This document shows, piece after piece, positions 1 through 64,000 of a DNA stretch of 64,000 nucleotides (positions are counted from its first letter, which is position 1; each line of letters begins with the position of its first letter). The DNA is taken from assembly GCF_014268445.2 (NCBI RefSeq), contig NZ_CP077089.1, forward strand, positions 62,001-126,000. Direction: 5' to 3'. The notes under the pieces were generated by a model. It was not told the DNA's origin. It made no database searches and saw only the letters and a list, made by a program, of their open reading frames with translations. The position numbers were made by a program, and so were the translations under genes. This stretch comes from Pseudomonas tensinigenes. Lineage in GTDB: Bacteria > Pseudomonadota > Gammaproteobacteria > Pseudomonadales > Pseudomonadaceae.

Positions 1-588
1 CACATAGTTTTCCAGCGCGGCCACAAACAGCTCGCCGGTCAGCCGATACTGCTCCAGCCCACCTAGCCCAGCGAAGGCTTGCGCGCGCTGATAACAAAAA
101 TTCTCGGCCGTGTTCATGGTCGGGGTACTTGCCACAACAAGATTTTTCTCACTAATCGACCAGTCCTCAACTCCCTCTAGAACCCAACACGCTTGGCGAG
201 AAAAGTTAAAGATTTTGATGTTGCTGTTACCTGCACGCTTATCAACAACGTTGAAATGACTGTCGTCAACCGCTTCGACTTCGACACCTTCGGTCTTTTC
301 TGTGGCTACGGGTGCCATCAGTGGAAATGCCAACGTCGAGCTCTTAACCCCGGTCGTTTGCGGATCAAAATTTCCGCTCTCCCCGGTAGGTTTCAAAACC
401 AGCGACTTCACCGTCATCGCAGTCAACCGCTGCTGAGTTTCAGCATTCGCAGAAAACGCCGGCAGAAACTGGGAAAAGTCCTCGGACGGACATTCATCCG
501 CATAAACGCTGCCATGAAACAGGCTCAACAGCGACGCGGTGAAAACCGCTATCGCGATGCCATTGCTCTTCTTCAAAACACGATTCAT
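1..588 (-). CDS. Exported protein of unknown function, 3' part missing
   Basis: The reading frame opens with ATG at 588 and stays open to the window edge (196 codons), so the C-terminus is not seen. It starts MNRVLKKSNG, followed by a hydrophobic stretch and a VYA-DE signal-peptidase-like site near residue 30, so the product is probably periplasmic. The mature part has three visible Cys and a CWVLEGVEDWSI segment. It begins only 5 bp after the vgrG stop codon, which suggests one transcript with vgrG. Genes placed directly after vgrG often encode effectors or their periplasmic immunity proteins; the signal peptide favours immunity or an accessory role, but this is inference. I recognise no family. 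Confidence 0.7.
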   Translation of the reverse strand, partial: MNRVLKKSNGIAIAVFTASLLSLFHGSVYADECPSEDFSQFLPAFSANAETQQRLTAMTVKSLVLKPTGESGNFDPQTTGVKSSTLAFPLMAPVATEKTEGVEVEAVDDSHFNVVDKRAGNSNIKIFNFSRQACWVLEGVEDWSISEKNLVVASTPTMNTAENFCYQRAQAFAGLGGLEQYRLTGELFVAALENYV

Positions 589-593
589 GTCGA

Positions 594-2630
594 TCACTCG
601 GAAAACACAAAAAAAGCCTTCGGTTTAACTTTCTCAGGCGGCGCATTCAACAACGCCTGATCCATCAAACTCCCCGCCTTATCCTTATCCGCCGCCCCCG
701 GCAGCACCGGCGGTTTAATCCCGATCCCGGTGCCGGAACCAGCCGACCCACCCGCATTGATCTTGATCACCGGCCCAACCACCGTAACCCCACCGCCATC
801 GAGCTTGATAAAGCTCCCACCCCCAAGAATGGTCAGCTCCGTCCCCGCCTCAATAACGATCTTGTCCCCAGCCTTGAGGTGAATCTCTTTCCCCACGCTG
901 GTAAGCTGCGCAGTCCCCAGCTTCACATGCTGGTTCTGCCCAACCGTCAGGTGATCATCCAGCTTCGCTTCAACCTTGCGATCGGAAATCGTGGTGCGGT
1001 GTTCTTCAGCCTTCAGCTCGGTGTAGGTGTTCTTAACCACCGTGTCGTGACGTTCATTGCCGACCCGAATCTTCTGGTCATGCTCAACGTTCTCATCCCA
1101 ATCGCGCTGGGCATGAATGTAGATCTGCTCGGCACCTTTCTTGTCTTCAATGCGCAGTTCGTTGTAGCCGCCACCACCCGGTGAGCTGAGCGTTTTAAAC
1201 ACGCTGCGAGTCTTGTTCGCCGGCAAGGCGTACGGCACCGGGTTTTCCTTGTGGTACAGGCAACCGGTCACCAGCGGTTGGTCGGGGTCGCCTTCGAGGA
1301 AGGTGACGAGGACTTCCATGCCGATGCGCGGGATGGAGATGGCGCCGTAGCGGTCGCCGGCCCAGGAGCTGGAGACGCGCAGCCAGCAGCTGGTTTTGTC
1401 GTCGGCGAGGCCTTCGCGGTCCCAGTGGAACTGCACTTTGATGCGGCCGTATTGGTCGCAGTGGATTTCTTCGCCTTTGGGGCCGGTGACCATCGCGGTC
1501 TGGCTGCCGAGGACGCGTGGTTTCGGGTGTTCGAGGGCCGGGCGATAGAACACGTCCCACGGGGTGGCGAGGAAGGTGTTGCGGTAGCCCTGGTGGAAGT
1601 CGTCCTTGTTGTCGGTGGTGTCGCTGGTCACGCCTTCTTCGAGGACTTGCGGCTGTTTGCCTTCGTGGAAGATTTCGGTGAGCAGCCACAGGTCGTTCCA
1701 CTCGCTGCGCGGGTGGTCGGACATGGCCATGAAGTGGCCGCTGACCAGTTTGGTCTGGTCGCCGCGACCTTCGGCCTGGCGGTAGTCGGCGCGGTGGCGT
1801 TCGAGGGCGCGCTGGCTGAGGAACTTGCCACGGGCGCGATCGATGAAGCGGCCGGGGTAGTCGTAGTCTTCGAGATCTGGCTCGGTGCTCTCGCCTTCGG
1901 GTTTGTAGGCGGCTTCCATTTGCAGGCGCGATTTTTCGAAGTCGTAGTCGCGGCGCGTGGTGCGGCTGGTGCGGGTTTCCAGGCGCAGTTTGAAGCCTTT
2001 GATCACCGGTTCCTCGGCGACCATGCCGCTGCCCTGCACGTACGCAGTCGGCTGGCCGAGATCGGGGAACACGGTCTGGTCGTCGCCGAACACCAGCAGG
2101 TGGCCTTTGTCGCTGTGCTGGAAGTGGTAGTGAATGCCTTCCTCTTCGCACAGGCGCTGAACGAAATGCAGGTCGGTTTCGTCGTACTGCACGCAGTAGT
2201 CGCGATCCGGGCACGGCTGGCTGAGCTGGAAGCTGTAGGCGTTGCCCTTGATGCCGTGTTCTTCGAGGATCAGCGCGATGATTTTCGGCGCCGACATCTG
2301 CTGGTAGATGCGCTGGTTGGTGCGGTGATGCAGGTATTGCAGTTGCGGCACCATCGACACTTTGTAGCGGGTCAGGCGCTTGCCGGCATCGCCTTGGGCG
2401 ACGCGGTAGATCTGCCCGTGAATGCCCGAGCCTTGTGGATCTAATGCGAGGAAGGCCTGCTTGTGCAGCAGTTGTTCGAGGTCCAGATCAGGGTTTTCGC
2501 TGACCAGTTCGAGGTCGAAACGAAACGGTTGGCTGATGCCTTCGGTGCCGGTGAACGACAGCACTTGCAGGTCGCCGACGTAGTCTTCGACCTTGAGGCT
2601 GAAGTGGGTTTCGTTAGCTGGGTTGAACAT
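594..2630 (-). CDS. vgrG: T6SS spike protein VgrG (TssI)
   Basis: Trimeric spike that sits on the Hcp tube and carries effectors across the target envelope. The 678-residue protein has the usual layout: an N-terminal gp27-like part (from ANETHFSLKVEDYVGDLQVLSFTG), the central gp5 OB-fold signature (CDQYGRIKVQFHWDREG, then SCWLRVSSSWAG and GMEVLVTFLEGDPDQPLVTG), and a C-terminal beta-helix with repeated short hydrophobic strands. The tail after the helix is short, Gly/Pro/Lys rich and lacks an obvious enzymatic domain, so this looks like a non-evolved VgrG. It lies 28 bp downstream of the kinase gene at the end of the T6SS operon. It differs from the second vgrG at 26037, which carries a Cys cluster at its C-terminus. 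Confidence 0.96.
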   Translation of the reverse strand: MFNPANETHFSLKVEDYVGDLQVLSFTGTEGISQPFRFDLELVSENPDLDLEQLLHKQAFLALDPQGSGIHGQIYRVAQGDAGKRLTRYKVSMVPQLQYLHHRTNQRIYQQMSAPKIIALILEEHGIKGNAYSFQLSQPCPDRDYCVQYDETDLHFVQRLCEEEGIHYHFQHSDKGHLLVFGDDQTVFPDLGQPTAYVQGSGMVAEEPVIKGFKLRLETRTSRTTRRDYDFEKSRLQMEAAYKPEGESTEPDLEDYDYPGRFIDRARGKFLSQRALERHRADYRQAEGRGDQTKLVSGHFMAMSDHPRSEWNDLWLLTEIFHEGKQPQVLEEGVTSDTTDNKDDFHQGYRNTFLATPWDVFYRPALEHPKPRVLGSQTAMVTGPKGEEIHCDQYGRIKVQFHWDREGLADDKTSCWLRVSSSWAGDRYGAISIPRIGMEVLVTFLEGDPDQPLVTGCLYHKENPVPYALPANKTRSVFKTLSSPGGGGYNELRIEDKKGAEQIYIHAQRDWDENVEHDQKIRVGNERHDTVVKNTYTELKAEEHRTTISDRKVEAKLDDHLTVGQNQHVKLGTAQLTSVGKEIHLKAGDKIVIEAGTELTILGGGSFIKLDGGGVTVVGPVIKINAGGSAGSGTGIGIKPPVLPGAADKDKAGSLMDQALLNAPPEKVKPKAFFVFSE

Positions 2631-2658
2631 AAAGTGCTCCCTGTTCGAATGTCATCCG

Positions 2659-3660
2659 TTACGCCCGAAGTCGCAGACGTTGCAGCCAGGACGAAGTGGC
2701 GCCCAAGGCGTCACGCAATTGTTGGGCAGTGATGGTGCGTTCTGCCGGGTCGAAGCTCAGCGCGGTTCGCAGCGCTGGCCAGCCGTGTTTCGGTAAATTC
2801 GCCGGTGCTTGCAGTTCGCGCTCCAGGTGCTCGTCGCGGGCCTGGGTCGAGGGCAAGCGGCGGAACGGGTGTTTGCCGCCCGCCAGTTCATAGATCACGC
2901 AGGCCACGCCGTATACGTCCGCGCTGGCCGACAACGGTTGGCCCTCAAGCAGTTCGGGGGCGGCGTAGCCTGGGGTCCAGGCGTTGAAGCGTTCGCGGCT
3001 CAGGTGCGGCAGGCCGGGCATCACGCCCTCCTCTGCCTGACCGAGGCCGAAGTCGAAGAGGCGCAAGCCGTCTTCGCTGAGCATGACGTTGCTCGGTTTC
3101 ATGTCACCGTGCAGCACGCCGCGACCGTGGGCGTAGGCCAGCGTGTCGAGCAGCGGCAGGACGATGTCGCGCAGTTCTTGCCACGGCAGGCCGAGGGGCC
3201 GCTCGCAGAGCAATTTGTCCAGGGTCAGGCCACGCATGTATTCCATGGTGATGAAGGCCCGCTGGCAGTCGGTGTCGACTTCAAAGGTGTGCGCACGCAC
3301 GACGTTGTCGTGGCGCAGGCGTCGGGTCAGGGCAAACTCGCTGTAGAGCAAGGCACTGGCGTCCGGCGATTCGGCAAATTCTTCGCTGAGGATTTTCAGC
3401 GCAATGTAAGGATCGGGATCACCGAACTGTTCGTGCAGCAGATCCCGCGCCCGGTAAACGGCGCCCATGCCACCGGCCCCGAGCAGACGCTCGAGGTGGT
3501 AGCGACCGGCGAGTACGTCCGGCAGTGCACCGATGCTGGCCTTGGTCGGCGCCAGCAAAGGCTCTGCCTTGTTTTCCTTGGCGAAGGCGAAGTAGGTCAG
3601 GTTGCTGGCCTGTTCTTCGCTCATCAGCAAGTCATCGACTGAGGATTCGATTTCAGTCAT
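2659..3660 (-). CDS. stk1: Hanks-type Ser/Thr protein kinase of the T6SS (Stk1/PpkA-like)
   Basis: Predicted soluble 333-residue kinase. Visible motifs are the glycine loop GAGGMGAVYRA (residues 61-71), the ATP-anchoring Lys in IALKIL (K89), HGDMKPSN (184-191), DFG (203-205) and APE (234-236). The catalytic loop has HGD instead of HRD, so the kinase is of the non-RD class. No transmembrane segment or sensor domain is seen, unlike the longer PpkA of P. aeruginosa HSI-I; the short form fits Stk1 of HSI-II. Its start overlaps the end of the PP2C gene by 4 bp. The pair probably controls assembly by reversible phosphorylation of the FHA protein encoded upstream; that target is inferred from the better-studied PpkA/Fha1 system. 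Confidence 0.93.
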   Translation of the reverse strand: MTEIESSVDDLLMSEEQASNLTYFAFAKENKAEPLLAPTKASIGALPDVLAGRYHLERLLGAGGMGAVYRARDLLHEQFGDPDPYIALKILSEEFAESPDASALLYSEFALTRRLRHDNVVRAHTFEVDTDCQRAFITMEYMRGLTLDKLLCERPLGLPWQELRDIVLPLLDTLAYAHGRGVLHGDMKPSNVMLSEDGLRLFDFGLGQAEEGVMPGLPHLSRERFNAWTPGYAAPELLEGQPLSASADVYGVACVIYELAGGKHPFRRLPSTQARDEHLERELQAPANLPKHGWPALRTALSFDPAERTITAQQLRDALGATSSWLQRLRLRA

Positions 3661-4385
3661 TGGCGGATCACCACGGCTGTCAGGTTGTCGCGCGCGGCGC
3701 CACGCAGGGCGCCGTCGAACAAACGTTCCAGCGCCACGTGCGGCGCGCTGAGGCTGAGGGCGTTGCCGAGGGCATCGCTGCTCAGGCCCTGATACAAACC
3801 ATCGCTGCAGAGCAAAAACGCGTCACCCGGATAGACCTCGAGTTCCAGCACATCCAGGGTCAGTGTTTCGGCCGCGCCAACAGCTCGGGTCAATGCCTGA
3901 GCCGCCGGATGCGCCGCCGCTTGTTCGACGCTCATTTGCTGCTCGTCGATCAATTGCTGTTGCAGCGAATGGTCCTTGGACAGCTGATACAGCCGCTGTC
4001 CGCGCCACATGTAACAACGGCTGTCGCCGGCCCAGATGCAGGCCGCGCGATTGCCTTCCACCAGCAGCGCGACGACGGTGCTGCCCATGATGCTGTCGTG
4101 GCGTCCGGCGGTGACCGTCAACTCCTGCCCCAAGCGCCGGTTCAGCCAGTGCAGGCACTGGCGGATGGCTTTGAGGCGTTCGTCGAAGTCCTCGTGTTGC
4201 GGCAGTTCAGCCAGGCTGGCGACGATCAACTGGCTGGCGATGTCGCCACCCTGATGACCGCCCATGCCGTCCGCGACCACCCACAGCCCCTGCTGCGGCG
4301 AGTCGAGGAAGGCATCTTCGTTGCGCGCCCGCACCTTGCCCGGGTCGGTACGCGCCGCGCTGCGCCAGGCACTGGCCACCAGCAT
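3657..4385 (-). CDS. stp1: PP2C-type Ser/Thr phosphatase of the T6SS (Stp1/PppA-like)
   Basis: Metal-dependent phosphatase expected to reverse the action of the adjacent kinase. The PP2C motifs are in order: RARNEDAF near the N-terminus, VVADGMGGHQGG, a central SDGLYQGLSSD, and ARDNLTAVVIR at the C-terminus, which supply the acidic residues for the two-metal centre. The frame could be extended upstream, but that extension is Arg-rich shadow sequence inside tssM. The ATG at 4385 shares its A with the tssM stop codon (TGATG), giving a 242-residue protein of typical PppA size, so I chose it. The last 4 bp overlap the kinase start, indicating translational coupling. Confidence 0.93.
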   Translation of the reverse strand: MLVASAWRSAARTDPGKVRARNEDAFLDSPQQGLWVVADGMGGHQGGDIASQLIVASLAELPQHEDFDERLKAIRQCLHWLNRRLGQELTVTAGRHDSIMGSTVVALLVEGNRAACIWAGDSRCYMWRGQRLYQLSKDHSLQQQLIDEQQMSVEQAAAHPAAQALTRAVGAAETLTLDVLELEVYPGDAFLLCSDGLYQGLSSDALGNALSLSAPHVALERLFDGALRGAARDNLTAVVIRQ

Positions 4386-7300
4386 CAGAGCTGCACCGGC
4401 ATACGGAAGGTGCGCAGTACGCCCATGTCGAACGGGTTCGGCGTGCGCTGGCTGGTCAGCAGGTAGTTGGCGCGCAGGCCACCTACATCGGCTTTCAGCA
4501 CCAGCACGTCGCGACCGGTCAGGTACTCGGTCTGCATCAGGTCGAACAGACGGAACAGCGACCATGGGCCGGAGTTCTTCTCGATGCCGATCGGGCGCCC
4601 GGCCATTTTGTCCATGACCAGACTGGTGCGACCGTCTTCAGCATCGGTCGGCCATTTGAACGACATTGGCAGGATCGGACCGTGGCGGTATTCCATGGTC
4701 TTGTCGCCGAACTTGAACTCGGAACGGCTGACCGCCGGATCGAGGGTGTACGGCTCCAGTTTGAACTGCACGGTCGGCTCGGCCGGGTTGATCGAGAAGA
4801 AGCTCTGACGAATCGTCAGTGCCGCCGCCATCTGGTCGAGATACATCTTCGATACCGGCAGGCTATGACCGTCGACGCTGCGCATGCGGTAGTTGCCCGG
4901 ATCGCCGCTGACAAACGGACGCAAGTAGCTGTCGAAGAAGCGGTCGACGGTACCTTGAGCCCGGAAGAACTCACGGAAATCGCTGATCGCTACGTCGCTG
5001 GTGCTGCTGGCGCTGAACGGATAACGCTTGCTGATGGTTTTGCCATACACGCTGTACAGCTCGTTCTGATAACGGCCGTTCAGGTATTGGTAAGCATCGT
5101 TAAGCACCAGACGCCACGAGTCTTCGGCCAGCACGTTGAACCACACGCTGAGCGGACGCGGCAAACGACCGGAGGCATTGCGCAGGTTGGTCAGCGCATC
5201 ACGCTGGCCGCTCATGCGGGTTTTTGCCATTTCGAACGCGGCTTGTTCCGGCGTGCTGGAACGGGCCAGACCGGCCAGTTGCAGTTGCAGGTCGTTGAGC
5301 GCGCTCAGTGCCGGAGTCAGGTCCGCCGCTGGGCCGTTGTTGTCATCGAGCAAACGATGCAGCGGTTCGAAGCGGCGTTGCAGCGACTTCTTCGCGGTGT
5401 CCGGCAGGGTCTTCGCCACGTTCAGGGCCGAAGCCTTGTCCGCTGCGGCGGCGGCAAGTTTGCCAACCTTACCCAGTTTGCCTTTCTGCCCGGCCAGCGC
5501 ATCAGCAGCGTCGCCAGCTTCTTCGACAGGATCTGCAGCGGCTTGGAAGCGGGTGTTCTCACGCACTTCGGTGAGCAATGCCAGCACCGGCGAATTCGCC
5601 GAGGTCAGGCCCGCCAGTTGTTCGGCGCCTTCACCGGCGTCGCTGATCGGCGGCAGGGCTACCTGGCCAACCGCTTCGCTCCAGTAGTTGGCGTAGTCGC
5701 GGAAGTACAGTTGCTCCAGCTCGACCATCAGGCGACGCAAGTCCATGTCGCTGATGCCCGCGCCTTCGCCGAGTACCCAGTTGTCACGCAGGATGTCGGT
5801 GACCAGCGCCGAACCCTGTACCGAGAAATACTGCTGATAACCGGTTTGCGTGTAGAAACCCGGGATCACGTATTCGGTGCCGATAAACAGCGAGCCTTGT
5901 GGACCGAGGTGTTGGCTGAAGCGATAGTCCGGCAGATTGCGCGCCTGCTCGCGGAGCATGCGGTAAACCACCGTCGCCAGCGATTCGCTGCGCAAGACCT
6001 GACGCGCCTGAGTGACCAATTGGTCGTTCAGCGGGTAGATAAACGGCTGCTTCAGCAGACGCTCCAGATGCGTGCTCAGACCGTTCTGTACGGCGGTGTT
6101 GCCGGTGTAGCGCGTCGACCAGTCAGTGGCGACCCAGTCCTTGAGCCACGCGGCATCGCGACGGTCTTTCATGTTCAACATCAGGTACGCGCGCAGGCTG
6201 TTGAGCAGACGGTCGCGGTCCTTCATGTTGGCGCGGATCTGCCCTTCGAGCATGGTCGCAACCCGTGGCAGCAGCTGCTTTTCAAGCTCGCGCTCGTAAG
6301 CCTCTTTGACCACTGGATTGACGTCTTCACCCTGATACAGACCACCACGTTCGTGATACGAAACGTCGCCCTTCTTCGGGAACACCTGGGTCGCGGCGTA
6401 GCTGCTGTCGAGGGTTTTCAGCACGCCCATGGCGTCATCACGCGGCGACAATGCCGTGCGCTGCTGCGTCCAGTTCTGCGCCAGATTGCGCAGGTTTTCC
6501 AGACGCTCGTAGTTGGCCGAGAACCCGCCCGCCCAGAGCATGCCGAACAGTGCCAGTGCCGCCAGTGCGCCGACGTACAACGCACGCTGGCCCCAATGAA
6601 TACGGCTGCGTTCGCGCTTGTCCAGACCGGCCAGATCGGACTCAGGGAAAATCACCTGGCTGAACAAGTGGTGGATGAACCGCGAACGACCGCTGCGCAG
6701 GGTCGGCAGCACACCGGCATTCAAGCCGAGGCTGGCACCGATGCCGGCGGTGGTCGAGTCCATCTCTTGAGTCAGGTGCGGTGCGCTAGTCAGGTAGAAA
6801 CCACGCAGCTGCGTGGCACGCTGATAACGGTTGCCAGTGAACGCCATGTCGACGAACAGGCACAGACGCTCGCCGATCTGCCCGAGTTGATGCGGGAAGT
6901 CGAGGATGCGGCCACGGCGCTGAGTATCGCGCTCGGAGTGCATGCGCATGATCACTTGGCTGTTGAGGCGACGAAGCAGTTCTTCGAACTCGTTGCGCAG
7001 CACAGCGACGTCGGTGCCGACCTGATCCTTGCGGAAACTGGTGCCGAGCACCTGATCGCTTTCTTCGCGGGTCAGTTGATCGAAGAACTCGTCGAAGCCG
7101 AGCAGCTTGTCAGCCTTGCTCAGGACCAGATAGACCGGCACGTCGACGTGCAGTTTCTGATGCACGTCTTGCAGACGGCCGCGAATCTGGCGCGCGAGGG
7201 TGTCGATGTCCTGCTCACTGCCACCGAGCAGGGTTTCCACCGGAATGGTCACCAGCACGCCGTTCAAAGGACGCCCGCGACGACGCTTGCGCAGTAGCTC

Positions 7301-7924
7301 CAGCAACGTCGTCCAGGCACCGCCGTCGACTTCCACATCCGGTTGCGTGGTGTAACGCCCGGCGGTGTCGATCAACACACCGTGGTCGGCGAAGTACCAG
7401 TCGCAATGACGCGTGCCGAGGGTGTCGCGGGTCAGCTTGCGGTCGATCTTGTTGATCGGAAATTCCAGACCGGAAAAATCCAGCAGGCTGGTCTTGCCGG
7501 AAGCCTGCGGACCGATCAGCAGGTACCACGGCAAGTCACTGCGCCAGCGCTCGCTGCGGCCGCGATACAGGCTCGACGTCTTCAGGGTTTTCAGCGCGTC
7601 TTTGAAGCGCGCCTTCAACTCTTTCTGTTCTTCGTCGATCAGCTCTTCGCGGCGAATGCGGTCCTGGCCGTCCTCGCTTTCTTCCTCGGCTTTCTTGCGG
7701 ATACCGCTGCGCCAGCTGACGAAGACCATGGTCAGGCCCCAGATCAGGAACAGCACAGCGATGGTCAGCAAGCGCGCGGTTGCGCTCTCCCAGAACTTGT
7801 AATCATCCACCGCCAACAACGGGCCGACGAACCACACCAGCAGCGCCACGAACAGCACCAGCAGCAAGGTCCAGACCCAGGTCTGGCGCAGGAAGGCGCC
7901 GACTTTCTTGAAAAACTTTTTCAT
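4385..7924 (-). CDS. tssM: T6SS membrane-complex protein TssM (IcmF)
   Basis: Inner-membrane core of the T6SS envelope complex, bridging TssL in the inner membrane to the TssJ lipoprotein. The 1179-residue product has two N-terminal transmembrane helices (about 17-37 and 50-70), a cytoplasmic NTPase-like domain with Walker A GPQASGKTS (138-146) and DTAGRY downstream, and a third helix in the mid-400s (YVGALAALALFGMLWAGG). The large C-terminal periplasmic part follows. An in-frame ATG 17 codons upstream exists, but the start at 7924 (MKKFFKKVG) has a GGGAC ribosome site and begins 13 bp after the tssL stop codon. The Walker A motif is intact, so this belongs to the ATP-binding TssM subgroup. 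Confidence 0.97.
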   Translation of the reverse strand: MKKFFKKVGAFLRQTWVWTLLLVLFVALLVWFVGPLLAVDDYKFWESATARLLTIAVLFLIWGLTMVFVSWRSGIRKKAEEESEDGQDRIRREELIDEEQKELKARFKDALKTLKTSSLYRGRSERWRSDLPWYLLIGPQASGKTSLLDFSGLEFPINKIDRKLTRDTLGTRHCDWYFADHGVLIDTAGRYTTQPDVEVDGGAWTTLLELLRKRRRGRPLNGVLVTIPVETLLGGSEQDIDTLARQIRGRLQDVHQKLHVDVPVYLVLSKADKLLGFDEFFDQLTREESDQVLGTSFRKDQVGTDVAVLRNEFEELLRRLNSQVIMRMHSERDTQRRGRILDFPHQLGQIGERLCLFVDMAFTGNRYQRATQLRGFYLTSAPHLTQEMDSTTAGIGASLGLNAGVLPTLRSGRSRFIHHLFSQVIFPESDLAGLDKRERSRIHWGQRALYVGALAALALFGMLWAGGFSANYERLENLRNLAQNWTQQRTALSPRDDAMGVLKTLDSSYAATQVFPKKGDVSYHERGGLYQGEDVNPVVKEAYERELEKQLLPRVATMLEGQIRANMKDRDRLLNSLRAYLMLNMKDRRDAAWLKDWVATDWSTRYTGNTAVQNGLSTHLERLLKQPFIYPLNDQLVTQARQVLRSESLATVVYRMLREQARNLPDYRFSQHLGPQGSLFIGTEYVIPGFYTQTGYQQYFSVQGSALVTDILRDNWVLGEGAGISDMDLRRLMVELEQLYFRDYANYWSEAVGQVALPPISDAGEGAEQLAGLTSANSPVLALLTEVRENTRFQAAADPVEEAGDAADALAGQKGKLGKVGKLAAAAADKASALNVAKTLPDTAKKSLQRRFEPLHRLLDDNNGPAADLTPALSALNDLQLQLAGLARSSTPEQAAFEMAKTRMSGQRDALTNLRNASGRLPRPLSVWFNVLAEDSWRLVLNDAYQYLNGRYQNELYSVYGKTISKRYPFSASSTSDVAISDFREFFRAQGTVDRFFDSYLRPFVSGDPGNYRMRSVDGHSLPVSKMYLDQMAAALTIRQSFFSINPAEPTVQFKLEPYTLDPAVSRSEFKFGDKTMEYRHGPILPMSFKWPTDAEDGRTSLVMDKMAGRPIGIEKNSGPWSLFRLFDLMQTEYLTGRDVLVLKADVGGLRANYLLTSQRTPNPFDMGVLRTFRMPVQL

Positions 7925-7937
7925 CACACGTCCCTGT

Positions 7938-8813
7938 TTACGGCTGCGACTGCGGTTGCACCGCGGCCGGATCAAGCGGCTGATAAGGTTGCAGAACGGT
8001 GTCGCGCTGCTCGCCCAAGACCCAGGCGAAGCCCGAATACATCACCACCAGACAGACGAAAGTGAACAACACCACCATCCACGCCGGCACGATGCGCACG
8101 AGGTTGCGACGCTGATCGTTCAAGCCTTCCCAGTGCGGCGACAACTCGCGCGGCACGTCGCCACGCAACTGACGAATCTGCCGGTACAGAGCATCGCGGA
8201 TGCCTTCAAGTTCGAGCATGCCGCGTGCCTGTACACGGTACTTGCCCTCGAAACCGAGGGACAGGCACAGGTACATCAACTCGAGCATCGGCAAGTGCTT
8301 GACCGGGTTTTTCGACAGTCGATCGAGCAACTGGAAGAACTTCTCGCCACCGAAGGTTTCGTTGTGGAAGCTGCTCAGCAGGCTCATCTGCGACCATTCG
8401 CTTTCGTTGCCCCACGGTGTGGTCACGACAGCTTCGTCGACCACGGTGCAGAGCACGTAACGCGCGGCCATCACCTGGCTGCTTTCGGCGCCGTTGTGCA
8501 GGGCACGTACTTCAAACAGCTTGAGCCCGGCAGTCAGACGCTCGTTGAGTGCGTACAAGTCTTCGCGGGTTTCGCTGTGCTTGAGGCGCACCACTTCCGA
8601 GAGCAGCTCGGACGAGGCCGCCACCAGCGAATTGAGGCTGATGTTGAACGCTTCTGCCGGGCGCAGGCGCGCGGCGTAGATCATGCGTTCTTCCAGTTGC
8701 TCGAAACGCGGCGGCGCGGCGAAGTCGGTCAGCGGACTCGATGCCGGTCCGTGGCCCTGACGATCGAGCAGGACGGTTTTGTCGTCCTGGTTGTAATCCG
8801 TTTCCTTGATCAT
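7938..8813 (-). CDS. tssL: T6SS membrane-complex protein TssL (DotU), short form
   Basis: A 291-residue protein with a long N-terminal cytoplasmic helical domain (containing AARYVLCTVVDEAVVTTPWG, the conserved core of the DotU family) and one C-terminal transmembrane segment (MVVLFTFVCLVVMYSGFAWV). Only a short periplasmic tail follows, and there is no OmpA-like peptidoglycan-binding domain, so anchoring to the cell wall must come from another protein or be dispensable. The gene lies 5 bp downstream of tssK and 13 bp upstream of tssM, matching the J-K-L-M order of HSI-II loci. TssL docks the baseplate through TssK and forms the inner-membrane complex with TssM. Confidence 0.96.
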   Translation of the reverse strand: MIKETDYNQDDKTVLLDRQGHGPASSPLTDFAAPPRFEQLEERMIYAARLRPAEAFNISLNSLVAASSELLSEVVRLKHSETREDLYALNERLTAGLKLFEVRALHNGAESSQVMAARYVLCTVVDEAVVTTPWGNESEWSQMSLLSSFHNETFGGEKFFQLLDRLSKNPVKHLPMLELMYLCLSLGFEGKYRVQARGMLELEGIRDALYRQIRQLRGDVPRELSPHWEGLNDQRRNLVRIVPAWMVVLFTFVCLVVMYSGFAWVLGEQRDTVLQPYQPLDPAAVQPQSQP

Positions 8814-8818
8814 GTCGG

Positions 8819-10150
8819 TCAGTTCCTGATGGCCCAGAATTTCAGTTCAAGCTCGGCGAATTCGCCGGACACGTGGAACGCGAAACCGCCGGAGCGCTCG
8901 AGTTGTGCCAGGTCTTCGGAACTGAGTTCGAGGATGAAATAGGTTTTGTTCGAGTGGAACGCGATCTGCCGCGGGGCCACCGGCAACGGTTTGACCTTGA
9001 TCCCCGGCAAGTGCAGGTTGACCAGTTGGCGGATACGCTCCACCGGGCCGACCTTGAGGTGCGCCGGCAAGCGGTGGCGCAGTTCTTCGGAGTCGCAGTT
9101 GGCACTGGCTGCCAGCACGAACGACGCCGAGCCGAGCAGTTTGTGGTCGTGCAACGGCGAGACGATGATGCCGTACTGACGCGCTTGCAGGATCAGTTCG
9201 ATGGCGTGCTGTTCGAGCACCATCGACAGCACCTGACGAATCGCTTCCATCAGCTTGCGGAAGCTCCCACCCTGATCGGCGTGGGAGTAGCGGCTGTCCA
9301 GACGCGGACGTTTGCTTTCGCCGGAGAAGGTCGCCAGATCGCCGAGCATGGTCAGCAGCGTGCGGTACAACTCTTCCGGGTGCACCTGCTCCAGGCCGAG
9401 GTAGTGGCGCAGCAGCAGTTCGGTGCGGTTGATCAGTTGCAGCATCATGAAGTCGCCGACCTCAGCACCGCCGACCTTGCCGTTGGAGCGAATCCGCTCG
9501 GCAATCGTGTCGCCACGGTGGTTGAGCATGCTGATGACTTCTTTCAGGCACGACAGCAAGTAGCTGGAAGCGTGGGCCTGAATGTAGGTCGGCACGAAGT
9601 CCGGATCGAGGCTGATCACGCCGTCCGGCGTGGTGTCGAGCACGTCGCAGATCTTCAGCTTCACGTAGGCCTGATCGCTCTGCTGCTCGCCGAGCAACAG
9701 TTTGAAGTCCGGGCGACCGCAGCTGACCTGGCTGGCGGAATCATCGCCGGCGTTGGAGTCGGCGACTTCGGCGTCATACGCGGTGTAACGCGCGAGCACG
9801 TCGGATTGCTCCGGACGGCGCGACTCGATGTGGTTGCCGGTGACCAGCGGCAGCGCCAGGTAGATCGGCGTGTTGCCAGTGTTCGGCGGTACGTCCAGCG
9901 CCAGCGGCTCGGTGTTGCCACCGAGTTCGAACAGGCTGCCGTCCGGCAGAATCCCCGAGGCTTCACTGATCACCAGTTTGCCCATGTTGAGGAACTGCAG
10001 GTCGATCTCCAGATTGAGGAAACCCCAGGTGTAACCACCCAACAATTGCGTGCGGGTTTTCATCTGGTGATCGTAATAACGATCGTTGTGCTGGAAGTGC
10101 TGCGGACGCAGCAGCATGCCTTCCTGCCAAATGACTTTATGGGTATTCAT
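8819..10150 (-). CDS. tssK: T6SS baseplate protein TssK
   Basis: Baseplate subunit that connects the TssFG wedge to the TssL/TssM membrane complex. The 443-residue product begins MNTHKVIWQEGMLLRPQHFQ, the highly conserved TssK N-terminus, and contains the typical YLLSCLKEVISML and MVLEQHAIELILQAR helices before the C-terminal membrane-complex binding domain. Length is normal for the family. It sits 2 bp from the tssJ stop codon and 5 bp before tssL, so the genes are almost certainly co-translated. No irregularities seen. Confidence 0.97.
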   Translation of the reverse strand: MNTHKVIWQEGMLLRPQHFQHNDRYYDHQMKTRTQLLGGYTWGFLNLEIDLQFLNMGKLVISEASGILPDGSLFELGGNTEPLALDVPPNTGNTPIYLALPLVTGNHIESRRPEQSDVLARYTAYDAEVADSNAGDDSASQVSCGRPDFKLLLGEQQSDQAYVKLKICDVLDTTPDGVISLDPDFVPTYIQAHASSYLLSCLKEVISMLNHRGDTIAERIRSNGKVGGAEVGDFMMLQLINRTELLLRHYLGLEQVHPEELYRTLLTMLGDLATFSGESKRPRLDSRYSHADQGGSFRKLMEAIRQVLSMVLEQHAIELILQARQYGIIVSPLHDHKLLGSASFVLAASANCDSEELRHRLPAHLKVGPVERIRQLVNLHLPGIKVKPLPVAPRQIAFHSNKTYFILELSSEDLAQLERSGGFAFHVSGEFAELELKFWAIRN

Positions 10151-10152
10151 GA

Positions 10153-10662
10153 TCAGTCATCCGCCTTGGCGAGCACTTGATTGGTGTTGCGGATGCCGGT
10201 CTGATCCAGAGTCAAATCGACTTCGGTAACTTCCAGCGGAGTGATCTGAACGGTGTGGCGCCATTGGGTGTCCGGCAAGTCGCGGTAAGCGGCGAGAACG
10301 CCGACATAAAGGCTGCCCTCTTCCACCTTGAGCTTCATCTCCACGGTTTCCCCCGGGCGCAGTTCGAGTTCTTCGCTGGCCACCAGATCCGGGTTGAGGG
10401 ATTCCTTGGCGCGCTCGTAAAGGCTGAAGAAATCAGCGTTCTCGAAGGTCACCGGGTGCTTGAGTTCGAACAGGCGCACCACGATCGGCGACGGGCGGCC
10501 ATTGAGGTCCGGGTTGAGCTGATCGCTGCCGGTCAGTTTCAGGTTGATCTTGGTCACTTTCGAGTACGGCGACAGCGACGAGCAACCGGCGAGCAGCACC
10601 AGCATGGTGAGCGCAGTCAGCGTCTTGAAAAAAGCGGTCGAGCGGCGAGACATGCGCATCAT
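10153..10662 (-). CDS. tssJ: T6SS outer-membrane lipoprotein TssJ
   Basis: Periplasmic lipoprotein that holds the TssM C-terminal domain to the outer membrane. The 169-residue protein starts with a basic n-region (MMRMSRRSTAFFK), a hydrophobic h-region and the lipobox LLAGC with the acylated Cys near residue 27. The residue after the Cys is Ser, not Asp, consistent with sorting to the outer membrane. The mature part (a transthyretin-like beta fold in the family) shows PSPIVVRLFELK and ELRPGETVEMKLKVE. Its start overlaps the end of the fha gene by 4 bp and its stop is 2 bp before tssK. It corresponds to lip2 in HSI-II naming. Confidence 0.95.
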   Translation of the reverse strand: MMRMSRRSTAFFKTLTALTMLVLLAGCSSLSPYSKVTKINLKLTGSDQLNPDLNGRPSPIVVRLFELKHPVTFENADFFSLYERAKESLNPDLVASEELELRPGETVEMKLKVEEGSLYVGVLAAYRDLPDTQWRHTVQITPLEVTEVDLTLDQTGIRNTNQVLAKADD

Positions 10663-11855
10663 CCTTGGTGGTCGGTGTGGAGGGTGGAGATCAGGCGAAT
10701 CTGTTCTTCGTAGGCCTGGGCGAAGTCGCGGGCCAGCAAACGCTCGCTCCAGTCATCGTCCTGACGCAGCGCCTGGTGGTAACGGCCGAACGCTCTCCAG
10801 CGCCCGCCGGATGTGGCGATCAGCGGCTTGTTGTCGCGTTCGAAACGCAGGGTCAATTGCTCTGGCGAGAAGTGCTCCAGCGTGCCGCGTACGGCGGCGC
10901 GGCTGGCGGTCAGCAAGGCCACCTGATGCGCCTGCAAATCGCGGAATGCACGGGAGATGGCTTGTTCGGCCGGCAGATGCCCGGGCTTGCTCGGCTGCAA
11001 CAGAATCTGCAGTGCTTCGCTCGGATCAACGGCGAATTTCAGCGGGTTCTTGTTGGTGCCTTGCACGGTGGTCTGGGCCAGACGCAGTTCGTTTTTAAGC
11101 TCCGAACGGGTGCGCAGGCTCTGCTGCAAACCGCCGACGCTCTGCCGCAACAGACGCGCGGCGTTCAGCGCCAGCGCTTCACGTTCGTCATGGCTGAGGC
11201 CTTTGACATCGACACCCAGCGCAGCACCGAAGTGATCCCAGAAACCTTCGCTCTGACGCTCGACGGCTTTAGGCGCCGGAGCAGGCTCAGGTTCGACGGG
11301 CGCGGCGATCAGTTCCGGCACCATCAGGCTTTCCATGTCGATGCGCGCGTAGTCGGCACGCTGACGGGAGTCTTCAGGTTTGGTGTTCGGCGCCAGCAGT
11401 TCGTCGATTTCCGAGTAGACGCGCTCTTGCTGTTCGAGGGCGTTGAGCGGGTCGAGATCGAGAAACGCGTCGTCAGGGATGATGCTGCCAGCGGCGCGCG
11501 GACGGCCGACTTCACCATCGAAGGTCGCCGGGTCACGCACCAGTCGCGCGCGAATCTCGAAGTCGCCGAGCACGTAAGTGCTGCCGTGTTCGATGCGCAC
11601 CGGTTCGCCTTTGTGCAGACGTGCGCCGCTTTCGCCGTCCTGCACACCGTTGCTGCTGGTGTCGGTCAGGAAAAACGTGCCTTCGCGGTAGCTGACAATC
11701 GCGTGGTGATTGGACAGATGACGCTTGCGGTCAGGGATGATCCAGTCGCAGTCCTCGCCCCGCCCGATGACGCCGCCGGCCTGTTTGAAGGTCTTCTGGC
11801 ACAACTCGGTGGGCACGAACTGCTTGGTGTTCAGCATTTCGAAAACCAATTCCAT
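10659..11855 (-). CDS. fha: T6SS FHA-domain protein (TagH/Fha2)
   Basis: Phosphothreonine-reading scaffold that usually acts after the T6SS kinase to promote secretion. Residues about 20-95 form a clear forkhead-associated domain: GGVIGRGEDCDW, then RHLSNHHAIVSY and TDTSSNGV, which hold the Arg, Ser and Asn residues of the phosphopeptide site. A linker rich in Glu, Pro and Ala (around 170-200) leads to a conserved C-terminal TagH domain of about 180 residues. The gene is 18 bp from the small lipoprotein gene upstream and overlaps tssJ by 4 bp downstream. The kinase-phosphatase pair at the end of the operon is its probable modifying system; that link is inferred from HSI-I work. Confidence 0.94.
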   Translation of the reverse strand: MELVFEMLNTKQFVPTELCQKTFKQAGGVIGRGEDCDWIIPDRKRHLSNHHAIVSYREGTFFLTDTSSNGVQDGESGARLHKGEPVRIEHGSTYVLGDFEIRARLVRDPATFDGEVGRPRAAGSIIPDDAFLDLDPLNALEQQERVYSEIDELLAPNTKPEDSRQRADYARIDMESLMVPELIAAPVEPEPAPAPKAVERQSEGFWDHFGAALGVDVKGLSHDEREALALNAARLLRQSVGGLQQSLRTRSELKNELRLAQTTVQGTNKNPLKFAVDPSEALQILLQPSKPGHLPAEQAISRAFRDLQAHQVALLTASRAAVRGTLEHFSPEQLTLRFERDNKPLIATSGGRWRAFGRYHQALRQDDDWSERLLARDFAQAYEEQIRLISTLHTDHQG

Positions 11856-11873
11856 GTTTGATGCTCCTTGCGG

Positions 11874-12014
11874 TCACTTGCCGCGATTGACCGCTTGCGG
11901 ATCACCCAACGGGCGATAGTCGTTGTCGTTGAATTTGTAATTGCCGCTACAGCCGCCAAGGCCGCATAGAACGACGAGGGTCAGCAGGACAGCGTGCCAG
12001 TGACGAACAGACAT
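11874..12014 (-). CDS. Very small lipoprotein of the T6SS operon (46 residues)
   Basis: A short frame from ATG at 12014 to TGA at 11874-11876 encodes 46 residues: MSVRHWHAVLL, a hydrophobic segment, then the lipobox GLGGC with Cys22 as the predicted acylated residue. The mature lipopeptide is only about 25 residues (start SGNYKFNDNDYRPLG). A GGAG-type ribosome site precedes the ATG. It lies between sfa and fha, the same place as the small open frame called orfX in P. aeruginosa HSI-II, which supports a real gene. Its function is unknown; a role near TssJ at the outer membrane is only a guess. Confidence 0.8.
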   Translation of the reverse strand: MSVRHWHAVLLTLVVLCGLGGCSGNYKFNDNDYRPLGDPQAVNRGK

Positions 12015-12045
12015 CAGAGGGTCTCCAGGGGTAGACAAAGCACAA

Positions 12046-12070
12046 AGCGCCGACCCTTGCGGGCGGCGCT
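12046..12070 (-). terminator. GC-rich hairpin between sfa and the small lipoprotein gene
   Basis: The arms AGCGCCG and CGGCGCT pair around an 11-base loop in the 93-bp gap after sfa. In the minus direction the stem is followed by TTGTGCTTTG, a poor U-tract. It may reduce read-through from sfa into the lipoprotein-fha-tssJ part of the operon rather than stop it completely. Assignment as a terminator is tentative. Confidence 0.35.
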
Positions 12071-12107
12071 GAAATTGGTTTTTGCGAGGATTTCGATGAC
12101 GTTTTGC

Positions 12108-13628
12108 CTACCCATCGAAATCTCCCAGATTGATGTTCAGACGGCCAAGCCGATACAGCAGCGTGCGTCGCGGCAGGCCCAGTTCGCGGGCGGCGAGGGT
12201 CTGGTTGCCGTCGTTCTTGCGCAAGCAGTCGAGCAATAAAGTGCGTTCGACCTGCTCCAGACGTTCGCGCAGATTCAGGTGGCTGTTGTCTTCCAGCATC
12301 GGCTCCATGCGCAGGGAGAAATGCTCGGCGAGCAACTCACCGCCCTCGCACAGCAGCACCGCACGCTCGACCAAGGCCTTGAGTTCACGCACGTTGCCGG
12401 GGAAGTTGTAGCCGGACAGGTGTTCCAGCGCAGCACTCGACCAACGCACCGGATCGCGCTGCAAATACGTGCAGGTCTTCTCGGCGAAGTGCTGGGCCAG
12501 TTCAAGGATGTCGCCGTCGCGCTGACGCAGCGCCGGCAACTCGATCGGGAATTGCGCGAGGCGGTAGTACAAGTCCTCGCGGAATTTGCCCTCACTGACC
12601 AGCGTCGACAGATCGCGGTGGGTCGCGGCGATGATGCGTACGTCGATCTTGTGCGTGTCGTTGGAACCCAGCGGACGAATCTCGCCTTCCTGCAACACGC
12701 GCAGAATCTTCGCCTGCAACGACAGCGGCATGTCGCCGATCTCGTCGAGCAGCAGCGTGCCGCCATTGGCCGCATCGAACAGACCGGCACGATCACGATC
12801 GGCACCGGTGAAGGCGCCTTTGCGATAGCCGAACAGTTCACTTTCCAGCAGATTCTCCGGAACCGCCGCGCAGTTCTGCACGATGAACGCCTGCGACCGA
12901 CGCGGGCCGCAATCGTGAATCGCCCGCGCCACGACTTCCTTGCCGGTGCCGGTTTCGCCACGCAACAGAACCGTGTACGGACTGTGCAGGACTTTGCTGA
13001 TCAGCGAATGGGTCTGGCGCATCGCCGCGCTTTTACCGATCAAGCCATAGCCACTGATGCTCGGCACGCTGCGCGCCACCGTGGTCGATTCCGCCAACGG
13101 CTGACGCAGGCGTTGCAACAAATGCAATTGGCCAAGCACGAACGAGCCGAGCTGGCCAAGGGAATCAGCGAAGCCTTGCAGGTTCGTACGTCGGCGGCTG
13201 GCGCACAGCAGCAGGCCTTCAACAGCTTTGTGCTGATTGACCAGTGGTACGCACAGCAGCGACTGCCACGGCGAGGTTGCCGCCGGCAGAAAACTGGTTT
13301 CGTGCAGGCTGCCGCTCAAGTCGTCGAGGCACACCACGCGGTTCTGGCACAGGGCAAATTGCAGCAGTTGCTCACCGTTGTAATCCGCCGGCAGGCTCGC
13401 CGCTTCACGCGGTTGCAGGGCGCCGTCGAGGCATTCGGCGTTCATCCCCAGGCACGTGTGGGTGGCGTCGAGCAGATACAGCTGCGTCAACTCGCAACCG
13501 CTCAGCTCGGCCAGACCACGCACGAAGTCACCCAGCAACGCAGCACCGTCCGCCGCCCGCGACAGACTGGCGAACTGCGCCAGCAACGCTTCGGCATAGA
13601 CCAGTGGCTGCGGCACCTGAGTGAACAT
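12108..13628 (-). CDS. sfa2: Sigma-54-dependent transcriptional activator of the T6SS (Sfa2-like)
   Basis: Bacterial enhancer-binding protein that should activate RNA polymerase carrying RpoN. The domains are an N-terminal GAF-like sensory part (about 10-170), a central AAA+ domain with Walker A GETGTGKE (about 225-231) and the sigma-54 contact loop GAFTGAD, Walker B LLLDEIGDM, and a C-terminal Fis-type helix-turn-helix (NQTLAARELGLPRRTLLYRL). The ATG at 13628 has GAGG 8 bases upstream, so I prefer it to the GTG three codons earlier. All contact motifs are intact, so it should be active. Genes of this type inside HSI-II and HSI-III clusters regulate T6SS or hcp/vgrG promoters; the effector signal is unknown. 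Confidence 0.94.
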   Translation of the reverse strand: MFTQVPQPLVYAEALLAQFASLSRAADGAALLGDFVRGLAELSGCELTQLYLLDATHTCLGMNAECLDGALQPREAASLPADYNGEQLLQFALCQNRVVCLDDLSGSLHETSFLPAATSPWQSLLCVPLVNQHKAVEGLLLCASRRRTNLQGFADSLGQLGSFVLGQLHLLQRLRQPLAESTTVARSVPSISGYGLIGKSAAMRQTHSLISKVLHSPYTVLLRGETGTGKEVVARAIHDCGPRRSQAFIVQNCAAVPENLLESELFGYRKGAFTGADRDRAGLFDAANGGTLLLDEIGDMPLSLQAKILRVLQEGEIRPLGSNDTHKIDVRIIAATHRDLSTLVSEGKFREDLYYRLAQFPIELPALRQRDGDILELAQHFAEKTCTYLQRDPVRWSSAALEHLSGYNFPGNVRELKALVERAVLLCEGGELLAEHFSLRMEPMLEDNSHLNLRERLEQVERTLLLDCLRKNDGNQTLAARELGLPRRTLLYRLGRLNINLGDFDG

Positions 13629-13638
13629 CACGCCCACC

Positions 13639-16296
13639 TCAGGCGAACTCGCACGTCACGCTGGCTTCACCGTCGAGCGTGGCATGCACACGCTTGAGGC
13701 TTTCACCGGTGGCCATGGCGTCGAGCAGACGATCCGCAACCAGCGGCAAAACGTGCTGGTCGAGCAGATGGTCGATCAGGCGCGCGCCGCTGTCGCTTTG
13801 CGTGCAACGCTCGGACAGGTGATCGACGAGGTTCTGGCACCAGCTGAAATCCAGCTGACGACGATTCAGGCGCTCGCCGAGACGACCGAGTTTGATCTCG
13901 ATCAGCTCGCGCAACACCGGGCCGCCGACCGGGTAGTACGGCACGACTTTCATCCGCGCCAGCAGCGCCGGTTTGAAGTGTTTGCTCAGCACCGGGCGAA
14001 TGGTTTCTTCGAGGACTTCGGCGGTCGGGCGTGCGCCGTTCTCGCAAAGGTCGCTGATCTTGTCGCTGCCGAGGTTCGAGGTCATCAGGATCAACGTGTT
14101 GCGGAAGTCGATCTCGCGACCTTCGCCATCGTTGGCCACGCCTTTGTCGAAGATTTGGTAGAACAGGTTGAGCACGTCCGGGTCAGCCTTTTCGACTTCA
14201 TCGAGCAATACCACCGAGTACGGTTTCTGCCGCACGGCTTCGGTGAGCATGCCGCCCTCGCCGTAACCGACGTAACCCGGTGGCGCGCCGATCAGGCGGG
14301 AAACGGTGTGCTTCTCCTGGAATTCGGACATGTTGATGGTGGTGATGAAACGATCACCGCCGTACAGCAAGTCAGCGAGGGCCAGTGCGGTTTCGGTTTT
14401 ACCGACGCCGCTCGGGCCGACCAGCAGGAACACACCGACCGGTGCGTCCGGTTTGTTCAGGCCGGCAGCGGTGGCGCGCATCGAGCGATCCAGTGCGTGC
14501 ACGGCTTGTTCCTGACCACGAATGCGCGTGCGCAGGTCGGTGGCGAAACTGGCGACTTTGGCGTTGTGCTCGCGGGCCAGTTGCGCCAACGGCACGCCGG
14601 TCCAGGCGCTGATCACTTCGGCGACCAGACGCGGGCACACTTCGAAGCTGACCAGACGTTCTTTGACTTGGGCGGCAGTCAGTGCACTGTGGGTTTCGTT
14701 GAGCTGGGCTTCCAGCGCTTCGACGCTCTGGCCTTCTTCGACTTCGGCAGCGACGGTTTCGATCACGGTGCCTTCGGCGTCTTCTTCAACGGTCACCACT
14801 GGCTCGACCGCAGCAGCTTCGCGGGCCTTGGCCAGTTGCTGACGCAGTTCCAGCAGGCGCTCGGCCAGTTGTTTCTGTTCAGTCCACAGGGTTTCCAACG
14901 CGACCATTTCGTCTTCGGCTTCGTCCAGACGCGCTTCCAGCGCATCCAGCGCTTCGTGGTCGATCAGCAGACCGGCTTCGGCATCGCGGCGCAGGGCCTG
15001 ACGCTGACGGCCACCTTCGGCCAGTTCGCCACGTAGACGCTCAAGGCTTTCCGGGGCGGCGGCGAGGCTGATGCGTACGCGGGCGCAAGCGGTGTCAAGA
15101 ACGTCGACGGCTTTGTCCGGCAGTTGTCGACCGGCCAGATAACGTGCGGACAATTCCGCCGCCGAGACCACCGCGTCATCACGCAGATAGATGCCGTGGC
15201 TCTTCTCGTAAACCTGGGCCAGACCACGGAGGATGGTCACCGCTTCGCTGACGGTCGGTTCGTGCAGTTGTACTGGCTGGAAACGACGGGCCAGCGCCGG
15301 GTCTTTCTCGAAGTATTTCTTGTACTCAGCCCAGGTGGTTGCAGCGATGGTACGCAGTTCGCCACGGGCCAGTGCCGGCTTCAGCAGGTTGGCCGCGTCG
15401 GAACCGCCCGCGTTGCCGCCCGCGCCGATCAGGGTGTGGGCTTCGTCGATGAACAGAATGATCGGTTTCGGCGAGGCTTTCACTTCGTCGATCACGCCTT
15501 TGAGACGACGTTCGAATTCACCTTTGACGCTGGCGCCGGCCTGCAAAAGGCCCATGTCCAGCGACAGCAGTTCAACGCCTTTGAGCACTTGCGGTACTTC
15601 ACCGGCAGCAATGCGCGAAGCCAGGCCTTCGACGATGGCGGTCTTGCCGACACCGGCCTCACCGACGACGATCGGGTTGTTCTTGCGACGACGGGCGAGG
15701 ATGTCGACCATCTGCCGGATCGCGCCATCACGGCACAGCACCGGGTCGAGTTTGCCGTCGCGGGCCTGTTGAGTCAGGTTGTGAGTGAAGCGCTGCAACA
15801 GCGATTCGCCCTGCGCGGCAGGTTTACCGTTGGCCGCCGGTTGTTCCTGTTGCGACAGGGCAAATTCTTTCAGGCGATCGATATTCAGCTTGGCGAGCAG
15901 CGGCTGATAACGGCTGCCGGCATAACGCATCGGGTTGCGCAGCAAAGCGAGGATCAGCGCCGCATCTTCAACCTGGGTCTGGCCCAGTTCGAGGTTGGCC
16001 ACCAGCAGCGCATCTTGCAGCCACTGCACCAGCTCCGGGGCGAACACCGGGTTACGCGAAGCGCTGTGTTCGACGCGCGATTGCAGCGCGGCGCTCAGTT
16101 CACCGGCGTCGACGTCTGCATCCTGCAGTGCGCGCGACAGCAAACCGTTCGGTCGCTCGAGCAGGCCGAGCATCAAATCTTCGACGAGGATCTTGCTGCC
16201 GCCACGGGCCACGCAACGCTCGGCCGAACGCTCAAGATCACGACGGGTTTCGGCGTCCAGCGCCTGGATGAGTTGTTGCAGGTCTACGTTGATCAT
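13639..16296 (-). CDS. clpV: T6SS sheath-disassembly ATPase ClpV (TssH)
   Basis: Hexameric AAA+ unfoldase that recycles the contracted TssB/TssC sheath. The 885-residue protein shows the Clp_N repeat domain, first Walker A VGEAGVGKT, a middle coiled-coil domain (about 410-540, rich in Glu, Leu and Arg) and second Walker A VGPSGVGKT with Walker B VVLLDEVEKADPDV. The start MINVDLQQLIQALD matches the conserved ClpV N-terminus, and the residues before the Clp_N repeats are short, as in ClpV rather than ClpB. It is followed within 10 bp by sfa and preceded by tssG 12 bp away. Confidence 0.97.
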   Translation of the reverse strand: MINVDLQQLIQALDAETRRDLERSAERCVARGGSKILVEDLMLGLLERPNGLLSRALQDADVDAGELSAALQSRVEHSASRNPVFAPELVQWLQDALLVANLELGQTQVEDAALILALLRNPMRYAGSRYQPLLAKLNIDRLKEFALSQQEQPAANGKPAAQGESLLQRFTHNLTQQARDGKLDPVLCRDGAIRQMVDILARRRKNNPIVVGEAGVGKTAIVEGLASRIAAGEVPQVLKGVELLSLDMGLLQAGASVKGEFERRLKGVIDEVKASPKPIILFIDEAHTLIGAGGNAGGSDAANLLKPALARGELRTIAATTWAEYKKYFEKDPALARRFQPVQLHEPTVSEAVTILRGLAQVYEKSHGIYLRDDAVVSAAELSARYLAGRQLPDKAVDVLDTACARVRISLAAAPESLERLRGELAEGGRQRQALRRDAEAGLLIDHEALDALEARLDEAEDEMVALETLWTEQKQLAERLLELRQQLAKAREAAAVEPVVTVEEDAEGTVIETVAAEVEEGQSVEALEAQLNETHSALTAAQVKERLVSFEVCPRLVAEVISAWTGVPLAQLAREHNAKVASFATDLRTRIRGQEQAVHALDRSMRATAAGLNKPDAPVGVFLLVGPSGVGKTETALALADLLYGGDRFITTINMSEFQEKHTVSRLIGAPPGYVGYGEGGMLTEAVRQKPYSVVLLDEVEKADPDVLNLFYQIFDKGVANDGEGREIDFRNTLILMTSNLGSDKISDLCENGARPTAEVLEETIRPVLSKHFKPALLARMKVVPYYPVGGPVLRELIEIKLGRLGERLNRRQLDFSWCQNLVDHLSERCTQSDSGARLIDHLLDQHVLPLVADRLLDAMATGESLKRVHATLDGEASVTCEFA

Positions 16297-16307
16297 GGCT
16301 CACGTCC

Positions 16308-17315
16308 TTAATGAATTTTGCTGCCCAGGGTCACCACGCCGTCCGCTTTTTCGCGGCCCAGCCAACTGGTCCAACCGAGGCGACAGGCGTTCTGCTCACC
16401 GATGCGCAGTTCGCGGATTTCTTCCTGGCGCAGGACCAGGCGAATGTCGTAATCGAGCGGGTCACGCAAGGTGAACCGCACCAGCGCGCAGAGCGGCTGG
16501 TAACCGAAACCGATCGGCAGGAATTCATGGAATCGCTGCCAGTCGAGTTCGGTGATGTGAATGCGGAATTTGCCGCTGCGGTCGCGCACGTGTTCGCCGA
16601 GCACAAGGTCTTCACCGAGCAGGCTGTTGGCGCGGCCCAAACGATTGCGCTGCTCTTCGAGAATTTCTACGCGGCGCTCGATGCACTGCTCGATGACCAG
16701 GTCTTCGTGCTTGAAGTAGTAACGCAGCACGGCTTCGATCAGCGCCGCCGAGTGCGCGCGCAAGCTGAGTAGGCCGAGGTACGGCAGCAAGCGCTTCCAG
16801 TTGAGTTCCTTGGCCTTGCGGATCTCTTCGCCACCGAGGCCGATCAGGGCGAACAGCTGCGACGAGAACGGGTCAATCGCGCCGCTCTGGAAGCTTGCGC
16901 GGTAGCGATACTTGCGCCAGATCGGCAGCATCAGCCGTTGCAGGCGATGGTGGAACAGGTCGAGGAAATTGCGCGTCGGGTTGCCGTCCTCGCTGTCGCC
17001 CAGGGCTTGTTCGCCGTAGAACGCCGGCAACGGCGAACCCGAGCCGACCAGGCCAATCAGGTTGAAACGCATGCGCGCGCGCATCTGCCCGTGCTCTTCG
17101 AAAAACTCGACGCGATCGACGTCGCTGCGCGGAAAGCCCAGGCTCGGGTTGGCCTGAAACTCCACGTGGTCGTACAGATCGTCTTCGCTCAGGTACGGGT
17201 GTGCTTCGCGCAGCCGGTCGATCACCAGCAGCACGGCCTGAAACAGCGAGTACTCGCGTATTACCTTGGTCAGCCCGCTTAAAGCAGGGGCTGCAGGCCC
17301 ATACGTGGTGTCCAT
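16308..17315 (-). CDS. tssG: T6SS baseplate protein TssG
   Basis: Baseplate wedge component that forms a complex with TssF and contacts TssK. The 335-residue protein contains the typical SLFQAVLLVIDRLREA near the start, LGFPRSDVDRVEF, and the Phe/Leu/Gly-rich NLIGLVGSGSPLPAFYGE segment. Its start codon at 17315 lies 37 bp inside the end of tssF; no later ATG precedes the conserved N-terminal region, so the long overlap appears real and implies coupled translation. Length is normal for the family. Confidence 0.95.
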   Translation of the reverse strand: MDTTYGPAAPALSGLTKVIREYSLFQAVLLVIDRLREAHPYLSEDDLYDHVEFQANPSLGFPRSDVDRVEFFEEHGQMRARMRFNLIGLVGSGSPLPAFYGEQALGDSEDGNPTRNFLDLFHHRLQRLMLPIWRKYRYRASFQSGAIDPFSSQLFALIGLGGEEIRKAKELNWKRLLPYLGLLSLRAHSAALIEAVLRYYFKHEDLVIEQCIERRVEILEEQRNRLGRANSLLGEDLVLGEHVRDRSGKFRIHITELDWQRFHEFLPIGFGYQPLCALVRFTLRDPLDYDIRLVLRQEEIRELRIGEQNACRLGWTSWLGREKADGVVTLGSKIH

Positions 17316-19066
17316 TGGTACACCTCTCCCTGTGTGCTTTTTACGCGCAGCTCATGGAATGAATTGAGACTGGCGTAAAGCGCGAAAAACTCGTTAAGAA
17401 CCGAAGCGAAAACGAACAGGTCGCCTTCGCCGATATACCCTTCCGGGTCGATAGTCAGTTCGGTGCGCAGACCGCGCACCGGCAACCCACGGTGCAAGCG
17501 GTCGACGTGATGATGCTTGATGTGCTTGAGGCCGCCGAGCAGGCGTTTGCTGACCTTCTCCGCGTGCTGGTCGTAGTAGCGCGGCAGGTCGTAGGTTTCG
17601 AGAATCACCTTCAATGCATTGACGTCGGCCAGCGACAGATAGTTAAGCGACATGTTGCTGATCAGCTTCCACAGGAAGTCACGGTTCAGCGGTGGCGCGA
17701 AGCTCGACGTGGCCGGGGTGATGTTGCGGAAACTCAAGAACTCGGGCGTCTCTTCGCAGGCCATGCAGATGTCGCCAAGCTTGAGCTTGCGCGGCAGGTT
17801 CTGGTTGGTGCAGATCAGCTCGATCGACAGGGTTTCGTGGGCTTCGGTGTGACGGATGCCGAAGCTCAGGTAGGTGTCGAGGCCGTCGTGCAGCAAGGAC
17901 GAGCGCTGGCGGATGCTGTAATGCGGACGGCTATTGGGCACGTCGAAACTCGGGTCGTGCTCGAAGGATTCGAACGGCACGTATTCCTGATAACCGAGGC
18001 CGCCGGGCTTCCAGCCGGTGACGGTTTCCACCGAGAACACGCCGCAGTTTTCCAGATCGTATTCCGCTGGCAGCAGCAGGTATTCATCTTGCTTGCCGTC
18101 GAGGCGGATCGGCAGCGCGTCGTGGGCGAACAGGTTGGCAATCGGCGTGCAGAACAGCTTCACGTTATCCAGCGTCGGGCGCATGCGCATGATGCCGCTC
18201 TTGCGAATATCGAAGCGCAATTCCAGGCCGCGCATCTGCTTGAGCGTGTCTTCCGGCAGCGCGTTGATGATGTCCAGACCGTTGACGTCGACGAACAGGA
18301 ACTTGTCCTGGAAGGCGAAATATTCCTGCAGGTAGCGATAGCCACGGAAGGTGTTCAGCGGATACGGGATCAACGCCTCTTCTTCGGCAAAGCCCACCGG
18401 TTTGACCCGATCACCGGGAATCTTGAATGCCATCGGCTTGCCGCTGACGCCATCGATGGGTTTGCCGGCACCGTCGAGCGGGATCAACTCGATGCCTTCG
18501 AGGTTGCGCAGCAGGCTCAGGTAGAGCATCTGGCTGATGTAGCGCTCACCGGCAAAGTGCAAACGCAGCTTGCTCAGTTCCAGCTCACCGAGGTGGCCAT
18601 CGGCGCTCATTTCCAGACGCAGGCTGAGCAGCGAGCCGTCGCCCTTCACCGAGTAGTTCAGCGCAGCCAGATCCAGCGGCAACACGTCAGTCGGGTAGCA
18701 GGTGCGGAAGCGGCAACGCACGTCTTCGATCGGTTTGCTTTCAATCGGCGTATCGCGCTCGACGCGCAACGCCGGCCCGGATCGCTTGAGCGGGTCGAAC
18801 TGCAAAATGCTGAACGCCGGCAGCGGGCGCATGTAGTTCGGCCACAGCAGCTGCATCAGCGAATGGCTGAGCTCCGGCAGCTCGTCATCGAGCTTCTGGC
18901 GCAGACGCCCAGTCAGAAACGCAAAGCCTTCGAGCAACCGCTCCACATCCGGATCCCGCCCTGCCTGGCCCAGATACGGCGCCAACGCCGGACTACGCTC
19001 GGCGAAACGGCGACCGAGTTGGCGCAGTGCGGTGAGTTCGCTTTGGTAGTAGTGGTTAAAGGACAC
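17279..19066 (-). CDS. tssF: T6SS baseplate protein TssF
   Basis: Main baseplate wedge protein, 595 residues. It begins MSFNHYYQSELTALRQLGRRFAERSPALAPYLG and contains DPDVERLLEGFAFLTGRLRQ, both hallmarks of the TssF/VasA family, and ends with the beta-rich TIDPEGYIGEGDLFVFASVL region. In canonical HSI-II clusters tssF directly follows tssE; here six small genes intervene (19094-21301). The 27-bp gap from the last of these contains a GGCAGGTACCCCG stretch, a weak ribosome site. The protein itself looks complete and unaltered. Confidence 0.96.
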   Translation of the reverse strand: MSFNHYYQSELTALRQLGRRFAERSPALAPYLGQAGRDPDVERLLEGFAFLTGRLRQKLDDELPELSHSLMQLLWPNYMRPLPAFSILQFDPLKRSGPALRVERDTPIESKPIEDVRCRFRTCYPTDVLPLDLAALNYSVKGDGSLLSLRLEMSADGHLGELELSKLRLHFAGERYISQMLYLSLLRNLEGIELIPLDGAGKPIDGVSGKPMAFKIPGDRVKPVGFAEEEALIPYPLNTFRGYRYLQEYFAFQDKFLFVDVNGLDIINALPEDTLKQMRGLELRFDIRKSGIMRMRPTLDNVKLFCTPIANLFAHDALPIRLDGKQDEYLLLPAEYDLENCGVFSVETVTGWKPGGLGYQEYVPFESFEHDPSFDVPNSRPHYSIRQRSSLLHDGLDTYLSFGIRHTEAHETLSIELICTNQNLPRKLKLGDICMACEETPEFLSFRNITPATSSFAPPLNRDFLWKLISNMSLNYLSLADVNALKVILETYDLPRYYDQHAEKVSKRLLGGLKHIKHHHVDRLHRGLPVRGLRTELTIDPEGYIGEGDLFVFASVLNEFFALYASLNSFHELRVKSTQGEVYQWTPRMGLQPLL

Positions 19067-19093
19067 GGGGTACCTGCCTGGTAGTGGAACTCA

Positions 19094-19519
19094 TCAAAAA
19101 AATATCCTGTAGAGCGCGACCGTCACGCCGGCACAGACATAACCGCCAATCAGCAGGAACGGCACAATCGAGATCCAGCCGTACGCCATGTAGGCATCAC
19201 TGAGCTGACCGACGACCAGACTGAGCAAGCCATACAGCATCCATGGCACGGCGTAGAACGGGATGAACTTCACCGGCGCCCACCAAACCATCCGCAATGC
19301 CTGTTGCTCGTTGCGGCTCTGCGCCGATCGGGACATCCACAGCGAAAAGCCCAGAAGCCCGGGAATTCCCCACCACAACAGGTACTGCCAATAAATTCCG
19401 GACGACTCGGGTGTTGAATACTCGCCATTCCACAGGTCATAGGAACTGATCGCCAACACCGCCAGCAATGGCCACCACAATGCAGCCATGAAGAAACTCA
19501 GCTGCGCGCGACTAAGCAT
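19094..19519 (-). CDS. Four-helix membrane protein of unknown function, sixth gene of the insert in the T6SS operon
   Basis: The 141-residue product starts MLSRAQLSFFMAALWWPLLA and has about four hydrophobic segments separated by short polar loops (SYDLWNGEYS, SRSAQSRNEQQ). An upstream in-frame extension of 40 residues is Arg/Ser-rich shadow sequence. The ATG at 19519 overlaps the previous gene by 8 bp, as expected for a coupled start. No family recognised. It is unlike the two paralogous four-helix proteins in the same insert, although it shares size and topology. Polytopic proteins of this size can act as immunity proteins to membrane-acting toxins, which is one possible reading. Confidence 0.75.
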   Translation of the reverse strand: MLSRAQLSFFMAALWWPLLAVLAISSYDLWNGEYSTPESSGIYWQYLLWWGIPGLLGFSLWMSRSAQSRNEQQALRMVWWAPVKFIPFYAVPWMLYGLLSLVVGQLSDAYMAYGWISIVPFLLIGGYVCAGVTVALYRIFF

Positions 19520-19961
19520 GGCTGGCCCCCGAGGCGAGCTTCGCGGCTTTTGTGCCTGCACATTTTCGCTTGTACCAGGCGTCCAGCCCGTGGCTGAGGA
19601 GGATCGCCGCCAATGTGAACGCGCCCTGACCAATGCCATACAACAGCGCCCGCAGCGGGTGATCCGGCAGCATCCAGAACAGCACCAGCGCCACCCAGAT
19701 CGCCCACAGCACCAACTTCACGCGCAGGACCAGAATCATCGCCAGCAGCCAATTGAAAACCAGAAAAAACTCGTAGAGGAATTTGCTGGTCAGGCGAATG
19801 TTCACGCCACGGGAGGTAAGGCTGCCGTAGGTCGAGATGTACCAGTCGGCCGCAAAGTTATTCAGCAACGTGTAGCCGACACAGAAAAAACTGTGGATCA
19901 ACAGGCAGCAGACGATGCGGGCCGGCAGGTTCATGCGCATCTCATTCGGGCCGGCAGTCAT
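19512..19961 (-). CDS. Four-helix membrane protein, paralogue of the gene at 20733
   Basis: About 149 residues with four hydrophobic stretches and a basic C-terminal tail (DAWYKRKCAGTKAAK). It shares a distinctive pattern with the product of 20733-21119: an LNNFA motif in the first loop, GxLTSRGVxI about 15 residues later, an FF..N helix, then LPxxPxRAxxY and a TLxAxLxxH helix. The match over the full length indicates duplication within the operon. The ATG at 19961 overlaps the upstream stop as ATGA; a second ATG two codons upstream is possible. I recognise no named family and cannot assign a function. Confidence 0.78.
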   Translation of the reverse strand: MTAGPNEMRMNLPARIVCCLLIHSFFCVGYTLLNNFAADWYISTYGSLTSRGVNIRLTSKFLYEFFLVFNWLLAMILVLRVKLVLWAIWVALVLFWMLPDHPLRALLYGIGQGAFTLAAILLSHGLDAWYKRKCAGTKAAKLASGASHA

Positions 19962-20353
19962 GGGCAAAACACTCCATCCTTGAGCGTCCAGCTGCGTTGC
20001 AATCCATCGCGCTCGCGTTTGACGCCGAGCAAGGCGTTGCGCATGTCATCGGCACTGACCAAGCGCGTGCGTTCAGGCCCCTTCACGGTGAGCGCATAGC
20101 GACAGCTGACTTGCTCGTCGACGTCTTCGCCGTAGGATCTGTAGCTGGCCACACTGATCCGTTCGCCCGGTGCAACAACACGCGGCTCGATCACTGGCAA
20201 CCAGTTGGTCGAGTGCTGCGTCTGCACTTCAAGCGGCACGCCACAGGTGTTGACCAGGTAAATGTCGTTCATATAAACCAGCTGCGTCGTGCAGCCCGCC
20301 AACAGCAGGCCGGTCAGCGCCGACAGCGATGTCATGCAGGCGCAAAATCTCAC
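19958..20353 (-). CDS. Small lipoprotein of unknown function in the T6SS operon insert
   Basis: The 131-residue product has a lipoprotein signal ending LLLAGC with the acylated Cys at residue 21, followed by Thr-Thr, so outer-membrane sorting is likely. The mature domain (MNDIYLVNTCGVPLEVQTQ, and later QVSCRYALTVKGPE, DGVFCP) is beta-rich with three Cys. The NTCGVPLEV phrase resembles small periplasmic domains that bind partner proteins, but no family is certain. Start and stop each overlap the neighbouring genes by 4 bp. It could pair with the single-pass protein encoded just upstream, or act as a periplasmic immunity factor; both ideas are inference. Confidence 0.78.
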   Translation of the reverse strand: MRFCACMTSLSALTGLLLAGCTTQLVYMNDIYLVNTCGVPLEVQTQHSTNWLPVIEPRVVAPGERISVASYRSYGEDVDEQVSCRYALTVKGPERTRLVSADDMRNALLGVKRERDGLQRSWTLKDGVFCP

Positions 20354-20736
20354 TGAACACGCCCTCCCTTGCTCGCCGTAATCGGCACGTACGAGTCAAT
20401 GAAGAGGTATTCACCGTCGGAAGCGCTGACACGGTTCATCGTCAACGGCTTGCCATCGTGGGTGGCAAAGCGCACCCAGCCTTCCTTGACGAGACTGCCG
20501 CCCTCCGAGCGCACCTCAATGAAGTAGTCCGGCGGCATCGACCGGGTAATTTCGATGAAGTCGCCACCATCCTCGGCACCACGCCATACCGCGTCGGGGT
20601 AGCTGGGCAATACCGGCTTTTTCGAGTGACTCCAGCTCAATTTGATCGCGACCATCACGACCGCAATGATGGCCAATGCTCCGATCAGGCTCAGCAGATG
20701 ATTGAGCCATTTCCAAACACGCACCCATTGCGTCAT
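20350..20736 (-). CDS. Single-pass inner-membrane protein with periplasmic domain, T6SS operon insert
   Basis: The 128-residue protein has an N-terminal cytoplasmic tail (MTQWVRVWKWLNH), one hydrophobic helix around residues 12-32, then a polar domain of about 90 residues that is predicted periplasmic (PSYPDAVWRGAEDGGDFIEI, ending DSYVPITASKGGRVQ). No catalytic motif or known family is recognised. It overlaps the upstream membrane-protein gene and the downstream lipoprotein gene by 4 bp each, so these three are probably made together and could form one envelope complex. Confidence 0.77.
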   Translation of the reverse strand: MTQWVRVWKWLNHLLSLIGALAIIAVVMVAIKLSWSHSKKPVLPSYPDAVWRGAEDGGDFIEITRSMPPDYFIEVRSEGGSLVKEGWVRFATHDGKPLTMNRVSASDGEYLFIDSYVPITASKGGRVQ

Positions 20737-21119
20737 GGCCTACACCCTGTCTCGCTCTGGCGGTTGAACGCGGCGCTGATGTCGTGAGTCACCAGCATCG
20801 CCAACAGCGTCAGACCACCTGCCAATGCGCAATACGCCATGGCGCGAACGGGATACTGCGGCAGCAGGTAAATCAGGATCGCCAACATCATGAAGATCGC
20901 CACACCAAACTTGATGGCGAGGCGATTGATGAACACCAGCACAAGATTCAGCGAAGCGAAAAAGTAAAAAACGAGGTACATGCCCATGCCGATGGCCACG
21001 CCACGGGAGGTCAGCCCGCCCATGAGCTGTTTGTAGACAGGCACGGCAAAGTTGTTGAGCACGATGTAGAGCACGCAGGCCAACGAATGCACGGCCAATC
21101 CAATGAGTCGGCTACCCAT
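20733..21119 (-). CDS. Four-helix membrane protein, paralogue of the gene at 19512
   Basis: The 128-residue polytopic protein begins MGSRLIGLAVHSLACVLYIV and carries the same motif series as its paralogue: LNNFA, GGLTSRGVAI, FFASLN, LPQYPVRAMAY and LTLLAMLVTH. The conserved loops (LTSRG in particular) are stronger than expected from membrane composition alone. Start and stop overlap the neighbours by 1 and 4 bp. No family recognised. The repeat of this gene type on both sides of the single-pass protein and lipoprotein genes suggests that the insert grew by duplication. Confidence 0.78.
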   Translation of the reverse strand: MGSRLIGLAVHSLACVLYIVLNNFAVPVYKQLMGGLTSRGVAIGMGMYLVFYFFASLNLVLVFINRLAIKFGVAIFMMLAILIYLLPQYPVRAMAYCALAGGLTLLAMLVTHDISAAFNRQSETGCRP

Positions 21120-21301
21120 CAGTTTTCCATCACTTTATAGGGGGTGCTCCAGGTCCTGGAGTACTCGTGAGCCAGCCGTGCCGCCGTCGTTTTCACGTAA
21201 CAGGCAGCCGAGAGCAGTGCAGCAACAGCCAGGGCAACAAATAGCAAAGCGCTACGCCCCAACGTTACCAACATGCTCCGGTGAACGGCGCTCTCTCCCA
21301 T
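21119..21301 (-). CDS. Small single-pass membrane protein (60 residues), first gene of the insert
   Basis: The frame starts with ATG at 21301, only 4 bp after the tssE stop codon, and ends by sharing one base with the next gene. The product has one hydrophobic helix (SALLFVALAVAALLSAACYV) and a short polar C-terminus ending YSRTWSTPYKVMEN. The LSAAC could be read as a poor lipobox, but Ser at -3 argues against it. It is small enough to be doubted alone; its exact packing between tssE and the next gene is the main support. It may be a remnant of a longer single-pass protein like the one at 20350. Confidence 0.6.
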   Translation of the reverse strand: MGESAVHRSMLVTLGRSALLFVALAVAALLSAACYVKTTAARLAHEYSRTWSTPYKVMEN

Positions 21302-21305
21302 GGTT

Positions 21306-21713
21306 CTAGTTCACCTTCACTTGTCCGCTGCCATCCAGGCGCGCGGAAAAACTGACCTGACGCTTGAACCCTTCAACTTCCAGCAGGCCTTCGATGCTGA
21401 AGGCCAGGCGAAGTTGATCGTGGTCACGCGGCAGGGAAATGACACGCACATTGCTCAGGCGCGGCTCGTAGGCTTCGATGAAGTTTTCGATGGCCAGACG
21501 GGCCTGACTCAGGGAGTCGTGCAGGCTCAGGCGCATGTCATTGAGATCGGGCAACCCGTAGTCGGCCAGCGTTTGCACGCTGCCGGCCCGGGTGCTGAGC
21601 ATTTTGGCCAGATGGGCAGCCACTGACGCCATGGCACAAGCCTCAAGGCTGTTGCCCTTGCGTAGTTGCGCGTCGCCGTTGAGGCGTTCGAACAGGCTGC
21701 CGTATCCGTCCAT
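21306..21713 (-). CDS. tssE: T6SS baseplate protein TssE (gp25-like)
   Basis: Baseplate subunit homologous to phage T4 gp25, which starts sheath polymerisation. The 135-residue protein begins MDGYGSLFERLNGD, has the conserved NDMRLSLHDSLSQARLAIENFIEAYEPRL segment in its middle (given in part: FIEAYEPRLSNVRV is the EPR core motif of the family) and ends in two beta strands. It lies 10 bp after tssC. In the standard HSI-II order tssF should come next, but here the six-gene insert begins 4 bp after its stop. Confidence 0.93.
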   Translation of the reverse strand: MDGYGSLFERLNGDAQLRKGNSLEACAMASVAAHLAKMLSTRAGSVQTLADYGLPDLNDMRLSLHDSLSQARLAIENFIEAYEPRLSNVRVISLPRDHDQLRLAFSIEGLLEVEGFKRQVSFSARLDGSGQVKVN

Positions 21714-21722
21714 GAGTCGCTC

Positions 21723-23198
21723 TTACTCTTTGTCCAGCTTGCCAACCAGCGACAGGGTGAAATCGGCACCCATGTACTTGAAGTGCGGACGCACGTTCAA
21801 GCTCACGCGGTACCAGCCCGGCTCGCCTTCAACGTCGCTGACGATCACTTGCGCAGCGCGCAGCGGACGACGGCCACGGACTTCGGCGCTCGGGTTTTCC
21901 TGGTCGGCAACGTACTGACGAATCCACTTGTTCAGTTCCAGCTCGAGGTCGGTACGTTCTTTCCACGAACCGAGTTGCTCGCGCTGCAGCACTTTCAAGT
22001 AGTGAGCCAGGCGGTTGACGATCATCATGTACGGCAGTTGGGTGCCGAGCTTGTAGTTCAGCTCTGCGGCCTTGCCTTCTGCGCTGATGCCGAAGAACTT
22101 CGGCTTCTGCACCGAACTCGCGGAGAAGAACGCCGCGTTATCGGAGCCTTTACGCATGGTCAGGGAGATGAAGCCTTCCTCGGCCAGTTCGTATTCACGA
22201 CGGTCGGAAACCAGAACTTCAGTAGGAATCTTGGTTTCGATTTCGCCCATGCTTTCGAAATGGTGCAACGGCAGGTCTTCAACCGCGCCACCGCTCTGCG
22301 GGCCGATGATGTTCGGGCACCAGCGGAATTTGGCGAAGCTGTCGGTCAGCTTGGTGCCGAACGCGTAAGCGGTGTTGCCCCACAGGTAGTGCTCGTGGCT
22401 GTTGGCAACGGTTTCCTTGTACACGAACGATTTGACCGGGTTTTCTTCCGGATCGTACGGGTTACGCAGCAGGAAACGCGGCACAGTCAGGCCAACGTAG
22501 CGGGAGTCTTCCGAAGTACGGAAGCTCTGCCATTTGGCGAATTGCGGGCCTTCGAAGTGGTCTTTCAGATCTTTCAGATCCGGCAGGCCGGTGAAGCTTT
22601 CCAGACCGAAGAATTTCGGGCCGGCAGCAGCGATGAACGGCGCGTGGGACATGCACGAAACGCTGGCCACGTACTGCATCAGCTTGACGTCTGGCGAGCT
22701 TGGCGACATGTAGTAGTTAGCGATGATCGCGCCCACAGGCTGACCACCGAACTGGCCGTATTCAGCGGTGTAGATGTGCTTGTACAGGCCCGACTGCATG
22801 ACTTCCGGCGAATCTTCGAAATCGTCCAGCAGGTCTTCTTTCGAAACGTTGAGGATTTCGATCTTGATGTTTTCGCGGAAGTTGGTGCGGTCGACCAGCA
22901 ACTGCAGACCACGCCACGACGATTCCAGAGCCTGGAAGTCCGGGTGGTGCAGGATTTCGTCCATCTGACGGCTGAGCTTGGCATCGATCTCGGCGATCAT
23001 GCGGTCAACCATGGCCTTTTTGACCGGCTCACCGTTGTTCTGCGGCTTGAGCAGTTCTTCGATGAACGCCGACACACCGCGCTTGGCGATGTCGTAGGCT
23101 TCGTCGTCCGGAGTCAGACGGGTTTCGGCGATGATGCTGTCGAGAATGCTGTACTCGCCGTTGCCGGCGCTCTTCTCTTGTGCTGCGCTAGTGCTCAT
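21723..23198 (-). CDS. tssC: T6SS sheath large subunit TssC (VipB)
   Basis: Large contractile-sheath subunit that copolymerises with TssB. The 491-residue product has the conserved EVLHHP-like region (DEILHHPDFQALESSWRGL, part), SKEDLLDDFED, GAIIANY and FRWCPNIIGPQSGGAV, and ends with the HFKYMGADFTLSLVGKLDKE tail. Length and start (MSTSAAQEKSAGNGEYSILD) are typical. The gene is 25 bp after tssB with a clear AGGAAG-type ribosome site. No internal irregularity seen. Confidence 0.97.
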   Translation of the reverse strand: MSTSAAQEKSAGNGEYSILDSIIAETRLTPDDEAYDIAKRGVSAFIEELLKPQNNGEPVKKAMVDRMIAEIDAKLSRQMDEILHHPDFQALESSWRGLQLLVDRTNFRENIKIEILNVSKEDLLDDFEDSPEVMQSGLYKHIYTAEYGQFGGQPVGAIIANYYMSPSSPDVKLMQYVASVSCMSHAPFIAAAGPKFFGLESFTGLPDLKDLKDHFEGPQFAKWQSFRTSEDSRYVGLTVPRFLLRNPYDPEENPVKSFVYKETVANSHEHYLWGNTAYAFGTKLTDSFAKFRWCPNIIGPQSGGAVEDLPLHHFESMGEIETKIPTEVLVSDRREYELAEEGFISLTMRKGSDNAAFFSASSVQKPKFFGISAEGKAAELNYKLGTQLPYMMIVNRLAHYLKVLQREQLGSWKERTDLELELNKWIRQYVADQENPSAEVRGRRPLRAAQVIVSDVEGEPGWYRVSLNVRPHFKYMGADFTLSLVGKLDKE

Positions 23199-23223
23199 TG
23201 TGTTGGCTTCCTTGGCTGGAGTC

Positions 23224-23727
23224 TCAGGCGTCCGGGGCTGCGGCGTTCAGGCCCAGCTCACCGAGTACGCGACCGCGGGATTCGTCGTCGGCGAGCACGC
23301 CTTCGATCGCTTTACGGAACGCAGGTGCGTTACCCAGCGGGCCTTTGAGGGCCACCAGCGCATCGCGCAGTTCCATCAGTTTTTTCAGCTCAGGCACTTG
23401 CTCGACCAGGCTGGCCGGGTTGAAGTCCTTCATCGAATTGACGCGCAGTTGCACAGCCAGCTCGTCGGCCTCGCCATCTTCCTGCAGACGGTTCGGCACG
23501 CTCAGCGTCAGACCCAGTTCTTGCTTGGCCAACACTTCGTCGAAGGTCATCTTGTCGATGCTGATCGGCTTGCGATCTTCGATTTTGCGATCGTCCTTGC
23601 GGTGGGTGTAGTCACCGATTGCCAGCAGCTTCAGCGGCAGTTCAATCTCTTCCTGAGCACCGCCGGTGGCGGGTTTGAAGGTGACGTTGATGCGTTCCTT
23701 GGGGGCTACCGAGCCTTCTTTGGCCAT
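23224..23727 (-). CDS. tssB: T6SS sheath small subunit TssB (VipA)
   Basis: Small sheath subunit, 167 residues, which carries the helix recognised by ClpV in this family. It begins MAKEGSVAPKERINVTFKP, with LKLLAIGDYTHRKDDR and PISIDKMTFDEVLAKQEL as conserved stretches. A longer in-frame start 22 codons upstream encodes Arg/Pro-rich shadow sequence; the ATG at 23727 has a GGAGAAAAGCC ribosome site and matches the family N-terminus. It is separated from tssA by 32 bp. Confidence 0.97.
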   Translation of the reverse strand: MAKEGSVAPKERINVTFKPATGGAQEEIELPLKLLAIGDYTHRKDDRKIEDRKPISIDKMTFDEVLAKQELGLTLSVPNRLQEDGEADELAVQLRVNSMKDFNPASLVEQVPELKKLMELRDALVALKGPLGNAPAFRKAIEGVLADDESRGRVLGELGLNAAAPDA

Positions 23728-23759
23728 GGCTTTTCTCCTTGCGGTTGTGGCCCTGGGGC

Positions 23760-25322
23760 CTATTCGAGTACCACTTCGAGGTCGAGGTGGCACAGCCTGC
23801 GATAAATCTCTTCCTTGCGTTCACGTACGGCATGGTTCTGCGGCAACAACTCGCAGCAGCTATGCAGTAAATGCAGCACTTCCAATGCAAGATCGGGCTC
23901 CCAGGCGTGCAGGCCTGAGTCCTGTAATGTCTGATCGAGGGTTTCCAGCTGGTTCTTGGCCAGTTCGTATTTCTTGGCCATGAAGCACAGGCGCGCGAGG
24001 GCGAACTGCCAGAAGAAACGTTCGCGTCCGCCGTGGGCCGACTGCAAACCTTGCTTGAGCGTCTGCACGGCCGGCTTCAGGCCTTCCTTGCGCAGCAGCG
24101 GCAGGACTTCTTCGAGGGCCTTTTCCCAGGCCGGCTGGGTTTCGACGTTTTCGCTTTCGACCTTGCGCGGCGCACTGGCGCTTTGCAGGTGCGGCATGAC
24201 GTTGGCGGCGATCCACGCCCGGGTGGACGGATCGGCAAACGGCGCGCCGTCATGGAAGCGCAACTCGACAATGCCGGGCAGCCGTTGAACCAAAAGCGCG
24301 AAGTGGATTTCCACTTCGCGCATTGCCAACTCGGCGTTGAGGTTCTGGAGACATTCCCAGACCATCCTCTGGCCATCGAACCAGAACGGCGCCTTCGCCA
24401 GGCTTGCCTCCAGTTCCACCAGCAGGTCAGCGTATTTACCCTGATCGAAACGGTCCTGATAGAGCTTGAGCTTTTCCAGCGGCAAACCGCGCAGCACGGT
24501 GATCTGCTCGGCGTTGCGCTCGGGCACCGCGTCAATGGTCATCCACAGCAGCGTGCGATTGAGGCGCAGGGCGCGCAGGTCGGTGGCTTTCTGCTTGAGC
24601 CACCAGGCGCACAACGGGCGGGCACTTTCCTGCTGGGCGCGCAGGGCTTTGTGCGCCTCGCGCTCGTTGTCGATCGGTGCGCCGGGGGTGAGCAACTGGC
24701 TGGCAGCCTGCTTGACCTGCGCCACCGCCGCACCGACCACACCGGGGGCTGGCTGATTGTCGGCCGCGCGCTGGATCATGGTTTTCAGGCGACGGGAAAT
24801 CGGCAGTAGCAGCGGCGAATCATCGCCCAGGTGCTCAGCACACGCCGCTTCGAGACCGGACAGGTGCTCGGAGAGCTGCCGGAACATCGGCAACTGCTCT
24901 TTGATCGCAATGTTTTCGGTGATGACCTGCTCGAGACGCGGCACCAGCCAGCCGATCGCGGCGGCACGGGTGCGGGGTTTGAGCGGGTGAACGTCGGCCC
25001 AGTTGTTTTCCGACAAATGGTGCAGCAAGCCGAGACCGGCAAGGAGGCCGGGGAAGGATTCGCGCTGGTACAGCGACCAGGTCAGCCAGGCGCCGACACG
25101 CAAATCCTTGGATTGGGTACGCAGCAGATTTTCGCTGTTTTCGCGGATTTTCAGCCAGTCGATCTGCCCGCTTTCGTGCATCGACGACGCTTTGGCCAGC
25201 TCGCTTTCCAGCGCCTCGAATTCGCTCGAAAAACGAACGTCTTCGCCCGCGAAATTCTCTTTGGAAACAGAGACTTTAGCGAGTTCGAGGTAATGGGCGG
25301 AAAGTTTGCTTGAGTAGGACAT
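23760..25322 (-). CDS. tssA: T6SS cap/assembly protein TssA with VasJ-type C-terminus
   Basis: First gene of the T6SS operon. The 520-residue protein carries an ImpA_N domain in its first ~200 residues (RVGAWLTWSLYQRESFPGL and HPLKPRTRAAAIGWL) and a long helical C-terminal region with WFWQFALARLCF-like content (RFFWQFALARLCFMAKKYEL), as in the long TssA class of HSI-II loci. TssA proteins prime tube-sheath assembly at the baseplate and stabilise the distal end of the sheath. The gene faces a 0.7-kb gene-free region that must hold the operon promoter. Confidence 0.95.
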   Translation of the reverse strand: MSYSSKLSAHYLELAKVSVSKENFAGEDVRFSSEFEALESELAKASSMHESGQIDWLKIRENSENLLRTQSKDLRVGAWLTWSLYQRESFPGLLAGLGLLHHLSENNWADVHPLKPRTRAAAIGWLVPRLEQVITENIAIKEQLPMFRQLSEHLSGLEAACAEHLGDDSPLLLPISRRLKTMIQRAADNQPAPGVVGAAVAQVKQAASQLLTPGAPIDNEREAHKALRAQQESARPLCAWWLKQKATDLRALRLNRTLLWMTIDAVPERNAEQITVLRGLPLEKLKLYQDRFDQGKYADLLVELEASLAKAPFWFDGQRMVWECLQNLNAELAMREVEIHFALLVQRLPGIVELRFHDGAPFADPSTRAWIAANVMPHLQSASAPRKVESENVETQPAWEKALEEVLPLLRKEGLKPAVQTLKQGLQSAHGGRERFFWQFALARLCFMAKKYELAKNQLETLDQTLQDSGLHAWEPDLALEVLHLLHSCCELLPQNHAVRERKEEIYRRLCHLDLEVVLE

Positions 25323-25757
25323 CCATGGCCTTTATTAAGGATTACAGTCAGGCGCCTGTTGGAGTAACCGTGGCGCGGGACAGTATCGAAGAGCGGTGGT
25401 GCGACTCATCCAATTGAGATGTGCTCTTTCAAGTGGGCGCATCGTAATCACTATGATGGCCACTAGCAAGCATCTGATTAAACAACAAGACGAAGTGTTC
25501 ATTGGGGCCTGTAGGAGATTGCCCTATATGTCGCAAGGGAATCCCTGATAGTCATTTATATTCGCCACATTTTCCTGCCTCCTGCCAAAACCCTGAGCTA
25601 GAGCGCTCCGACCCTCTGAGTGGGCATCCTGCCTTGCGCCCGTCCCAATACACGGCGGCAAGCATGACAACTCTTGAAAAAAATAGAAGTAGGACTCTTC
25701 CTAAAATGTAGCGGCCTCTTTGAACAATTTAGCGCGGACAATGACGAACAGAAAAAG

Positions 25758-25776
25758 TGCCATCAATTTGATGGCA
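25758..25776. promoter_or_regulatory. Operator-like perfect inverted repeat
   Basis: TGCCATCAA and TTGATGGCA are perfect inverted 9-mers around one central T. This length and spacing fit a dimeric regulator site better than a transcription terminator, since no T-tract follows directly. It lies 261 bp before the second vgrG. The binding protein is unknown; Sfa is one candidate by location only. Confidence 0.4.
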
Positions 25777-25897
25777 AAGTATTTTTGTGAAACTTTCACA
25801 GCCCCGAAACACTGCACATTCGTGCTAACTCAATAAATACCGAAGTAGTCTCCTACAGCCCTTTCCTTCAATTCATACAACGTTTTACAACCCGGAA

Positions 25898-25919
25898 GTC
25901 TCTGACAAATGACAGAGAC
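25898..25919. promoter_or_regulatory. Inverted repeat GTCTCTG-N8-CAGAGAC
   Basis: Seven-base perfect arms around ACAAATGA, 118 bp upstream of the second vgrG start. It could be a second regulator site or a weak transcript hairpin. No known consensus is matched. Confidence 0.3.
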
Positions 25920-26036
25920 ACTTCTTACATCAATTTATTTCCCGCGCAGCTAGCGTGCCTTGGCAAATTTTTTATGCGTGGCGATCACGGAGGATCGGAC
26001 ACCGCGCAATGACTCACTTTGCTTAAGGACAAGCCT

Positions 26037-28061
26037 ATGTTCGGTACGGGCAATTGCGCGCTGTTTACCCTGCAAATTCCTGCTTTTCGTCACGACTTCA
26101 AGGTGCTTTCGTTCAACGGCGCTGAAGCCGTCAGTCAGCTGTATGTCATCCGTGTCGCACTGGTGAGCGAGCGGACTGATGTCGATCTGGAAGCGTTGCT
26201 AAGCCGACCTGCGTTCCTGCAATTCGGCGCCAATCAGGAAGGCATTCACGGGCGCATCGAAAACGTAATGCTGGCGGAGTTCGGCAAACGCCTGACTCGC
26301 TATGAGCTCACACTGGTGCCCGCGCTGCACTATCTGCAATTCAGTCGCGACCAACGGATTTTTCAGAACCTGACGGTGCCACAAATTGTTGCGCAGGTTC
26401 TGCAACGCCAGGGCATTCAGCCCGATGACTTCACCTTCAATGTCACCACCAGTGCGGTGCGTGAGTACTGTACGCAATACGGCGAGGACGACTTCCGTTT
26501 TATCCAGCGCCTGTGCGCCGAGGACGGCATCGCGTGGCATCACCAGCACTCGGTCGACAGGCATTTGCTGGTGTTCAGCGACAGTCAGGTGTTTTTCCCA
26601 AAATTGGGAGCGACCGCTTTTCAGCCTGACAGCGGCATGGTTGCAGAACATCCGGTGGTCAATCACCTCACCATGGGCTTCAACACTCGCACCAGCACGG
26701 TCACCCGTCGCGACTATGACCTGAAACGCCCGAGCCTGTTGCTGGAGAGTCGCTTCACCGCCGAGTTCACGCCCGAACTTGAAGACTATCGCTATCCGCT
26801 GCTCATGACGTCCGAGAAACACGGCAAACGGCAGGTGCGCCATGCACTGGAGCGGCACCGCAGCGACTATCAATGGATTGAGGGCAAAAGCAATCAGTCG
26901 ACACTGCGCAGCGGTCATCTTTTCGACCTGACCGAACATCCGCGACCGGACTGCAACGAGATGTGGTTGCTGCTGAACATCACTCATGAAGGTAAGCAGC
27001 CCCAAGTGCTGGAAGAGGCTTTCAGCAGCGATGACAAAACGGCTGATGGTTTCACTCAAGGTTATCGCAACACCTTCAAGGCAATCCCGGCCGATGTGCT
27101 CTATCGCCCGCCGCTGCCAGCGCCAAGACCTGTGCTGGTTTGCCAGACCGCGCGAGTCACCGGGCCGCCCGGAAGAGAGACGTTCTGCGACGAATACGGC
27201 AGGGTTCGCGTCGAGTTTCCATGGGACCGGGCAGAACTCGATAACGAGAAGAGCAGTTGCTGGATACGCGTTGCCTCTAGCTGGGCCGGGGAAGGTTTCG
27301 GGGCGATGACCATTCCGCGCATCGGCATGGAAGTGGTCGTGACCTTTCAGGAGGGTGACCCGGATCAACCGCTGATCACCGGGTGCGTGCCCAACAAGGT
27401 CAAATCCCCCGCCCACCCACTGCCGGCCAACGAGACCCGAACGGTGTTGCGCAGCCAGAGCTCTCCGCGCAATGGCGGATACAACGAACTGTCGATCGAA
27501 GACCGTGCAGGCCAGGAGAAAATCTACCTGCGGGCTCAGCGCGATCTGGAACAACTGATCCTTAACGACAGCCACAGCCTGATTACCCGCGACCGCTTCG
27601 AGCAAATTGGCAATGACAGCACCAGCCTGATCGAGGGCAAGACACTGCGCACCCACCACGGAGTGCGAAGTACGCAGATCAACGCCGATGATCTGCTGAC
27701 CGTCAGTGGCATCAGCAGTCACTCGGTTGGAGCGCTGGTGATTCAGGCCGGCCAGCAGGCGCATGTCACCGCGAGCAGCGTGGTGATCGACGCCGGCATG
27801 AGCCTGACGCTGTCGGCGGGTGGGCACCACATCGTCATCAACGCCGGCGGGATTTTCAGCAGCGTGCCCATCGTCGAGGGCGGTGCGCCGTTGGCGGGCA
27901 TCGCGCCACTCCAGCCGCTGCAGGCAGTGGGCGGCATCGCCCCTCCTGTCAGTGCCACACCGCTGTCGATCGTCAACAGTGCTCGCCAGCAAGCGGCGGA
28001 TTATTGCCCGCTGTGCGAAGCCTGTGCGGCTGGGCAGTGCGGCCTGGGAGAAGTCGCATGA
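26037..28061 (+). CDS. vgrG: T6SS spike protein VgrG with Cys-rich C-terminal tail
   Basis: A second VgrG, 674 residues, heading an effector island. The N-terminal gp27-like part (FRHDFKVLSFNGAEAVSQLY), the gp5 core (CDEYGRVRVEFPWDRAELD, SSCWIRVASSWAGEGFG, GMEVVVTFQEGDPDQPLITG) and the beta-helix are intact. It differs from the VgrG at 594 by a longer tail after the helix, rich in Ala and Pro and ending with YCPLCEACAAGQCGLGEVA, where four Cys (657, 660, 663, 668) form CxxCxxCx4C. The ATG at 26037 has AAGGAC 6 bases upstream; an in-frame earlier start lacks this. The stop overlaps the DUF4123 gene as ATGA. Confidence 0.96.
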   Translation: MFGTGNCALFTLQIPAFRHDFKVLSFNGAEAVSQLYVIRVALVSERTDVDLEALLSRPAFLQFGANQEGIHGRIENVMLAEFGKRLTRYELTLVPALHYLQFSRDQRIFQNLTVPQIVAQVLQRQGIQPDDFTFNVTTSAVREYCTQYGEDDFRFIQRLCAEDGIAWHHQHSVDRHLLVFSDSQVFFPKLGATAFQPDSGMVAEHPVVNHLTMGFNTRTSTVTRRDYDLKRPSLLLESRFTAEFTPELEDYRYPLLMTSEKHGKRQVRHALERHRSDYQWIEGKSNQSTLRSGHLFDLTEHPRPDCNEMWLLLNITHEGKQPQVLEEAFSSDDKTADGFTQGYRNTFKAIPADVLYRPPLPAPRPVLVCQTARVTGPPGRETFCDEYGRVRVEFPWDRAELDNEKSSCWIRVASSWAGEGFGAMTIPRIGMEVVVTFQEGDPDQPLITGCVPNKVKSPAHPLPANETRTVLRSQSSPRNGGYNELSIEDRAGQEKIYLRAQRDLEQLILNDSHSLITRDRFEQIGNDSTSLIEGKTLRTHHGVRSTQINADDLLTVSGISSHSVGALVIQAGQQAHVTASSVVIDAGMSLTLSAGGHHIVINAGGIFSSVPIVEGGAPLAGIAPLQPLQAVGGIAPPVSATPLSIVNSARQQAADYCPLCEACAAGQCGLGEVA

Positions 28062-28906
28062 ACCGGGTCGAACTATGGCTGCACGAGCAGTCCCGCGCCG
28101 GACGTGATCTGTTTCTGATGCTCGACTCCGACGGTCAGAGTGAAGCACGCACGGCGCTGGCCGCCGACCTCGGCACTGAGCGATTTCGTCATTTGTACGC
28201 GGGCACGGCGGCTGAGTCATTGGCGCAAACCGGCCCGCTGCTTTTGCAGATCGACACGGCGCGCCACCCCGTCATCCTGTCATTGCTCGACATACCCGAT
28301 CGCCATTGGGGTTGGCTGGCCAGCGCCGAGCATGTCGCTCTGGATGATCTGGCAAGCCATTGGCGCGAGCGCGTGGTGACCGGTGAACGCCCCAACCTGG
28401 CGGTGTATCGCGTGCATGACAACCGCGTGCTCGAACGCGCGCTGGCGCATCTGCAACCCGAGCAATACGCAGCGTTGCTCGGGCCGGTCAGCAGCATCTG
28501 TTACTGGCATGCCGGGCAATGGAACGTCGCCGACAACCCGGAACCCGGCGAACACCCGCTGCCCATCGACCCACCATGGCTGCAGACGCCCATACCGGAG
28601 CTGATTTACGCCAACGTGCTGTTCGACAACGCCCGACGCTATCTGGTGGGTGAGCACACTGAAGCGATGGCCAAGCTAGCGGAGCAACTCGACATGGATG
28701 ACTGGCTGTGGGGACAGATTCAGCTGACGCGCCTGTGGGGCTGGCAGCAACCGGAGCAAGTGCACTTTTTGCTGACCCAAAGTCTTCAGCTAACGGGGTA
28801 TGTGCCGCCCAGGTCATGGTCGCCGAAACCTGAAGAAGACCCGACGGCGCATTTTGAGCGGGTGTATCAGCAGGTGCTGTATTGGCAGGAGAGCGGCCCC
28901 CTATGA
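28058..28906 (+). CDS. DUF4123 family T6SS effector adaptor/chaperone
   Basis: DUF4123 proteins (Tap-1/TEC) bind a specific effector and load it on the VgrG encoded beside it. The 282-residue protein starts MNRVELWLHEQSRAGRDLFL and carries the family features: an N-terminal LFLMLDSDGQ strand, a GPLLLQID motif, PVILSLLDIPDRHWGWLAS and the FRVYD-like region (LAVYRVHDNRVLERAL) followed by LGPVSSICYW. The ATG at 28058 overlaps the vgrG stop and is preferred over an upstream frame extension inside vgrG. It overlaps the following lipoprotein gene by 4 bp. Cargo is most likely the lipase encoded two genes downstream. Confidence 0.9.
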   Translation: MNRVELWLHEQSRAGRDLFLMLDSDGQSEARTALAADLGTERFRHLYAGTAAESLAQTGPLLLQIDTARHPVILSLLDIPDRHWGWLASAEHVALDDLASHWRERVVTGERPNLAVYRVHDNRVLERALAHLQPEQYAALLGPVSSICYWHAGQWNVADNPEPGEHPLPIDPPWLQTPIPELIYANVLFDNARRYLVGEHTEAMAKLAEQLDMDDWLWGQIQLTRLWGWQQPEQVHFLLTQSLQLTGYVPPRSWSPKPEEDPTAHFERVYQQVLYWQESGPL

Positions 28907-29694
28907 GACGTGCATTTCAATATCTGGCACTTGGCAGTTGCACTGCATTGATCCTGGGCTGCTCTGCGGTTGGTACGCCGAACACGTTTACCTTTGTTCC
29001 TGACTTTCCACCCAACTTCAAGTACGACCTGACGGCCACCTATGTGCCCGCCAAAGATCAAACATGCTCGGTACCCGGTGGAAAAGGTACTCAGCTTGGG
29101 TTCAACAAAACCAACATGAAACACGCAGGCACTTCCGTAGTCCCGCTTTACAGAACCGTAAGCGACTGCCCGCTGGCGCTGAACCATGTGGAGATCAAGG
29201 TCATCGGTGTTTTTGGCCCCGGACGAAGTAACAGCAGCTATGACTACGCCTCATTTGCAGTGCGTCCAGAGTTGCTGGAGCGACAAATGGGTAGTTTCAG
29301 AGATGACGAGACAGCTGAGTTCATCGGTGAGTGTATGTGGTTTTTTCGCACCGTCAGTCCCAAGCGTTACCTCATAAAAATGTTGAGATGCAAAAAAATG
29401 GATGAGCAGGGCAATGTTGGACAAAGCCGCCCCTCCACGGCGTACACGCTGACTCAGCTAGCGGGAATAACCGTAAGGCTGAAGATCAAGTTGGCTGATG
29501 AAGAAAGGCCCGGCTGGGGTGACACCTGGGTTGAAGTTCCCGGTGGCTGGAAGCGCTGTTTGGGTGAAGGTATGGAGGATCAGCGTGGTTACTGCAATGG
29601 GAATTACAAGGACTTCAGCACCTTCAGGATGGTGGATGAGCGCATTTGCACAATTTATCCGGGGTGTACTGAGAATAAGGAAGAAACTCCATGA
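28903..29694 (+). CDS. Lipoprotein, candidate immunity protein of the adjacent lipase effector
   Basis: The 263-residue product begins MRRAFQYLALGSCTALILGC, a lipoprotein signal with acylated Cys20 followed by Ser-Ala, so outer-membrane placement is expected. The mature part has several further Cys (for example DQTCSVPGG, SDCPLAL, GECMWFF, GYCNGNY, RICTIYPGC), suggesting disulphides in the periplasm. I recognise no named family. It sits between the adaptor and the lipase, overlapping each by 4 bp. Periplasmic lipoproteins beside T6SS lipases (Tli proteins) usually block the cognate toxin, so immunity is the simplest reading, not proven by sequence. Confidence 0.85.
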   Translation: MRRAFQYLALGSCTALILGCSAVGTPNTFTFVPDFPPNFKYDLTATYVPAKDQTCSVPGGKGTQLGFNKTNMKHAGTSVVPLYRTVSDCPLALNHVEIKVIGVFGPGRSNSSYDYASFAVRPELLERQMGSFRDDETAEFIGECMWFFRTVSPKRYLIKMLRCKKMDEQGNVGQSRPSTAYTLTQLAGITVRLKIKLADEERPGWGDTWVEVPGGWKRCLGEGMEDQRGYCNGNYKDFSTFRMVDERICTIYPGCTENKEETP

Positions 29695-32027
29695 GCATGG
29701 AATCTTTAGAGACGAATGTTGCGATTTTTATGCAGGGCAACATCCACGCCTGCCCCAAGCGCGGGCATTCGACCAGTTTTCAATTGGTGGATGAGCTTGG
29801 TAACGGCAAACCCTATGCGGGCTTGACATACGAAATCATCGATTATGAAGATACCGTCTACGCCGGAAAACTGGATGTCAAAGGTTGCGGCAAGGTAGAT
29901 AACCATTACTGCGGCCCATTAATACTCAAGCTCAGTCAGCCTTTCACAGGAACAGAAGCGCTCTATAAAGATTTGAGGGCAAGGGAGCACTACCCCCTGC
30001 CCATCACCGAACTCCAGGTGCGCGCCGAAAAAACCCGGTTCTTCAACAAATCAGGTGTACGCACCCAAGCCAATCCTGCAAAAGACCTTGCGGCAAACGC
30101 TGCCTATTACCAGGTTGAAGTGAGCGAACTGGTCAAGCATATAGCGCACTTGCCGCCCTTGGCCCAGCGTAGTGATCCGCCGAATATGGTGGTTCACAAA
30201 CTCATGCGATCCGCACACAAAACCAGATCCTTTGCGCAGGTTGATGCAAGTGTCCCGGATAAAGGGGCAAGCGCGATCTTCAGTCAGGAAGACCGGGGCA
30301 TGGTGGAGTTGGGTTTTTCTCCACCCCCGCCCAAACTTACAGGCATTGCCTTGCTGCCTAACAAACATCATGTGCTGGAGGTGCGCCCCATGAGGGCATT
30401 GCGCCCGATGCTGTCGACGAGCAACGAATTCTGCGCACTCAACCTTTATCAACTGTCATTGATGGCCACCCTTAGTTACACCGATTTTGGCCAGGAGCCG
30501 AACACCCAACCGGTGAAGACCGACAGCGTGAGCTTCCCCTTGCAGCCCAGCAGCGGCAATTGGTTTGGCCATGCTCTGCCGCAGTTTGATGAGTTGTGGA
30601 AAGTCGATGCGTCGCAAACGAAGAAGTACTACCCGTTGTATGAAGAAGTCCCTTACTCGAAACGGCTGGAAGTGGTGCCGTTCGATCCACAGCACTACTC
30701 CGAGGTGAATGATCCAGCATTGGGGGATGAACAGGAACATCCGGCCAAGCTGCACTTTTTCGATGATCGCAAACAAGCCGACAGTACGGACACCCAGGCC
30801 TTTATTACGCATCACGACGAGTTGATATTGATCAGTGTCCGGGGAACCAGTGAAGTGTTACCCGATGGCCTGCGTGATGGAGACGCCTACCAGGTTCCTT
30901 TTCAAGAAGGAGAAGGCAAGGTGCACCGTGGCTTCTACGGCGGTGCCCAAGCGGTTTACCCGTTTGTGGTGAGTTATCTGGAGCGATTCTACAGCGGGCA
31001 AAAACTGCTGATTACTGGACACAGCCTGGGCGGGGCAATCGCACTGATATTGTCGGAGATGCTGCGACGCGATCCACAGTACTTAACGCAGATCGTTCTC
31101 TACACCTACGGCGCCCCTCGCGCCGGCGACACCACTTTCATCGAAAGCGCCCAGCCACTGATCCACCATCGCATCGTCAACCAGAACGACCCTGTACCCA
31201 GCGTACCCGCCACATGGATGAATACCTTCGCCAATCCAAAGCCAATGTATATCGCCAACGGTGCAGTGCTGGTTATTACACCGGCCGCCGGTTTTGCCTT
31301 GCTTGTCTGGGGAATGACCAACTTCTTCGGTGACGATTACGGCCATCACGGCGCGCTGCACCACTTCATGCCAGTGGTGTTTGGCAAGGAACACCAGTCA
31401 TCCATTCTCTGGCAGCCGGGCTGCAGCATCATCAACGATCACGGCTGCGCCGAAGCCTTGCGAAATATCAATGGCTTGCCCAAACGCGGCGCTTTTCTGA
31501 AGCAGCTCTTCGCGGCAGGCGATCACTCGATGGTCGGCAGCTACATCCCCGGCTGCTGGGCAAGCCTGCGCCGCTGGCAAGAGGCGCAGCAGCTCAATCG
31601 CTCGTTGGTCACACCACGGGAGTTCGAATGGGTCAGCGGCGCATTGGAAAATATCAGAAAGCAACTGCGTGCCGTTGAGCGCGAGATCCAGGCTCACCCC
31701 AGCGCCTATGTCCGTCACCAGGAAAGAAATCACAAAACCACGGTTCTCAACAATGAAATAGACAAAATCAAAATGACCCAGGCGCGCCTGGTCGACCTGC
31801 GCGGCCAGCGGGTCACCGAAGCCGACGTTTACGGCAGCTACGCCGACCAGCCCGAGTGGGTGCAGGAAAACCTGCTGCGCTGGAACGCTCACCCGGAAAA
31901 CCTCGTTCAGGAACAACTGGCGATGATTCCGACAGCCGCCGAAGACCACGATGCCGCTATTGCCGCAATGACCGGTGGGCATGCCGTTGGCGCGCCGTTT
32001 CAGCTGGATATTGATTCGATTGTGTAG
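29691..32027 (+). CDS. T6SS lipase effector, class-3 lipase fold (Tle-like)
   Basis: The 778-residue protein has three parts. Residues 1-110 (with GNIHACPKRGHSTSFQLVDE and GLTYEIIDYEDTVYAGKLD) look like the N-terminal domain found on VgrG-linked effectors. The middle carries the alpha/beta-hydrolase nucleophile elbow TGHSLGG with Ser445, a NDPVPSVP motif with Asp500 and a His-rich HHGALHHF around 551-558, which can complete the triad as in class-3 lipases. A hydrophobic segment at about 523-546 (AVLVITPAAGFALLVWG) lies between the Asp and His. The C-terminus (from about 640) is helical and charged. Phospholipid hydrolysis in the prey periplasm is inferred from the Tle families; the exact Tle class (Tle2-like by motif) is uncertain. 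Confidence 0.9.
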   Translation: MSMESLETNVAIFMQGNIHACPKRGHSTSFQLVDELGNGKPYAGLTYEIIDYEDTVYAGKLDVKGCGKVDNHYCGPLILKLSQPFTGTEALYKDLRAREHYPLPITELQVRAEKTRFFNKSGVRTQANPAKDLAANAAYYQVEVSELVKHIAHLPPLAQRSDPPNMVVHKLMRSAHKTRSFAQVDASVPDKGASAIFSQEDRGMVELGFSPPPPKLTGIALLPNKHHVLEVRPMRALRPMLSTSNEFCALNLYQLSLMATLSYTDFGQEPNTQPVKTDSVSFPLQPSSGNWFGHALPQFDELWKVDASQTKKYYPLYEEVPYSKRLEVVPFDPQHYSEVNDPALGDEQEHPAKLHFFDDRKQADSTDTQAFITHHDELILISVRGTSEVLPDGLRDGDAYQVPFQEGEGKVHRGFYGGAQAVYPFVVSYLERFYSGQKLLITGHSLGGAIALILSEMLRRDPQYLTQIVLYTYGAPRAGDTTFIESAQPLIHHRIVNQNDPVPSVPATWMNTFANPKPMYIANGAVLVITPAAGFALLVWGMTNFFGDDYGHHGALHHFMPVVFGKEHQSSILWQPGCSIINDHGCAEALRNINGLPKRGAFLKQLFAAGDHSMVGSYIPGCWASLRRWQEAQQLNRSLVTPREFEWVSGALENIRKQLRAVEREIQAHPSAYVRHQERNHKTTVLNNEIDKIKMTQARLVDLRGQRVTEADVYGSYADQPEWVQENLLRWNAHPENLVQEQLAMIPTAAEDHDAAIAAMTGGHAVGAPFQLDIDSIV

Positions 32028-32122
32028 TGGCTAAACAACGCGCGGGCAAACCTTGGCTATGCCAGAATCCAATGCCAAAGAATTCGGCACCCTATACAAA
32101 GGCTGGTAAGGAGCTTCACCTC

Positions 32123-32479
32123 ATGGAATTGAAAGCCGTTTTTTTCGCAGCACTTATGTGGCTGCCAACCACCCAAGCATCAGCGGACACCCCGTCACTG
32201 GACGGCCATTATTACCTGATTGGCGCGATGGAAATGGGCGCTGAATTGCTGCTGCGCAAGGACGGCACCTTTGACGCGGGTGTGTCGTACGGCAGTGCCG
32301 ACGGTTTTGCCAAAGGCAACTGGCAGGTGGACAAGGACATACTGACGCTGAAAAGTGCAACCAAGCCTGCTTCCGATAACGATTTGTCTGCCCTGTTCGA
32401 GGATCTGCAATTGACTATTGAGCCAAATTGCCTGGCCGTGGACTTCGGCAATGGCAAGGCCTGCTTCCGGCGTCAATAA
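32123..32479 (+). CDS. Small exported protein after the lipase, second immunity candidate
   Basis: The ATG at 32123 has AAGGAG 9 bases upstream and gives 118 residues: MELKAVFFAALMWLPTTQASADT is a cleavable signal peptide with an ASA-DT site. The mature part (about 95 residues) has repeated short beta strands (YYLIGAMEMGAELLLRKDG, FAKGNWQVDKDILTL) ending GKACFRRQ, and resembles lipocalin-like or META-like small barrels, but no family is certain. A longer frame from a GTG at 32027 lacks a ribosome site. It is the last gene before the terminator at 32496. It may be an additional periplasmic protective protein, or unrelated. Confidence 0.78.
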   Translation: MELKAVFFAALMWLPTTQASADTPSLDGHYYLIGAMEMGAELLLRKDGTFDAGVSYGSADGFAKGNWQVDKDILTLKSATKPASDNDLSALFEDLQLTIEPNCLAVDFGNGKACFRRQ

Positions 32480-32495
32480 GCCGATTTGCAGCCAC

Positions 32496-32536
32496 AAAAA
32501 ATGGGCACCCGACCGCAATCGGTGTGCCCATTTTTT
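32496..32536. terminator. Strong bidirectional intrinsic terminator
   Basis: The arms AAAAAATGGGCAC and GTGCCCATTTTTT pair perfectly over 13 bases around a 15-base loop. With the A-tract on one side and T-tract on the other it can stop both the plus-strand effector island and the minus-strand HU gene. Confidence 0.88.
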
Positions 32537-32575
32537 ATTACAGTGTTCCCCCGCTATTCAGGGGATCCGCCGCAC

Positions 32576-32851
32576 TTATGGATTAACGCTGTCTTTCAAC
32601 GACTTGCCTGGCTTGAACGCAACGGTGTTGCTGGCCTTGATTTTGACCGGTTCGCCGGTCTGCGGGTTTTTGCCGGTGCGGGCGCCGCGGTGGCGTTGCA
32701 GGAAGGTGCCGAAGCCGACCAGCGTCACGCTGTCCTTGCGGTGCAGAGCGCCGGTGATTTCTTCGAGAACGGCGTTGAGTACGCGGTTGGCCTGTTCTTT
32801 GGTCAGATCTGCTTTTTCAGCGATTGCAGCGGCGAGTTCTGGTTTACGCAT
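32576..32851 (-). CDS. hupA: HU-family DNA-binding protein
   Basis: A 91-residue histone-like nucleoid protein that binds and bends DNA as a dimer. It begins MRKPELAAAIAEKADLTKEQ and has the HU signature region GFGTFLQRHRGARTGKNPQTG with the conserved Pro-containing beta arm, ending AFKPGKSLKDSVNP. The gene neighbours the rubredoxin genes as in other Pseudomonas chromosomes, which suggests the hupA copy rather than hupB or hupN. An AGGGG ribosome site precedes the start. Confidence 0.93.
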   Translation of the reverse strand: MRKPELAAAIAEKADLTKEQANRVLNAVLEEITGALHRKDSVTLVGFGTFLQRHRGARTGKNPQTGEPVKIKASNTVAFKPGKSLKDSVNP

Positions 32852-33041
32852 TAGTGAAGCCCCTTTGACGGTTTTTTGTTGTTATGTCCGTGCTGTTCTC
32901 GTTGGAACAGCGCCCAAGGCGCCGCAGGCTCTACTCTGCGGCAGACGGGAGTGAGAATGGCACGCGGATACCGGCGGCGCCAGTCTCCCCGCGACCTTTG
33001 TAGGGGCAAAAGCGGGGTGATTCCGACAGAACGACCGGTAT

Positions 33042-34190
33042 TTACGCCAGCAGGGCCGGAAGCTGTTTGTTCAGGGCCAGTTTTTCCATGACCGCCGCAC
33101 CGGTCAGCGCATAACCGAGCAACTGACCGTCGGCACCGTGGCACAGCGCCTTGATGTCGGCGCCCTGCCCTTCAACGGTCCAAACGCCTTCGCTACCGCG
33201 TGGCGGCGGCGAAACCACCAACGGGCAAACCGGGGTTTTCACGGTGATCGGCATCGGGCCGTAGCTGACCGCCGTAGGGTTTCCTGCCAGTGTTTGTGCC
33301 AGTGCTCGCGCACAGCTCATGAGGGGCATTACGTACAGCAGATTCAGCCCGTCGACCTCGGCGCAGTCGCCCAAGGCGTAGATATTGGCGTGAGAGGTTT
33401 TCAGGTGCCGATCGACCACGACGCCGCGATTGACCTGTACGCCAGCGGCCGCCGCCAGATCGATGCGCGGACGCAGGCCGATGGCCGAGACCACCACGTC
33501 GCAAGGAATGACCTGGCCGTCGGACAGATGCGCTTCCAGTCCGTCGGCGACTTTCTGCAATCGGGTCAGCACGGGGCCGAGGTGGAATTTCGCACCGAGG
33601 CTTTCCAGTCCGGCCTGCACGGCAGCCGCAGCGGCCGGGTGTAGCAGCATCGGCATGACTTGTTCACAGGGTGCAACCAGTTGCACTTCGTAGCCGCCGA
33701 GGATCAAGTCGTTGGCGAATTCGCAGCCGATCAGGCCGGCGCCGAGCAACAGCACCCGGCGCTTGCCGGCCGCCGCTGCGCGAAAGCGCGCGTAATCTTC
33801 GAGATCGTTGATCGGGAACACCAGATCCGCGCCATCGCCTTCGATGGGCACACGCACGGTTTCTGCACCCCAAGCGAGGATCAGGTCGCGGTAGTAAACC
33901 GCTTCTTCGCCGATCCACAAGCGCTTGTGGCCGGCATCGATGCCGCTGATGCGCGTGTGGGTGCGCACCTCGGCTTTCAACTGCTCGGCCATGGCGCCCG
34001 GTTCGGCCATGCTCAGGCCATCGGCGTCTTTGTTCTTGCCGAAACCGGTGGAGAGCATCGGCTTGGAGTAAGAGCGGCCGTCATCAGCCGTGATCAGCAG
34101 CAGCGGGGTTTCGCTGTCGAGTTTGCGAAACTCGCGGGCCAGGTTGTAGCCCGCAAGGCCAGTGCCAATGATGACGACAGGTGCGCTCAT
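33042..34190 (-). CDS. rubB: Rubredoxin-NAD(+) reductase
   Basis: FAD flavoprotein, 382 residues, that passes electrons from NADH to rubredoxin. It begins [21 protein letters not shown], the FAD-binding GxGxxG motif, and has a second nucleotide motif [19 protein letters not shown] near residue 145 for NADH, and the later IYALGDCAE motif that contacts FAD. It is 21 bp downstream of the rubredoxin gene with AAGGAATAAGGC before the ATG, so the two form an operon. In pseudomonads this pair supports alkane hydroxylases and oxidative stress defence; no alkane hydroxylase gene is in the window. Confidence 0.94.
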
Positions 34191-34211
34191 GCCTTATTCC
34201 TTTCGATTTGC

Positions 34212-34379
34212 TTAGTTGATTTCGATCATTTCGAAGTCCATCTTGCCGACGCCGCAGTCCGGGCACAGCCAGTCTTCCGGTACGTCTTGCCACAGGGTGC
34301 CCGGCGCGATGCCGTCATCCGGCCAGCCATCGGCTTCGTTGTAGATCAGGCCACAGACGATGCATTGCCACTTTTTCAT
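34212..34379 (-). CDS. rubA: Rubredoxin
   Basis: A 55-residue iron-binding electron carrier with the two metal-ligand motifs CIVCG (from Cys6) and CPDCG (from Cys39), giving Fe(Cys)4. The sequence [20 protein letters not shown] and [20 protein letters not shown] is typical of the rubredoxin family, and the length is standard. It is the first gene of the operon with its reductase. Only one rubredoxin gene is seen here, whereas P. aeruginosa has two in tandem at this place. Confidence 0.95.
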
Positions 34380-34580
34380 TCAGGTACTTCCTCAGGGTTC
34401 AGGCTGGGTGCCGGCGCGGACGGTCGATGGGTGTTGCGCTGCCATCCGGCTCAGGGCGTTTTGTACTGATGGTGCCGGGCAGATGCAAGCCTGTTCGGCG
34501 CAATGGCGACCCGGATCAATCAATAGCGCAGCTCGCCATGGTAAGCTCGCCGCCTCATTTGCGGCCAATAATGACTCATT

Positions 34581-35141
34581 GTGCAACATTCAAATGCCTG
34601 CCCGACCCCGCTCTGGCTGACCCAAAGCCGACTGACGCCCCTCCCCGATTCGTTGACCCTCGACTGGTTGTTCGACGAAGGCTCCCTCACCCGCCGACTG
34701 ACCCGGTTGTCCAATGACAGCTTCAGCGTCACGCCACTGTTTGAAGGCTGGGACACCCTGCGCGCTGACGAATGTGCCGCACTGGATCTGGCCGAGGGCA
34801 GCGAAGGCTGGGTGCGCGAGGTGTATTTGCGCGGTCACGGCGAAGCCTGGGTGTTTGCCCGCAGCGTCGCTTCGCGCGCCGCTTTGCAGGGCGACGGTTT
34901 GCACATGGACGAACTGGGCAGCCGCTCGCTGGGCGAATTGCTGTTTTGCGATCAGGCGTTCCAGCGCCGCGCCCTCGAAGTTTGCCACTACCCTGAACAA
35001 TGGCTGCCGCCAGCCGCGAAAGCGCCAGAATTGTGGGGCCGGCGGTCGCGCTTCGACCGTGGCGCGTTAAGCGTACTGGTCGCGGAAATCTTCCTGCCGA
35101 GCCTGTGGCGCGCCGCCCGCGCCCATCCGGAGAACTGCTGA
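34581..35141 (+). CDS. ubiC: Chorismate pyruvate-lyase
   Basis: Makes 4-hydroxybenzoate from chorismate, the first committed step of ubiquinone synthesis. The 186-residue protein shows the family features [20 protein letters not shown] at the start, [20 protein letters not shown] in the centre and [11 protein letters not shown] with SLWRAA at the C-terminus. The start is probably the GTG at 34581; no ATG in frame is nearby and the ribosome site is weak, which may keep expression low. The stop overlaps the ubiA start (TGATG). Confidence 0.92.
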
Positions 35142-36031
35142 TGTATCAGAGCCTGCTCAAGTCCCTGAATCGCTTGAACCCGCGCGCCTGGGATTTCATT
35201 CAGTTGACCCGAATGGACAAGCCGATCGGCATTTACCTGCTGCTCTGGCCAACCCTGTGGGCGCTGTGGATTGCCGGCAAAGGCTCGCCGTCGCTGGCCA
35301 ACGTGGTGATTTTCGTCCTCGGCGTGGTGCTGACCCGCGCCGGCGGTTGCGTGATCAACGACTGGGCCGATCGCAAGGTCGACGGCCACGTCAAACGCAC
35401 CGCGCAACGGCCATTGGCTGCGGGCAGAATCAGTTCGAAAGAAGCGCTGGTGTTCTTTGCGCTGTTGATGGGTGTGAGTTTTCTGCTGGTGCTGTGCACC
35501 AACGCACCGACCATTTGGTTGTCGCTGGGCGGTTTGGCGCTGGCGTTCACTTATCCGTTCATGAAGCGCTACACCTATTACCCACAAGTGGTGCTGGGTG
35601 CGGCGTTCTCGTGGGGCATGCCGATGGCGTTCACTGCCGAGACCGGCGAGTTGCCGGCGGCGGCGTGGCTGCTGTGGATCGCCAATCTGCTGTGGACGGT
35701 GGGTTACGACACCTATTACGCGATGACTGATCGCGATGACGATTTGAAGATCGGCGTGAAGTCGACGGCGATTCTCTTCGGCGAAGCGGATCGAGTGATC
35801 ATCCTAGGCTTGCAGGCGTTGTCGCTGGGTTGCCTGTTGCTGGCCGGTTCGAAGTTCGAGTTGGGGATGTGGTTCCATCTCGGCTTGCTGGTGGCTGCCG
35901 GGTGCTACGCGTGGGAATTCTGGTACACGCGAGATCGCGACCGCATGCGCTGCTTCAAGGCGTTTTTGCACAACCACTGGGCGGGGTTGGCGATTTTCGT
36001 CGGGATCGTGCTGGATTACGCATTGCGCTGA
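35141..36031 (+). CDS. ubiA: 4-hydroxybenzoate polyprenyltransferase
   Basis: Integral membrane prenyltransferase, 296 residues, that joins the polyprenyl tail to 4-hydroxybenzoate. The two Asp-rich diphosphate-binding motifs are visible: [10 protein letters not shown] (with [14 protein letters not shown] around it) and [12 protein letters not shown] further on. Eight or nine hydrophobic segments are present. The frame extends upstream, but the ATG at 35141 overlaps the ubiC stop and gives the family N-terminus [19 protein letters not shown]. It is followed by a REP doublet. Confidence 0.96.
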
Positions 36032-36041
36032 GGATTCACAA

Positions 36042-36133
36042 CTGTGGGAGCGAGCCTGCTCGCGAAGGCGTCGTGTCAGTCAGCCATTGCGTTAACTGAC
36101 ACACCGCTTTCGCGAGCAGGCTCGCTCCCACAG
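36042..36133. repeat. REP doublet, stem-out type
   Basis: CTGTGGGAGCGAGCCTGCTC and its inverted copy GAGCAGGCTCGCTCCCACAG lie 92 bp apart end to end and can form a long hairpin in RNA. This is the common REP/REPIN form of P. fluorescens-group genomes. It sits between ubiA and the convergent gene at 36146. Confidence 0.9.
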
Positions 36134-36145
36134 GGGGCATTGCGT

Positions 36146-36529
36146 TTATTTGGCCTTTGCGACTTTCCACGCGCCGTCCATTTTGCCGTCACCGGTCATG
36201 TCACCGGCTTTCTTGTCCATCACGAAGGTGTACAGCGGCATGCCTTGATAGGCCCATTGCATCGTGCCGTCGTCGCGTTTGATCACCGTCCAGTCACCCA
36301 TCGATTTGTCACCCGCCGCCGCCATCAACGGCGGCCAGTTCGTTGCGCATTTGTCGTTGCACATCGACTTGCCGCCCGAGTCCTTGGCGAAGGTATACAG
36401 GGTCATGCCCTTGTGGTCGGTGTACATGCCGTCCTTCTCCATCGCCGGATCCGCAGCCAGCGCAAATCCAGGCAGAGTCAGGGCCGCAGCCATCAGCAGG
36501 GCTTTGAAAGAAACAGTCATTTGAGTCAT
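36146..36529 (-). CDS. Exported protein with secreted-repeat (Yx[FWY]xxD) motifs
   Basis: A 127-residue protein with a signal peptide (MTQMTVSFKALLMAAALTLPGFALAADP, cut shown partly: site at ALA-AD). The mature part contains two copies of the short repeat of this family: GMTLYTFAKDSGGKSMC and GMPLYTFVMDKKAGDMTGDG, with a conserved CNDKCATNWPPL in between. Proteins of this family are periplasmic or surface proteins of unknown function. The start at 36529 has AGAAGG 5 bases upstream. It lies between ubiA and phoB, on the opposite strand, as in other pseudomonads. Confidence 0.88.
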   Translation of the reverse strand: MTQMTVSFKALLMAAALTLPGFALAADPAMEKDGMYTDHKGMTLYTFAKDSGGKSMCNDKCATNWPPLMAAAGDKSMGDWTVIKRDDGTMQWAYQGMPLYTFVMDKKAGDMTGDGKMDGAWKVAKAK

Positions 36530-36609
36530 GGAAACCTTCTTTTGTGGTTGTCAGGATTCGGACTTAGAGCTTAGTTCAGGATTTGCACAATCGCCGCCGG
36601 ACTAAAATA

Positions 36610-36627
36610 CTGTCACACGACTGCAAT
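36610..36627 (+). promoter_or_regulatory. Pho-box-like site before phoB
   Basis: CTGTCACACGACTGCAAT matches the CTGTCAT-N4-CTGTCAT consensus at most positions. It is 53 bp upstream of the phoB start, a good distance for PhoB autoregulation. Confidence 0.6.
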
Positions 36628-36680
36628 AATTCCGTTATCTAATGCGGCGCAAGACAGTTAAATGACAAGAGGATTAAGGC

Positions 36681-37370
36681 ATGGTTGGCAGGAGCATTCT
36701 GATCGTCGACGACGAAGCGCCCATTCGCGAAATGATCGCCGTTGCGTTGGAAATGGCCGGCTATGACTGCCTCGAGGCAGAGAACTCGCAGCAGGCCCAC
36801 GCCATCATCGTCGACCGTAAGCCGGACCTGATCCTGCTCGACTGGATGCTGCCCGGCACCTCCGGCATCGAGCTGGCCCGTCGCCTGAAGCGCGATGAGC
36901 TGACCGGGGACATCCCGATCATCATGCTCACCGCCAAGGGCGAAGAGGACAACAAGATCCAGGGTCTTGAAGTCGGTGCCGACGACTACATCACCAAACC
37001 GTTTTCCCCGCGCGAACTGGTCGCCCGTCTCAAAGCCGTGCTGCGCCGCGCCGGTCCGACCGACGGCGAAGCGCCGATCGAAGTTGGCGGCCTGCTGCTC
37101 GACCCGATCAGCCACCGCGTGACCATCGACGGCAAACCGGCCGAGATGGGCCCGACCGAATACCGTCTGCTGCAATTCTTCATGACCCATCAGGAACGCG
37201 CCTACACCCGTGGCCAGTTGCTGGATCAGGTCTGGGGCGGCAACGTCTATGTGGAAGAGCGCACCGTCGACGTGCACATCCGCCGCCTGCGCAAGGCCCT
37301 CGGCGACGCTTACGAAAATCTGGTACAAACCGTGCGCGGCACCGGCTACCGGTTTTCCACCAAAGCATAA
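36681..37370 (+). CDS. phoB: Phosphate regulon response regulator PhoB
   Basis: OmpR-family regulator of phosphate starvation genes, 229 residues. The receiver domain holds the acidic pocket ([11 protein letters not shown]), the phospho-acceptor Asp in [10 protein letters not shown], and the Lys in [10 protein letters not shown]. The C-terminal winged helix includes [20 protein letters not shown] and [14 protein letters not shown]. It binds Pho boxes, three of which are suggested in this window. phoR follows after 102 bp occupied by a palindromic repeat. Confidence 0.97.
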
Positions 37371-37373
37371 AAA

Positions 37374-37460
37374 AGCAGCTGCAAGCTTTTAGCTACAAGC
37401 GGCAAGTTGAAGCCGATCCGCTTTAGCTTGAAGCTTGTGGCTTGAAACTCGAAGCTGCGT
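37374..37460. repeat. AGCTGCAAGC-type palindromic element, copy 1 (phoB-phoR gap)
   Basis: The gap is made of interleaved AGCTGCAAGC / GCTTGAAGCTTG-like words in both orientations (CAGCTGCAAGCTTTTAGCTA, then GCTTTAGCTTGAAGCTTGTG) and can fold in RNA. Related copies occupy 43393-43490 and 44346-44417. It fills most of the phoB-phoR gap and ends a few bases before the phoR ribosome site. Confidence 0.65.
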
Positions 37461-37472
37461 TAAGGACGCTCC

Positions 37473-38795
37473 GTGAATCAAAACTGGCATGGCACCCTGA
37501 TTCGCCACATGCTGTTGCTGGTCACCGCCTGCCTGGTGATCGGCCTGATCACCGGCTATTACGGCTGGAGCCTCGCGGCGGGTCTGGGGATTTATCTGGG
37601 CTGGACGCTCAAGCAATTGCTGCGGCTGCACGAATGGCTGCGCCAGCATCAACCCGACGAAGCACCGCCCGACGGCTATGGCCTGTGGGGCGAGGTGTTC
37701 GACAGCATCTACCACCTGCAACGCCGCGACCAACGCGTACGCGGGCGTCTGCAAGCGGTGATCGACCGGGTTCAGGAATCCACCGCCGCGCTGAAAGACG
37801 CGGTGATCATGCTCGACAGCGACGGCAACCTGGAATGGTGGAACCGCGCCGCCGAAACCCTGCTCGGCCTCAAGACTCCGCAAGACAGCGGCCAACCGGT
37901 GACCAACCTGGTACGGCATCCGCGCTTCAAGGAATACTTCGAGCAGGACAGCTACGCCGAGCCGCTGGAAATCCCCTCGCCGACCAATGATCGCGTGCGC
38001 ATTCAGCTGTACCTGACCCGCTACGGCAACAATGAACACTTGATGCTGGTGCGCGACGTCACGCGTATCCATCAGTTGGAACAGATGCGCAAAGACTTCA
38101 TCGCCAACGTCTCCCACGAGTTGCGCACACCGCTGACGGTGATCTGCGGCTATCTGGAAACCCTGCTCGACAACGTCGAGGAAGTGAATCCGCGCTGGAG
38201 CCGCGCCCTGCAGCAGATGCAACAACAGGGCGGACGCATGCAGACACTGCTCAACGATTTGTTGCTGCTGGCGAAACTCGAAGCTACCGATTACCCGTCG
38301 GACAACCAACCGGTGCAGGTCGACTCGCTGCTGCAATCGATCAAGAGCGATGCTCAGCAATTGTCCGGCGCAAAGAACCAGCGCATCACCCTCGACGCTG
38401 ACGCCGGCCTGTTGCTCAAGGGCAGCGAAGCGGAATTGCGCAGCGCGTTTTCCAATCTGGTGTTCAACGCAGTGAAATACACCCCGGCCGAGGGCAACAT
38501 CCGCATTCGCTGGTGGGGTGACGATCAAGGCGCACACCTGAGCGTGCAGGATTCCGGGATCGGCATCGACAGCAAACACCTGCCGCGCCTGACTGAACGC
38601 TTCTATCGCGTCGACTCCAGCCGCAACTCCAACACTGGCGGCACAGGCCTGGGCCTGGCCATCGTCAAGCACGTGTTGCTGCGCCACCGCGCACGCATGG
38701 AGATCAGCAGCGTGCCCGGCCATGGCAGCACATTCACCTGCCATTTCGCCCCGGCTCAGGTGGCCCAGGCGCGGGCGATCAGCGCCGCTGAGTAA
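37473..38795 (+). CDS. phoR: Phosphate regulon sensor kinase PhoR
   Basis: Histidine kinase partner of PhoB, 440 residues, starting at a GTG preceded by AAGGACG. Two N-terminal membrane helices (MLLLVTACLVIGLITGYYGW and a second just after) anchor it. A PAS domain (about 95-200, with VIMLDSDGNLEWWNRAAETL) is followed by the dimerisation domain with the phospho-accepting His in FIANVSHELRTPLTV, and the ATPase domain with NLVFNAVKYTP, DSGIGID and GGTGLGLAIVKHV. It senses through contact with the Pst transporter and PhoU. Confidence 0.96.
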   Translation: MNQNWHGTLIRHMLLLVTACLVIGLITGYYGWSLAAGLGIYLGWTLKQLLRLHEWLRQHQPDEAPPDGYGLWGEVFDSIYHLQRRDQRVRGRLQAVIDRVQESTAALKDAVIMLDSDGNLEWWNRAAETLLGLKTPQDSGQPVTNLVRHPRFKEYFEQDSYAEPLEIPSPTNDRVRIQLYLTRYGNNEHLMLVRDVTRIHQLEQMRKDFIANVSHELRTPLTVICGYLETLLDNVEEVNPRWSRALQQMQQQGGRMQTLLNDLLLLAKLEATDYPSDNQPVQVDSLLQSIKSDAQQLSGAKNQRITLDADAGLLLKGSEAELRSAFSNLVFNAVKYTPAEGNIRIRWWGDDQGAHLSVQDSGIGIDSKHLPRLTERFYRVDSSRNSNTGGTGLGLAIVKHVLLRHRARMEISSVPGHGSTFTCHFAPAQVAQARAISAAE

Positions 38796-38905
38796 TGTCG
38801 CACTAGGCAATCGCCAGGTCAGCCGCTACATTGGCTGACTTGTGCCTGCCTTTCAGGCGCGACTTTTACCTCTCTTGAATCACACGGAACCCGCAAAACT
38901 CCATC

Positions 38906-40246
38906 ATGGACCCTTCCCCTGGCTTGTCCCTCGCAACAATATTCGCCGATTTCGGCATGATCCTTTTTGCTCTGATCCTGGTTTTGCTCAACGGCTTTTT
39001 CGTTGCGGCGGAATTCGCCATGGTCAAACTGCGCTCTACCCGGGTCGAGGCCATCGCCGATCAGAACGGCTGGCGCGGGCACATCCTGCGCACCGTACAC
39101 AGCCAGCTCGATGCGTACCTCTCGGCCTGTCAGCTGGGTATCACCCTCGCCTCGCTTGGCCTTGGCTGGGTCGGTGAACCGGCGTTCGCACACATCCTCG
39201 AGCCGCTGCTGAGTGCGGTCGGCGTGCAGTCGCCGGAAATCGTCAAAGGCGTGTCGTTCTTCACCGCGTTCTTCATCATTTCGTACCTGCACATCGTGGT
39301 CGGTGAACTGGCCCCGAAATCCTGGGCGATCCGTAAACCCGAGCTGCTGTCGCTGTGGACGGCCGTGCCGCTGTACCTGTTCTACTGGGCGATGTACCCG
39401 GCGATCTACCTGCTCAACGCCAGCGCCAACGCGATTCTGCGTATCGCCGGCCAGGGCGAACCCGGCCCGCACCACGAGCACCATTACAGCCGCGAAGAAC
39501 TGAAACTGATCCTGCACTCCAGCCGTGGCCAGGATCCGAGCGATCAGGGCATGCGTGTATTGGCATCGGCGGTGGAAATGGGCGAGCTGGAAGTGGTCGA
39601 CTGGGCCAACTCCCGCGAAGACCTGATCACGCTCGAATTCAACGCGCCGCTGAAAGAAATTCTGGCGATGTTCCGTCGCCACAAGTTCAGCCGTTATCCG
39701 GTGTACGACAGCGAACGCCAGGAGTTCGTCGGCCTGCTGCACATCAAGGATCTGCTGCTGGAACTGGCGGCGCTGGACCACATTCCCGAGTCGTTCAACC
39801 TGGCTGAACTGACCCGCCCGCTGGAGCGCGTGTCACGGCACATGCCGCTGTCGCAATTGCTGGAGCAGTTCCGCAAGGGTGGCTCGCACTTTGCCGTGGT
39901 CGAGGAGGCTGACGGCAACATCATCGGCTACCTGACCATGGAAGACGTGCTGGAAGTGCTGGTTGGCGATATTCAGGACGAACACCGCAAGGCTGAGCGC
40001 GGGATTCTCGCCTATCAGCCGGGCAAGTTGCTGGTGCGTGGCGACACGCCGCTGTTCAAGGTGGAACGCCTGCTGGGCATCGACCTTGATCACATCGAAG
40101 CGGAAACCCTCGCCGGGCTGGTCTACGAAACCCTGAAACGGGTGCCGGAAGAGGAAGAAGTGCTGGAAGTCGAAGGTCTGCGCATCATCATCAAGAAGAT
40201 GAAAGGGCCGAAGATTGTGCTGGCGAAGGTGTTGATGCTGGATTGA
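38906..40246 (+). CDS. CBS-pair CorC/HlyC-family membrane transporter (DUF21)
   Basis: A 446-residue inner-membrane protein with an N-terminal DUF21/CNNM domain of three to four helices (MILFALILVLLNGFFVAAEF, then later LLSLWTAVPLYLFYWAMYPA), two CBS domains (about 215-340) and a C-terminal CorC_HlyC domain (ERGILAYQPGKLLVRGDTPL to the end). Members are linked to magnesium or cobalt efflux and were once called hemolysins. The gene is alone downstream of phoR with a 110-bp gap. Substrate cannot be told from sequence. Confidence 0.92.
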   Translation: MDPSPGLSLATIFADFGMILFALILVLLNGFFVAAEFAMVKLRSTRVEAIADQNGWRGHILRTVHSQLDAYLSACQLGITLASLGLGWVGEPAFAHILEPLLSAVGVQSPEIVKGVSFFTAFFIISYLHIVVGELAPKSWAIRKPELLSLWTAVPLYLFYWAMYPAIYLLNASANAILRIAGQGEPGPHHEHHYSREELKLILHSSRGQDPSDQGMRVLASAVEMGELEVVDWANSREDLITLEFNAPLKEILAMFRRHKFSRYPVYDSERQEFVGLLHIKDLLLELAALDHIPESFNLAELTRPLERVSRHMPLSQLLEQFRKGGSHFAVVEEADGNIIGYLTMEDVLEVLVGDIQDEHRKAERGILAYQPGKLLVRGDTPLFKVERLLGIDLDHIEAETLAGLVYETLKRVPEEEEVLEVEGLRIIIKKMKGPKIVLAKVLMLD

Positions 40247-40273
40247 TGGGCTGATCCAGCACCGCGCCACCCC

Positions 40274-40335
40274 TTTCGCGAGCAGGCTCGCTCCCACTCT
40301 GGAATGCATTTCAACTGTGGGAGCGAGCCTGCTCC
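40274..40335. repeat. REP doublet, inverted type with central GCATT palindrome
   Basis: TTCGCGAGCAGGCTCGCTCC and GGGAGCGAGCCTGCTC face each other around GGAATGCATTTCA. This order is opposite to the stem-out type at 36042. The right arm is imperfect (CCGGG replaces CGCGA). Confidence 0.85.
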
Positions 40336-40374
40336 GGGCGGCGTTCCGACGAAGGCGTCAGATCAGATACTTCA

Positions 40375-41277
40375 TCACTGCTTGCCCAACGCAAAGTTGG
40401 GCAAAGCCCCCAGCGGCTGATTGAACTGATACGGAATCGACACCAACCCGTCTCCGGTATTGCGCTGCACCACAAAGTGCAGGTGCGGGCCGCTGCTGTT
40501 GCCGGTGTTGCCTGACAGCGCCAACGGACTGCCCACCGTCACCCTTTGCCCCTCGCGCACGCTCACCGAACCTTGTTTGAGGTGCAGGTACACGCCCATC
40601 GTGCCGTCGTCGTGCAGCACCCGCACGAAATTGCCGGACGCATCATTACCGCGCCCGCTCTGGGAGTTCTCGGTCTTCACCACCACCCCGGCCCGCGCGG
40701 CAATGATCGGCGTGCCGACCGGCATGGCGATGTCCATCGCGTACTTGTTCTTCGGCCCGTAGTGGCTGTATTGGCCGTTGGCACCCTGACTCAGGCGGAA
40801 CGGCCCACCGCGCCATGGCAGCGGATAACGATAGCCCTGCGCGGTTCCAGCGGGGTCGCCGAGGGAATAATGAAATTGCGGCGTATACACCAGCGGCTGC
40901 TTGCCGGACACCGCCGTCAGCAGCGCCAGCCGCGTATTACTGCGCGCTGGCAGCACGCGGCGGATGGTTTGCGCCGGTGCGCCACGCACATTGCTCAACC
41001 CGGTAAACGCCAGCGCCACCTCAACCGGGGCATACAGATCGTTGCGTACGAACACTACGTCGGTGCCCTTCTGCTTCTTGATATCGAGGTAGACCTGGCG
41101 CTCGAGGCGTTCGACCATCCGATCCTGAAAGACGAACACCTGCGCGCCTTTGCTCGGGCGGTCGCTGTACGAGACCACGCCGTTGGCATCGGTGGATTTG
41201 TAAATGGTCATGGCCACAGCCGAGGAGGAGGCCATGAAGAGACCATAGAAAAACAGCAGGCGCGCGAGCATGGGCAA
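40375..41277 (-). CDS. M23 (LytM-type) peptidase, exported
   Basis: A 300-residue protein with a signal sequence (MPMLARLLFFYGLFMASSSAVA), a DUF4124-like N-terminal stretch (MTIYKSTDANGVVSYSDRPS) and a C-terminal peptidase M23 domain. The metal-site motifs are seen as SHYGPKNKYAMDIAMPVGTPI-type context (HYGPKNKYAMDIAMP, first His and Asp) and HLHFVVQR (last His), with VYLHLKQGSV between them. It should cut or bind peptidoglycan in the periplasm. All zinc ligands appear present, so activity is likely. It lies between two REP doublets. Confidence 0.93.
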   Translation of the reverse strand: MPMLARLLFFYGLFMASSSAVAMTIYKSTDANGVVSYSDRPSKGAQVFVFQDRMVERLERQVYLDIKKQKGTDVVFVRNDLYAPVEVALAFTGLSNVRGAPAQTIRRVLPARSNTRLALLTAVSGKQPLVYTPQFHYSLGDPAGTAQGYRYPLPWRGGPFRLSQGANGQYSHYGPKNKYAMDIAMPVGTPIIAARAGVVVKTENSQSGRGNDASGNFVRVLHDDGTMGVYLHLKQGSVSVREGQRVTVGSPLALSGNTGNSSGPHLHFVVQRNTGDGLVSIPYQFNQPLGALPNFALGKQ

Positions 41278-41392
41278 GAGTCTGTCGAAAGGAAGGCCTG
41301 GAAATGAGCCTAGCAGGTGAAGCAGACCAGGCTAGTCGACAGATGTTTCAAATTGGCCAGTCTGGGAGATTGGTGGTGCAAGTGATGGCCCC

Positions 41393-41457
41393 TTCGCGAG
41401 CAGGCTCGCTCCCACATTTGGAATGCATTCCAGGGTGGGAGCGAGCCTGCAAGCAAA
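41393..41457. repeat. REP doublet, inverted type
   Basis: CTTCGCGAGCAGGCTCGCTC and GGTGGGAGCGAGCCTGC flank the exact palindrome GGAATGCATTCC. The outer end of the right arm is degenerate. Confidence 0.85.
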
Positions 41458-41480
41458 GGCGGACTGTCAGGCGACGAAGA

Positions 41481-42437
41481 TCACGCGCCCGGAACGAAGT
41501 GCTTCTGCGCCGTGCCGCGGGCGATCAGGCGAGAGATGTAGTCGAGCTTCTGCGCGTCCTGGTCGACGAAACGGAAGGTCAGTTGCAGCCATTCGCTGTC
41601 CGGTTTCGGCTCAAACGCGACGACCGCGTGCAGATAGCCGTTGAGGCGGGCAATCTCAGCGTTGTCGCCCTGCTCCAGATCGAGCACGGCGCTGTCGAGG
41701 ATCTGCGGCAGGGTGTCGGTGCGTTTCACCACCAACAACGCTTCCTTGATGCTCAGGGCCTTGATCACGCATTGCTGAGTACCGCTTGGCAGGCGCAATT
41801 GGCCCTGACCGCGCCCACTGGCCGGAGCCGACGCAGCGGCTGGTGCCTTGACCGGTGGGCTGTTGAGCAGGCCACGGGATGGCACAGCAGCGGGCGCTGG
41901 CGCGGCAGCAACAGGCTTGGCAAACGGATTGACCGCAGCAGCTGCCGGCGCGCCGCCGACCACGGCAGGCTTGCCGCCGGTCAAGGCGCTCAGGGAATCG
42001 TTACCGAACGCCGAGTTCATCTTGGTTGGCGCGCTGTTCATCAGGGTGTCGAGCTTGCCGACCTTGTTCAGCGCCTGTTTGACCTTGGTCAGCAGTTGCT
42101 CGTTGGTGAACGGCTTGCTGACGTAGCCGGAAACACCAGCCTGAATCGCCTGCACGACGTTTTCCTTGTCACCACGGCTGGTGACCATGACGAACGGCAT
42201 GGTCTTGAGGTTGTCTTGCTCGCGGCACCAGGTCAGCAGCTCGAGACCGGACATTTCCGGCATTTCCCAGTCGCACAGGACCAGGTCGAAGGCTTCTCTG
42301 GCCAGCATGGCCTGCGCCTTTTTACCGTTGACGGCGTCCTCGGTGCGGATCCCCGGGAAGTAATTACGCAGGCACTTTTTCACCAGGTCACGAATGAACG
42401 AAGCATCGTCCACGACCAACACACTGATCTTGCTCAT
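41481..42437 (-). CDS. CheY-like response regulator with a C-terminal PilZ-like domain
   Basis: A 318-residue regulator. The N-terminal receiver has the acidic pair in VLVVDDASFIRD, the phospho-acceptor Asp in LVLCDWEMPEMSG (D56) and the Lys in GYVSKPFTNEQL. A long Ala/Pro-rich linker (about 145-215, with VAAAPAPAAVPS) joins a C-terminal domain starting GQLRLPSGTQQCVIKAL that ends YISRLIARGTAQKHF; this shape resembles PilZ-type domains, though c-di-GMP binding motifs are not clear. The gene is monocistronic between the M23 peptidase and phoU. Its partner kinase and output are unknown. Confidence 0.88.
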   Translation of the reverse strand: MSKISVLVVDDASFIRDLVKKCLRNYFPGIRTEDAVNGKKAQAMLAREAFDLVLCDWEMPEMSGLELLTWCREQDNLKTMPFVMVTSRGDKENVVQAIQAGVSGYVSKPFTNEQLLTKVKQALNKVGKLDTLMNSAPTKMNSAFGNDSLSALTGGKPAVVGGAPAAAAVNPFAKPVAAAPAPAAVPSRGLLNSPPVKAPAAASAPASGRGQGQLRLPSGTQQCVIKALSIKEALLVVKRTDTLPQILDSAVLDLEQGDNAEIARLNGYLHAVVAFEPKPDSEWLQLTFRFVDQDAQKLDYISRLIARGTAQKHFVPGA

Positions 42438-42570
42438 CCAACACCCCTATTAAAATCCCGGCAAGCATAACGCTGGCTGATGGCACATTGCCAAAACTCT
42501 TCAGTCACGCCGGGACTTTTCGTTCGCGGGTGCTGCTTTTTAATCGAATCTGCCCATGAAAAGCACAAAC

Positions 42571-42602
42571 AAAAACGCCCGGCCAAAGGGCCGGGCGCTT
42601 TT
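42571..42602. terminator. Terminator hairpin between phoU and the response regulator
   Basis: The stem GCCCGGCC/GGGCCGGGC with loop AAA lies between AAAAAC on one side and GCTTTT on the other, so it can act in both directions. It probably ends the pst-phoU transcript. Confidence 0.8.
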
Positions 42603-42613
42603 CTCAGGCAATC

Positions 42614-43375
42614 TTACTTATCGTCAGCATCGCCCGGAACATTAGCGGTTTCGCCGCTTGTCCCTTCAACTTCTTCCTTCATGCGCTTGAGGCCCATGTG
42701 GCGCACGTCGGTGCCGCGCACCAGATAGATGACCAGTTCGGAGATGTTGCGCGCGTGATCGCCGATGCGTTCCAGCGAACGCAGCACCCAAATGATGCTC
42801 AAGACCCGCGAGATAGAGCGCGGGTCTTCCATCATGTAGGTGGCCAGCTCGCGCAGCGCAGTCTTGTATTCGCGGTCGATGATCTTGTCGTACTGCGCCA
42901 CCGACAACGCCAGATCGGCATCGAAACGGGCAAACGCGTCCAGCGCATCACGAACCATGTTGCGCACCTGGTCGCCAATGTGGCGAACCTCGACGTAACC
43001 GCGCGGCGCTTCGCCTTCTTCACACAACTGAATCGCGCGACGGGCGATCTTGGTCGCTTCGTCGCCGATGCGCTCAAGGTCGATCACCGACTTGGAAATG
43101 CTGATGATCAAACGCAGGTCGGACGCCGCCGGTTGACGACGGGCGAGAATACGCAGGCATTCTTCGTCGATGTTGCGTTCCATCTGGTTGATCTGGTCGT
43201 CGATCTCGCGCACCTGCTGAGCCAGACCGGAGTCGGCCTCGATCAGCGCGGTCACCGCGTCGTTGACCTGCTTCTCGACCAGCCCGCCCATGGCCAGGAG
43301 GTGGCTGCGCACTTCCTCAAGCTCAGCGTTGAACTGCGCAGAGATGTGATGGGTAAGGCCTTCCTTAGAAATCAT
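42614..43375 (-). CDS. phoU: Phosphate signalling regulator PhoU
   Basis: Cytoplasmic all-helical protein, 253 residues, that couples the Pst transporter to PhoR and dampens phosphate uptake. It begins MISKEGLTHHISAQFNAELE and shows two PhoU repeats with the metal-site-like motifs ERIGDEATKIARRAI and ERIGDHARNISELVIYLV. It is the last gene of the pst cluster, separated from pstB by about 120 bp filled with a palindromic element. Confidence 0.96.
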   Translation of the reverse strand: MISKEGLTHHISAQFNAELEEVRSHLLAMGGLVEKQVNDAVTALIEADSGLAQQVREIDDQINQMERNIDEECLRILARRQPAASDLRLIISISKSVIDLERIGDEATKIARRAIQLCEEGEAPRGYVEVRHIGDQVRNMVRDALDAFARFDADLALSVAQYDKIIDREYKTALRELATYMMEDPRSISRVLSIIWVLRSLERIGDHARNISELVIYLVRGTDVRHMGLKRMKEEVEGTSGETANVPGDADDK

Positions 43376-43392
43376 TGTGTTCGCTCCGCAAA

Positions 43393-43490
43393 AGCTTTAA
43401 CCAAGAGCTGCAAGCTACGAGCTGCAAGCTGAAATTTGTCGTTACGCTGAACCGCTTTGACTTGCCGCTCGCAGCTTGAAGCTCGCGGCT
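43393..43490. repeat. AGCTGCAAGC-type palindromic element, copy 2 (pstB-phoU gap)
   Basis: Contains AGAGCTGCAAGCTACGAGCT, a tandem GAGCTGCAAGCT word, and an inverted counterpart CTTGCCGCTCGCAGCTTGAA. It is similar in words and layout to the elements at 37374 and 44346. Confidence 0.65.
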
Positions 43491-43496
43491 GTACGG

Positions 43497-44330
43497 TCAA
43501 CCGTATCGACCGGTGATGTAGTCTTCGGTCTGCTTCTTCGCCGGATTGGTAAACAGGGTATCGGTGTCGCCGAATTCCACCAGTTTGCCCATGTACATGA
43601 ACGCCGTGTAGTCGGACACACGCGCCGCCTGCTGCATGTTGTGGGTCACGATGACGATGGTGAACTTGGATTTCAGCTCGTAGATCAGCTCTTCGACTTT
43701 CAGGGTCGAGATCGGGTCGAGGGCCGAGCACGGTTCGTCGAGCAGCAGCACTTCCGGCTCAACCGCGATGGTACGGGCGATCACCAGACGTTGTTGCTGA
43801 CCACCGGACAGGCCGAGTGCCGATTCGTGCAGACGGTCTTTGACTTCGTCCCACAGTGCCGCGCCTTTCAACGCCCACTCGACCGCTTCGTCGAGGACGC
43901 GCTTCTTGTTGATGCCCTGGATGCGCAAGCCGTAGACCACGTTTTCGTAGATGGTCTTCGGGAACGGGTTGGGCTTCTGGAACACCATGCCGACGCGGCG
44001 ACGCAGCTCGGCAACGTCTTCGCCTTTGCGATAGATATTGTTGCCGTACAGGTTGATCGCGCCTTCTACGCGGCAGCCGTCAACCAGGTCGTTCATGCGG
44101 TTGAAGGTACGCAGCAGCGTCGACTTACCGCAGCCGGACGGGCCGATGAACGCGGTCACGCGCTGCTTCGGGATGTTCATGCTGACATCGAACAGCGCTT
44201 GTTTCTCGCCGTAGTACAGGCTCAGGCCCGGTACTTCGATGGCCACGGTTTCCTGCTCGAGACTGAGGCTCTGCTTGTCGCGGCCCAGGGCAGACATATT
44301 GATGCCGTGGGTATGTGTTTCGTGCTGCAT
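43497..44330 (-). CDS. pstB: Phosphate ABC transporter ATP-binding protein PstB
   Basis: ATPase of the high-affinity phosphate importer, 277 residues. Walker A is GPSGCGKST, the ABC signature LSGGQQQR, Walker [15 protein letters not shown], and the H-loop [15 protein letters not shown]. The ATG at 44330 ([12 protein letters not shown]) has GGAG 8 bases upstream, so I prefer it to the GTG three codons before. It is separated from pstA upstream by a palindromic element. Confidence 0.96.
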
Positions 44331-44345
44331 GGTTCTCACTCCGTT

Positions 44346-44417
44346 CGTAGCTGCGAGCTTCTAGCTGCAAGCTGCAAGTTTGAGCAAAAGCGGCTTGTAG
44401 CTTGCCGCTTGTGGCTA
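44346..44417. repeat. AGCTGCAAGC-type palindromic element, copy 3 (pstA-pstB gap)
   Basis: Contains TCTAGCTGCAAGCTGCAAGT and the opposite-strand words GGCTTGTAGCTTGCCGCTTG. It fills almost the whole gap between the two genes. Confidence 0.65.
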
Positions 44418-44423
44418 ATGGCT

Positions 44424-46094
44424 TTAGCTATCCAGTGCTTTGTATTTTTCGCGCAGGTGGTTACGGATATACACCGCCGACAGGTTCAACGTCGCGATTA
44501 CCAACACCAGCAACAGCGCCGTGGCGTACACCAGCGGGCGGGCCGCTTCGACGTTCGGGCTCTGGAAGCCGACGTCGTAAATGTGGAAGCCCAGGTGCAT
44601 GATCTTCTGATCCAGGTGCAGGTACGGGTAGTTGCCGTCCACCGGCAGCGACGGCGCCAGTTTCACCACACCGACCAGCATCAGCGGCGCCACTTCACCG
44701 GCGGCACGGGCCACGGCGAGAATCATGCCGGTCATCATTGCCGGGCTGGCCATCGGAATCACAATCTTCCACAAGGTTTCAGCCTTGGTCGCGCCGAGGG
44801 CCAACGAGCCTTCACGCACGGTGCGCGGAATACGCGCCAGACCTTCCTCGGTCGCGACGATCACCACCGGCACCGCCAGCAGTGCCAGCGTCAGCGAGGC
44901 CCACAGCAGGCCCGGTGTACCGAAGGTCGGTGCCGGCAATGCTTCCGGGAAGAACAAGCGGTCAACCGAACCACCCAGCACGTAAACGAAGAAGCCCAGA
45001 CCGAATACGCCGTAAACGATCGCAGGTACACCCGCCAGGTTGTTCACCGCGATACGGATGATCCGTGTCAGGGTGTTCTGTTTGGCGTATTCACGCAGGT
45101 ACACCGCCGCCAGCACGCCGAACGGGGTGACGATCATCGCCATGATCAACGTCATCATCACGGTGCCGAAGATCGCCGGGAAAATCCCGCCTTCGGTGTT
45201 CGCTTCACGCGGGTCGTCCGAAAGGAATTCCCAGATCTTGCTGAAGTAGAAGCCGACCTTGGTGAAGGTGCTCATCGCGTTCGGCTGGTAGGCGTGAACC
45301 ACTTTGCCCAGACCGATTTCAATCTCTTTGCCGTTGGCATCACGAGCGGTCAGGGCATCGCGGTTGAACTGCGCATGCAGATCGGCCAGACGCGCTTCGA
45401 TGTCCTGATAACGCGCATTCAACTCGGCACGCTCGGACTCCATGTCCGCTTGCGCGGTGGCGTCGAGTTTGCCTTCCAGTTCCAGTTTGCGACCGTGCAG
45501 ACGGATACGCTCCAGCCCTGCGTTGATCGCACCGATATCGGTTTTTTCCAGCGACTTCAGTTGTGCCGCCAGACCGTTTACACGGTTGATCCGCGCCTGC
45601 AGCTCAGGCCAGGCAGCCTCGCCCTCGGCGATGACTTTGCCGTCCTGTTTGACGTTGACCAGGTAGCCGTAGAAGTTGCCCCACTCGCGACGCTCGATCG
45701 CCATCAGTTCTGGCGGCGTGGTCTGGTTGGTCAGCCACTCGCCGACGATCCAGGTGAAGTCGTTGCCGTTCAGGTCACGGTTGCCGACCTTGATCAGCTC
45801 GCGGGTCATGAATTCCGGGCCTTCATCGGGCACCGGCAAACCGGCGCTCTTCAGACGGGCGCGAGGCACTTCTTCTTTCTGTACCACTTCGCCGATGACC
45901 AGGTGATTGGCCTGGCCCGGTACGTCGTAGTTGGCGTGGACCAGGTCCGCCGGCCAGAAGTGACCCAGACCGCGCACGGCAATCACCGCCAGCAGGCCAA
46001 TGGTCATGATGACCGCGATGGACACCGCGCCACCGCTGATCCAGACGCCCGGGGCGCCGCTCTTGAACCATCCTTTCAGGGAGTTCTGTTTCAC
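44424..46094 (-). CDS. pstA: Phosphate ABC transporter permease PstA, long form
   Basis: Inner-membrane permease, 556 residues, far longer than the roughly 300 residues of enterobacterial PstA. One N-terminal helix is followed by a large soluble region of about 200 residues, with a coiled-coil-like part (EKTDIGAINAGLERIRLHGR and a Glu/Ala/Leu-rich stretch), before the conserved six-helix core. The EAA-type loop is visible (REGSLALGATKAETLWKIVI). Long PstA is the usual form in Pseudomonas. The gene starts 16 bp after pstC. Confidence 0.95.
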   Translation of the reverse strand: MKQNSLKGWFKSGAPGVWISGGAVSIAVIMTIGLLAVIAVRGLGHFWPADLVHANYDVPGQANHLVIGEVVQKEEVPRARLKSAGLPVPDEGPEFMTRELIKVGNRDLNGNDFTWIVGEWLTNQTTPPELMAIERREWGNFYGYLVNVKQDGKVIAEGEAAWPELQARINRVNGLAAQLKSLEKTDIGAINAGLERIRLHGRKLELEGKLDATAQADMESERAELNARYQDIEARLADLHAQFNRDALTARDANGKEIEIGLGKVVHAYQPNAMSTFTKVGFYFSKIWEFLSDDPREANTEGGIFPAIFGTVMMTLIMAMIVTPFGVLAAVYLREYAKQNTLTRIIRIAVNNLAGVPAIVYGVFGLGFFVYVLGGSVDRLFFPEALPAPTFGTPGLLWASLTLALLAVPVVIVATEEGLARIPRTVREGSLALGATKAETLWKIVIPMASPAMMTGMILAVARAAGEVAPLMLVGVVKLAPSLPVDGNYPYLHLDQKIMHLGFHIYDVGFQSPNVEAARPLVYATALLLVLVIATLNLSAVYIRNHLREKYKALDS

Positions 46095-46110
46095 AGACTT
46101 CTACCTTTGC

Positions 46111-48393
46111 TTAAAGCGACGAGTATTTCTTGCGCAGACGCTGACGAATCAGTTCTGCCAGGGTGTTCATGACGAAGGTGAACAACAGCAGCACCAGCGC
46201 CGAGAGGAACAGCACGCGGTAGTGGCTGCCGCCGACTTCCGACTCGGGCATTTCCACCGCGACGTTGGCGGCCAGGGTGCGCAGGCCTTCGAACAGGTTC
46301 ATTTCCATGACCGGGGTGTTACCGGTGGCCATCAGCACGATCATGGTTTCGCCGACCGCGCGACCCATGCCGATCATCAGCGCCGAGAAGATCCCCGGGC
46401 TGGCGGTCAGGATCACCACGCGAGTCATGGTCTGCCACGGCGTGGCACCGAGGGCCAGCGAGCCAAGCGTCAGGCCGCGCGGCACACTGAACACGGCGTC
46501 TTCAGCGATCGAGTAGATGTTCGGGATCACCGCGAAGCCCATGGCCAGACCGACCACCAGAGCGTTGCGCTGGTCGTAGGTGATGCCCAGATCGTGGGAG
46601 ATCCACATGCGCATGTCACCGCCGAAGAACCAGTTCTCCATGAACGGGCTCATGTACAGCGACAGCCAGCCCACAAACAGAATCACCGGAATCAGCAGCG
46701 CACTTTCCCAGCCATCCGGGACTTTCAGGCGGATCGATTCAGGCAGGCGGCTGAAGGTGAAACCGGCGACCAGAATGCCGATCGGCAGCAACATCAGCAG
46801 GCTGAAGATGCCCGGCAGATGCCCTTCGACATATGGCGCGAGGAACAGGCCGGCGAAGAAACCGAGGATCACCGTCGGCATCGCTTCCATCAGCTCGATC
46901 ACCGGTTTGACCTTGCGGCGCATGCCCGGGGCCATGAAGTACGCGGTGTAGATCGCCGCGGCAACGGCCAGTGGAGCAGCGAGCAGCATGGCGTAGAACG
47001 CAGCTTTCAGAGTGCCGAAGGTCAGTGGCGACAGGCTCAGTTTCGGTTCGAAATCGGTGTTGGCGGCGGTCGATTGCCAGACGTATTTTGGCTCGTCGTA
47101 GTTCTCGTACCAGACCTTGCTCCACAGCGCGCTCCACGACACTTCCGGGTGCGGGTTGTCGAGCAGCAATGGCTGCAGTTTGCCACCGGCTTCGACGATC
47201 ACACGGTTGGCGCGCGGCGACAGCCCGAACAGGCCTTGGCCTTCGACCACCTGATCGACCAGCAAGGTGCGGTGCGCGGTGCTGTGGAACACGCCAAGCT
47301 TGCCGCTGGCATCCAGGGCGAGGAAGCCTTTGCGACGCTCTTCAGCGCTGATTTCAACGATTGGCGTGGTGCCCATCTGGAAAGTGCGGATCTGCTTCAG
47401 GCGCAGCTCGCCATCGGTGTCGCGGGCCATGAACCATTGGGCCAGACCACCCTTGGAGTCGCCGACGATCAGCGAGATACCACCGACCAGTTGCGTGGTC
47501 GCGGTGACTTCAGCGTCAGCGTTTTCCAGCAGTTTGTAGCGCCCGTTGAGGCTCTTGTCGCGCAGGCTGAACACATCGGCCTGAGCGCGACCGTTGACCA
47601 CGTACAGCCACTGCTGGCGCGGGTCGACGAAGATGTTTTTCACCGGCTCAGTCATTTGCGGCAGATCGATACGCTTCTGCTCGTTGGTGACTTCACCAGT
47701 CATCATGTTTTCTTCGCTGGTCAGCGACAGAACGTTGAGTTGCGAACCGGTCGAACCGACCAGCATCAGCGTCGTGTCGGTGGCATTCAGGCTGACATGC
47801 TCCAGCGCACCGCCGGCCTCGTTCAGCGCGATCGGCGTCTCGCCATACGGATACTCGATGGCCGGGCTGATGGTTTTCTTGCCATCGGGGTAGCTGACTT
47901 TATAGGTGTGACGGAACACCAGCGCCTGACCGTTGGACAGGCCCACGGCCACCAGCGGATGGCCCGGCTGGTCTTCACCAATCGAGGTCACGGTGGCGCC
48001 GGCAGGCACCGGCAGATCGACGCGCTTCAGTTCAGCGCCACTGTCGATATCAAAGAACAATGCCTGGCCCTTGTCGGAAACGCGCATGGCCACCTGATTC
48101 TGCTCTTCGAGCGAAATCATCAGCGGCTTGCCGGCGTCCTGCATCCAGGCTGGGGTGATCGAGTCTTTCGCGGTCAGGTCGGCACCCTGGAACAGCGGCG
48201 CAACCACGTAGGCGAGGAAGAAGAAGATCAGGGTGATGGCTGCCAGCACCGCGAGACCGCCAACGAGGACGTACCAGCGGGTGAAGCGATCCTTGAGCGC
48301 GCGAATGCGGCGCTTGCGTTGCAGCTCAGGCGTATTGAAATCAATGCGCTTGGGAGGATTAGTAGTCATTTGGGAATTGGCCAGATCATTCAT
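46111..48393 (-). CDS. pstC: Phosphate ABC transporter permease PstC, long form
   Basis: Second permease, 760 residues. After a first helix (YVLVGGLAVLAAITLIFFFL) there is a soluble region of more than 350 residues with repeated beta-strand-like segments (for example NATDTTLMLVGSTGSQLNVL), suggestive of a beta-propeller facing the periplasm. The C-terminal ~280 residues hold the typical permease helices and the GALALGATPWQTMTRVVILTA-type loop (LGSLALGATPWQTM). The long form is known in pseudomonads; the role of the extra domain is not established. A strong Pho box precedes it. Confidence 0.95.
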   Translation of the reverse strand: MNDLANSQMTTNPPKRIDFNTPELQRKRRIRALKDRFTRWYVLVGGLAVLAAITLIFFFLAYVVAPLFQGADLTAKDSITPAWMQDAGKPLMISLEEQNQVAMRVSDKGQALFFDIDSGAELKRVDLPVPAGATVTSIGEDQPGHPLVAVGLSNGQALVFRHTYKVSYPDGKKTISPAIEYPYGETPIALNEAGGALEHVSLNATDTTLMLVGSTGSQLNVLSLTSEENMMTGEVTNEQKRIDLPQMTEPVKNIFVDPRQQWLYVVNGRAQADVFSLRDKSLNGRYKLLENADAEVTATTQLVGGISLIVGDSKGGLAQWFMARDTDGELRLKQIRTFQMGTTPIVEISAEERRKGFLALDASGKLGVFHSTAHRTLLVDQVVEGQGLFGLSPRANRVIVEAGGKLQPLLLDNPHPEVSWSALWSKVWYENYDEPKYVWQSTAANTDFEPKLSLSPLTFGTLKAAFYAMLLAAPLAVAAAIYTAYFMAPGMRRKVKPVIELMEAMPTVILGFFAGLFLAPYVEGHLPGIFSLLMLLPIGILVAGFTFSRLPESIRLKVPDGWESALLIPVILFVGWLSLYMSPFMENWFFGGDMRMWISHDLGITYDQRNALVVGLAMGFAVIPNIYSIAEDAVFSVPRGLTLGSLALGATPWQTMTRVVILTASPGIFSALMIGMGRAVGETMIVLMATGNTPVMEMNLFEGLRTLAANVAVEMPESEVGGSHYRVLFLSALVLLLFTFVMNTLAELIRQRLRKKYSSL

Positions 48394-48415
48394 GCGCTCA
48401 CCCTAGCGATCCTGT

Positions 48416-48433
48416 ATGACAGAAAGATGACAA
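48416..48433 (-). promoter_or_regulatory. Pho box before pstC
   Basis: Read on the minus strand, TTGTCATCTTTCTGTCAT is almost identical to CTGTCAT-N4-CTGTCAT. It lies 22 bp upstream of the pstC start, so pstC-A-B-phoU likely has its own PhoB-dependent promoter separate from that of pstS. Confidence 0.75.
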
Positions 48434-48496
48434 TGCAGTGACGCAGCTAATCCACCGCCAGCGGGACTGGCAGAGGATCAAAAATTTGAGGTGTGG

Positions 48497-48530
48497 AAAA
48501 GGCCGGCCTGCGAGCAGATCCGGCCTTTTA
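48497..48530 (-). terminator. Terminator after pstS
   Basis: AAAAGGCCGG and CCGGCCTTTT form a 10-bp stem around a 14-base loop. In the minus direction, it follows pstS by 37 bp, has T-richness in its distal arm and should separate pstS from pstC transcription. Confidence 0.75.
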
Positions 48531-48566
48531 CCTGAGTCCGGTGGGGTTCACCCTGAACTCAATTTG

Positions 48567-49565
48567 TTACTTCTTTGCGACAGCGCCGCCTTCTTGCAGA
48601 CCCAGATCAGCCAGTGCTTTTGCAGCAACCTTGGCTGGCAGCGGGATGTAGCCGTCTTTCACCACAACTTCCTGGCCCTGCTTCGACAGCACCAGTTTCA
48701 CGAACTCAGCTTCCAGCGGAGCCAGAGGCTTGTTCGGGGCTTTGTTGACGTAAACGTAGAGGAAACGCGACAGCGGGTATTTGCCGTTCAGGGCGTTTTC
48801 TTCGGTGTCTTCGATGAAGTCAGTGCTGCCTTTCTTGGCCAATGGCACGGTTTTCACGCTGGCAGTCTTGTAACCGATGCCCGAGTAACCGATGCCGTTC
48901 AGCGAGGAGCTGATCGACTGCACCACCGACGCCGAACCTGGTTGTTCGTTGACGTTTGGCTTGTAGTCGCCTTTGCACAGGGCTTCTTCTTTGAAGTAGC
49001 CGTAGGTGCCGGATACCGAGTTACGGCCGAACAGTTGTACTGGCTTGTTGGCCAGGTCGCCGGTCACACCCAGTTCGCCCCAGGTTTTCACGTCGGCTTT
49101 GGCGCCGCACAGACGGGTCGACGAGAAGATCGCGTCAACCTGTTCCATGGTCAGGTGCTGGATCGGGTTGTCCTTGTGCACGAATACGGCCAGGGCATCC
49201 ACAGCCACCGGGATAGCGGTCGGCTTGTAACCGTACTTCTGCTCGAAGGCCGCCAGTTCGGTGTCCTTCATCTTGCGGCTCATCGGGCCCAGGTTGGAGG
49301 TGCCTTCAGTCAGCGCAGGTGGCGCAGTGGCGGAGCCAGCGGCCTGAATCTGGATGTTGACGTTCGGGTATTCTTTTTTGTAGTTCTCAGCCCACAGGGT
49401 CATGAGGTTGGCCAGGGTATCGGAGCCGACGCTGGACAGGTTGCCCGACACACCAGTGGTCTTGGTGTAGCTCGGGATAGCAGGGTCAACAGCGGCAACC
49501 GCGTTGGCAGTCGCAACGCCAGCAGCGACAAAAGTCATTGCCGCCATCAAACGCTTCAGTTTCAT
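48567..49565 (-). CDS. pstS: Periplasmic phosphate-binding protein PstS
   Basis: High-affinity phosphate receptor, 332 residues, with a signal peptide ([20 protein letters not shown], site near AVA-AV). The mature protein has the phosphate-binding Ser/Thr-rich loops [11 protein letters not shown] and [30 protein letters not shown], and the [14 protein letters not shown] segment of the SBP family. A terminator and a separate Pho box for pstC lie downstream, so pstS is expressed in excess of the permease genes. Confidence 0.96.
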
Positions 49566-49632
49566 GCCTTACTCCTAGCAGATAGGGTGTGTTAAGTCGG
49601 GGCCAAGTATCAGCAGGCCGTGTGAACACTCT

Positions 49633-49650
49633 ATGGCTGAAATATGACAA
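49633..49650 (-). promoter_or_regulatory. Pho-box-like site before pstS
   Basis: On the minus strand TTGTCATATTTCAGCCAT fits the CTGTCAT-N4-CTGTCAT consensus, with the second half weaker. It is 67 bp upstream of the pstS start. Confidence 0.65.
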
Positions 49651-49703
49651 TTGGATGAAAGGCCAGCATTCGGGTTTTTACTGGATGATTCGTAGTGCCC
49701 CCA

Positions 49704-49769
49704 TTCGCGAGCAGGCTCGCTCCCACAGTTGAAATGCATTCCAAATGTGGGAGCGAGCCTGCTCGCGAA
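49704..49769. repeat. REP doublet, inverted type
   Basis: TTCGCGAGCAGGCTCGCTCC and GGGAGCGAGCCTGCTCGCGA flank GAAATGCATTCCA. It belongs to the same form as those at 40274 and 41393. Confidence 0.88.
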
Positions 49770-49799
49770 AGGGCCGGTACTGCTGGAGGAGATTCCGGA

Positions 49800-51098
49800 T
49801 CAGCGCCCCTTCTTCCAGAGCCACGCCCCCACCAGAATCCCCATCGCGCACAGCACCGCCACATAGTAGGCAGGCCCCATCGCGCTTTCTTTCAGCAGGA
49901 GACTGACCACCATCGGCGTCAACCCACCAAAAATCGCATAAGCCACGTTGTACGAGAACGACAGCCCGCTAAACCGCACCACCGGCGGGAACGCTTTGAC
50001 CATCACATACGGCACCGCACCAATGGTGCCGACCAGAAAACCGGTCAGCGCGTACAGCGGGAACAGCCAGTTCGGGTGATCAGCGAGGCTGTGATAGAAG
50101 GTCCAGGAGCTGATCAGCAAGCCCAGGCAACCGAACACGAATACGCGACCGGCGCCAAAGCGATCTGCCAATGCGCCGGAGATGACGCAGCCAATGCTCA
50201 GGAACACGATCGCCAGACTGTTCGATTGCAGCGACTCGGTCGGCGAGAAGTGATAGACCGTTTGCAGCACAGTCGGGGTCATCAGAATGACTACGACGAT
50301 GCCAGCGGAGAGCAACCAGGTCAGCAGCATCGAGATCGCAATCGCGCCGCGATGGTCACGCAGCACCGCACGCAGCGGCACTTCTTCAGCCAGCGCCTTG
50401 CGCAATTGCAGCTCGGCGAATACCGGGGTTTCGTGCAGCCAGCGACGCAGATACACCGAGAACAGGCCGAACACGCCACCGAGCAGGAACGGGATCCGCC
50501 AGGCGTAATCGGACACCTCGGCAGGCGTATAGATGCTGTTGATCGCGGTGGCGACCAGCGAACCGAGCAGAATACCGGCGGTCAGGCCGCTGGTAAGGGT
50601 GCCGCAGGCGTAACCCATGTGCTTTTGCGGTACGTGTTCGGAAACGAAGACCCAGGCGCCCGGCACTTCACCGCCGATGGCCGCGCCTTGAATGACCCGC
50701 ATTAATAGAAGAAGGATCGGCGCCCACATGCCGATCTGTGCATACGTTGGCAGCAGACCCATGATCAGGGTCGGCACGGCCATCATGAAAATGCTCAGGG
50801 TGAACATCTTCTTGCGCCCCAGCAGGTCGCCGAAGTGCGCCATGACAATGCCGCCCAGCGGCCGTGCGAGGTAACCGGCGGCGAAGATGCCGAAGGTCTG
50901 CATCAGGCGCAGCCACTCGGGCATGTCGGCCGGGAAGAACAGCTTGCCGACCACAGTGGCGAAGAAGACGAAGATGATGAAATCGTAAAATTCCAGCGCA
51001 CCACCGAGGGCGGACAGCGACAGAGTCTTGTAGTCATTGCGGGTCAACGGTCGTGCGGGTTGCTCGGGCTGCGCGAGGCTCGAAGGCGCTGTGGTCAT
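49800..51098 (-). CDS. MFS transporter of the metabolite:proton symporter type
   Basis: A 432-residue carrier with twelve hydrophobic segments. It begins MTTAPSSLAQPEQPARPLTR and has the family motifs GALEFYDFIIFVFFATVVG in the first helix, RPLGGIVMAHFGDLLGRKKM in the loop 2-3, and the later SGALADRFGAGRVFVFGCLG loop. This layout fits transporters such as ProP, ShiA or KgtP. A longer in-frame extension (57 codons) upstream of the ATG at 51098 is not conserved in style and is left out. The substrate is unknown. It stands next to pstS as in other Pseudomonas genomes. Confidence 0.92.
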   Translation of the reverse strand: MTTAPSSLAQPEQPARPLTRNDYKTLSLSALGGALEFYDFIIFVFFATVVGKLFFPADMPEWLRLMQTFGIFAAGYLARPLGGIVMAHFGDLLGRKKMFTLSIFMMAVPTLIMGLLPTYAQIGMWAPILLLLMRVIQGAAIGGEVPGAWVFVSEHVPQKHMGYACGTLTSGLTAGILLGSLVATAINSIYTPAEVSDYAWRIPFLLGGVFGLFSVYLRRWLHETPVFAELQLRKALAEEVPLRAVLRDHRGAIAISMLLTWLLSAGIVVVILMTPTVLQTVYHFSPTESLQSNSLAIVFLSIGCVISGALADRFGAGRVFVFGCLGLLISSWTFYHSLADHPNWLFPLYALTGFLVGTIGAVPYVMVKAFPPVVRFSGLSFSYNVAYAIFGGLTPMVVSLLLKESAMGPAYYVAVLCAMGILVGAWLWKKGR

Positions 51099-51474
51099 GG
51101 CAAGGGCTTCTCTTATAGTCGGATCTGCCGCCACAACAACGCTGGCGGTGGCTTGGGCAGGTTCGGCACCATAGCAAATTGTTCGAAAAAGCACATAGAG
51201 GCGCGTAATTGACGGTCGAAATGAGAACCGGATGGTCGTCGTGGAGTCTACCGACCGATATACTCGCAACCTGCTCCGGTTTGTAAGGGGTTGCTGTGCG
51301 AAAACGTCGTTGGCCCGGCCTTTGCTCGGGATTAGCCGGTTTCGCAGAGTTTCTCCTTAGGCGCCTGATGGAAAACGTGACGAACGTAGTAGGTTCGGTG
51401 CTGAATCGTTTTTCCCGAAGACGGCTACCACCAGCAATACCAACGAAGAGTCACGGGTCAGAGGCACCCCCGGC
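51099..51474. other. 376-bp intergenic region without a recognised gene
   Basis: It lies between divergent genes (MFS transporter and thioesterase). A 60-codon frame is present at 51296-51478, but it overlaps the thioesterase start and has no ribosome site. Several A/T-rich words (GATATACTCGC, TTGTAAGG) are compatible with promoters. I see no REP, terminator or RNA gene here. Confidence 0.5.
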
Positions 51475-51879
51475 ATGATAGAGCTCGAACAAGAAGATCC
51501 AATCCCGCAAGGCGACCTGGCCCTGCAAATCACCGCACTTCCACGTGAAACCAACGGCTTTGGCGATATTTTCGGCGGCTGGCTGGTAGCGCAGATGGAT
51601 TTGGCCGGCACCGCAATGGCCAGCCGTGTCGCTGGCGGGCGCGTCGCTACCGTGGCCATTGATCGCATGGCGTTCCTTGTGCCTGTGGCAGTCGGCGCGC
51701 AATTGTCCTTTTATACCCAGACTCTGGAAATCGGCCGCAGCTCGATCCAGATGATGGTCGAAGTGTGGAGCGACGACCCGCTGTCCAGCGAGTGGCGTAA
51801 AGTCACCGAAGCTGTCTTCGTCTTCGTCGCCATCGACGGCAGCGGCCGCACTCGCTCGGTTCCACCGCGCGCGCGCTAA
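51475..51879 (+). CDS. Hotdog-fold acyl-CoA thioesterase (YciA-like)
   Basis: A 134-residue protein of the single-hotdog acyl-CoA hydrolase type. The key pattern is LPRETNGFGDIFGGWLVAQMDLAGTAMA, given here in parts as ETNGFGDIFGGWL and QMDLAGTAMA, where the N-x-x-GD-IFGG segment and the Asp form the active site at the dimer interface. It continues with VATVAIDRMAFLVPVAVG. It should hydrolyse acyl-CoA to free acid and CoA. A GAGG ribosome site is at 51461. Confidence 0.9.
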   Translation: MIELEQEDPIPQGDLALQITALPRETNGFGDIFGGWLVAQMDLAGTAMASRVAGGRVATVAIDRMAFLVPVAVGAQLSFYTQTLEIGRSSIQMMVEVWSDDPLSSEWRKVTEAVFVFVAIDGSGRTRSVPPRAR

Positions 51880-51936
51880 ACCTCGTGGCCGTTTGACGGT
51901 CGATAGTGGTCCTTGTTACTGATCGAGAGCTGTCCC

Positions 51937-52836
51937 ATGAACACGCCCAACGTTGAAGCGGTGAAACTGGATGAACTGAACTGCTGGCGCATCCGCCACG
52001 GTCAGGCCGAAGTGCTGGTGGCCCAGCAAGGCGCGCACATCCTCAGTTATCAGATCGATGGGCAACCGCCGATCATCTGGCTCAACGACAAGGCCGACTT
52101 CAAGACGGGCAAAAGCATTCGCGCCGGTGTACCGGTGTGCTGGCCGTGGTTCGGCAAGTTCGAACGCAACCCGCAGAGCGTGCAGGCCATGTACACCGGC
52201 GAGCAACCGGCACCCGCGCACGGTCTGGTGCGGGCGATGGATTGGGAGTTGGGCGGCATCGAATCAGAGGCTGACGGCGTCAAGGTCGAATTCAAGCTGC
52301 CCTACCCCGAAGGTGGCCTGCCGGGCTGGCCGCATCAGGTCGATCTGACCCTGACCCTGCATCTGTCCGAGCAACTGAGTTTCAGCCTGACCAGCCATAA
52401 CCGTGGCAGTGACAGCGTCAGCCTGAGTCAGGCGCTGCACACCTATTTCGCGGTCAGTGATGTGCGCAATGTGCATGTCGCTGGCGTGGATGGATTGAAG
52501 TACATCGAGACGCTGGATGACTGGAAAACCACCAGTCAGCAAGGCGATCTGCATTTTGCCGGTGAGACCGACCGCATCTACCTCGATGCGCCGCCACAGC
52601 TGAGCATAGTCGACCCGGCCTGGGAACGACGCATTGTGCTGACGGCTACCGGTTCACGCACGGCGGTGATCTGGAACCCGTGGATCGATCGCGCGGCAGC
52701 GTTGGCCGATATGGATAACGATGGCTGGCAGCGCATGTTGTGCATCGAGACGGCGAATGTGATGGATGACGTGGTGAATCTGGCGCCGGGTGCGAGCCAC
52801 ACCATGGGCGTCAGCGTGGCCAGCAAACCGCTCTAA
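51937..52836 (+). CDS. D-hexose-6-phosphate mutarotase (aldose-1-epimerase-like, YeaD type)
   Basis: A 299-residue cytosolic beta-sandwich protein of the galactose mutarotase family, predicted to interconvert anomers of glucose-6-phosphate. Motifs include GAHILSYQIDGQPPIIWLND, PVCWPWFG, HGLVRAMDWEL with a catalytic-type His, and QALHTYFAVSDV with a second His near the middle. IWNPW and CIETANVMDDVV near the C-terminus include the conserved Glu. The ATG at 51937 is preferred over a start eight codons upstream because of the AGAG-type ribosome site and conserved N-terminus. Confidence 0.9.
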   Translation: MNTPNVEAVKLDELNCWRIRHGQAEVLVAQQGAHILSYQIDGQPPIIWLNDKADFKTGKSIRAGVPVCWPWFGKFERNPQSVQAMYTGEQPAPAHGLVRAMDWELGGIESEADGVKVEFKLPYPEGGLPGWPHQVDLTLTLHLSEQLSFSLTSHNRGSDSVSLSQALHTYFAVSDVRNVHVAGVDGLKYIETLDDWKTTSQQGDLHFAGETDRIYLDAPPQLSIVDPAWERRIVLTATGSRTAVIWNPWIDRAAALADMDNDGWQRMLCIETANVMDDVVNLAPGASHTMGVSVASKPL

Positions 52837-52855
52837 TCAACACCGCAATACAAAA

Positions 52856-52943
52856 TGTGGGAGCGAGCCTGCTCGCGAAGGCGTTGTATCAGTCAACATT
52901 CAAATGTCTGACACACCGCTTTCGCGAGCAGGCTCGCTCCCAC
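52856..52943. repeat. REP doublet, stem-out type
   Basis: TGTGGGAGCGAGCCTGCTCG and its inverted copy lie at the ends of an 88-bp unit between convergent genes. Confidence 0.9.
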
Positions 52944-52962
52944 AGTTGTTTCGTGGTGATTG

Positions 52963-53499
52963 TTAGAGATCCGATTCCTGCACCACCCGCACTTTGTCCG
53001 CCTCCAGCGCATACGCCGCGTCAGCCAGATCATTACTGACCTTCTCGACCTTCAGCGTGCCGGTCACCCACAGCGGCGTGTAGATATCATCCAGCTTCAA
53101 ACCTTTCGGATAACGCACCAGCACCAGTTGATTCGGCGGCGGTGGCGGCACGTGGATGCACGCGCCCGGATACGGCACAAGGAAGAACAGCGTGCTGCGA
53201 CCCTTGGCGTCGGACTCCAGCGGCACCGGATAACCGCCGATGCGAATGTGTTTGTCATTCATCGACGCTACGGTTTTGCTCGAATACATCACCGCCGGCA
53301 GACCTTTGGCCTGCTTCATCCCGCCCTTCTCGGTGAAGGTGCCGATGGCTTCCGGGGAGTTGTGATCGATTTCAGGCATGGCCTCGAGGGCCTTTTGATC
53401 CGACTTGGGCATCAGGTCGAGCCAGTCGGTTTCCGGCAGTTCGCCGGCGTGGGCCAAACCGCTGCCCAGGAAAAGGAGAGTCAACAGAAGACGGCGCAT
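52963..53499 (-). CDS. Exported DUF3299 family protein
   Basis: A 178-residue protein with a signal peptide ending at AHA-GE (MRRLLLTLLFLGSGLAHA). The mature part carries MNDKHIRIGGYPVPLES and LVPYPGACIHVPPPPPNQLV, hallmarks of DUF3299, which include a conserved Cys-Ile-His-Val and a poly-Pro stretch. The function of this family is unknown. A periplasmic site is likely. It is a single gene, convergent with the mutarotase. Confidence 0.9.
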   Translation of the reverse strand: MRRLLLTLLFLGSGLAHAGELPETDWLDLMPKSDQKALEAMPEIDHNSPEAIGTFTEKGGMKQAKGLPAVMYSSKTVASMNDKHIRIGGYPVPLESDAKGRSTLFFLVPYPGACIHVPPPPPNQLVLVRYPKGLKLDDIYTPLWVTGTLKVEKVSNDLADAAYALEADKVRVVQESDL

Positions 53500-53592
53500 G
53501 AAGGTGCTCGGTATAGAAAGGAAGGAACAGTGAATCGCCGAGCATTCTAGCCCTCCCGGCCACTTTGGCAGAGAGGGCTTTGTCGCTTTGGA

Positions 53593-53838
53593 TCAGTTCT
53601 TTTTGATCAGGCCGTAGATCACCAGCAACACGATGGCGCCGACCAGTGCGCCGATAAAACCTGCGCCCTCGCCCGCGCGATAGATGCCCAGAGCCTGGCC
53701 GCCGTAAGTGGCTGCCAGCGAACCGCCGATACCGAGCAGGATGGTCATGATCCAGCCCATGCTGTCATCGCCCGGTTTCAGGAACCGCGCCAGCAGGCCG
53801 ACGATCAAGCCGATAAAGATGGTTCCGATAATTCCCAT
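53593..53838 (-). CDS. GlsB/YeaQ/YmgE-family small membrane protein
   Basis: An 81-residue protein with three hydrophobic segments and Gly-rich helix packing motifs: MGIIGTIFIGLIVGLLARFL, then MGWIMTILLGIGGSLAATYG, then GAGFIGALVGAIVLLVIYGL, ending with KKN. Family members are called transglycosylase-associated proteins by old annotation, without enzymatic evidence, and are often stress-induced. A GGGAAATGCC ribosome site precedes the ATG at 53838; the upstream frame extension is discarded. Confidence 0.88.
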   Translation of the reverse strand: MGIIGTIFIGLIVGLLARFLKPGDDSMGWIMTILLGIGGSLAATYGGQALGIYRAGEGAGFIGALVGAIVLLVIYGLIKKN

Positions 53839-53949
53839 GGCATTTCCCTCTGATTTGGTAGATATGCCAAAGCCTAGACAGACTTTGGCATCCTGCCATG
53901 AGAGAACGGCGGCCCCTGAATGGTTCCGCCGCTGCCACATGAAACTGTT

Positions 53950-55032
53950 TTACTCGGCGATCAGCGCTTCAACCTTGACGATCTGCGCTTGCAGCGTGGC
54001 CATGTCGGCGCAGCGCAGGTTGGCGTGGCCGACCTTGCGCCCGGCCTTGAATGCCTTGCCGTAGTGATGCAGATGGCAGTCTTCGATGGCGATGACTTTC
54101 TCAACCGGCGGCACCACACCGATGAAGTTGAGCATCGCGCTCTCGCCAACCTTGGCGGTCGAACCCAGCGGCAGGCCGGCAACGGCGCGCAGGTGGTTTT
54201 CGAACTGGCTGCACTCGGCGCCTTCGGTGGTCCAGTGCCCGGAGTTGTGCACGCGCGGGGCGATTTCGTTGGCTTTCAGGCCACCGTCGACTTCAAAGAA
54301 CTCGAACGCCATCACGCCGACGTAGTTCAAATGCTTGAGCACGCGGCTCGAGTAGTCTTCGGCCAGCGCCTGCAACGGGTGATCGGTACTGGCAACCGAC
54401 AACTTGAGGATGCCGCTGTCGTGGGTGTTGTGTACCAGCGGATAGAACTTGGTTTCGCCATCGCGAGCACGTACGGCGATCAGCGAGACTTCACCGGTAA
54501 ACGGCACGAAGCCTTCCAGCAGGCAGGCAACGCTGCCCAATTCGGCGAAGGTGCCGACCACGTCTTCCGGCTTGCGCAGGACTTTCTGGCCCTTGCCGTC
54601 ATAACCCAGGGTGCGGGTTTTCAACACGGCCGGCAGACCGATCGAAGCTACGGCGGCGTCCAGATCGGCTTGCGATTGAATGTCGGCGAAGGCTGGAGTC
54701 GGGATGCCCAGGTCCTTGAACATGCTCTTTTCGAACCAGCGATCGCGAGCGATGCGCAGGGCTTCGGCGCTCGGGTAGACCGGGACGAATTGCGACAGGA
54801 ACGCCACGGTTTCAGCCGGGACGCTTTCGAACTCGAAGGTCACCAGATCGACTTCATCGGCGAGCTGGCGCAGATGATCCTGATCGCCGTAATCGGCCCG
54901 CAGGTGTTCGCCCAGCGCGGCCGCACAAGCGTCCGGCGCAGGGTCGAGGAAAGCGAAGTTCATGCCCAGCGGAGTGCCCGCCAGGGCCAACATGCGACCC
55001 AACTGGCCGCCACCGATTACACCGATCTTCAT
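53950..55032 (-). CDS. purK: 5-(carboxyamino)imidazole ribonucleotide synthase
   Basis: ATP-grasp enzyme of purine synthesis, 360 residues, converting AIR, ATP and bicarbonate to N5-CAIR. It begins MKIGVIGGGQLGRMLALAG and shows the family motifs VTFEFESVP, KTRTLGYDGKGQ, AVRARDGETKFYPLVHN, FEFFEVDGGLKANEIAPRVHNSGHWT (in parts EFFEVDGG and EIAPRVHNSGHWT). It is 10 bp after purE, with which it forms an operon. Confidence 0.97.
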   Translation of the reverse strand: MKIGVIGGGQLGRMLALAGTPLGMNFAFLDPAPDACAAALGEHLRADYGDQDHLRQLADEVDLVTFEFESVPAETVAFLSQFVPVYPSAEALRIARDRWFEKSMFKDLGIPTPAFADIQSQADLDAAVASIGLPAVLKTRTLGYDGKGQKVLRKPEDVVGTFAELGSVACLLEGFVPFTGEVSLIAVRARDGETKFYPLVHNTHDSGILKLSVASTDHPLQALAEDYSSRVLKHLNYVGVMAFEFFEVDGGLKANEIAPRVHNSGHWTTEGAECSQFENHLRAVAGLPLGSTAKVGESAMLNFIGVVPPVEKVIAIEDCHLHHYGKAFKAGRKVGHANLRCADMATLQAQIVKVEALIAE

Positions 55033-55042
55033 CTCAACAACC

Positions 55043-55534
55043 TCAGGCAATACGTGGGTCTGGATTGTCCAGGACGCTGTCTGTCTGCTCGGCACGGAAG
55101 GTCTTCAGTACCGCGTGGAACTGTGGATGCTTGGCGCCGAGGATGCTCGCCGAGAGCAGCGCGGCGTTGATGGCGCCAGCCTTGCCGATGGCCAGGGTGG
55201 CGACCGGAATGCCCGCTGGCATCTGCACGATCGACAGCAGCGAGTCGACGCCCGAGAGCATGGCCGACTGCACCGGCACGCCCAGCACCGGCAGGTGGGT
55301 CTTGGCCGCACACATGCCTGGCAAGTGGGCTGCGCCACCGGCACCGGCGATAATCACCTCGATGCCGCGGCTTTCAGCCTCTTCGGCGTACTGGAACAGC
55401 AGATCCGGGGTACGGTGGGCAGAGACCACTTTGACCTCGTACGGGATGCCGAGCTTTTCCAGCATATCGGCGGTGTGGCTAAGGGTGGACCAATCGGACT
55501 TGGAGCCCATGATCACGCCAACCAGTGCACTCAT
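55043..55534 (-). CDS. purE: N5-carboxyaminoimidazole ribonucleotide mutase
   Basis: Class I PurE, 163 residues, which converts N5-CAIR to CAIR. Conserved stretches are [22 protein letters not shown] with the catalytic-site His, [12 protein letters not shown], and [20 protein letters not shown]. An in-frame upstream extension exists, but the ATG at 55534 follows GAGGCGCGACG and yields the family length. A hairpin lies in its leader at 55584-55606. Confidence 0.97.
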
Positions 55535-55583
55535 CGTCGCGCCTCTTCTCTCTGGAGCGCCCGCAGGCGCGTCATAAAACAAC

Positions 55584-55606
55584 AAGCCACGCAGGTTGCG
55601 TGGCTT
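55584..55606 (-). promoter_or_regulatory. Hairpin with U-rich tail in the purE leader
   Basis: AAGCCACGCA and TGCGTGGCTT pair perfectly around three bases. In the purE direction the stem is followed by GTTGTTTTATG, which resembles an intrinsic terminator 50 bp upstream of the purE start. A TACAAT -10-like word sits just upstream (55608-55613). It may act in attenuation or simply protect the 5' end of the mRNA. Confidence 0.45.
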
Positions 55607-55761
55607 GATTGTACGAAAAATGGCCGGACGTGCCGGCCGAAGGCCGCGCAGTATACCGCAATGAAAGCAATAAACAGCCCCCTGCGCGACCATCTGTCAT
55701 CTGCCGCAAATGCCCGGTTTTATTGACTCGAAGGTCAGCGCAGACACACCACAAATTCCAT

Positions 55762-55851
55762 TGTGGGAGCGAGCCTGCTCGCGAAGAGGGAGTGTCAGTC
55801 AACATTGATGCTGCCTGACCCACCGCATTCGCGAGCAGGCTCGCTCCCACA
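55762..55851. repeat. REP doublet, stem-out type
   Basis: TGTGGGAGCGAGCCTGCTCG and CGAGCAGGCTCGCTCCCACA frame a 90-bp unit downstream of the LysR gene. Confidence 0.9.
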
Positions 55852-55867
55852 GGGGCTGCGGGTGGTT

Positions 55868-56776
55868 TCAGGAGTTTTGCGCGGCGCCGCCTTCGAGCTT
55901 GCGCCACAGCAGACGGACGTTGGCTTTACGCACCAGTGCGCAACGGTACAGGCGAATCTCCAACGGCACATGCCATTGCGGGCCGCCGCAAACCACCAGT
56001 TCGCCGCGAGCCAGTTCGGCGCGCACACTCAGTTGCGGCACCCAGGCAATGCCCAGCCCTTCCAACGCCATGCTCTTCAGACTGTCAGCCATCGCGGTTT
56101 CGTAAATAGTGGTGAAGCGCAACTGCCGCTGACGCAACAAACCATTCACCGAGCGACCAAGAAACGCCCCGGCGCTATACGCCAGCAACGGCACGCTGGC
56201 TTCGCCCTCAAGATCGAACAACGGCTTGCCATCAGCATCCGCCGCGCACACCGGCAACATCTCGGTCTGGCCCAAATGCAGCGACGGGAAAATCTCCGGG
56301 TCCATCTGCATCGCCGCGTCCGGGTCGTAGAACGCCAGCATCAGATCGCAACCACCTTCACGCAACGCATGCACCGCGTCGCCGACGTTGGTGGCGACCA
56401 AGCGCGTGGCGATGTTCAAGCCTTCATTACGCAGTTGCGCGATCCAGCGCGGGAAGAAACCCAGCGCCAGCGAGTGAGCGGCCGCGACTTGCATCACTTC
56501 GCCCTGCCCGCCTTCCAGATGATGCAGATGGCGCAGCACTTCGCCGAGCTGTTCGACCACGGTGCGCGCGGTCACCAGAAACAATTGTCCGGCGGCGGTC
56601 AGCTCGACCGGCGTGCGCGAGCGATTGACCAGGGTCAGCCCCAGTGCAGCCTCCAGACTGCGGATCCGCCGACTGAACGCTGGCTGGGTCACGAAGCGCC
56701 GTTCAGCCGCCTGCGAGAAGCTGCGGGTGGCGGCCAGAGCACTGAAGTCCTCGAGCCATTTGCTTTCCAGATTCAT
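55868..56776 (-). CDS. LysR-family transcriptional regulator
   Basis: A 302-residue regulator. The N-terminal winged helix-turn-helix is MNLESKWLEDFSALAATRSF followed by SQAAERRFVTQPAFSRRIRS. The C-terminal substrate-binding domain starts around residue 90 (MQVAAAHSLALGFFPRWIAQ). A frame extension 8 codons upstream is less likely than ATG 56776. It is divergent from aspA with about 180 bp between them, so it may control aspA and possibly the symporter; the position matches that in other pseudomonads. Its ligand is unknown. Confidence 0.93.
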   Translation of the reverse strand: MNLESKWLEDFSALAATRSFSQAAERRFVTQPAFSRRIRSLEAALGLTLVNRSRTPVELTAAGQLFLVTARTVVEQLGEVLRHLHHLEGGQGEVMQVAAAHSLALGFFPRWIAQLRNEGLNIATRLVATNVGDAVHALREGGCDLMLAFYDPDAAMQMDPEIFPSLHLGQTEMLPVCAADADGKPLFDLEGEASVPLLAYSAGAFLGRSVNGLLRQRQLRFTTIYETAMADSLKSMALEGLGIAWVPQLSVRAELARGELVVCGGPQWHVPLEIRLYRCALVRKANVRLLWRKLEGGAAQNS

Positions 56777-56956
56777 CACGTCCTCCCGGACACGCACCAA
56801 AACGGGTCACACGTCTGCCGCGCACGCGGCGTCACACGGGCATTATGCCGAATGTGCATAGGGCAGTGCTGAACAGCATTGGCCCAAAATTTCCCACAAG
56901 CCTAGCATTCGCAGCGTTCCGGCACAGACCGGGTCCATATCGAGATGATTTCTATC

Positions 56957-58381
<1,425 letters not shown>

Positions 58382-58443
58382 GCCGACGCGTTACTTGTAG
58401 CACCGCTCACCAGGTCGAGGGACTAGACACCTCTCACCTTTTG

Positions 58444-58480
58444 AGGGCTTGGGGATTTAGTCCCCAAGCCCTTTTTTTTA
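58444..58480 (+). terminator. Intrinsic terminator after aspA
   Basis: AGGGCTTGGGGA and TCCCCAAGCCCT form a perfect 12-bp stem with a TTTAG loop, followed by eight T residues in total. It ends the aspA transcript 63 bp after the stop codon. Confidence 0.93.
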
Positions 58481-58521
58481 ACTTTCTGACCCTGAGACCC
58501 TTATGTCTGGGGACTGAACAA

Positions 58522-58610
58522 TGTGGGAGCGAGCCTGCTCGCGAAGACGGCGGCACAGTCAAAAACGATGTGTCTGCAGTACCGCTTTCGCGAGCAGGCT
58601 CGCTCCCACA
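58522..58610. repeat. REP doublet, stem-out type
   Basis: TGTGGGAGCGAGCCTGCTCG and its inverse form an 89-bp unit between aspA and the symporter gene. The following 300 bp up to 58912 show no gene, only a promoter-bearing leader for the symporter. Confidence 0.9.
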
Positions 58611-58912
58611 CAGAGCAGTCCCTGCACAAGCCCGGCGCCGGTAACGCCGGGTGTTTCAAAGCCTCGTTTCGTCGCTTGCACCACGACTGTGCAGACGGGC
58701 GCGCCACTGATCGGTATAGTGCCGCCCCTCTTCGCATGAGCGGTCGTCGGTAACGAGGCCATAACCCATGTGAAACCCGAACTAATAACAAACCCGCGAA
58801 ATGGAACCGGACGAAACCTTCGCCTCACCCGTCGTGCCGCGCGCACACCGGTGTAACACGATGTTTCTTCCATCCAGTATTTGCTTACACAATAAACAGC
58901 GAGGAAAAATCC

Positions 58913-60361
58913 ATGCTCGAAGTCATTAACGACTTCCTCTCAGGGAAAGTACTGATCGTGCTCATTGTCGGGCTCGGTAGCTACTTCACGATTCGCTCGC
59001 GTTTCGTTCAATTGCGCCACTTCTTCCACATGTTCGCGGTGTTCCGCGACAGCCTCAAGGGCAGCGCCGGGCAACTCAGCTCGTTCCAGGCCCTGATGCT
59101 CAGCCTTGCCGGCCGCGTCGGTGCAGGCAACATCGCCGGTGTCGGCATCGCCGTGACCTTGGGTGGTCCGGGTGCGGTGTTCTGGATGTGGGTGACCGCA
59201 CTGGTCGGCATGTCCAGCAGCTTCTTCGAGTGCACCCTGGCCCAAGTCTACAAGCGCGCCGATGGCGACGGCCTGTACCGGGGCGGCCCGGCTTACTACA
59301 TCCAGCACGGCCTGAAACTCAAAGGCATGGCGGTGGTGTTCTCGGTCCTGCTGCTGGTCACCTACGGCTTTGCCTTCATTGGTCTGCAGTCGTACACCGT
59401 GACCCACTCGCTGCAGAACGCCTTTGAATTCAACCCACAACACACCGGTATCGTCCTGGCGGTGCTGCTGGCTATCACCTTCATCGGCGGCATCAAGCGT
59501 ATCGCCTCGGTGTCCGACCTGCTGGTGCCGATCAAGACCCTGGCCTATATCGGCGTGACCCTGTACGTGATCGGTACCCAGATCGAACACGTGCCCGCCA
59601 TGCTGGAAACCATCTTCAAGAGCGCCTTCGGTCTCGACCCGGCCTTTGGCGGCCTGCTCGGCAGCGCCATCGTCATGGGCGTGAAGCGTGGCGTGTTCGC
59701 CAACGAAGCGGGCCTGGGCAGTGCGCCGAACGTCGCCGCCGTGGCCGCCGTGAAGCACCCGGGCGCTCAGGGCGTGGTTCAGGCTTTCAGCGTGTTCCTC
59801 GACACCTTCGTGATCTGCACCTGCACCGCGCTGCTGATCCTGCTGTCGGGCTTCTACACCCCGGGCTTCGAAGGTGACGGCATCGTCCTGACCCAGAACT
59901 CGCTGGCCGCTGTGGTCGGTGACTGGGGTCGCATGTTCGTCAGCGTCGCGCTGTCACTGTTCGTCTTCACCTGCATCCTCTACAACTACTACCTGGGCGA
60001 AAACAGCCTGCAGTTCCTCACCCGCAACCGCGCCGCGCTGATGATTTTCCGCGGCCTGGTGCTGGCGCTGGTGGTCTGGGGTTCGATGCAGGACCTGTCG
60101 ACCGTGTTCGCCTTCGCCGACATCACCATGACCTGCCTGGCCTTCGTCAACCTGATCGCGCTGGCCATGCTGTTCAAGGTCGGCATGCGTGTGATGCGCG
60201 ACTACGACGAGCAGCGCCGCGCCGGCGTCAAACAGCCGGTGTTCGACTCGAGCAAATTTGCTGATCTGGATCTGGACCTGAAAGCCTGGCCAACCAACCC
60301 GCCGGCAACAGCGGGCAAGACCGAAGCCGAGCCGCAAGGCGTACCTGCAGCGCAACGCTGA
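58913..60361 (+). CDS. Sodium:alanine/glycine symporter family (AGCS) transporter
   Basis: A 482-residue inner-membrane carrier with around ten to eleven hydrophobic helices. Family signatures are visible: GRVGAGNIAGVGIAVTLGGP, PGAVFWMWVTALVGMSSSFFE, and GVKRGVFANEAGLGSAPNVA. It should import small neutral amino acids, such as alanine or glycine, with sodium. The C-terminal tail is polar and Pro/Ala-rich. It lies downstream of aspA, but the aspA terminator and the 530-bp gap suggest its own promoter. Confidence 0.94.
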   Translation: MLEVINDFLSGKVLIVLIVGLGSYFTIRSRFVQLRHFFHMFAVFRDSLKGSAGQLSSFQALMLSLAGRVGAGNIAGVGIAVTLGGPGAVFWMWVTALVGMSSSFFECTLAQVYKRADGDGLYRGGPAYYIQHGLKLKGMAVVFSVLLLVTYGFAFIGLQSYTVTHSLQNAFEFNPQHTGIVLAVLLAITFIGGIKRIASVSDLLVPIKTLAYIGVTLYVIGTQIEHVPAMLETIFKSAFGLDPAFGGLLGSAIVMGVKRGVFANEAGLGSAPNVAAVAAVKHPGAQGVVQAFSVFLDTFVICTCTALLILLSGFYTPGFEGDGIVLTQNSLAAVVGDWGRMFVSVALSLFVFTCILYNYYLGENSLQFLTRNRAALMIFRGLVLALVVWGSMQDLSTVFAFADITMTCLAFVNLIALAMLFKVGMRVMRDYDEQRRAGVKQPVFDSSKFADLDLDLKAWPTNPPATAGKTEAEPQGVPAAQR

Positions 60362-60369
60362 CAGGTGAA

Positions 60370-60396
60370 TGACGGGCGCATCCCCTGCGCCCGTCA
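60370..60396 (+). terminator. Hairpin terminator after the symporter gene
   Basis: TGACGGGCGCA and TGCGCCCGTCA pair over 11 bases around TCCCC. The trailing GTTATTG is only moderately T-rich, so termination may be partial. Confidence 0.7.
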
Positions 60397-60415
60397 GTTA
60401 TTGTGATGCAATAAC

Positions 60416-60507
60416 TTGTAGGAGTGAGCCTGCTCGCGATAGCGGTTCATCATTCAACATTTATGTTGGCTGAAAGACCGCTATCGCGAGCAGGCTCACT
60501 CCTACAA
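60416..60507. repeat. Variant REP doublet (TAGGAGTGAGCC type)
   Basis: TTGTAGGAGTGAGCCTGCTC and GAGCAGGCTCACTCCTACAA are perfect inverted arms. They differ from the other doublets here by TAGGAGTG in place of TGGGAGCG, with compensating changes in both arms. Confidence 0.88.
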
Positions 60508-60531
60508 TGTCATCTCTTGTGGAGACCTCAG

Positions 60532-61536
60532 ATGATTGCCAATTCCTACCCCGCCGCCCAACACGTCATGGTGCTCTATACCGGTGGCACCATAGGTATG
60601 CAGGCCAGTGCCAATGGCCTGGCCCCGGCGTCCGGTTTCGAAGCGCGGATGCGTGACTACCTGCACAGCCAGCCTGAACTCGTCTTGCCGCAGTGGCGCT
60701 TCCGTGAAATGTCGCCGCTGATCGACAGCGCCAATATGACCCCGGCCTATTGGCAGCAACTGCGTGAAGCGGTGGTCGATGCCGTGGATGTGCAAGGCTG
60801 CGACAGCGTGCTGATCCTGCACGGCACCGACACCCTGGCCTATAGCGCGGCGGCGATGAGTTTCCAGTTGCTCGGCCTGCACGCCCGCGTGTGCTTCACC
60901 GGCTCAATGCTGCCGGCCGGCGTTACCGACAGCGATGCCTGGGAAAACCTTGGCGGCGCACTGGTTGCCCTCGGCCAGGGTCTGGCACCGGGCGTCCATC
61001 TGTATTTCCACGGCGAACTGCTGGCGCCGACCCGTTGCGCGAAAGTGCGCAGTTTTGGCCGTCATCCGTTCAAGCGTCTGGAGCGTCAGGGCGGCGGTAT
61101 CAAAGCCCCATCGATTCCAGCGTCGTTGAACTACAACCAACCGAAGCAACTGGTCAAGGTGGCGGTGCTGCCGCTGTTCCCCGGCATCAGTGCCGAGGTG
61201 CTCGACGGACTTCTCGCCAGCGGCATTCAAGGTCTGGTGCTGGAGTGCTACGGCAGCGGTACAGGGCCGAGCGACAACCCTGAGTTTCTGGCAAGCCTTG
61301 GCCGTGCGCGGGATAACGGCGTGGTCGTGGTTGCGGTCACGCAGTGTCATGAAGGAGGCGTTGAGCTGGATGTCTACGAGGCTGGCAGTCGTTTGCGCGG
61401 TGCTGGCGTGTTGTCCGGCGGCGGCATGACTCGCGAAGCAGCGTTCGGCAAGTTGCATGGGTTGCTGGGGGCAGGGCTGGATACAGGTGATGTCCGCCGG
61501 CTGATCGAACTGGACTTGTGTGGTGAGTTGCTCTGA
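60532..61536 (+). CDS. ansA: L-asparaginase, cytoplasmic type I-like
   Basis: A 334-residue asparaginase/glutaminase family enzyme releasing ammonia and aspartate from asparagine. The two catalytic Thr motifs are present: VLYTGGTIGM near residue 16 and LHGTDTLAYSA near residue 93. No signal peptide is seen, so it is likely cytoplasmic. The ATG at 60532 is preceded by GGAGA; the longer frame reaching back to 60424 runs through the REP doublet and is rejected. With aspA nearby it could supply aspartate for fumarate formation. Confidence 0.94.
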   Translation: MIANSYPAAQHVMVLYTGGTIGMQASANGLAPASGFEARMRDYLHSQPELVLPQWRFREMSPLIDSANMTPAYWQQLREAVVDAVDVQGCDSVLILHGTDTLAYSAAAMSFQLLGLHARVCFTGSMLPAGVTDSDAWENLGGALVALGQGLAPGVHLYFHGELLAPTRCAKVRSFGRHPFKRLERQGGGIKAPSIPASLNYNQPKQLVKVAVLPLFPGISAEVLDGLLASGIQGLVLECYGSGTGPSDNPEFLASLGRARDNGVVVVAVTQCHEGGVELDVYEAGSRLRGAGVLSGGGMTREAAFGKLHGLLGAGLDTGDVRRLIELDLCGELL

Positions 61537-61552
61537 GCAAGGCTCTGGAATG

Positions 61553-61730
61553 GCCCTCACCCTAGCCCTCTCCCGGAGGGAGAGGGGACTGACCTTAGTG
61601 TCTTGCGCTATACGCCGACCTGAAAAAAAGTGTCGATTATGGATTCGGCACAGTTTTTTCACGTCGGCGTATCTCTTCAATATCCCCCAATCGGCCCCCT
61701 CTCCCTTTGGGAGAGGGCTGGGGTGAGGGG
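61553..61730. repeat. Long nested inverted repeat between ansA and the AraC gene
   Basis: Outer arms are CCCTCACCCTAGCCCTCTCC and GGAGAGGGCTGGGGTGAGGG. Inside them, around 61610-61672, lies a second pair, ATACGCCGAC / GTCGGCGTAT, with inner A-tract and T-tract arms (CTGAAAAAA / TTTTTTCA). The 178-bp unit could fold as one hairpin in RNA. It resembles repeat-derived elements with CCCTCACCC ends seen in many proteobacteria; no transposase gene is present. Confidence 0.75.
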
Positions 61731-61784
61731 CTGCTGCGGCATACAACTTGCTGCGTTCCAGCCATCTCAAGGCTGGAAGATCCC

Positions 61785-62780
61785 ATGCTTCACTCCCACC
61801 TCACCACCCTCAACGCTGTCTCGCTGATCCTCAACACCTTCAAAGCCGAAGGCCTGTCGAGCGAGGCGCTGTTGGCCGGCAGCGGCATCAGTGCGGCAGA
61901 TTTGCAGCGCGCCGACACCCGTATTACCACCAATCAGGAGATGCAGGTTTGCGCCAATGCCGTCGCGCTCAAGCATGACATCGGCCTGGAACTGGGTCGG
62001 CGCATGCACGTTTCCTGCTACGGCATCCTCGGTTACGCGCTGCTTACCTGTGCCACCTTCGGTGACGCTTTACGTCTGGCCATCCGGTATCCGGCGCTGT
62101 TGGGAACACTTTTCGAGCTGAGCATGGAAGACGATGGCGAGCGCGTCTGGTTCGTCGCCGCCGATTATCGCGAGAGCCCGGCGATGGCGGTGTTCAATGC
62201 CGAGTTTTGCCTGGTTTCACTGAAAGTGATTTGCGATGATTTGCTCGGGCATCCGTTGCCCTTGCGCGCGACGCGGTTCGAGCACGCCGCGCCGGACTAC
62301 CGCGACAGCTATGCCGAACACTTCAGCTCACCGTTGCACTTCACCGCCAAGGACAACGCCTTTGCCTTCGATCGCCACTGGCTCGATCAACCGCTGCCGC
62401 TGGCCGATGGCATTACCCATCAAGCCATGGCCGAACGGTGCCGCAAGCAGAATCTTGAGTTCACCGGGCGCCAAGCGTGGCTGGGGCGGATTCGTCAGTT
62501 GCTCAGTGCCCAACTGAATGCCGCACCGGGGCTGGAAGGTCTGGCGCAACAGATGAAGTGTTCGCCACGTACCTTGCGCCGGCATCTCAAGGACATGGGC
62601 AGCAGCTATCAGGAGTTGCTCGACGAACTGCGCTTCGAGCGAGCCAAGCAGATGTTGTGTGAGGATCAACTGCCGATCTACCGCATCGCCGAAACCCTAG
62701 GCTTCAGCGAGACCGCCAGCTTCCGCCATGCCTTTGTACGCTGGAGCGGCGTTGCCCCCAGCCAGTTCCGCCCGCATTGA
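61785..62780 (+). CDS. AraC-family transcriptional regulator
   Basis: A 331-residue regulator with an N-terminal ligand-binding domain of the Arabinose_bd/OruR type (LILNTFKAEGLSSEALLAGS, CYGILGYALLTCATFGDAL) and a C-terminal double helix-turn-helix (CSPRTLRRHLKDMGSSYQEL and IYRIAETLGFSETASFRHAF). The ATG at 61785 is preferred over an upstream frame that crosses the inverted repeat. Its targets are unknown; the amidohydrolase gene downstream is a candidate by position only. Confidence 0.92.
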   Translation: MLHSHLTTLNAVSLILNTFKAEGLSSEALLAGSGISAADLQRADTRITTNQEMQVCANAVALKHDIGLELGRRMHVSCYGILGYALLTCATFGDALRLAIRYPALLGTLFELSMEDDGERVWFVAADYRESPAMAVFNAEFCLVSLKVICDDLLGHPLPLRATRFEHAAPDYRDSYAEHFSSPLHFTAKDNAFAFDRHWLDQPLPLADGITHQAMAERCRKQNLEFTGRQAWLGRIRQLLSAQLNAAPGLEGLAQQMKCSPRTLRRHLKDMGSSYQELLDELRFERAKQMLCEDQLPIYRIAETLGFSETASFRHAFVRWSGVAPSQFRPH

Positions 62781-62788
62781 CTGCTGAC

Positions 62789-62879
62789 CTGTGGGAGCGA
62801 GCCTGCTCGCGAAAGCGCCAGATCAATCACATCCATGGTGCCTGACACGCCCTCTTCGCGAGCAGGCTCGCTCCCACAG
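62789..62879. repeat. REP doublet, stem-out type
   Basis: CTGTGGGAGCGAGCCTGCTC and CGAGCAGGCTCGCTCCCACA mark a 91-bp unit just after the AraC stop codon. Confidence 0.9.
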
Positions 62880-63037
62880 GAGATTTGTCGGTTTATTTCC
62901 CGAACCCTCGATAAGGGGCGAATTTCGGTCAGAGTTTTTGGCCACATCCATCCCCTTTTGGCCTTTCCTGCCGTTTTCCGATTCGTCTTGTCCCGCAACA
63001 CTGACAACAACCGAATCAGCCCTGCGGAGAACAACAA

Positions 63038-64000
63038 ATGCTGACGATCTACTCAGACGATCATCACCTGCACCATGGCCGTTGCGAATTGATCGATGGC
63101 CAGCTCAAGCCCTGCTTCGAGATGCCATCGCGCGCCGACCATGTGCTGCAAAGGGTGCAGCAGCAGAACCTCGGCCCGGTCGAGGCGCCCAGGGATTTCG
63201 GCCTCGAACCGATTGCCCGTATCCACAGCCGCGACTACCTCGACTTCTTCAAAGGCGCCTGGGAGCGCTGGACCGAATTCAACACCGACGGCGACCTGCT
63301 GCCCTACACCTGGCCGGCGCGCACGCTACGTGCAATCAAACCGACCAGCCTGCACGGCCAGCTCGGCTATTACAGCTTCGATGGCGGCGCACCGATCACT
63401 GCCGGCACCTGGCAAGCCGCCTACAGCGCAGCGCAGGTTGCCCTGACCGCACAAGCGGCGATCCAGCAGGGTGCGCGCAGTGCCTTCGCCCTGTGTCGTC
63501 CGCCGGGACACCACGCTGCCAGCGATTTGATGGGCGGGTATTGCTACCTCAACAATGCGGCCATCGCGGCCCAGGCTTTCCTCGATCAGGGCCACCAGAA
63601 GGTCGCGATCCTCGATGTCGACTATCACCACGGCAACGGCACGCAGTCGATTTTCTACGAGCGCAGCGACGTGCTGTTCACCTCGATTCACGGCCATCCG
63701 GAAGCCGAGTTCCCCTTCTTCCTCGGGTACGAAGATGAACGTGGCGAAGGCGGCGGTGAAGGCTTCAACTTCAACTATCCGCTGCCTGCCGGTTCCGCCT
63801 GGGATGCCTGGAGCGCGGCACTGGATCAGGCCTGCAATGAAATCGACAGCTACGGCGCCGACATCATCGTCGTCTCGCTGGGGGTCGACACGTTCAAAGA
63901 CGATCCGATCTCGCAATTCAAACTCGACAGCCCGGACTATCTGGCAATGGGCAGGCGCATTGCCGCCCTCGGCAAACCCGTACTGTTTGTAATGGAGGGC
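63038..64000 (+). CDS. Histone-deacetylase-like (acetylpolyamine) amidohydrolase, 3' end missing
   Basis: The frame is open from ATG 63038 to the right edge (321 codons). It belongs to the arginase/deacetylase superfamily: CRPPGHHAASDLMGGYCYLN with the tandem active-site His pair, the zinc-ligand motif ILDVDYHHGNGTQSIFY, and VVSLGVDTFKDDP near the end with another zinc Asp. Such bacterial enzymes remove acetyl groups from polyamines or related amides. A CGGAGA ribosome site is 8 to 13 bases upstream. About 20-30 residues at the C-terminus are probably missing. Confidence 0.93.
   Translation, partial: MLTIYSDDHHLHHGRCELIDGQLKPCFEMPSRADHVLQRVQQQNLGPVEAPRDFGLEPIARIHSRDYLDFFKGAWERWTEFNTDGDLLPYTWPARTLRAIKPTSLHGQLGYYSFDGGAPITAGTWQAAYSAAQVALTAQAAIQQGARSAFALCRPPGHHAASDLMGGYCYLNNAAIAAQAFLDQGHQKVAILDVDYHHGNGTQSIFYERSDVLFTSIHGHPEAEFPFFLGYEDERGEGGGEGFNFNYPLPAGSAWDAWSAALDQACNEIDSYGADIIVVSLGVDTFKDDPISQFKLDSPDYLAMGRRIAALGKPVLFVMEG

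Follow-up and report, generated by a model that had tools for sequence, protein, structure and literature searches.

An effector-less array of probable orphan immunity genes in the exchangeable tssE-tssF slot of an HSI-II-type T6SS of Pseudomonas

Introduction

In the T6SS of Vibrio cholerae, new effector-immunity modules displace the effectors already present and leave arrays of orphan immunity genes behind (Kirchberger et al. 2017, PMC5361080). Orphan immunity genes are also on record from other bacteria: protection against T6SS effectors has been demonstrated for those of the rAID arrays in Bacteroidales (PMC12247911) and proposed for an immunity islet of S. Typhi (PMC7400221). Within Pseudomonas, the F1-T6SS of P. 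fluorescens F113 has a tae4-tai4 pair in its core, downstream of hcp and upstream of tssE (PMC7970981). The HSI-II table of P. syringae DC3000 lists tssF2, PSPTO_5646, PSPTO_5645, the PAAR gene PSPTO_5430 and tssE2, and its authors propose that PSPTO_5645 and PSPTO_5646 form an effector/immunity pair and were unable to generate a PSPTO_5646 mutant (PMC7283901). A search of the open-licence PMC literature yielded no description of the tssE-tssF interval as an immunity array. Here we analyse such an interval in a 64,000-nucleotide stretch of DNA from Pseudomonas tensinigenes (henceforth the window), which belongs to a complete genome of 6.62 Mb, and compare it with the corresponding interval in other members of the genus.

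The six genes between tssE and tssF

The minus strand of the window carries an HSI-II-like T6SS operon, recognised by gene order and Pfam matches, which reads tssA, tssB, tssC, tssE, the slot studied here, tssF, tssG, tssH and a sigma-54 regulator, followed by FHA, tssJ, tssK, tssL, tssM, a PP2C phosphatase, a kinase and vgrG. The HSI-II gene order on which this name relies matches that of the DC3000 listing (PMC7283901). The source genome carries a second T6SS. Between tssE and tssF, positions 19094-21301 are filled by six minus-strand frames, X1 to X6, with successive overlaps of 1, 4, 4, 4 and 8 bp; both packing and coordinates are as a preliminary description of this DNA had given them.

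tssE, 21306-21713, minus strand: upstream border of the slot (PF04965, E 2e-17)
X1, 21119-21301, minus strand: 60 aa, one hydrophobic segment; read as an F/G remnant and deletion scar
X2, 20733-21119, minus strand: 128 aa, family A, polytopic, several hydrophobic segments
X3, 20350-20736, minus strand: 128 aa, family B, a soluble domain and a single hydrophobic segment at the N terminus
X4, 19958-20353, minus strand: 131 aa, family C lipoprotein, GTG start
X5, 19512-19961, minus strand: 149 aa, second copy of family A, several hydrophobic segments
X6, 19094-19519, minus strand: 141 aa, polytopic protein of family D; usually placed last ahead of tssF
tssF, 17279-19066, minus strand: downstream border of the slot (PF05947, E 8e-144)

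No match above the curated cut-off of Pfam or NCBIfam was obtained for any of the six, and the preliminary description saw in them no resemblance to a known Tss or Tag protein; PADLOC returned a single weak match (E 0.52), and a recombinase match was absent among the six frames of 19094-21301. The envelope-type character predicted earlier was recovered by hydropathy for X1-X5, and X6 showed three clear hydrophobic regions at the threshold used, its predicted fourth helix not being independently confirmed. The N-terminal hydrophobic segment of X4 ends in LLAGC, which we take to be a lipobox. Two features had been overlooked in the preliminary description, namely the chimeric remnant in X1, discussed below, and the paralogy of X2 and X5, which are 37% identical over 114 aa and were the only proteins recovered when the source genome was queried with X2 at E ≤ 10.

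An exchangeable slot in Pseudomonas

Of 298 genomes of the genus, 45 contain relatives of X2, among them the source genome of the window. Their surroundings were read in the other 44 genomes as 45 regions (one genome gave two), and 25 of these regions have the X2 relative placed between tssE and tssF. So that slots would not be picked by X2, sampling was based on a TssE query, which at E ≤ 1e-30 has matches in 166 of the 298 genomes; the 84 loci that ranked highest by TssE, from about half of these 166 genomes, were completed with 60 more regions, and two lower-ranked loci of the X2 set (L073 and L076) were retained, giving 86 slots in total. The filled slots number 63 (1.6-4.8 kb) and the remaining 23 are shorter than 0.5 kb, the TssE-ranked 84 alone comprising 61 and 23, respectively. 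The earlier assertion that tssE is followed by tssF in HSI-II loci is thus borne out by 23 of the 86 loci and not by the others, whose interval is filled. Gene content and order vary among loci with TssE 95-100% identical: compared across Pseudomonas, as had been proposed, the interval holds variable content and not one fixed gene set, and in this group of HSI-II loci it is an exchangeable slot.

The frames of the slots, grouped by profiles built from those same frames, follow a common order in filled slots, that is, PAAR, effector and then one to nine recognised small genes. A PAAR frame is found in 59 of the 63 filled slots, fragments counted (PF05488 was matched in both frames tested), and an F gene lies ahead of PAAR in L042, L070, L099 and L116. 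A recognised effector stands beside the PAAR gene or is fused to it, with small genes after it, in 56 of the 63. The seven filled slots that lack a recognised complete effector (the window, L035, L036, L040, L051, L061 and L113) keep immunity-type genes; a PAAR piece is kept in L040, L051 and L113, the last of which also has a T8 remnant, and the slot of the window has neither PAAR nor effector. Pseudomonas sp. dw_612 (L161), with families A, E and D, is an effector-less example from a named strain. The short slots L115 and L120 contain nothing but a truncated PAAR frame.

Effector classes and their partner families

Pairing was defined as the family directly after the effector, in the 56 slots with a recognised effector.

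T1 (no Pfam match): H73 directly after, 2 of 2 slots
T2 (no Pfam match): family E directly after, 6 of 6 slots
T3 (DUF6402, PF19940): family F in 9 and family G in 15 of 24 slots
T4 (no match above cut-off): family A (X2, X5) directly after, 7 of 7 slots
T5 (a PAAR fusion whose other part has an HEFGH motif and looks metallopeptidase-like by eye): family C (X4) directly after, 6 of 6 slots
TseH-like effector (PF25218, E 2.7e-23): family B (X3) directly after, 3 of 3 slots
Tae4 effector (PF14113): family B (X3) directly after, 1 of 1 slot (L145)
T7 (alpha/beta-hydrolase-like, below cut-off): family K in 4 and family J in 1 of 5 slots
T8 (no match above cut-off): family D (X6) directly after, 2 of 2 slots

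We know of no function for T4, DUF6402, the PAAR-metallopeptidase-like protein or T8, DUF6402 being the one of them that was sought in papers.

Which family stands right behind the effector goes with the class of that effector. Dereplication at 80% effector identity leaves 38 of the 56 loci, 27 of them with at least two families behind the effector, and in 26 of these 27 the class partner comes first (the exception is L107). When gene order was shuffled 20,000 times within arrays, the partner came first in 12.0 slots on average and in 23 at most, in a test where the partner map came from the very loci tested, two partners were permitted for T3 and the genomes are related. Every family of the window array, the two in the X1 remnant included, is found elsewhere directly 3' of an effector (A in 7 slots, B in 4, C in 6, D in 2, F in 9 and G in 15).

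These pairings form the basis of the assignments. X2 is a probable orphan immunity protein to T4-class effectors, and X5 would most likely block a T4-type toxin in the same way. Similarly, X4 is a probable orphan immunity protein to the PAAR-fused metallopeptidase-like effector T5, and X3 a probable one to TseH-like (PF25218) or Tae4 (PF14113) effectors; Tae4 is of relevance to X3 in that family B follows it too. Possible orphan immunity to T8 effectors is the weakest assignment of the set and concerns X6, for which the pairing is based on two slots whose T8 effectors are 93% identical. The presence of D beside the T8 remnant of L113 and its position in L116, where it is not the last gene, both help this assignment; on the other hand, family D could be a fixed neighbour of tssF, because it is usually the last gene before it.

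Search for the effectors in the source genome

Throughout the source genome, T4, the peptidase part of T5, TseH, T8 and DUF6402 were all not found. The control genomes were matched for T4 (4 of 4), T5 (4 of 4), TseH (3 of 3), T8 (3 of 3) and DUF6402 (4 of 4), where the T5 and T8 controls include the query's own genome and the third T8 control (G139) is a weak remnant match. Tae4, T1, T2 and T7 were not found in 119 kb of the source genome that include the PAAR places, in a search that had no positive control.

It could be argued that the immunity genes are still cognate to effectors encoded elsewhere in the source genome and hence are not orphan. PF05488 finds 10 PAAR matches at 8 places of this genome, none of them within the window, a second T6SS is at hand, and a diverged toxin below detection is conceivable. 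X3 may not be an orphan, since family B is common to TseH-like and Tae4 effectors (the latter in L145) and Tae4 was sought in the 119 kb only. Against this reading stand the failure to find five effector classes genome-wide with queries that matched their controls, and the failure to find the other four in the 119 kb with the PAAR places, and for the array as a whole we hold it improbable.

Deletion scar, head exchange and constraint

The first part of X1 shares 71% identity with the L042 F protein over 42 aa, and the window shares with L036 and L042 a DNA identity of 87% over 212-213 bp, the end of tssE included. The last codons of X1, which stand right before X2, align with the 3' end of the L036 G gene, and the DNA that in L036 lies between the F part and the G part is missing in the window. 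As judged from these alignments, X1 is a chimeric deletion scar, its 5' part coming from an immunity-like gene of family F and its last codons from a gene of family G; it is no independent gene, and it is probably not functional. In L036 itself the F gene is shortened.

The array of the window is a mosaic in which the nearest slot differs from segment to segment. A comparison of one pair of loci, of which the window is not part, illustrates a change of head: P. lini DSM 16768 (L158) and P. mandelii 29 (L159) are 96.7% identical over the 3,827 bp of the tail and the tssF side, with B-A-H73-A-D as common tail, and differ in their heads (F+PAAR+DUF6402+G versus PAAR+T4+A), where the PAAR part gives a 93% match over 341 bp.

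Pairwise dN/dS values of X2-X6 against their relatives range from 0.04 to 0.42 (24 of 31 comparisons listed), with 0.17-0.42 for X2 (7 comparisons), 0.21-0.29 for X3 (3), 0.25 for X4 (1, with one close relative), 0.24-0.36 for X5 (5) and 0.04-0.24 for X6 (best 8 of 15), all of them simple pairwise estimates in which some dS values are high and some pairs are possibly paralogues. Such low values indicate constraint on X2-X6 and not its cause, and in this respect X2-X6 behave as real genes.

The same families also occur away from the core genes in five genomes (L043-L046, and L049 with a single A gene), where a reading of 11-20 kb revealed no T6SS core gene beside them. For four of these genomes, the stretch spans from an HU gene to SCP2-like, HDOD and RecG genes; the contig of L043 makes the SCP2-like side alone visible. 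A TssE match at E ≤ 1e-30 is absent from G007, G076 and G096, and G226 and G015 have one elsewhere in the genome, with short slots (L127 and L128). The same HU site is occupied in the source genome by the T6SS island, with the HU gene at 32579-32851 of the window; the SCP2-like gene stands some 49 kb away from HU, at L157:1174-1545.

Another possibility is that the block consists of decaying leftovers with no present function, the toxin having been lost and the immunity genes left to drift. X1 is plainly a scar, the slot of the window has lost PAAR and effector, and the lone truncated PAAR frames of L115 and L120 would suit such a course. However, X2-X6 are intact and have the low dN/dS values given above, immunity-type genes are retained without a recognised complete effector in 7 of 63 filled slots, and genomes with no T6SS core genes at the HU site still have arrays there, so that decay appears just as improbable. 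The accessory envelope complex of the preliminary description, in which the six proteins would join TssJLM and tune or stabilise the T6SS, accords with small envelope-type proteins in overlapping frames within a core operon, and with the lowest dN/dS and usual position next to tssF of X6/D, but is the least probable reading of all, given that 23 of 86 slots are shorter than 0.5 kb and so lack conserved presence with the apparatus, that content and order vary beside near-identical TssE, that the families track specific toxins and that they recur at a site without T6SS core genes.

An orphan immunity array and its possible origin

The block is very probably an orphan immunity array that lacks an effector and occupies an exchangeable slot for PAAR, effector and immunity genes in an HSI-II-type T6SS, a reading drawn from the class-specific pairing, the absence of five effector classes, the X1 scar and the low dN/dS. 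It brings together in tandem, inside a T6SS cluster, an F/G remnant and the families A, B, C, A and D. The immunity bank, one of two readings offered by the preliminary description, thereby gains good support: families of X2-X6 directly follow PAAR-linked effectors in other slots (that of X6 in two), and searches of the source genome yielded no effector of the T4, T5, TseH-like, T8 or DUF6402 class. Its further suggestion that the targets are membrane-acting toxins has to be widened, in that the partners also comprise TseH-like, Tae4 and PAAR-metallopeptidase-like effectors.

The slot of the relatives, and presumably that of the ancestors, holds a PAAR tip gene together with a single effector and the immunity gene cognate to it. 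The effector head may be replaced by recombination through the conserved 5' side, made up of tssE and the PAAR-coding region, and the older immunity genes downstream would remain after each replacement. In the strain of the window the head is missing as well, and one deletion has fused an F and a G gene into X1. X2-X5, and probably X6, appear constrained and, judged by their position, would probably be made together with the T6SS operon. Most likely located in the envelope, each of the X2-X6 proteins would block one class of toxin sent by related strains, and the array would probably protect the strain against relatives that still carry those toxins. We lean towards a broader view of the slot in this core operon as having become a purely defensive record, in which PAAR-led exchanges each left an antidote and the toxin was finally dropped while antidotes against several classes were kept. 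Fused antidotes (A-F and I-A) and the T6SS-free arrays of the HU site would be later stages of the same process.

From this perspective, anonymous genes for membrane proteins become predicted antidotes whose toxin partners have a name or can be defined, and immunity in such a position is probably co-expressed with the weapon. Followed across the genus, one slot offers a rich set of natural examples of head exchange, scarring, fusion and effector loss, to which are added sites that retain the antidotes in the absence of T6SS core genes, and whether selection keeps orphan immunity becomes directly testable. The results also suggest that displacement of the Vibrio type is at work inside a T6SS core operon of Pseudomonas.

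Comparison with known systems

The slot of the window is the one occupied in DC3000 by PAAR-PSPTO_5645-PSPTO_5646, where the table has one putative pair with an effector termed endonuclease-like, the array being a feature of the window (PMC7283901). F113 likewise has immunity set among T6SS core genes, but its tae4-tai4 is a cognate pair in another T6SS group and at another position, whereas the window has an orphan array (PMC7970981). Effectors of the TseH-like (PF25218) and Tae4 (PF14113) kinds are found in the slots of relatives with the X3 family directly after them. The rAID arrays accompany a recombinase, of which none is seen among the six frames of the window (PMC12247911), and the HU-site arrays of L043-L046 come closer to rAID and to the S. 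Typhi islet than the window slot does (PMC12247911, PMC7400221).

The nearest likeness is to the arrays of Vibrio cholerae, which are also tandems of different immunity families in a T6SS cluster, whose orphan genes have homologues among the cognate immunity genes of other strains; the likeness is one of organisation and model (PMC5361080). The arrays of Vibrio occupy the 3' region of their T6SS clusters, whereas the slot of the window is in the core operon, between the baseplate genes tssE and tssF; moreover, the Pseudomonas slot usually has a PAAR gene, and that of the window has lost its effector entirely (PMC5361080). By analogy, the process most likely matches the model of Kirchberger et al. 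2017, from which the core-operon site and the missing effector set this locus apart.

Immunity-Type Genes Within and Outside the tssE-tssF Interval

Four regions read in Pseudomonas genomes (L043, L044, L045 and L046) carry arrays drawn from the immunity families D, H73, E, A and G of the tssE-tssF interval, and a fifth (L049) carries a lone family A gene instead; no T6SS core genes were found around the arrays or around this single gene. An HU gene on one side and SCP2-like/HDOD/RecG genes on the other are visible in four of the five contigs, and it is at this same site that the T6SS island of the window's own genome sits. A 326-aa protein is also present within the L043-L046 arrays, and three relatives of it, with 29-32% identity, lie beside the vgrG end of that island, two of them in a further region of this genome (L157):

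Window 1-492, minus strand: relative of the 326-aa protein
L157:17576-18493: relative of the 326-aa protein
L157:10392-11360: relative of the 326-aa protein

Immunity families also occur fused to one another, as in the following gene:

L037:9893-10675: A-F fusion, a family A membrane protein running on into a family F domain

This fusion shares 39% identity over 102 aa with the F protein of L042, and further A-F fusions were judged by eye in L035, L036, L038 and L039. Family A is likewise joined to an I228-like domain in L061 and, by eye, in L045, with the domain order reversed between them. In L115 and L120, the tssE-tssF interval measures 361 bp and its sole content is a truncated frame of PAAR, the tip gene usually heading effector-immunity cassettes; these intervals are collapsed cassettes.

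Other Genes Near the T6SS Operon

Window 26199-28220, minus strand: 673-aa protein adjoining tssA
Window 28882-29694, plus strand: 270-aa frame upstream of the Lipase_3 gene
Window 29691-32027, plus strand: Lipase_3 (Tle-like) protein, 778 aa

Neither the 673-aa protein nor the 270-aa frame had a match in Pfam. Relatives of the former also adjoin tssA in L042, L047, L051 and L053. The Lipase_3 protein and the 270-aa frame perhaps represent another effector with an accessory or immunity gene.
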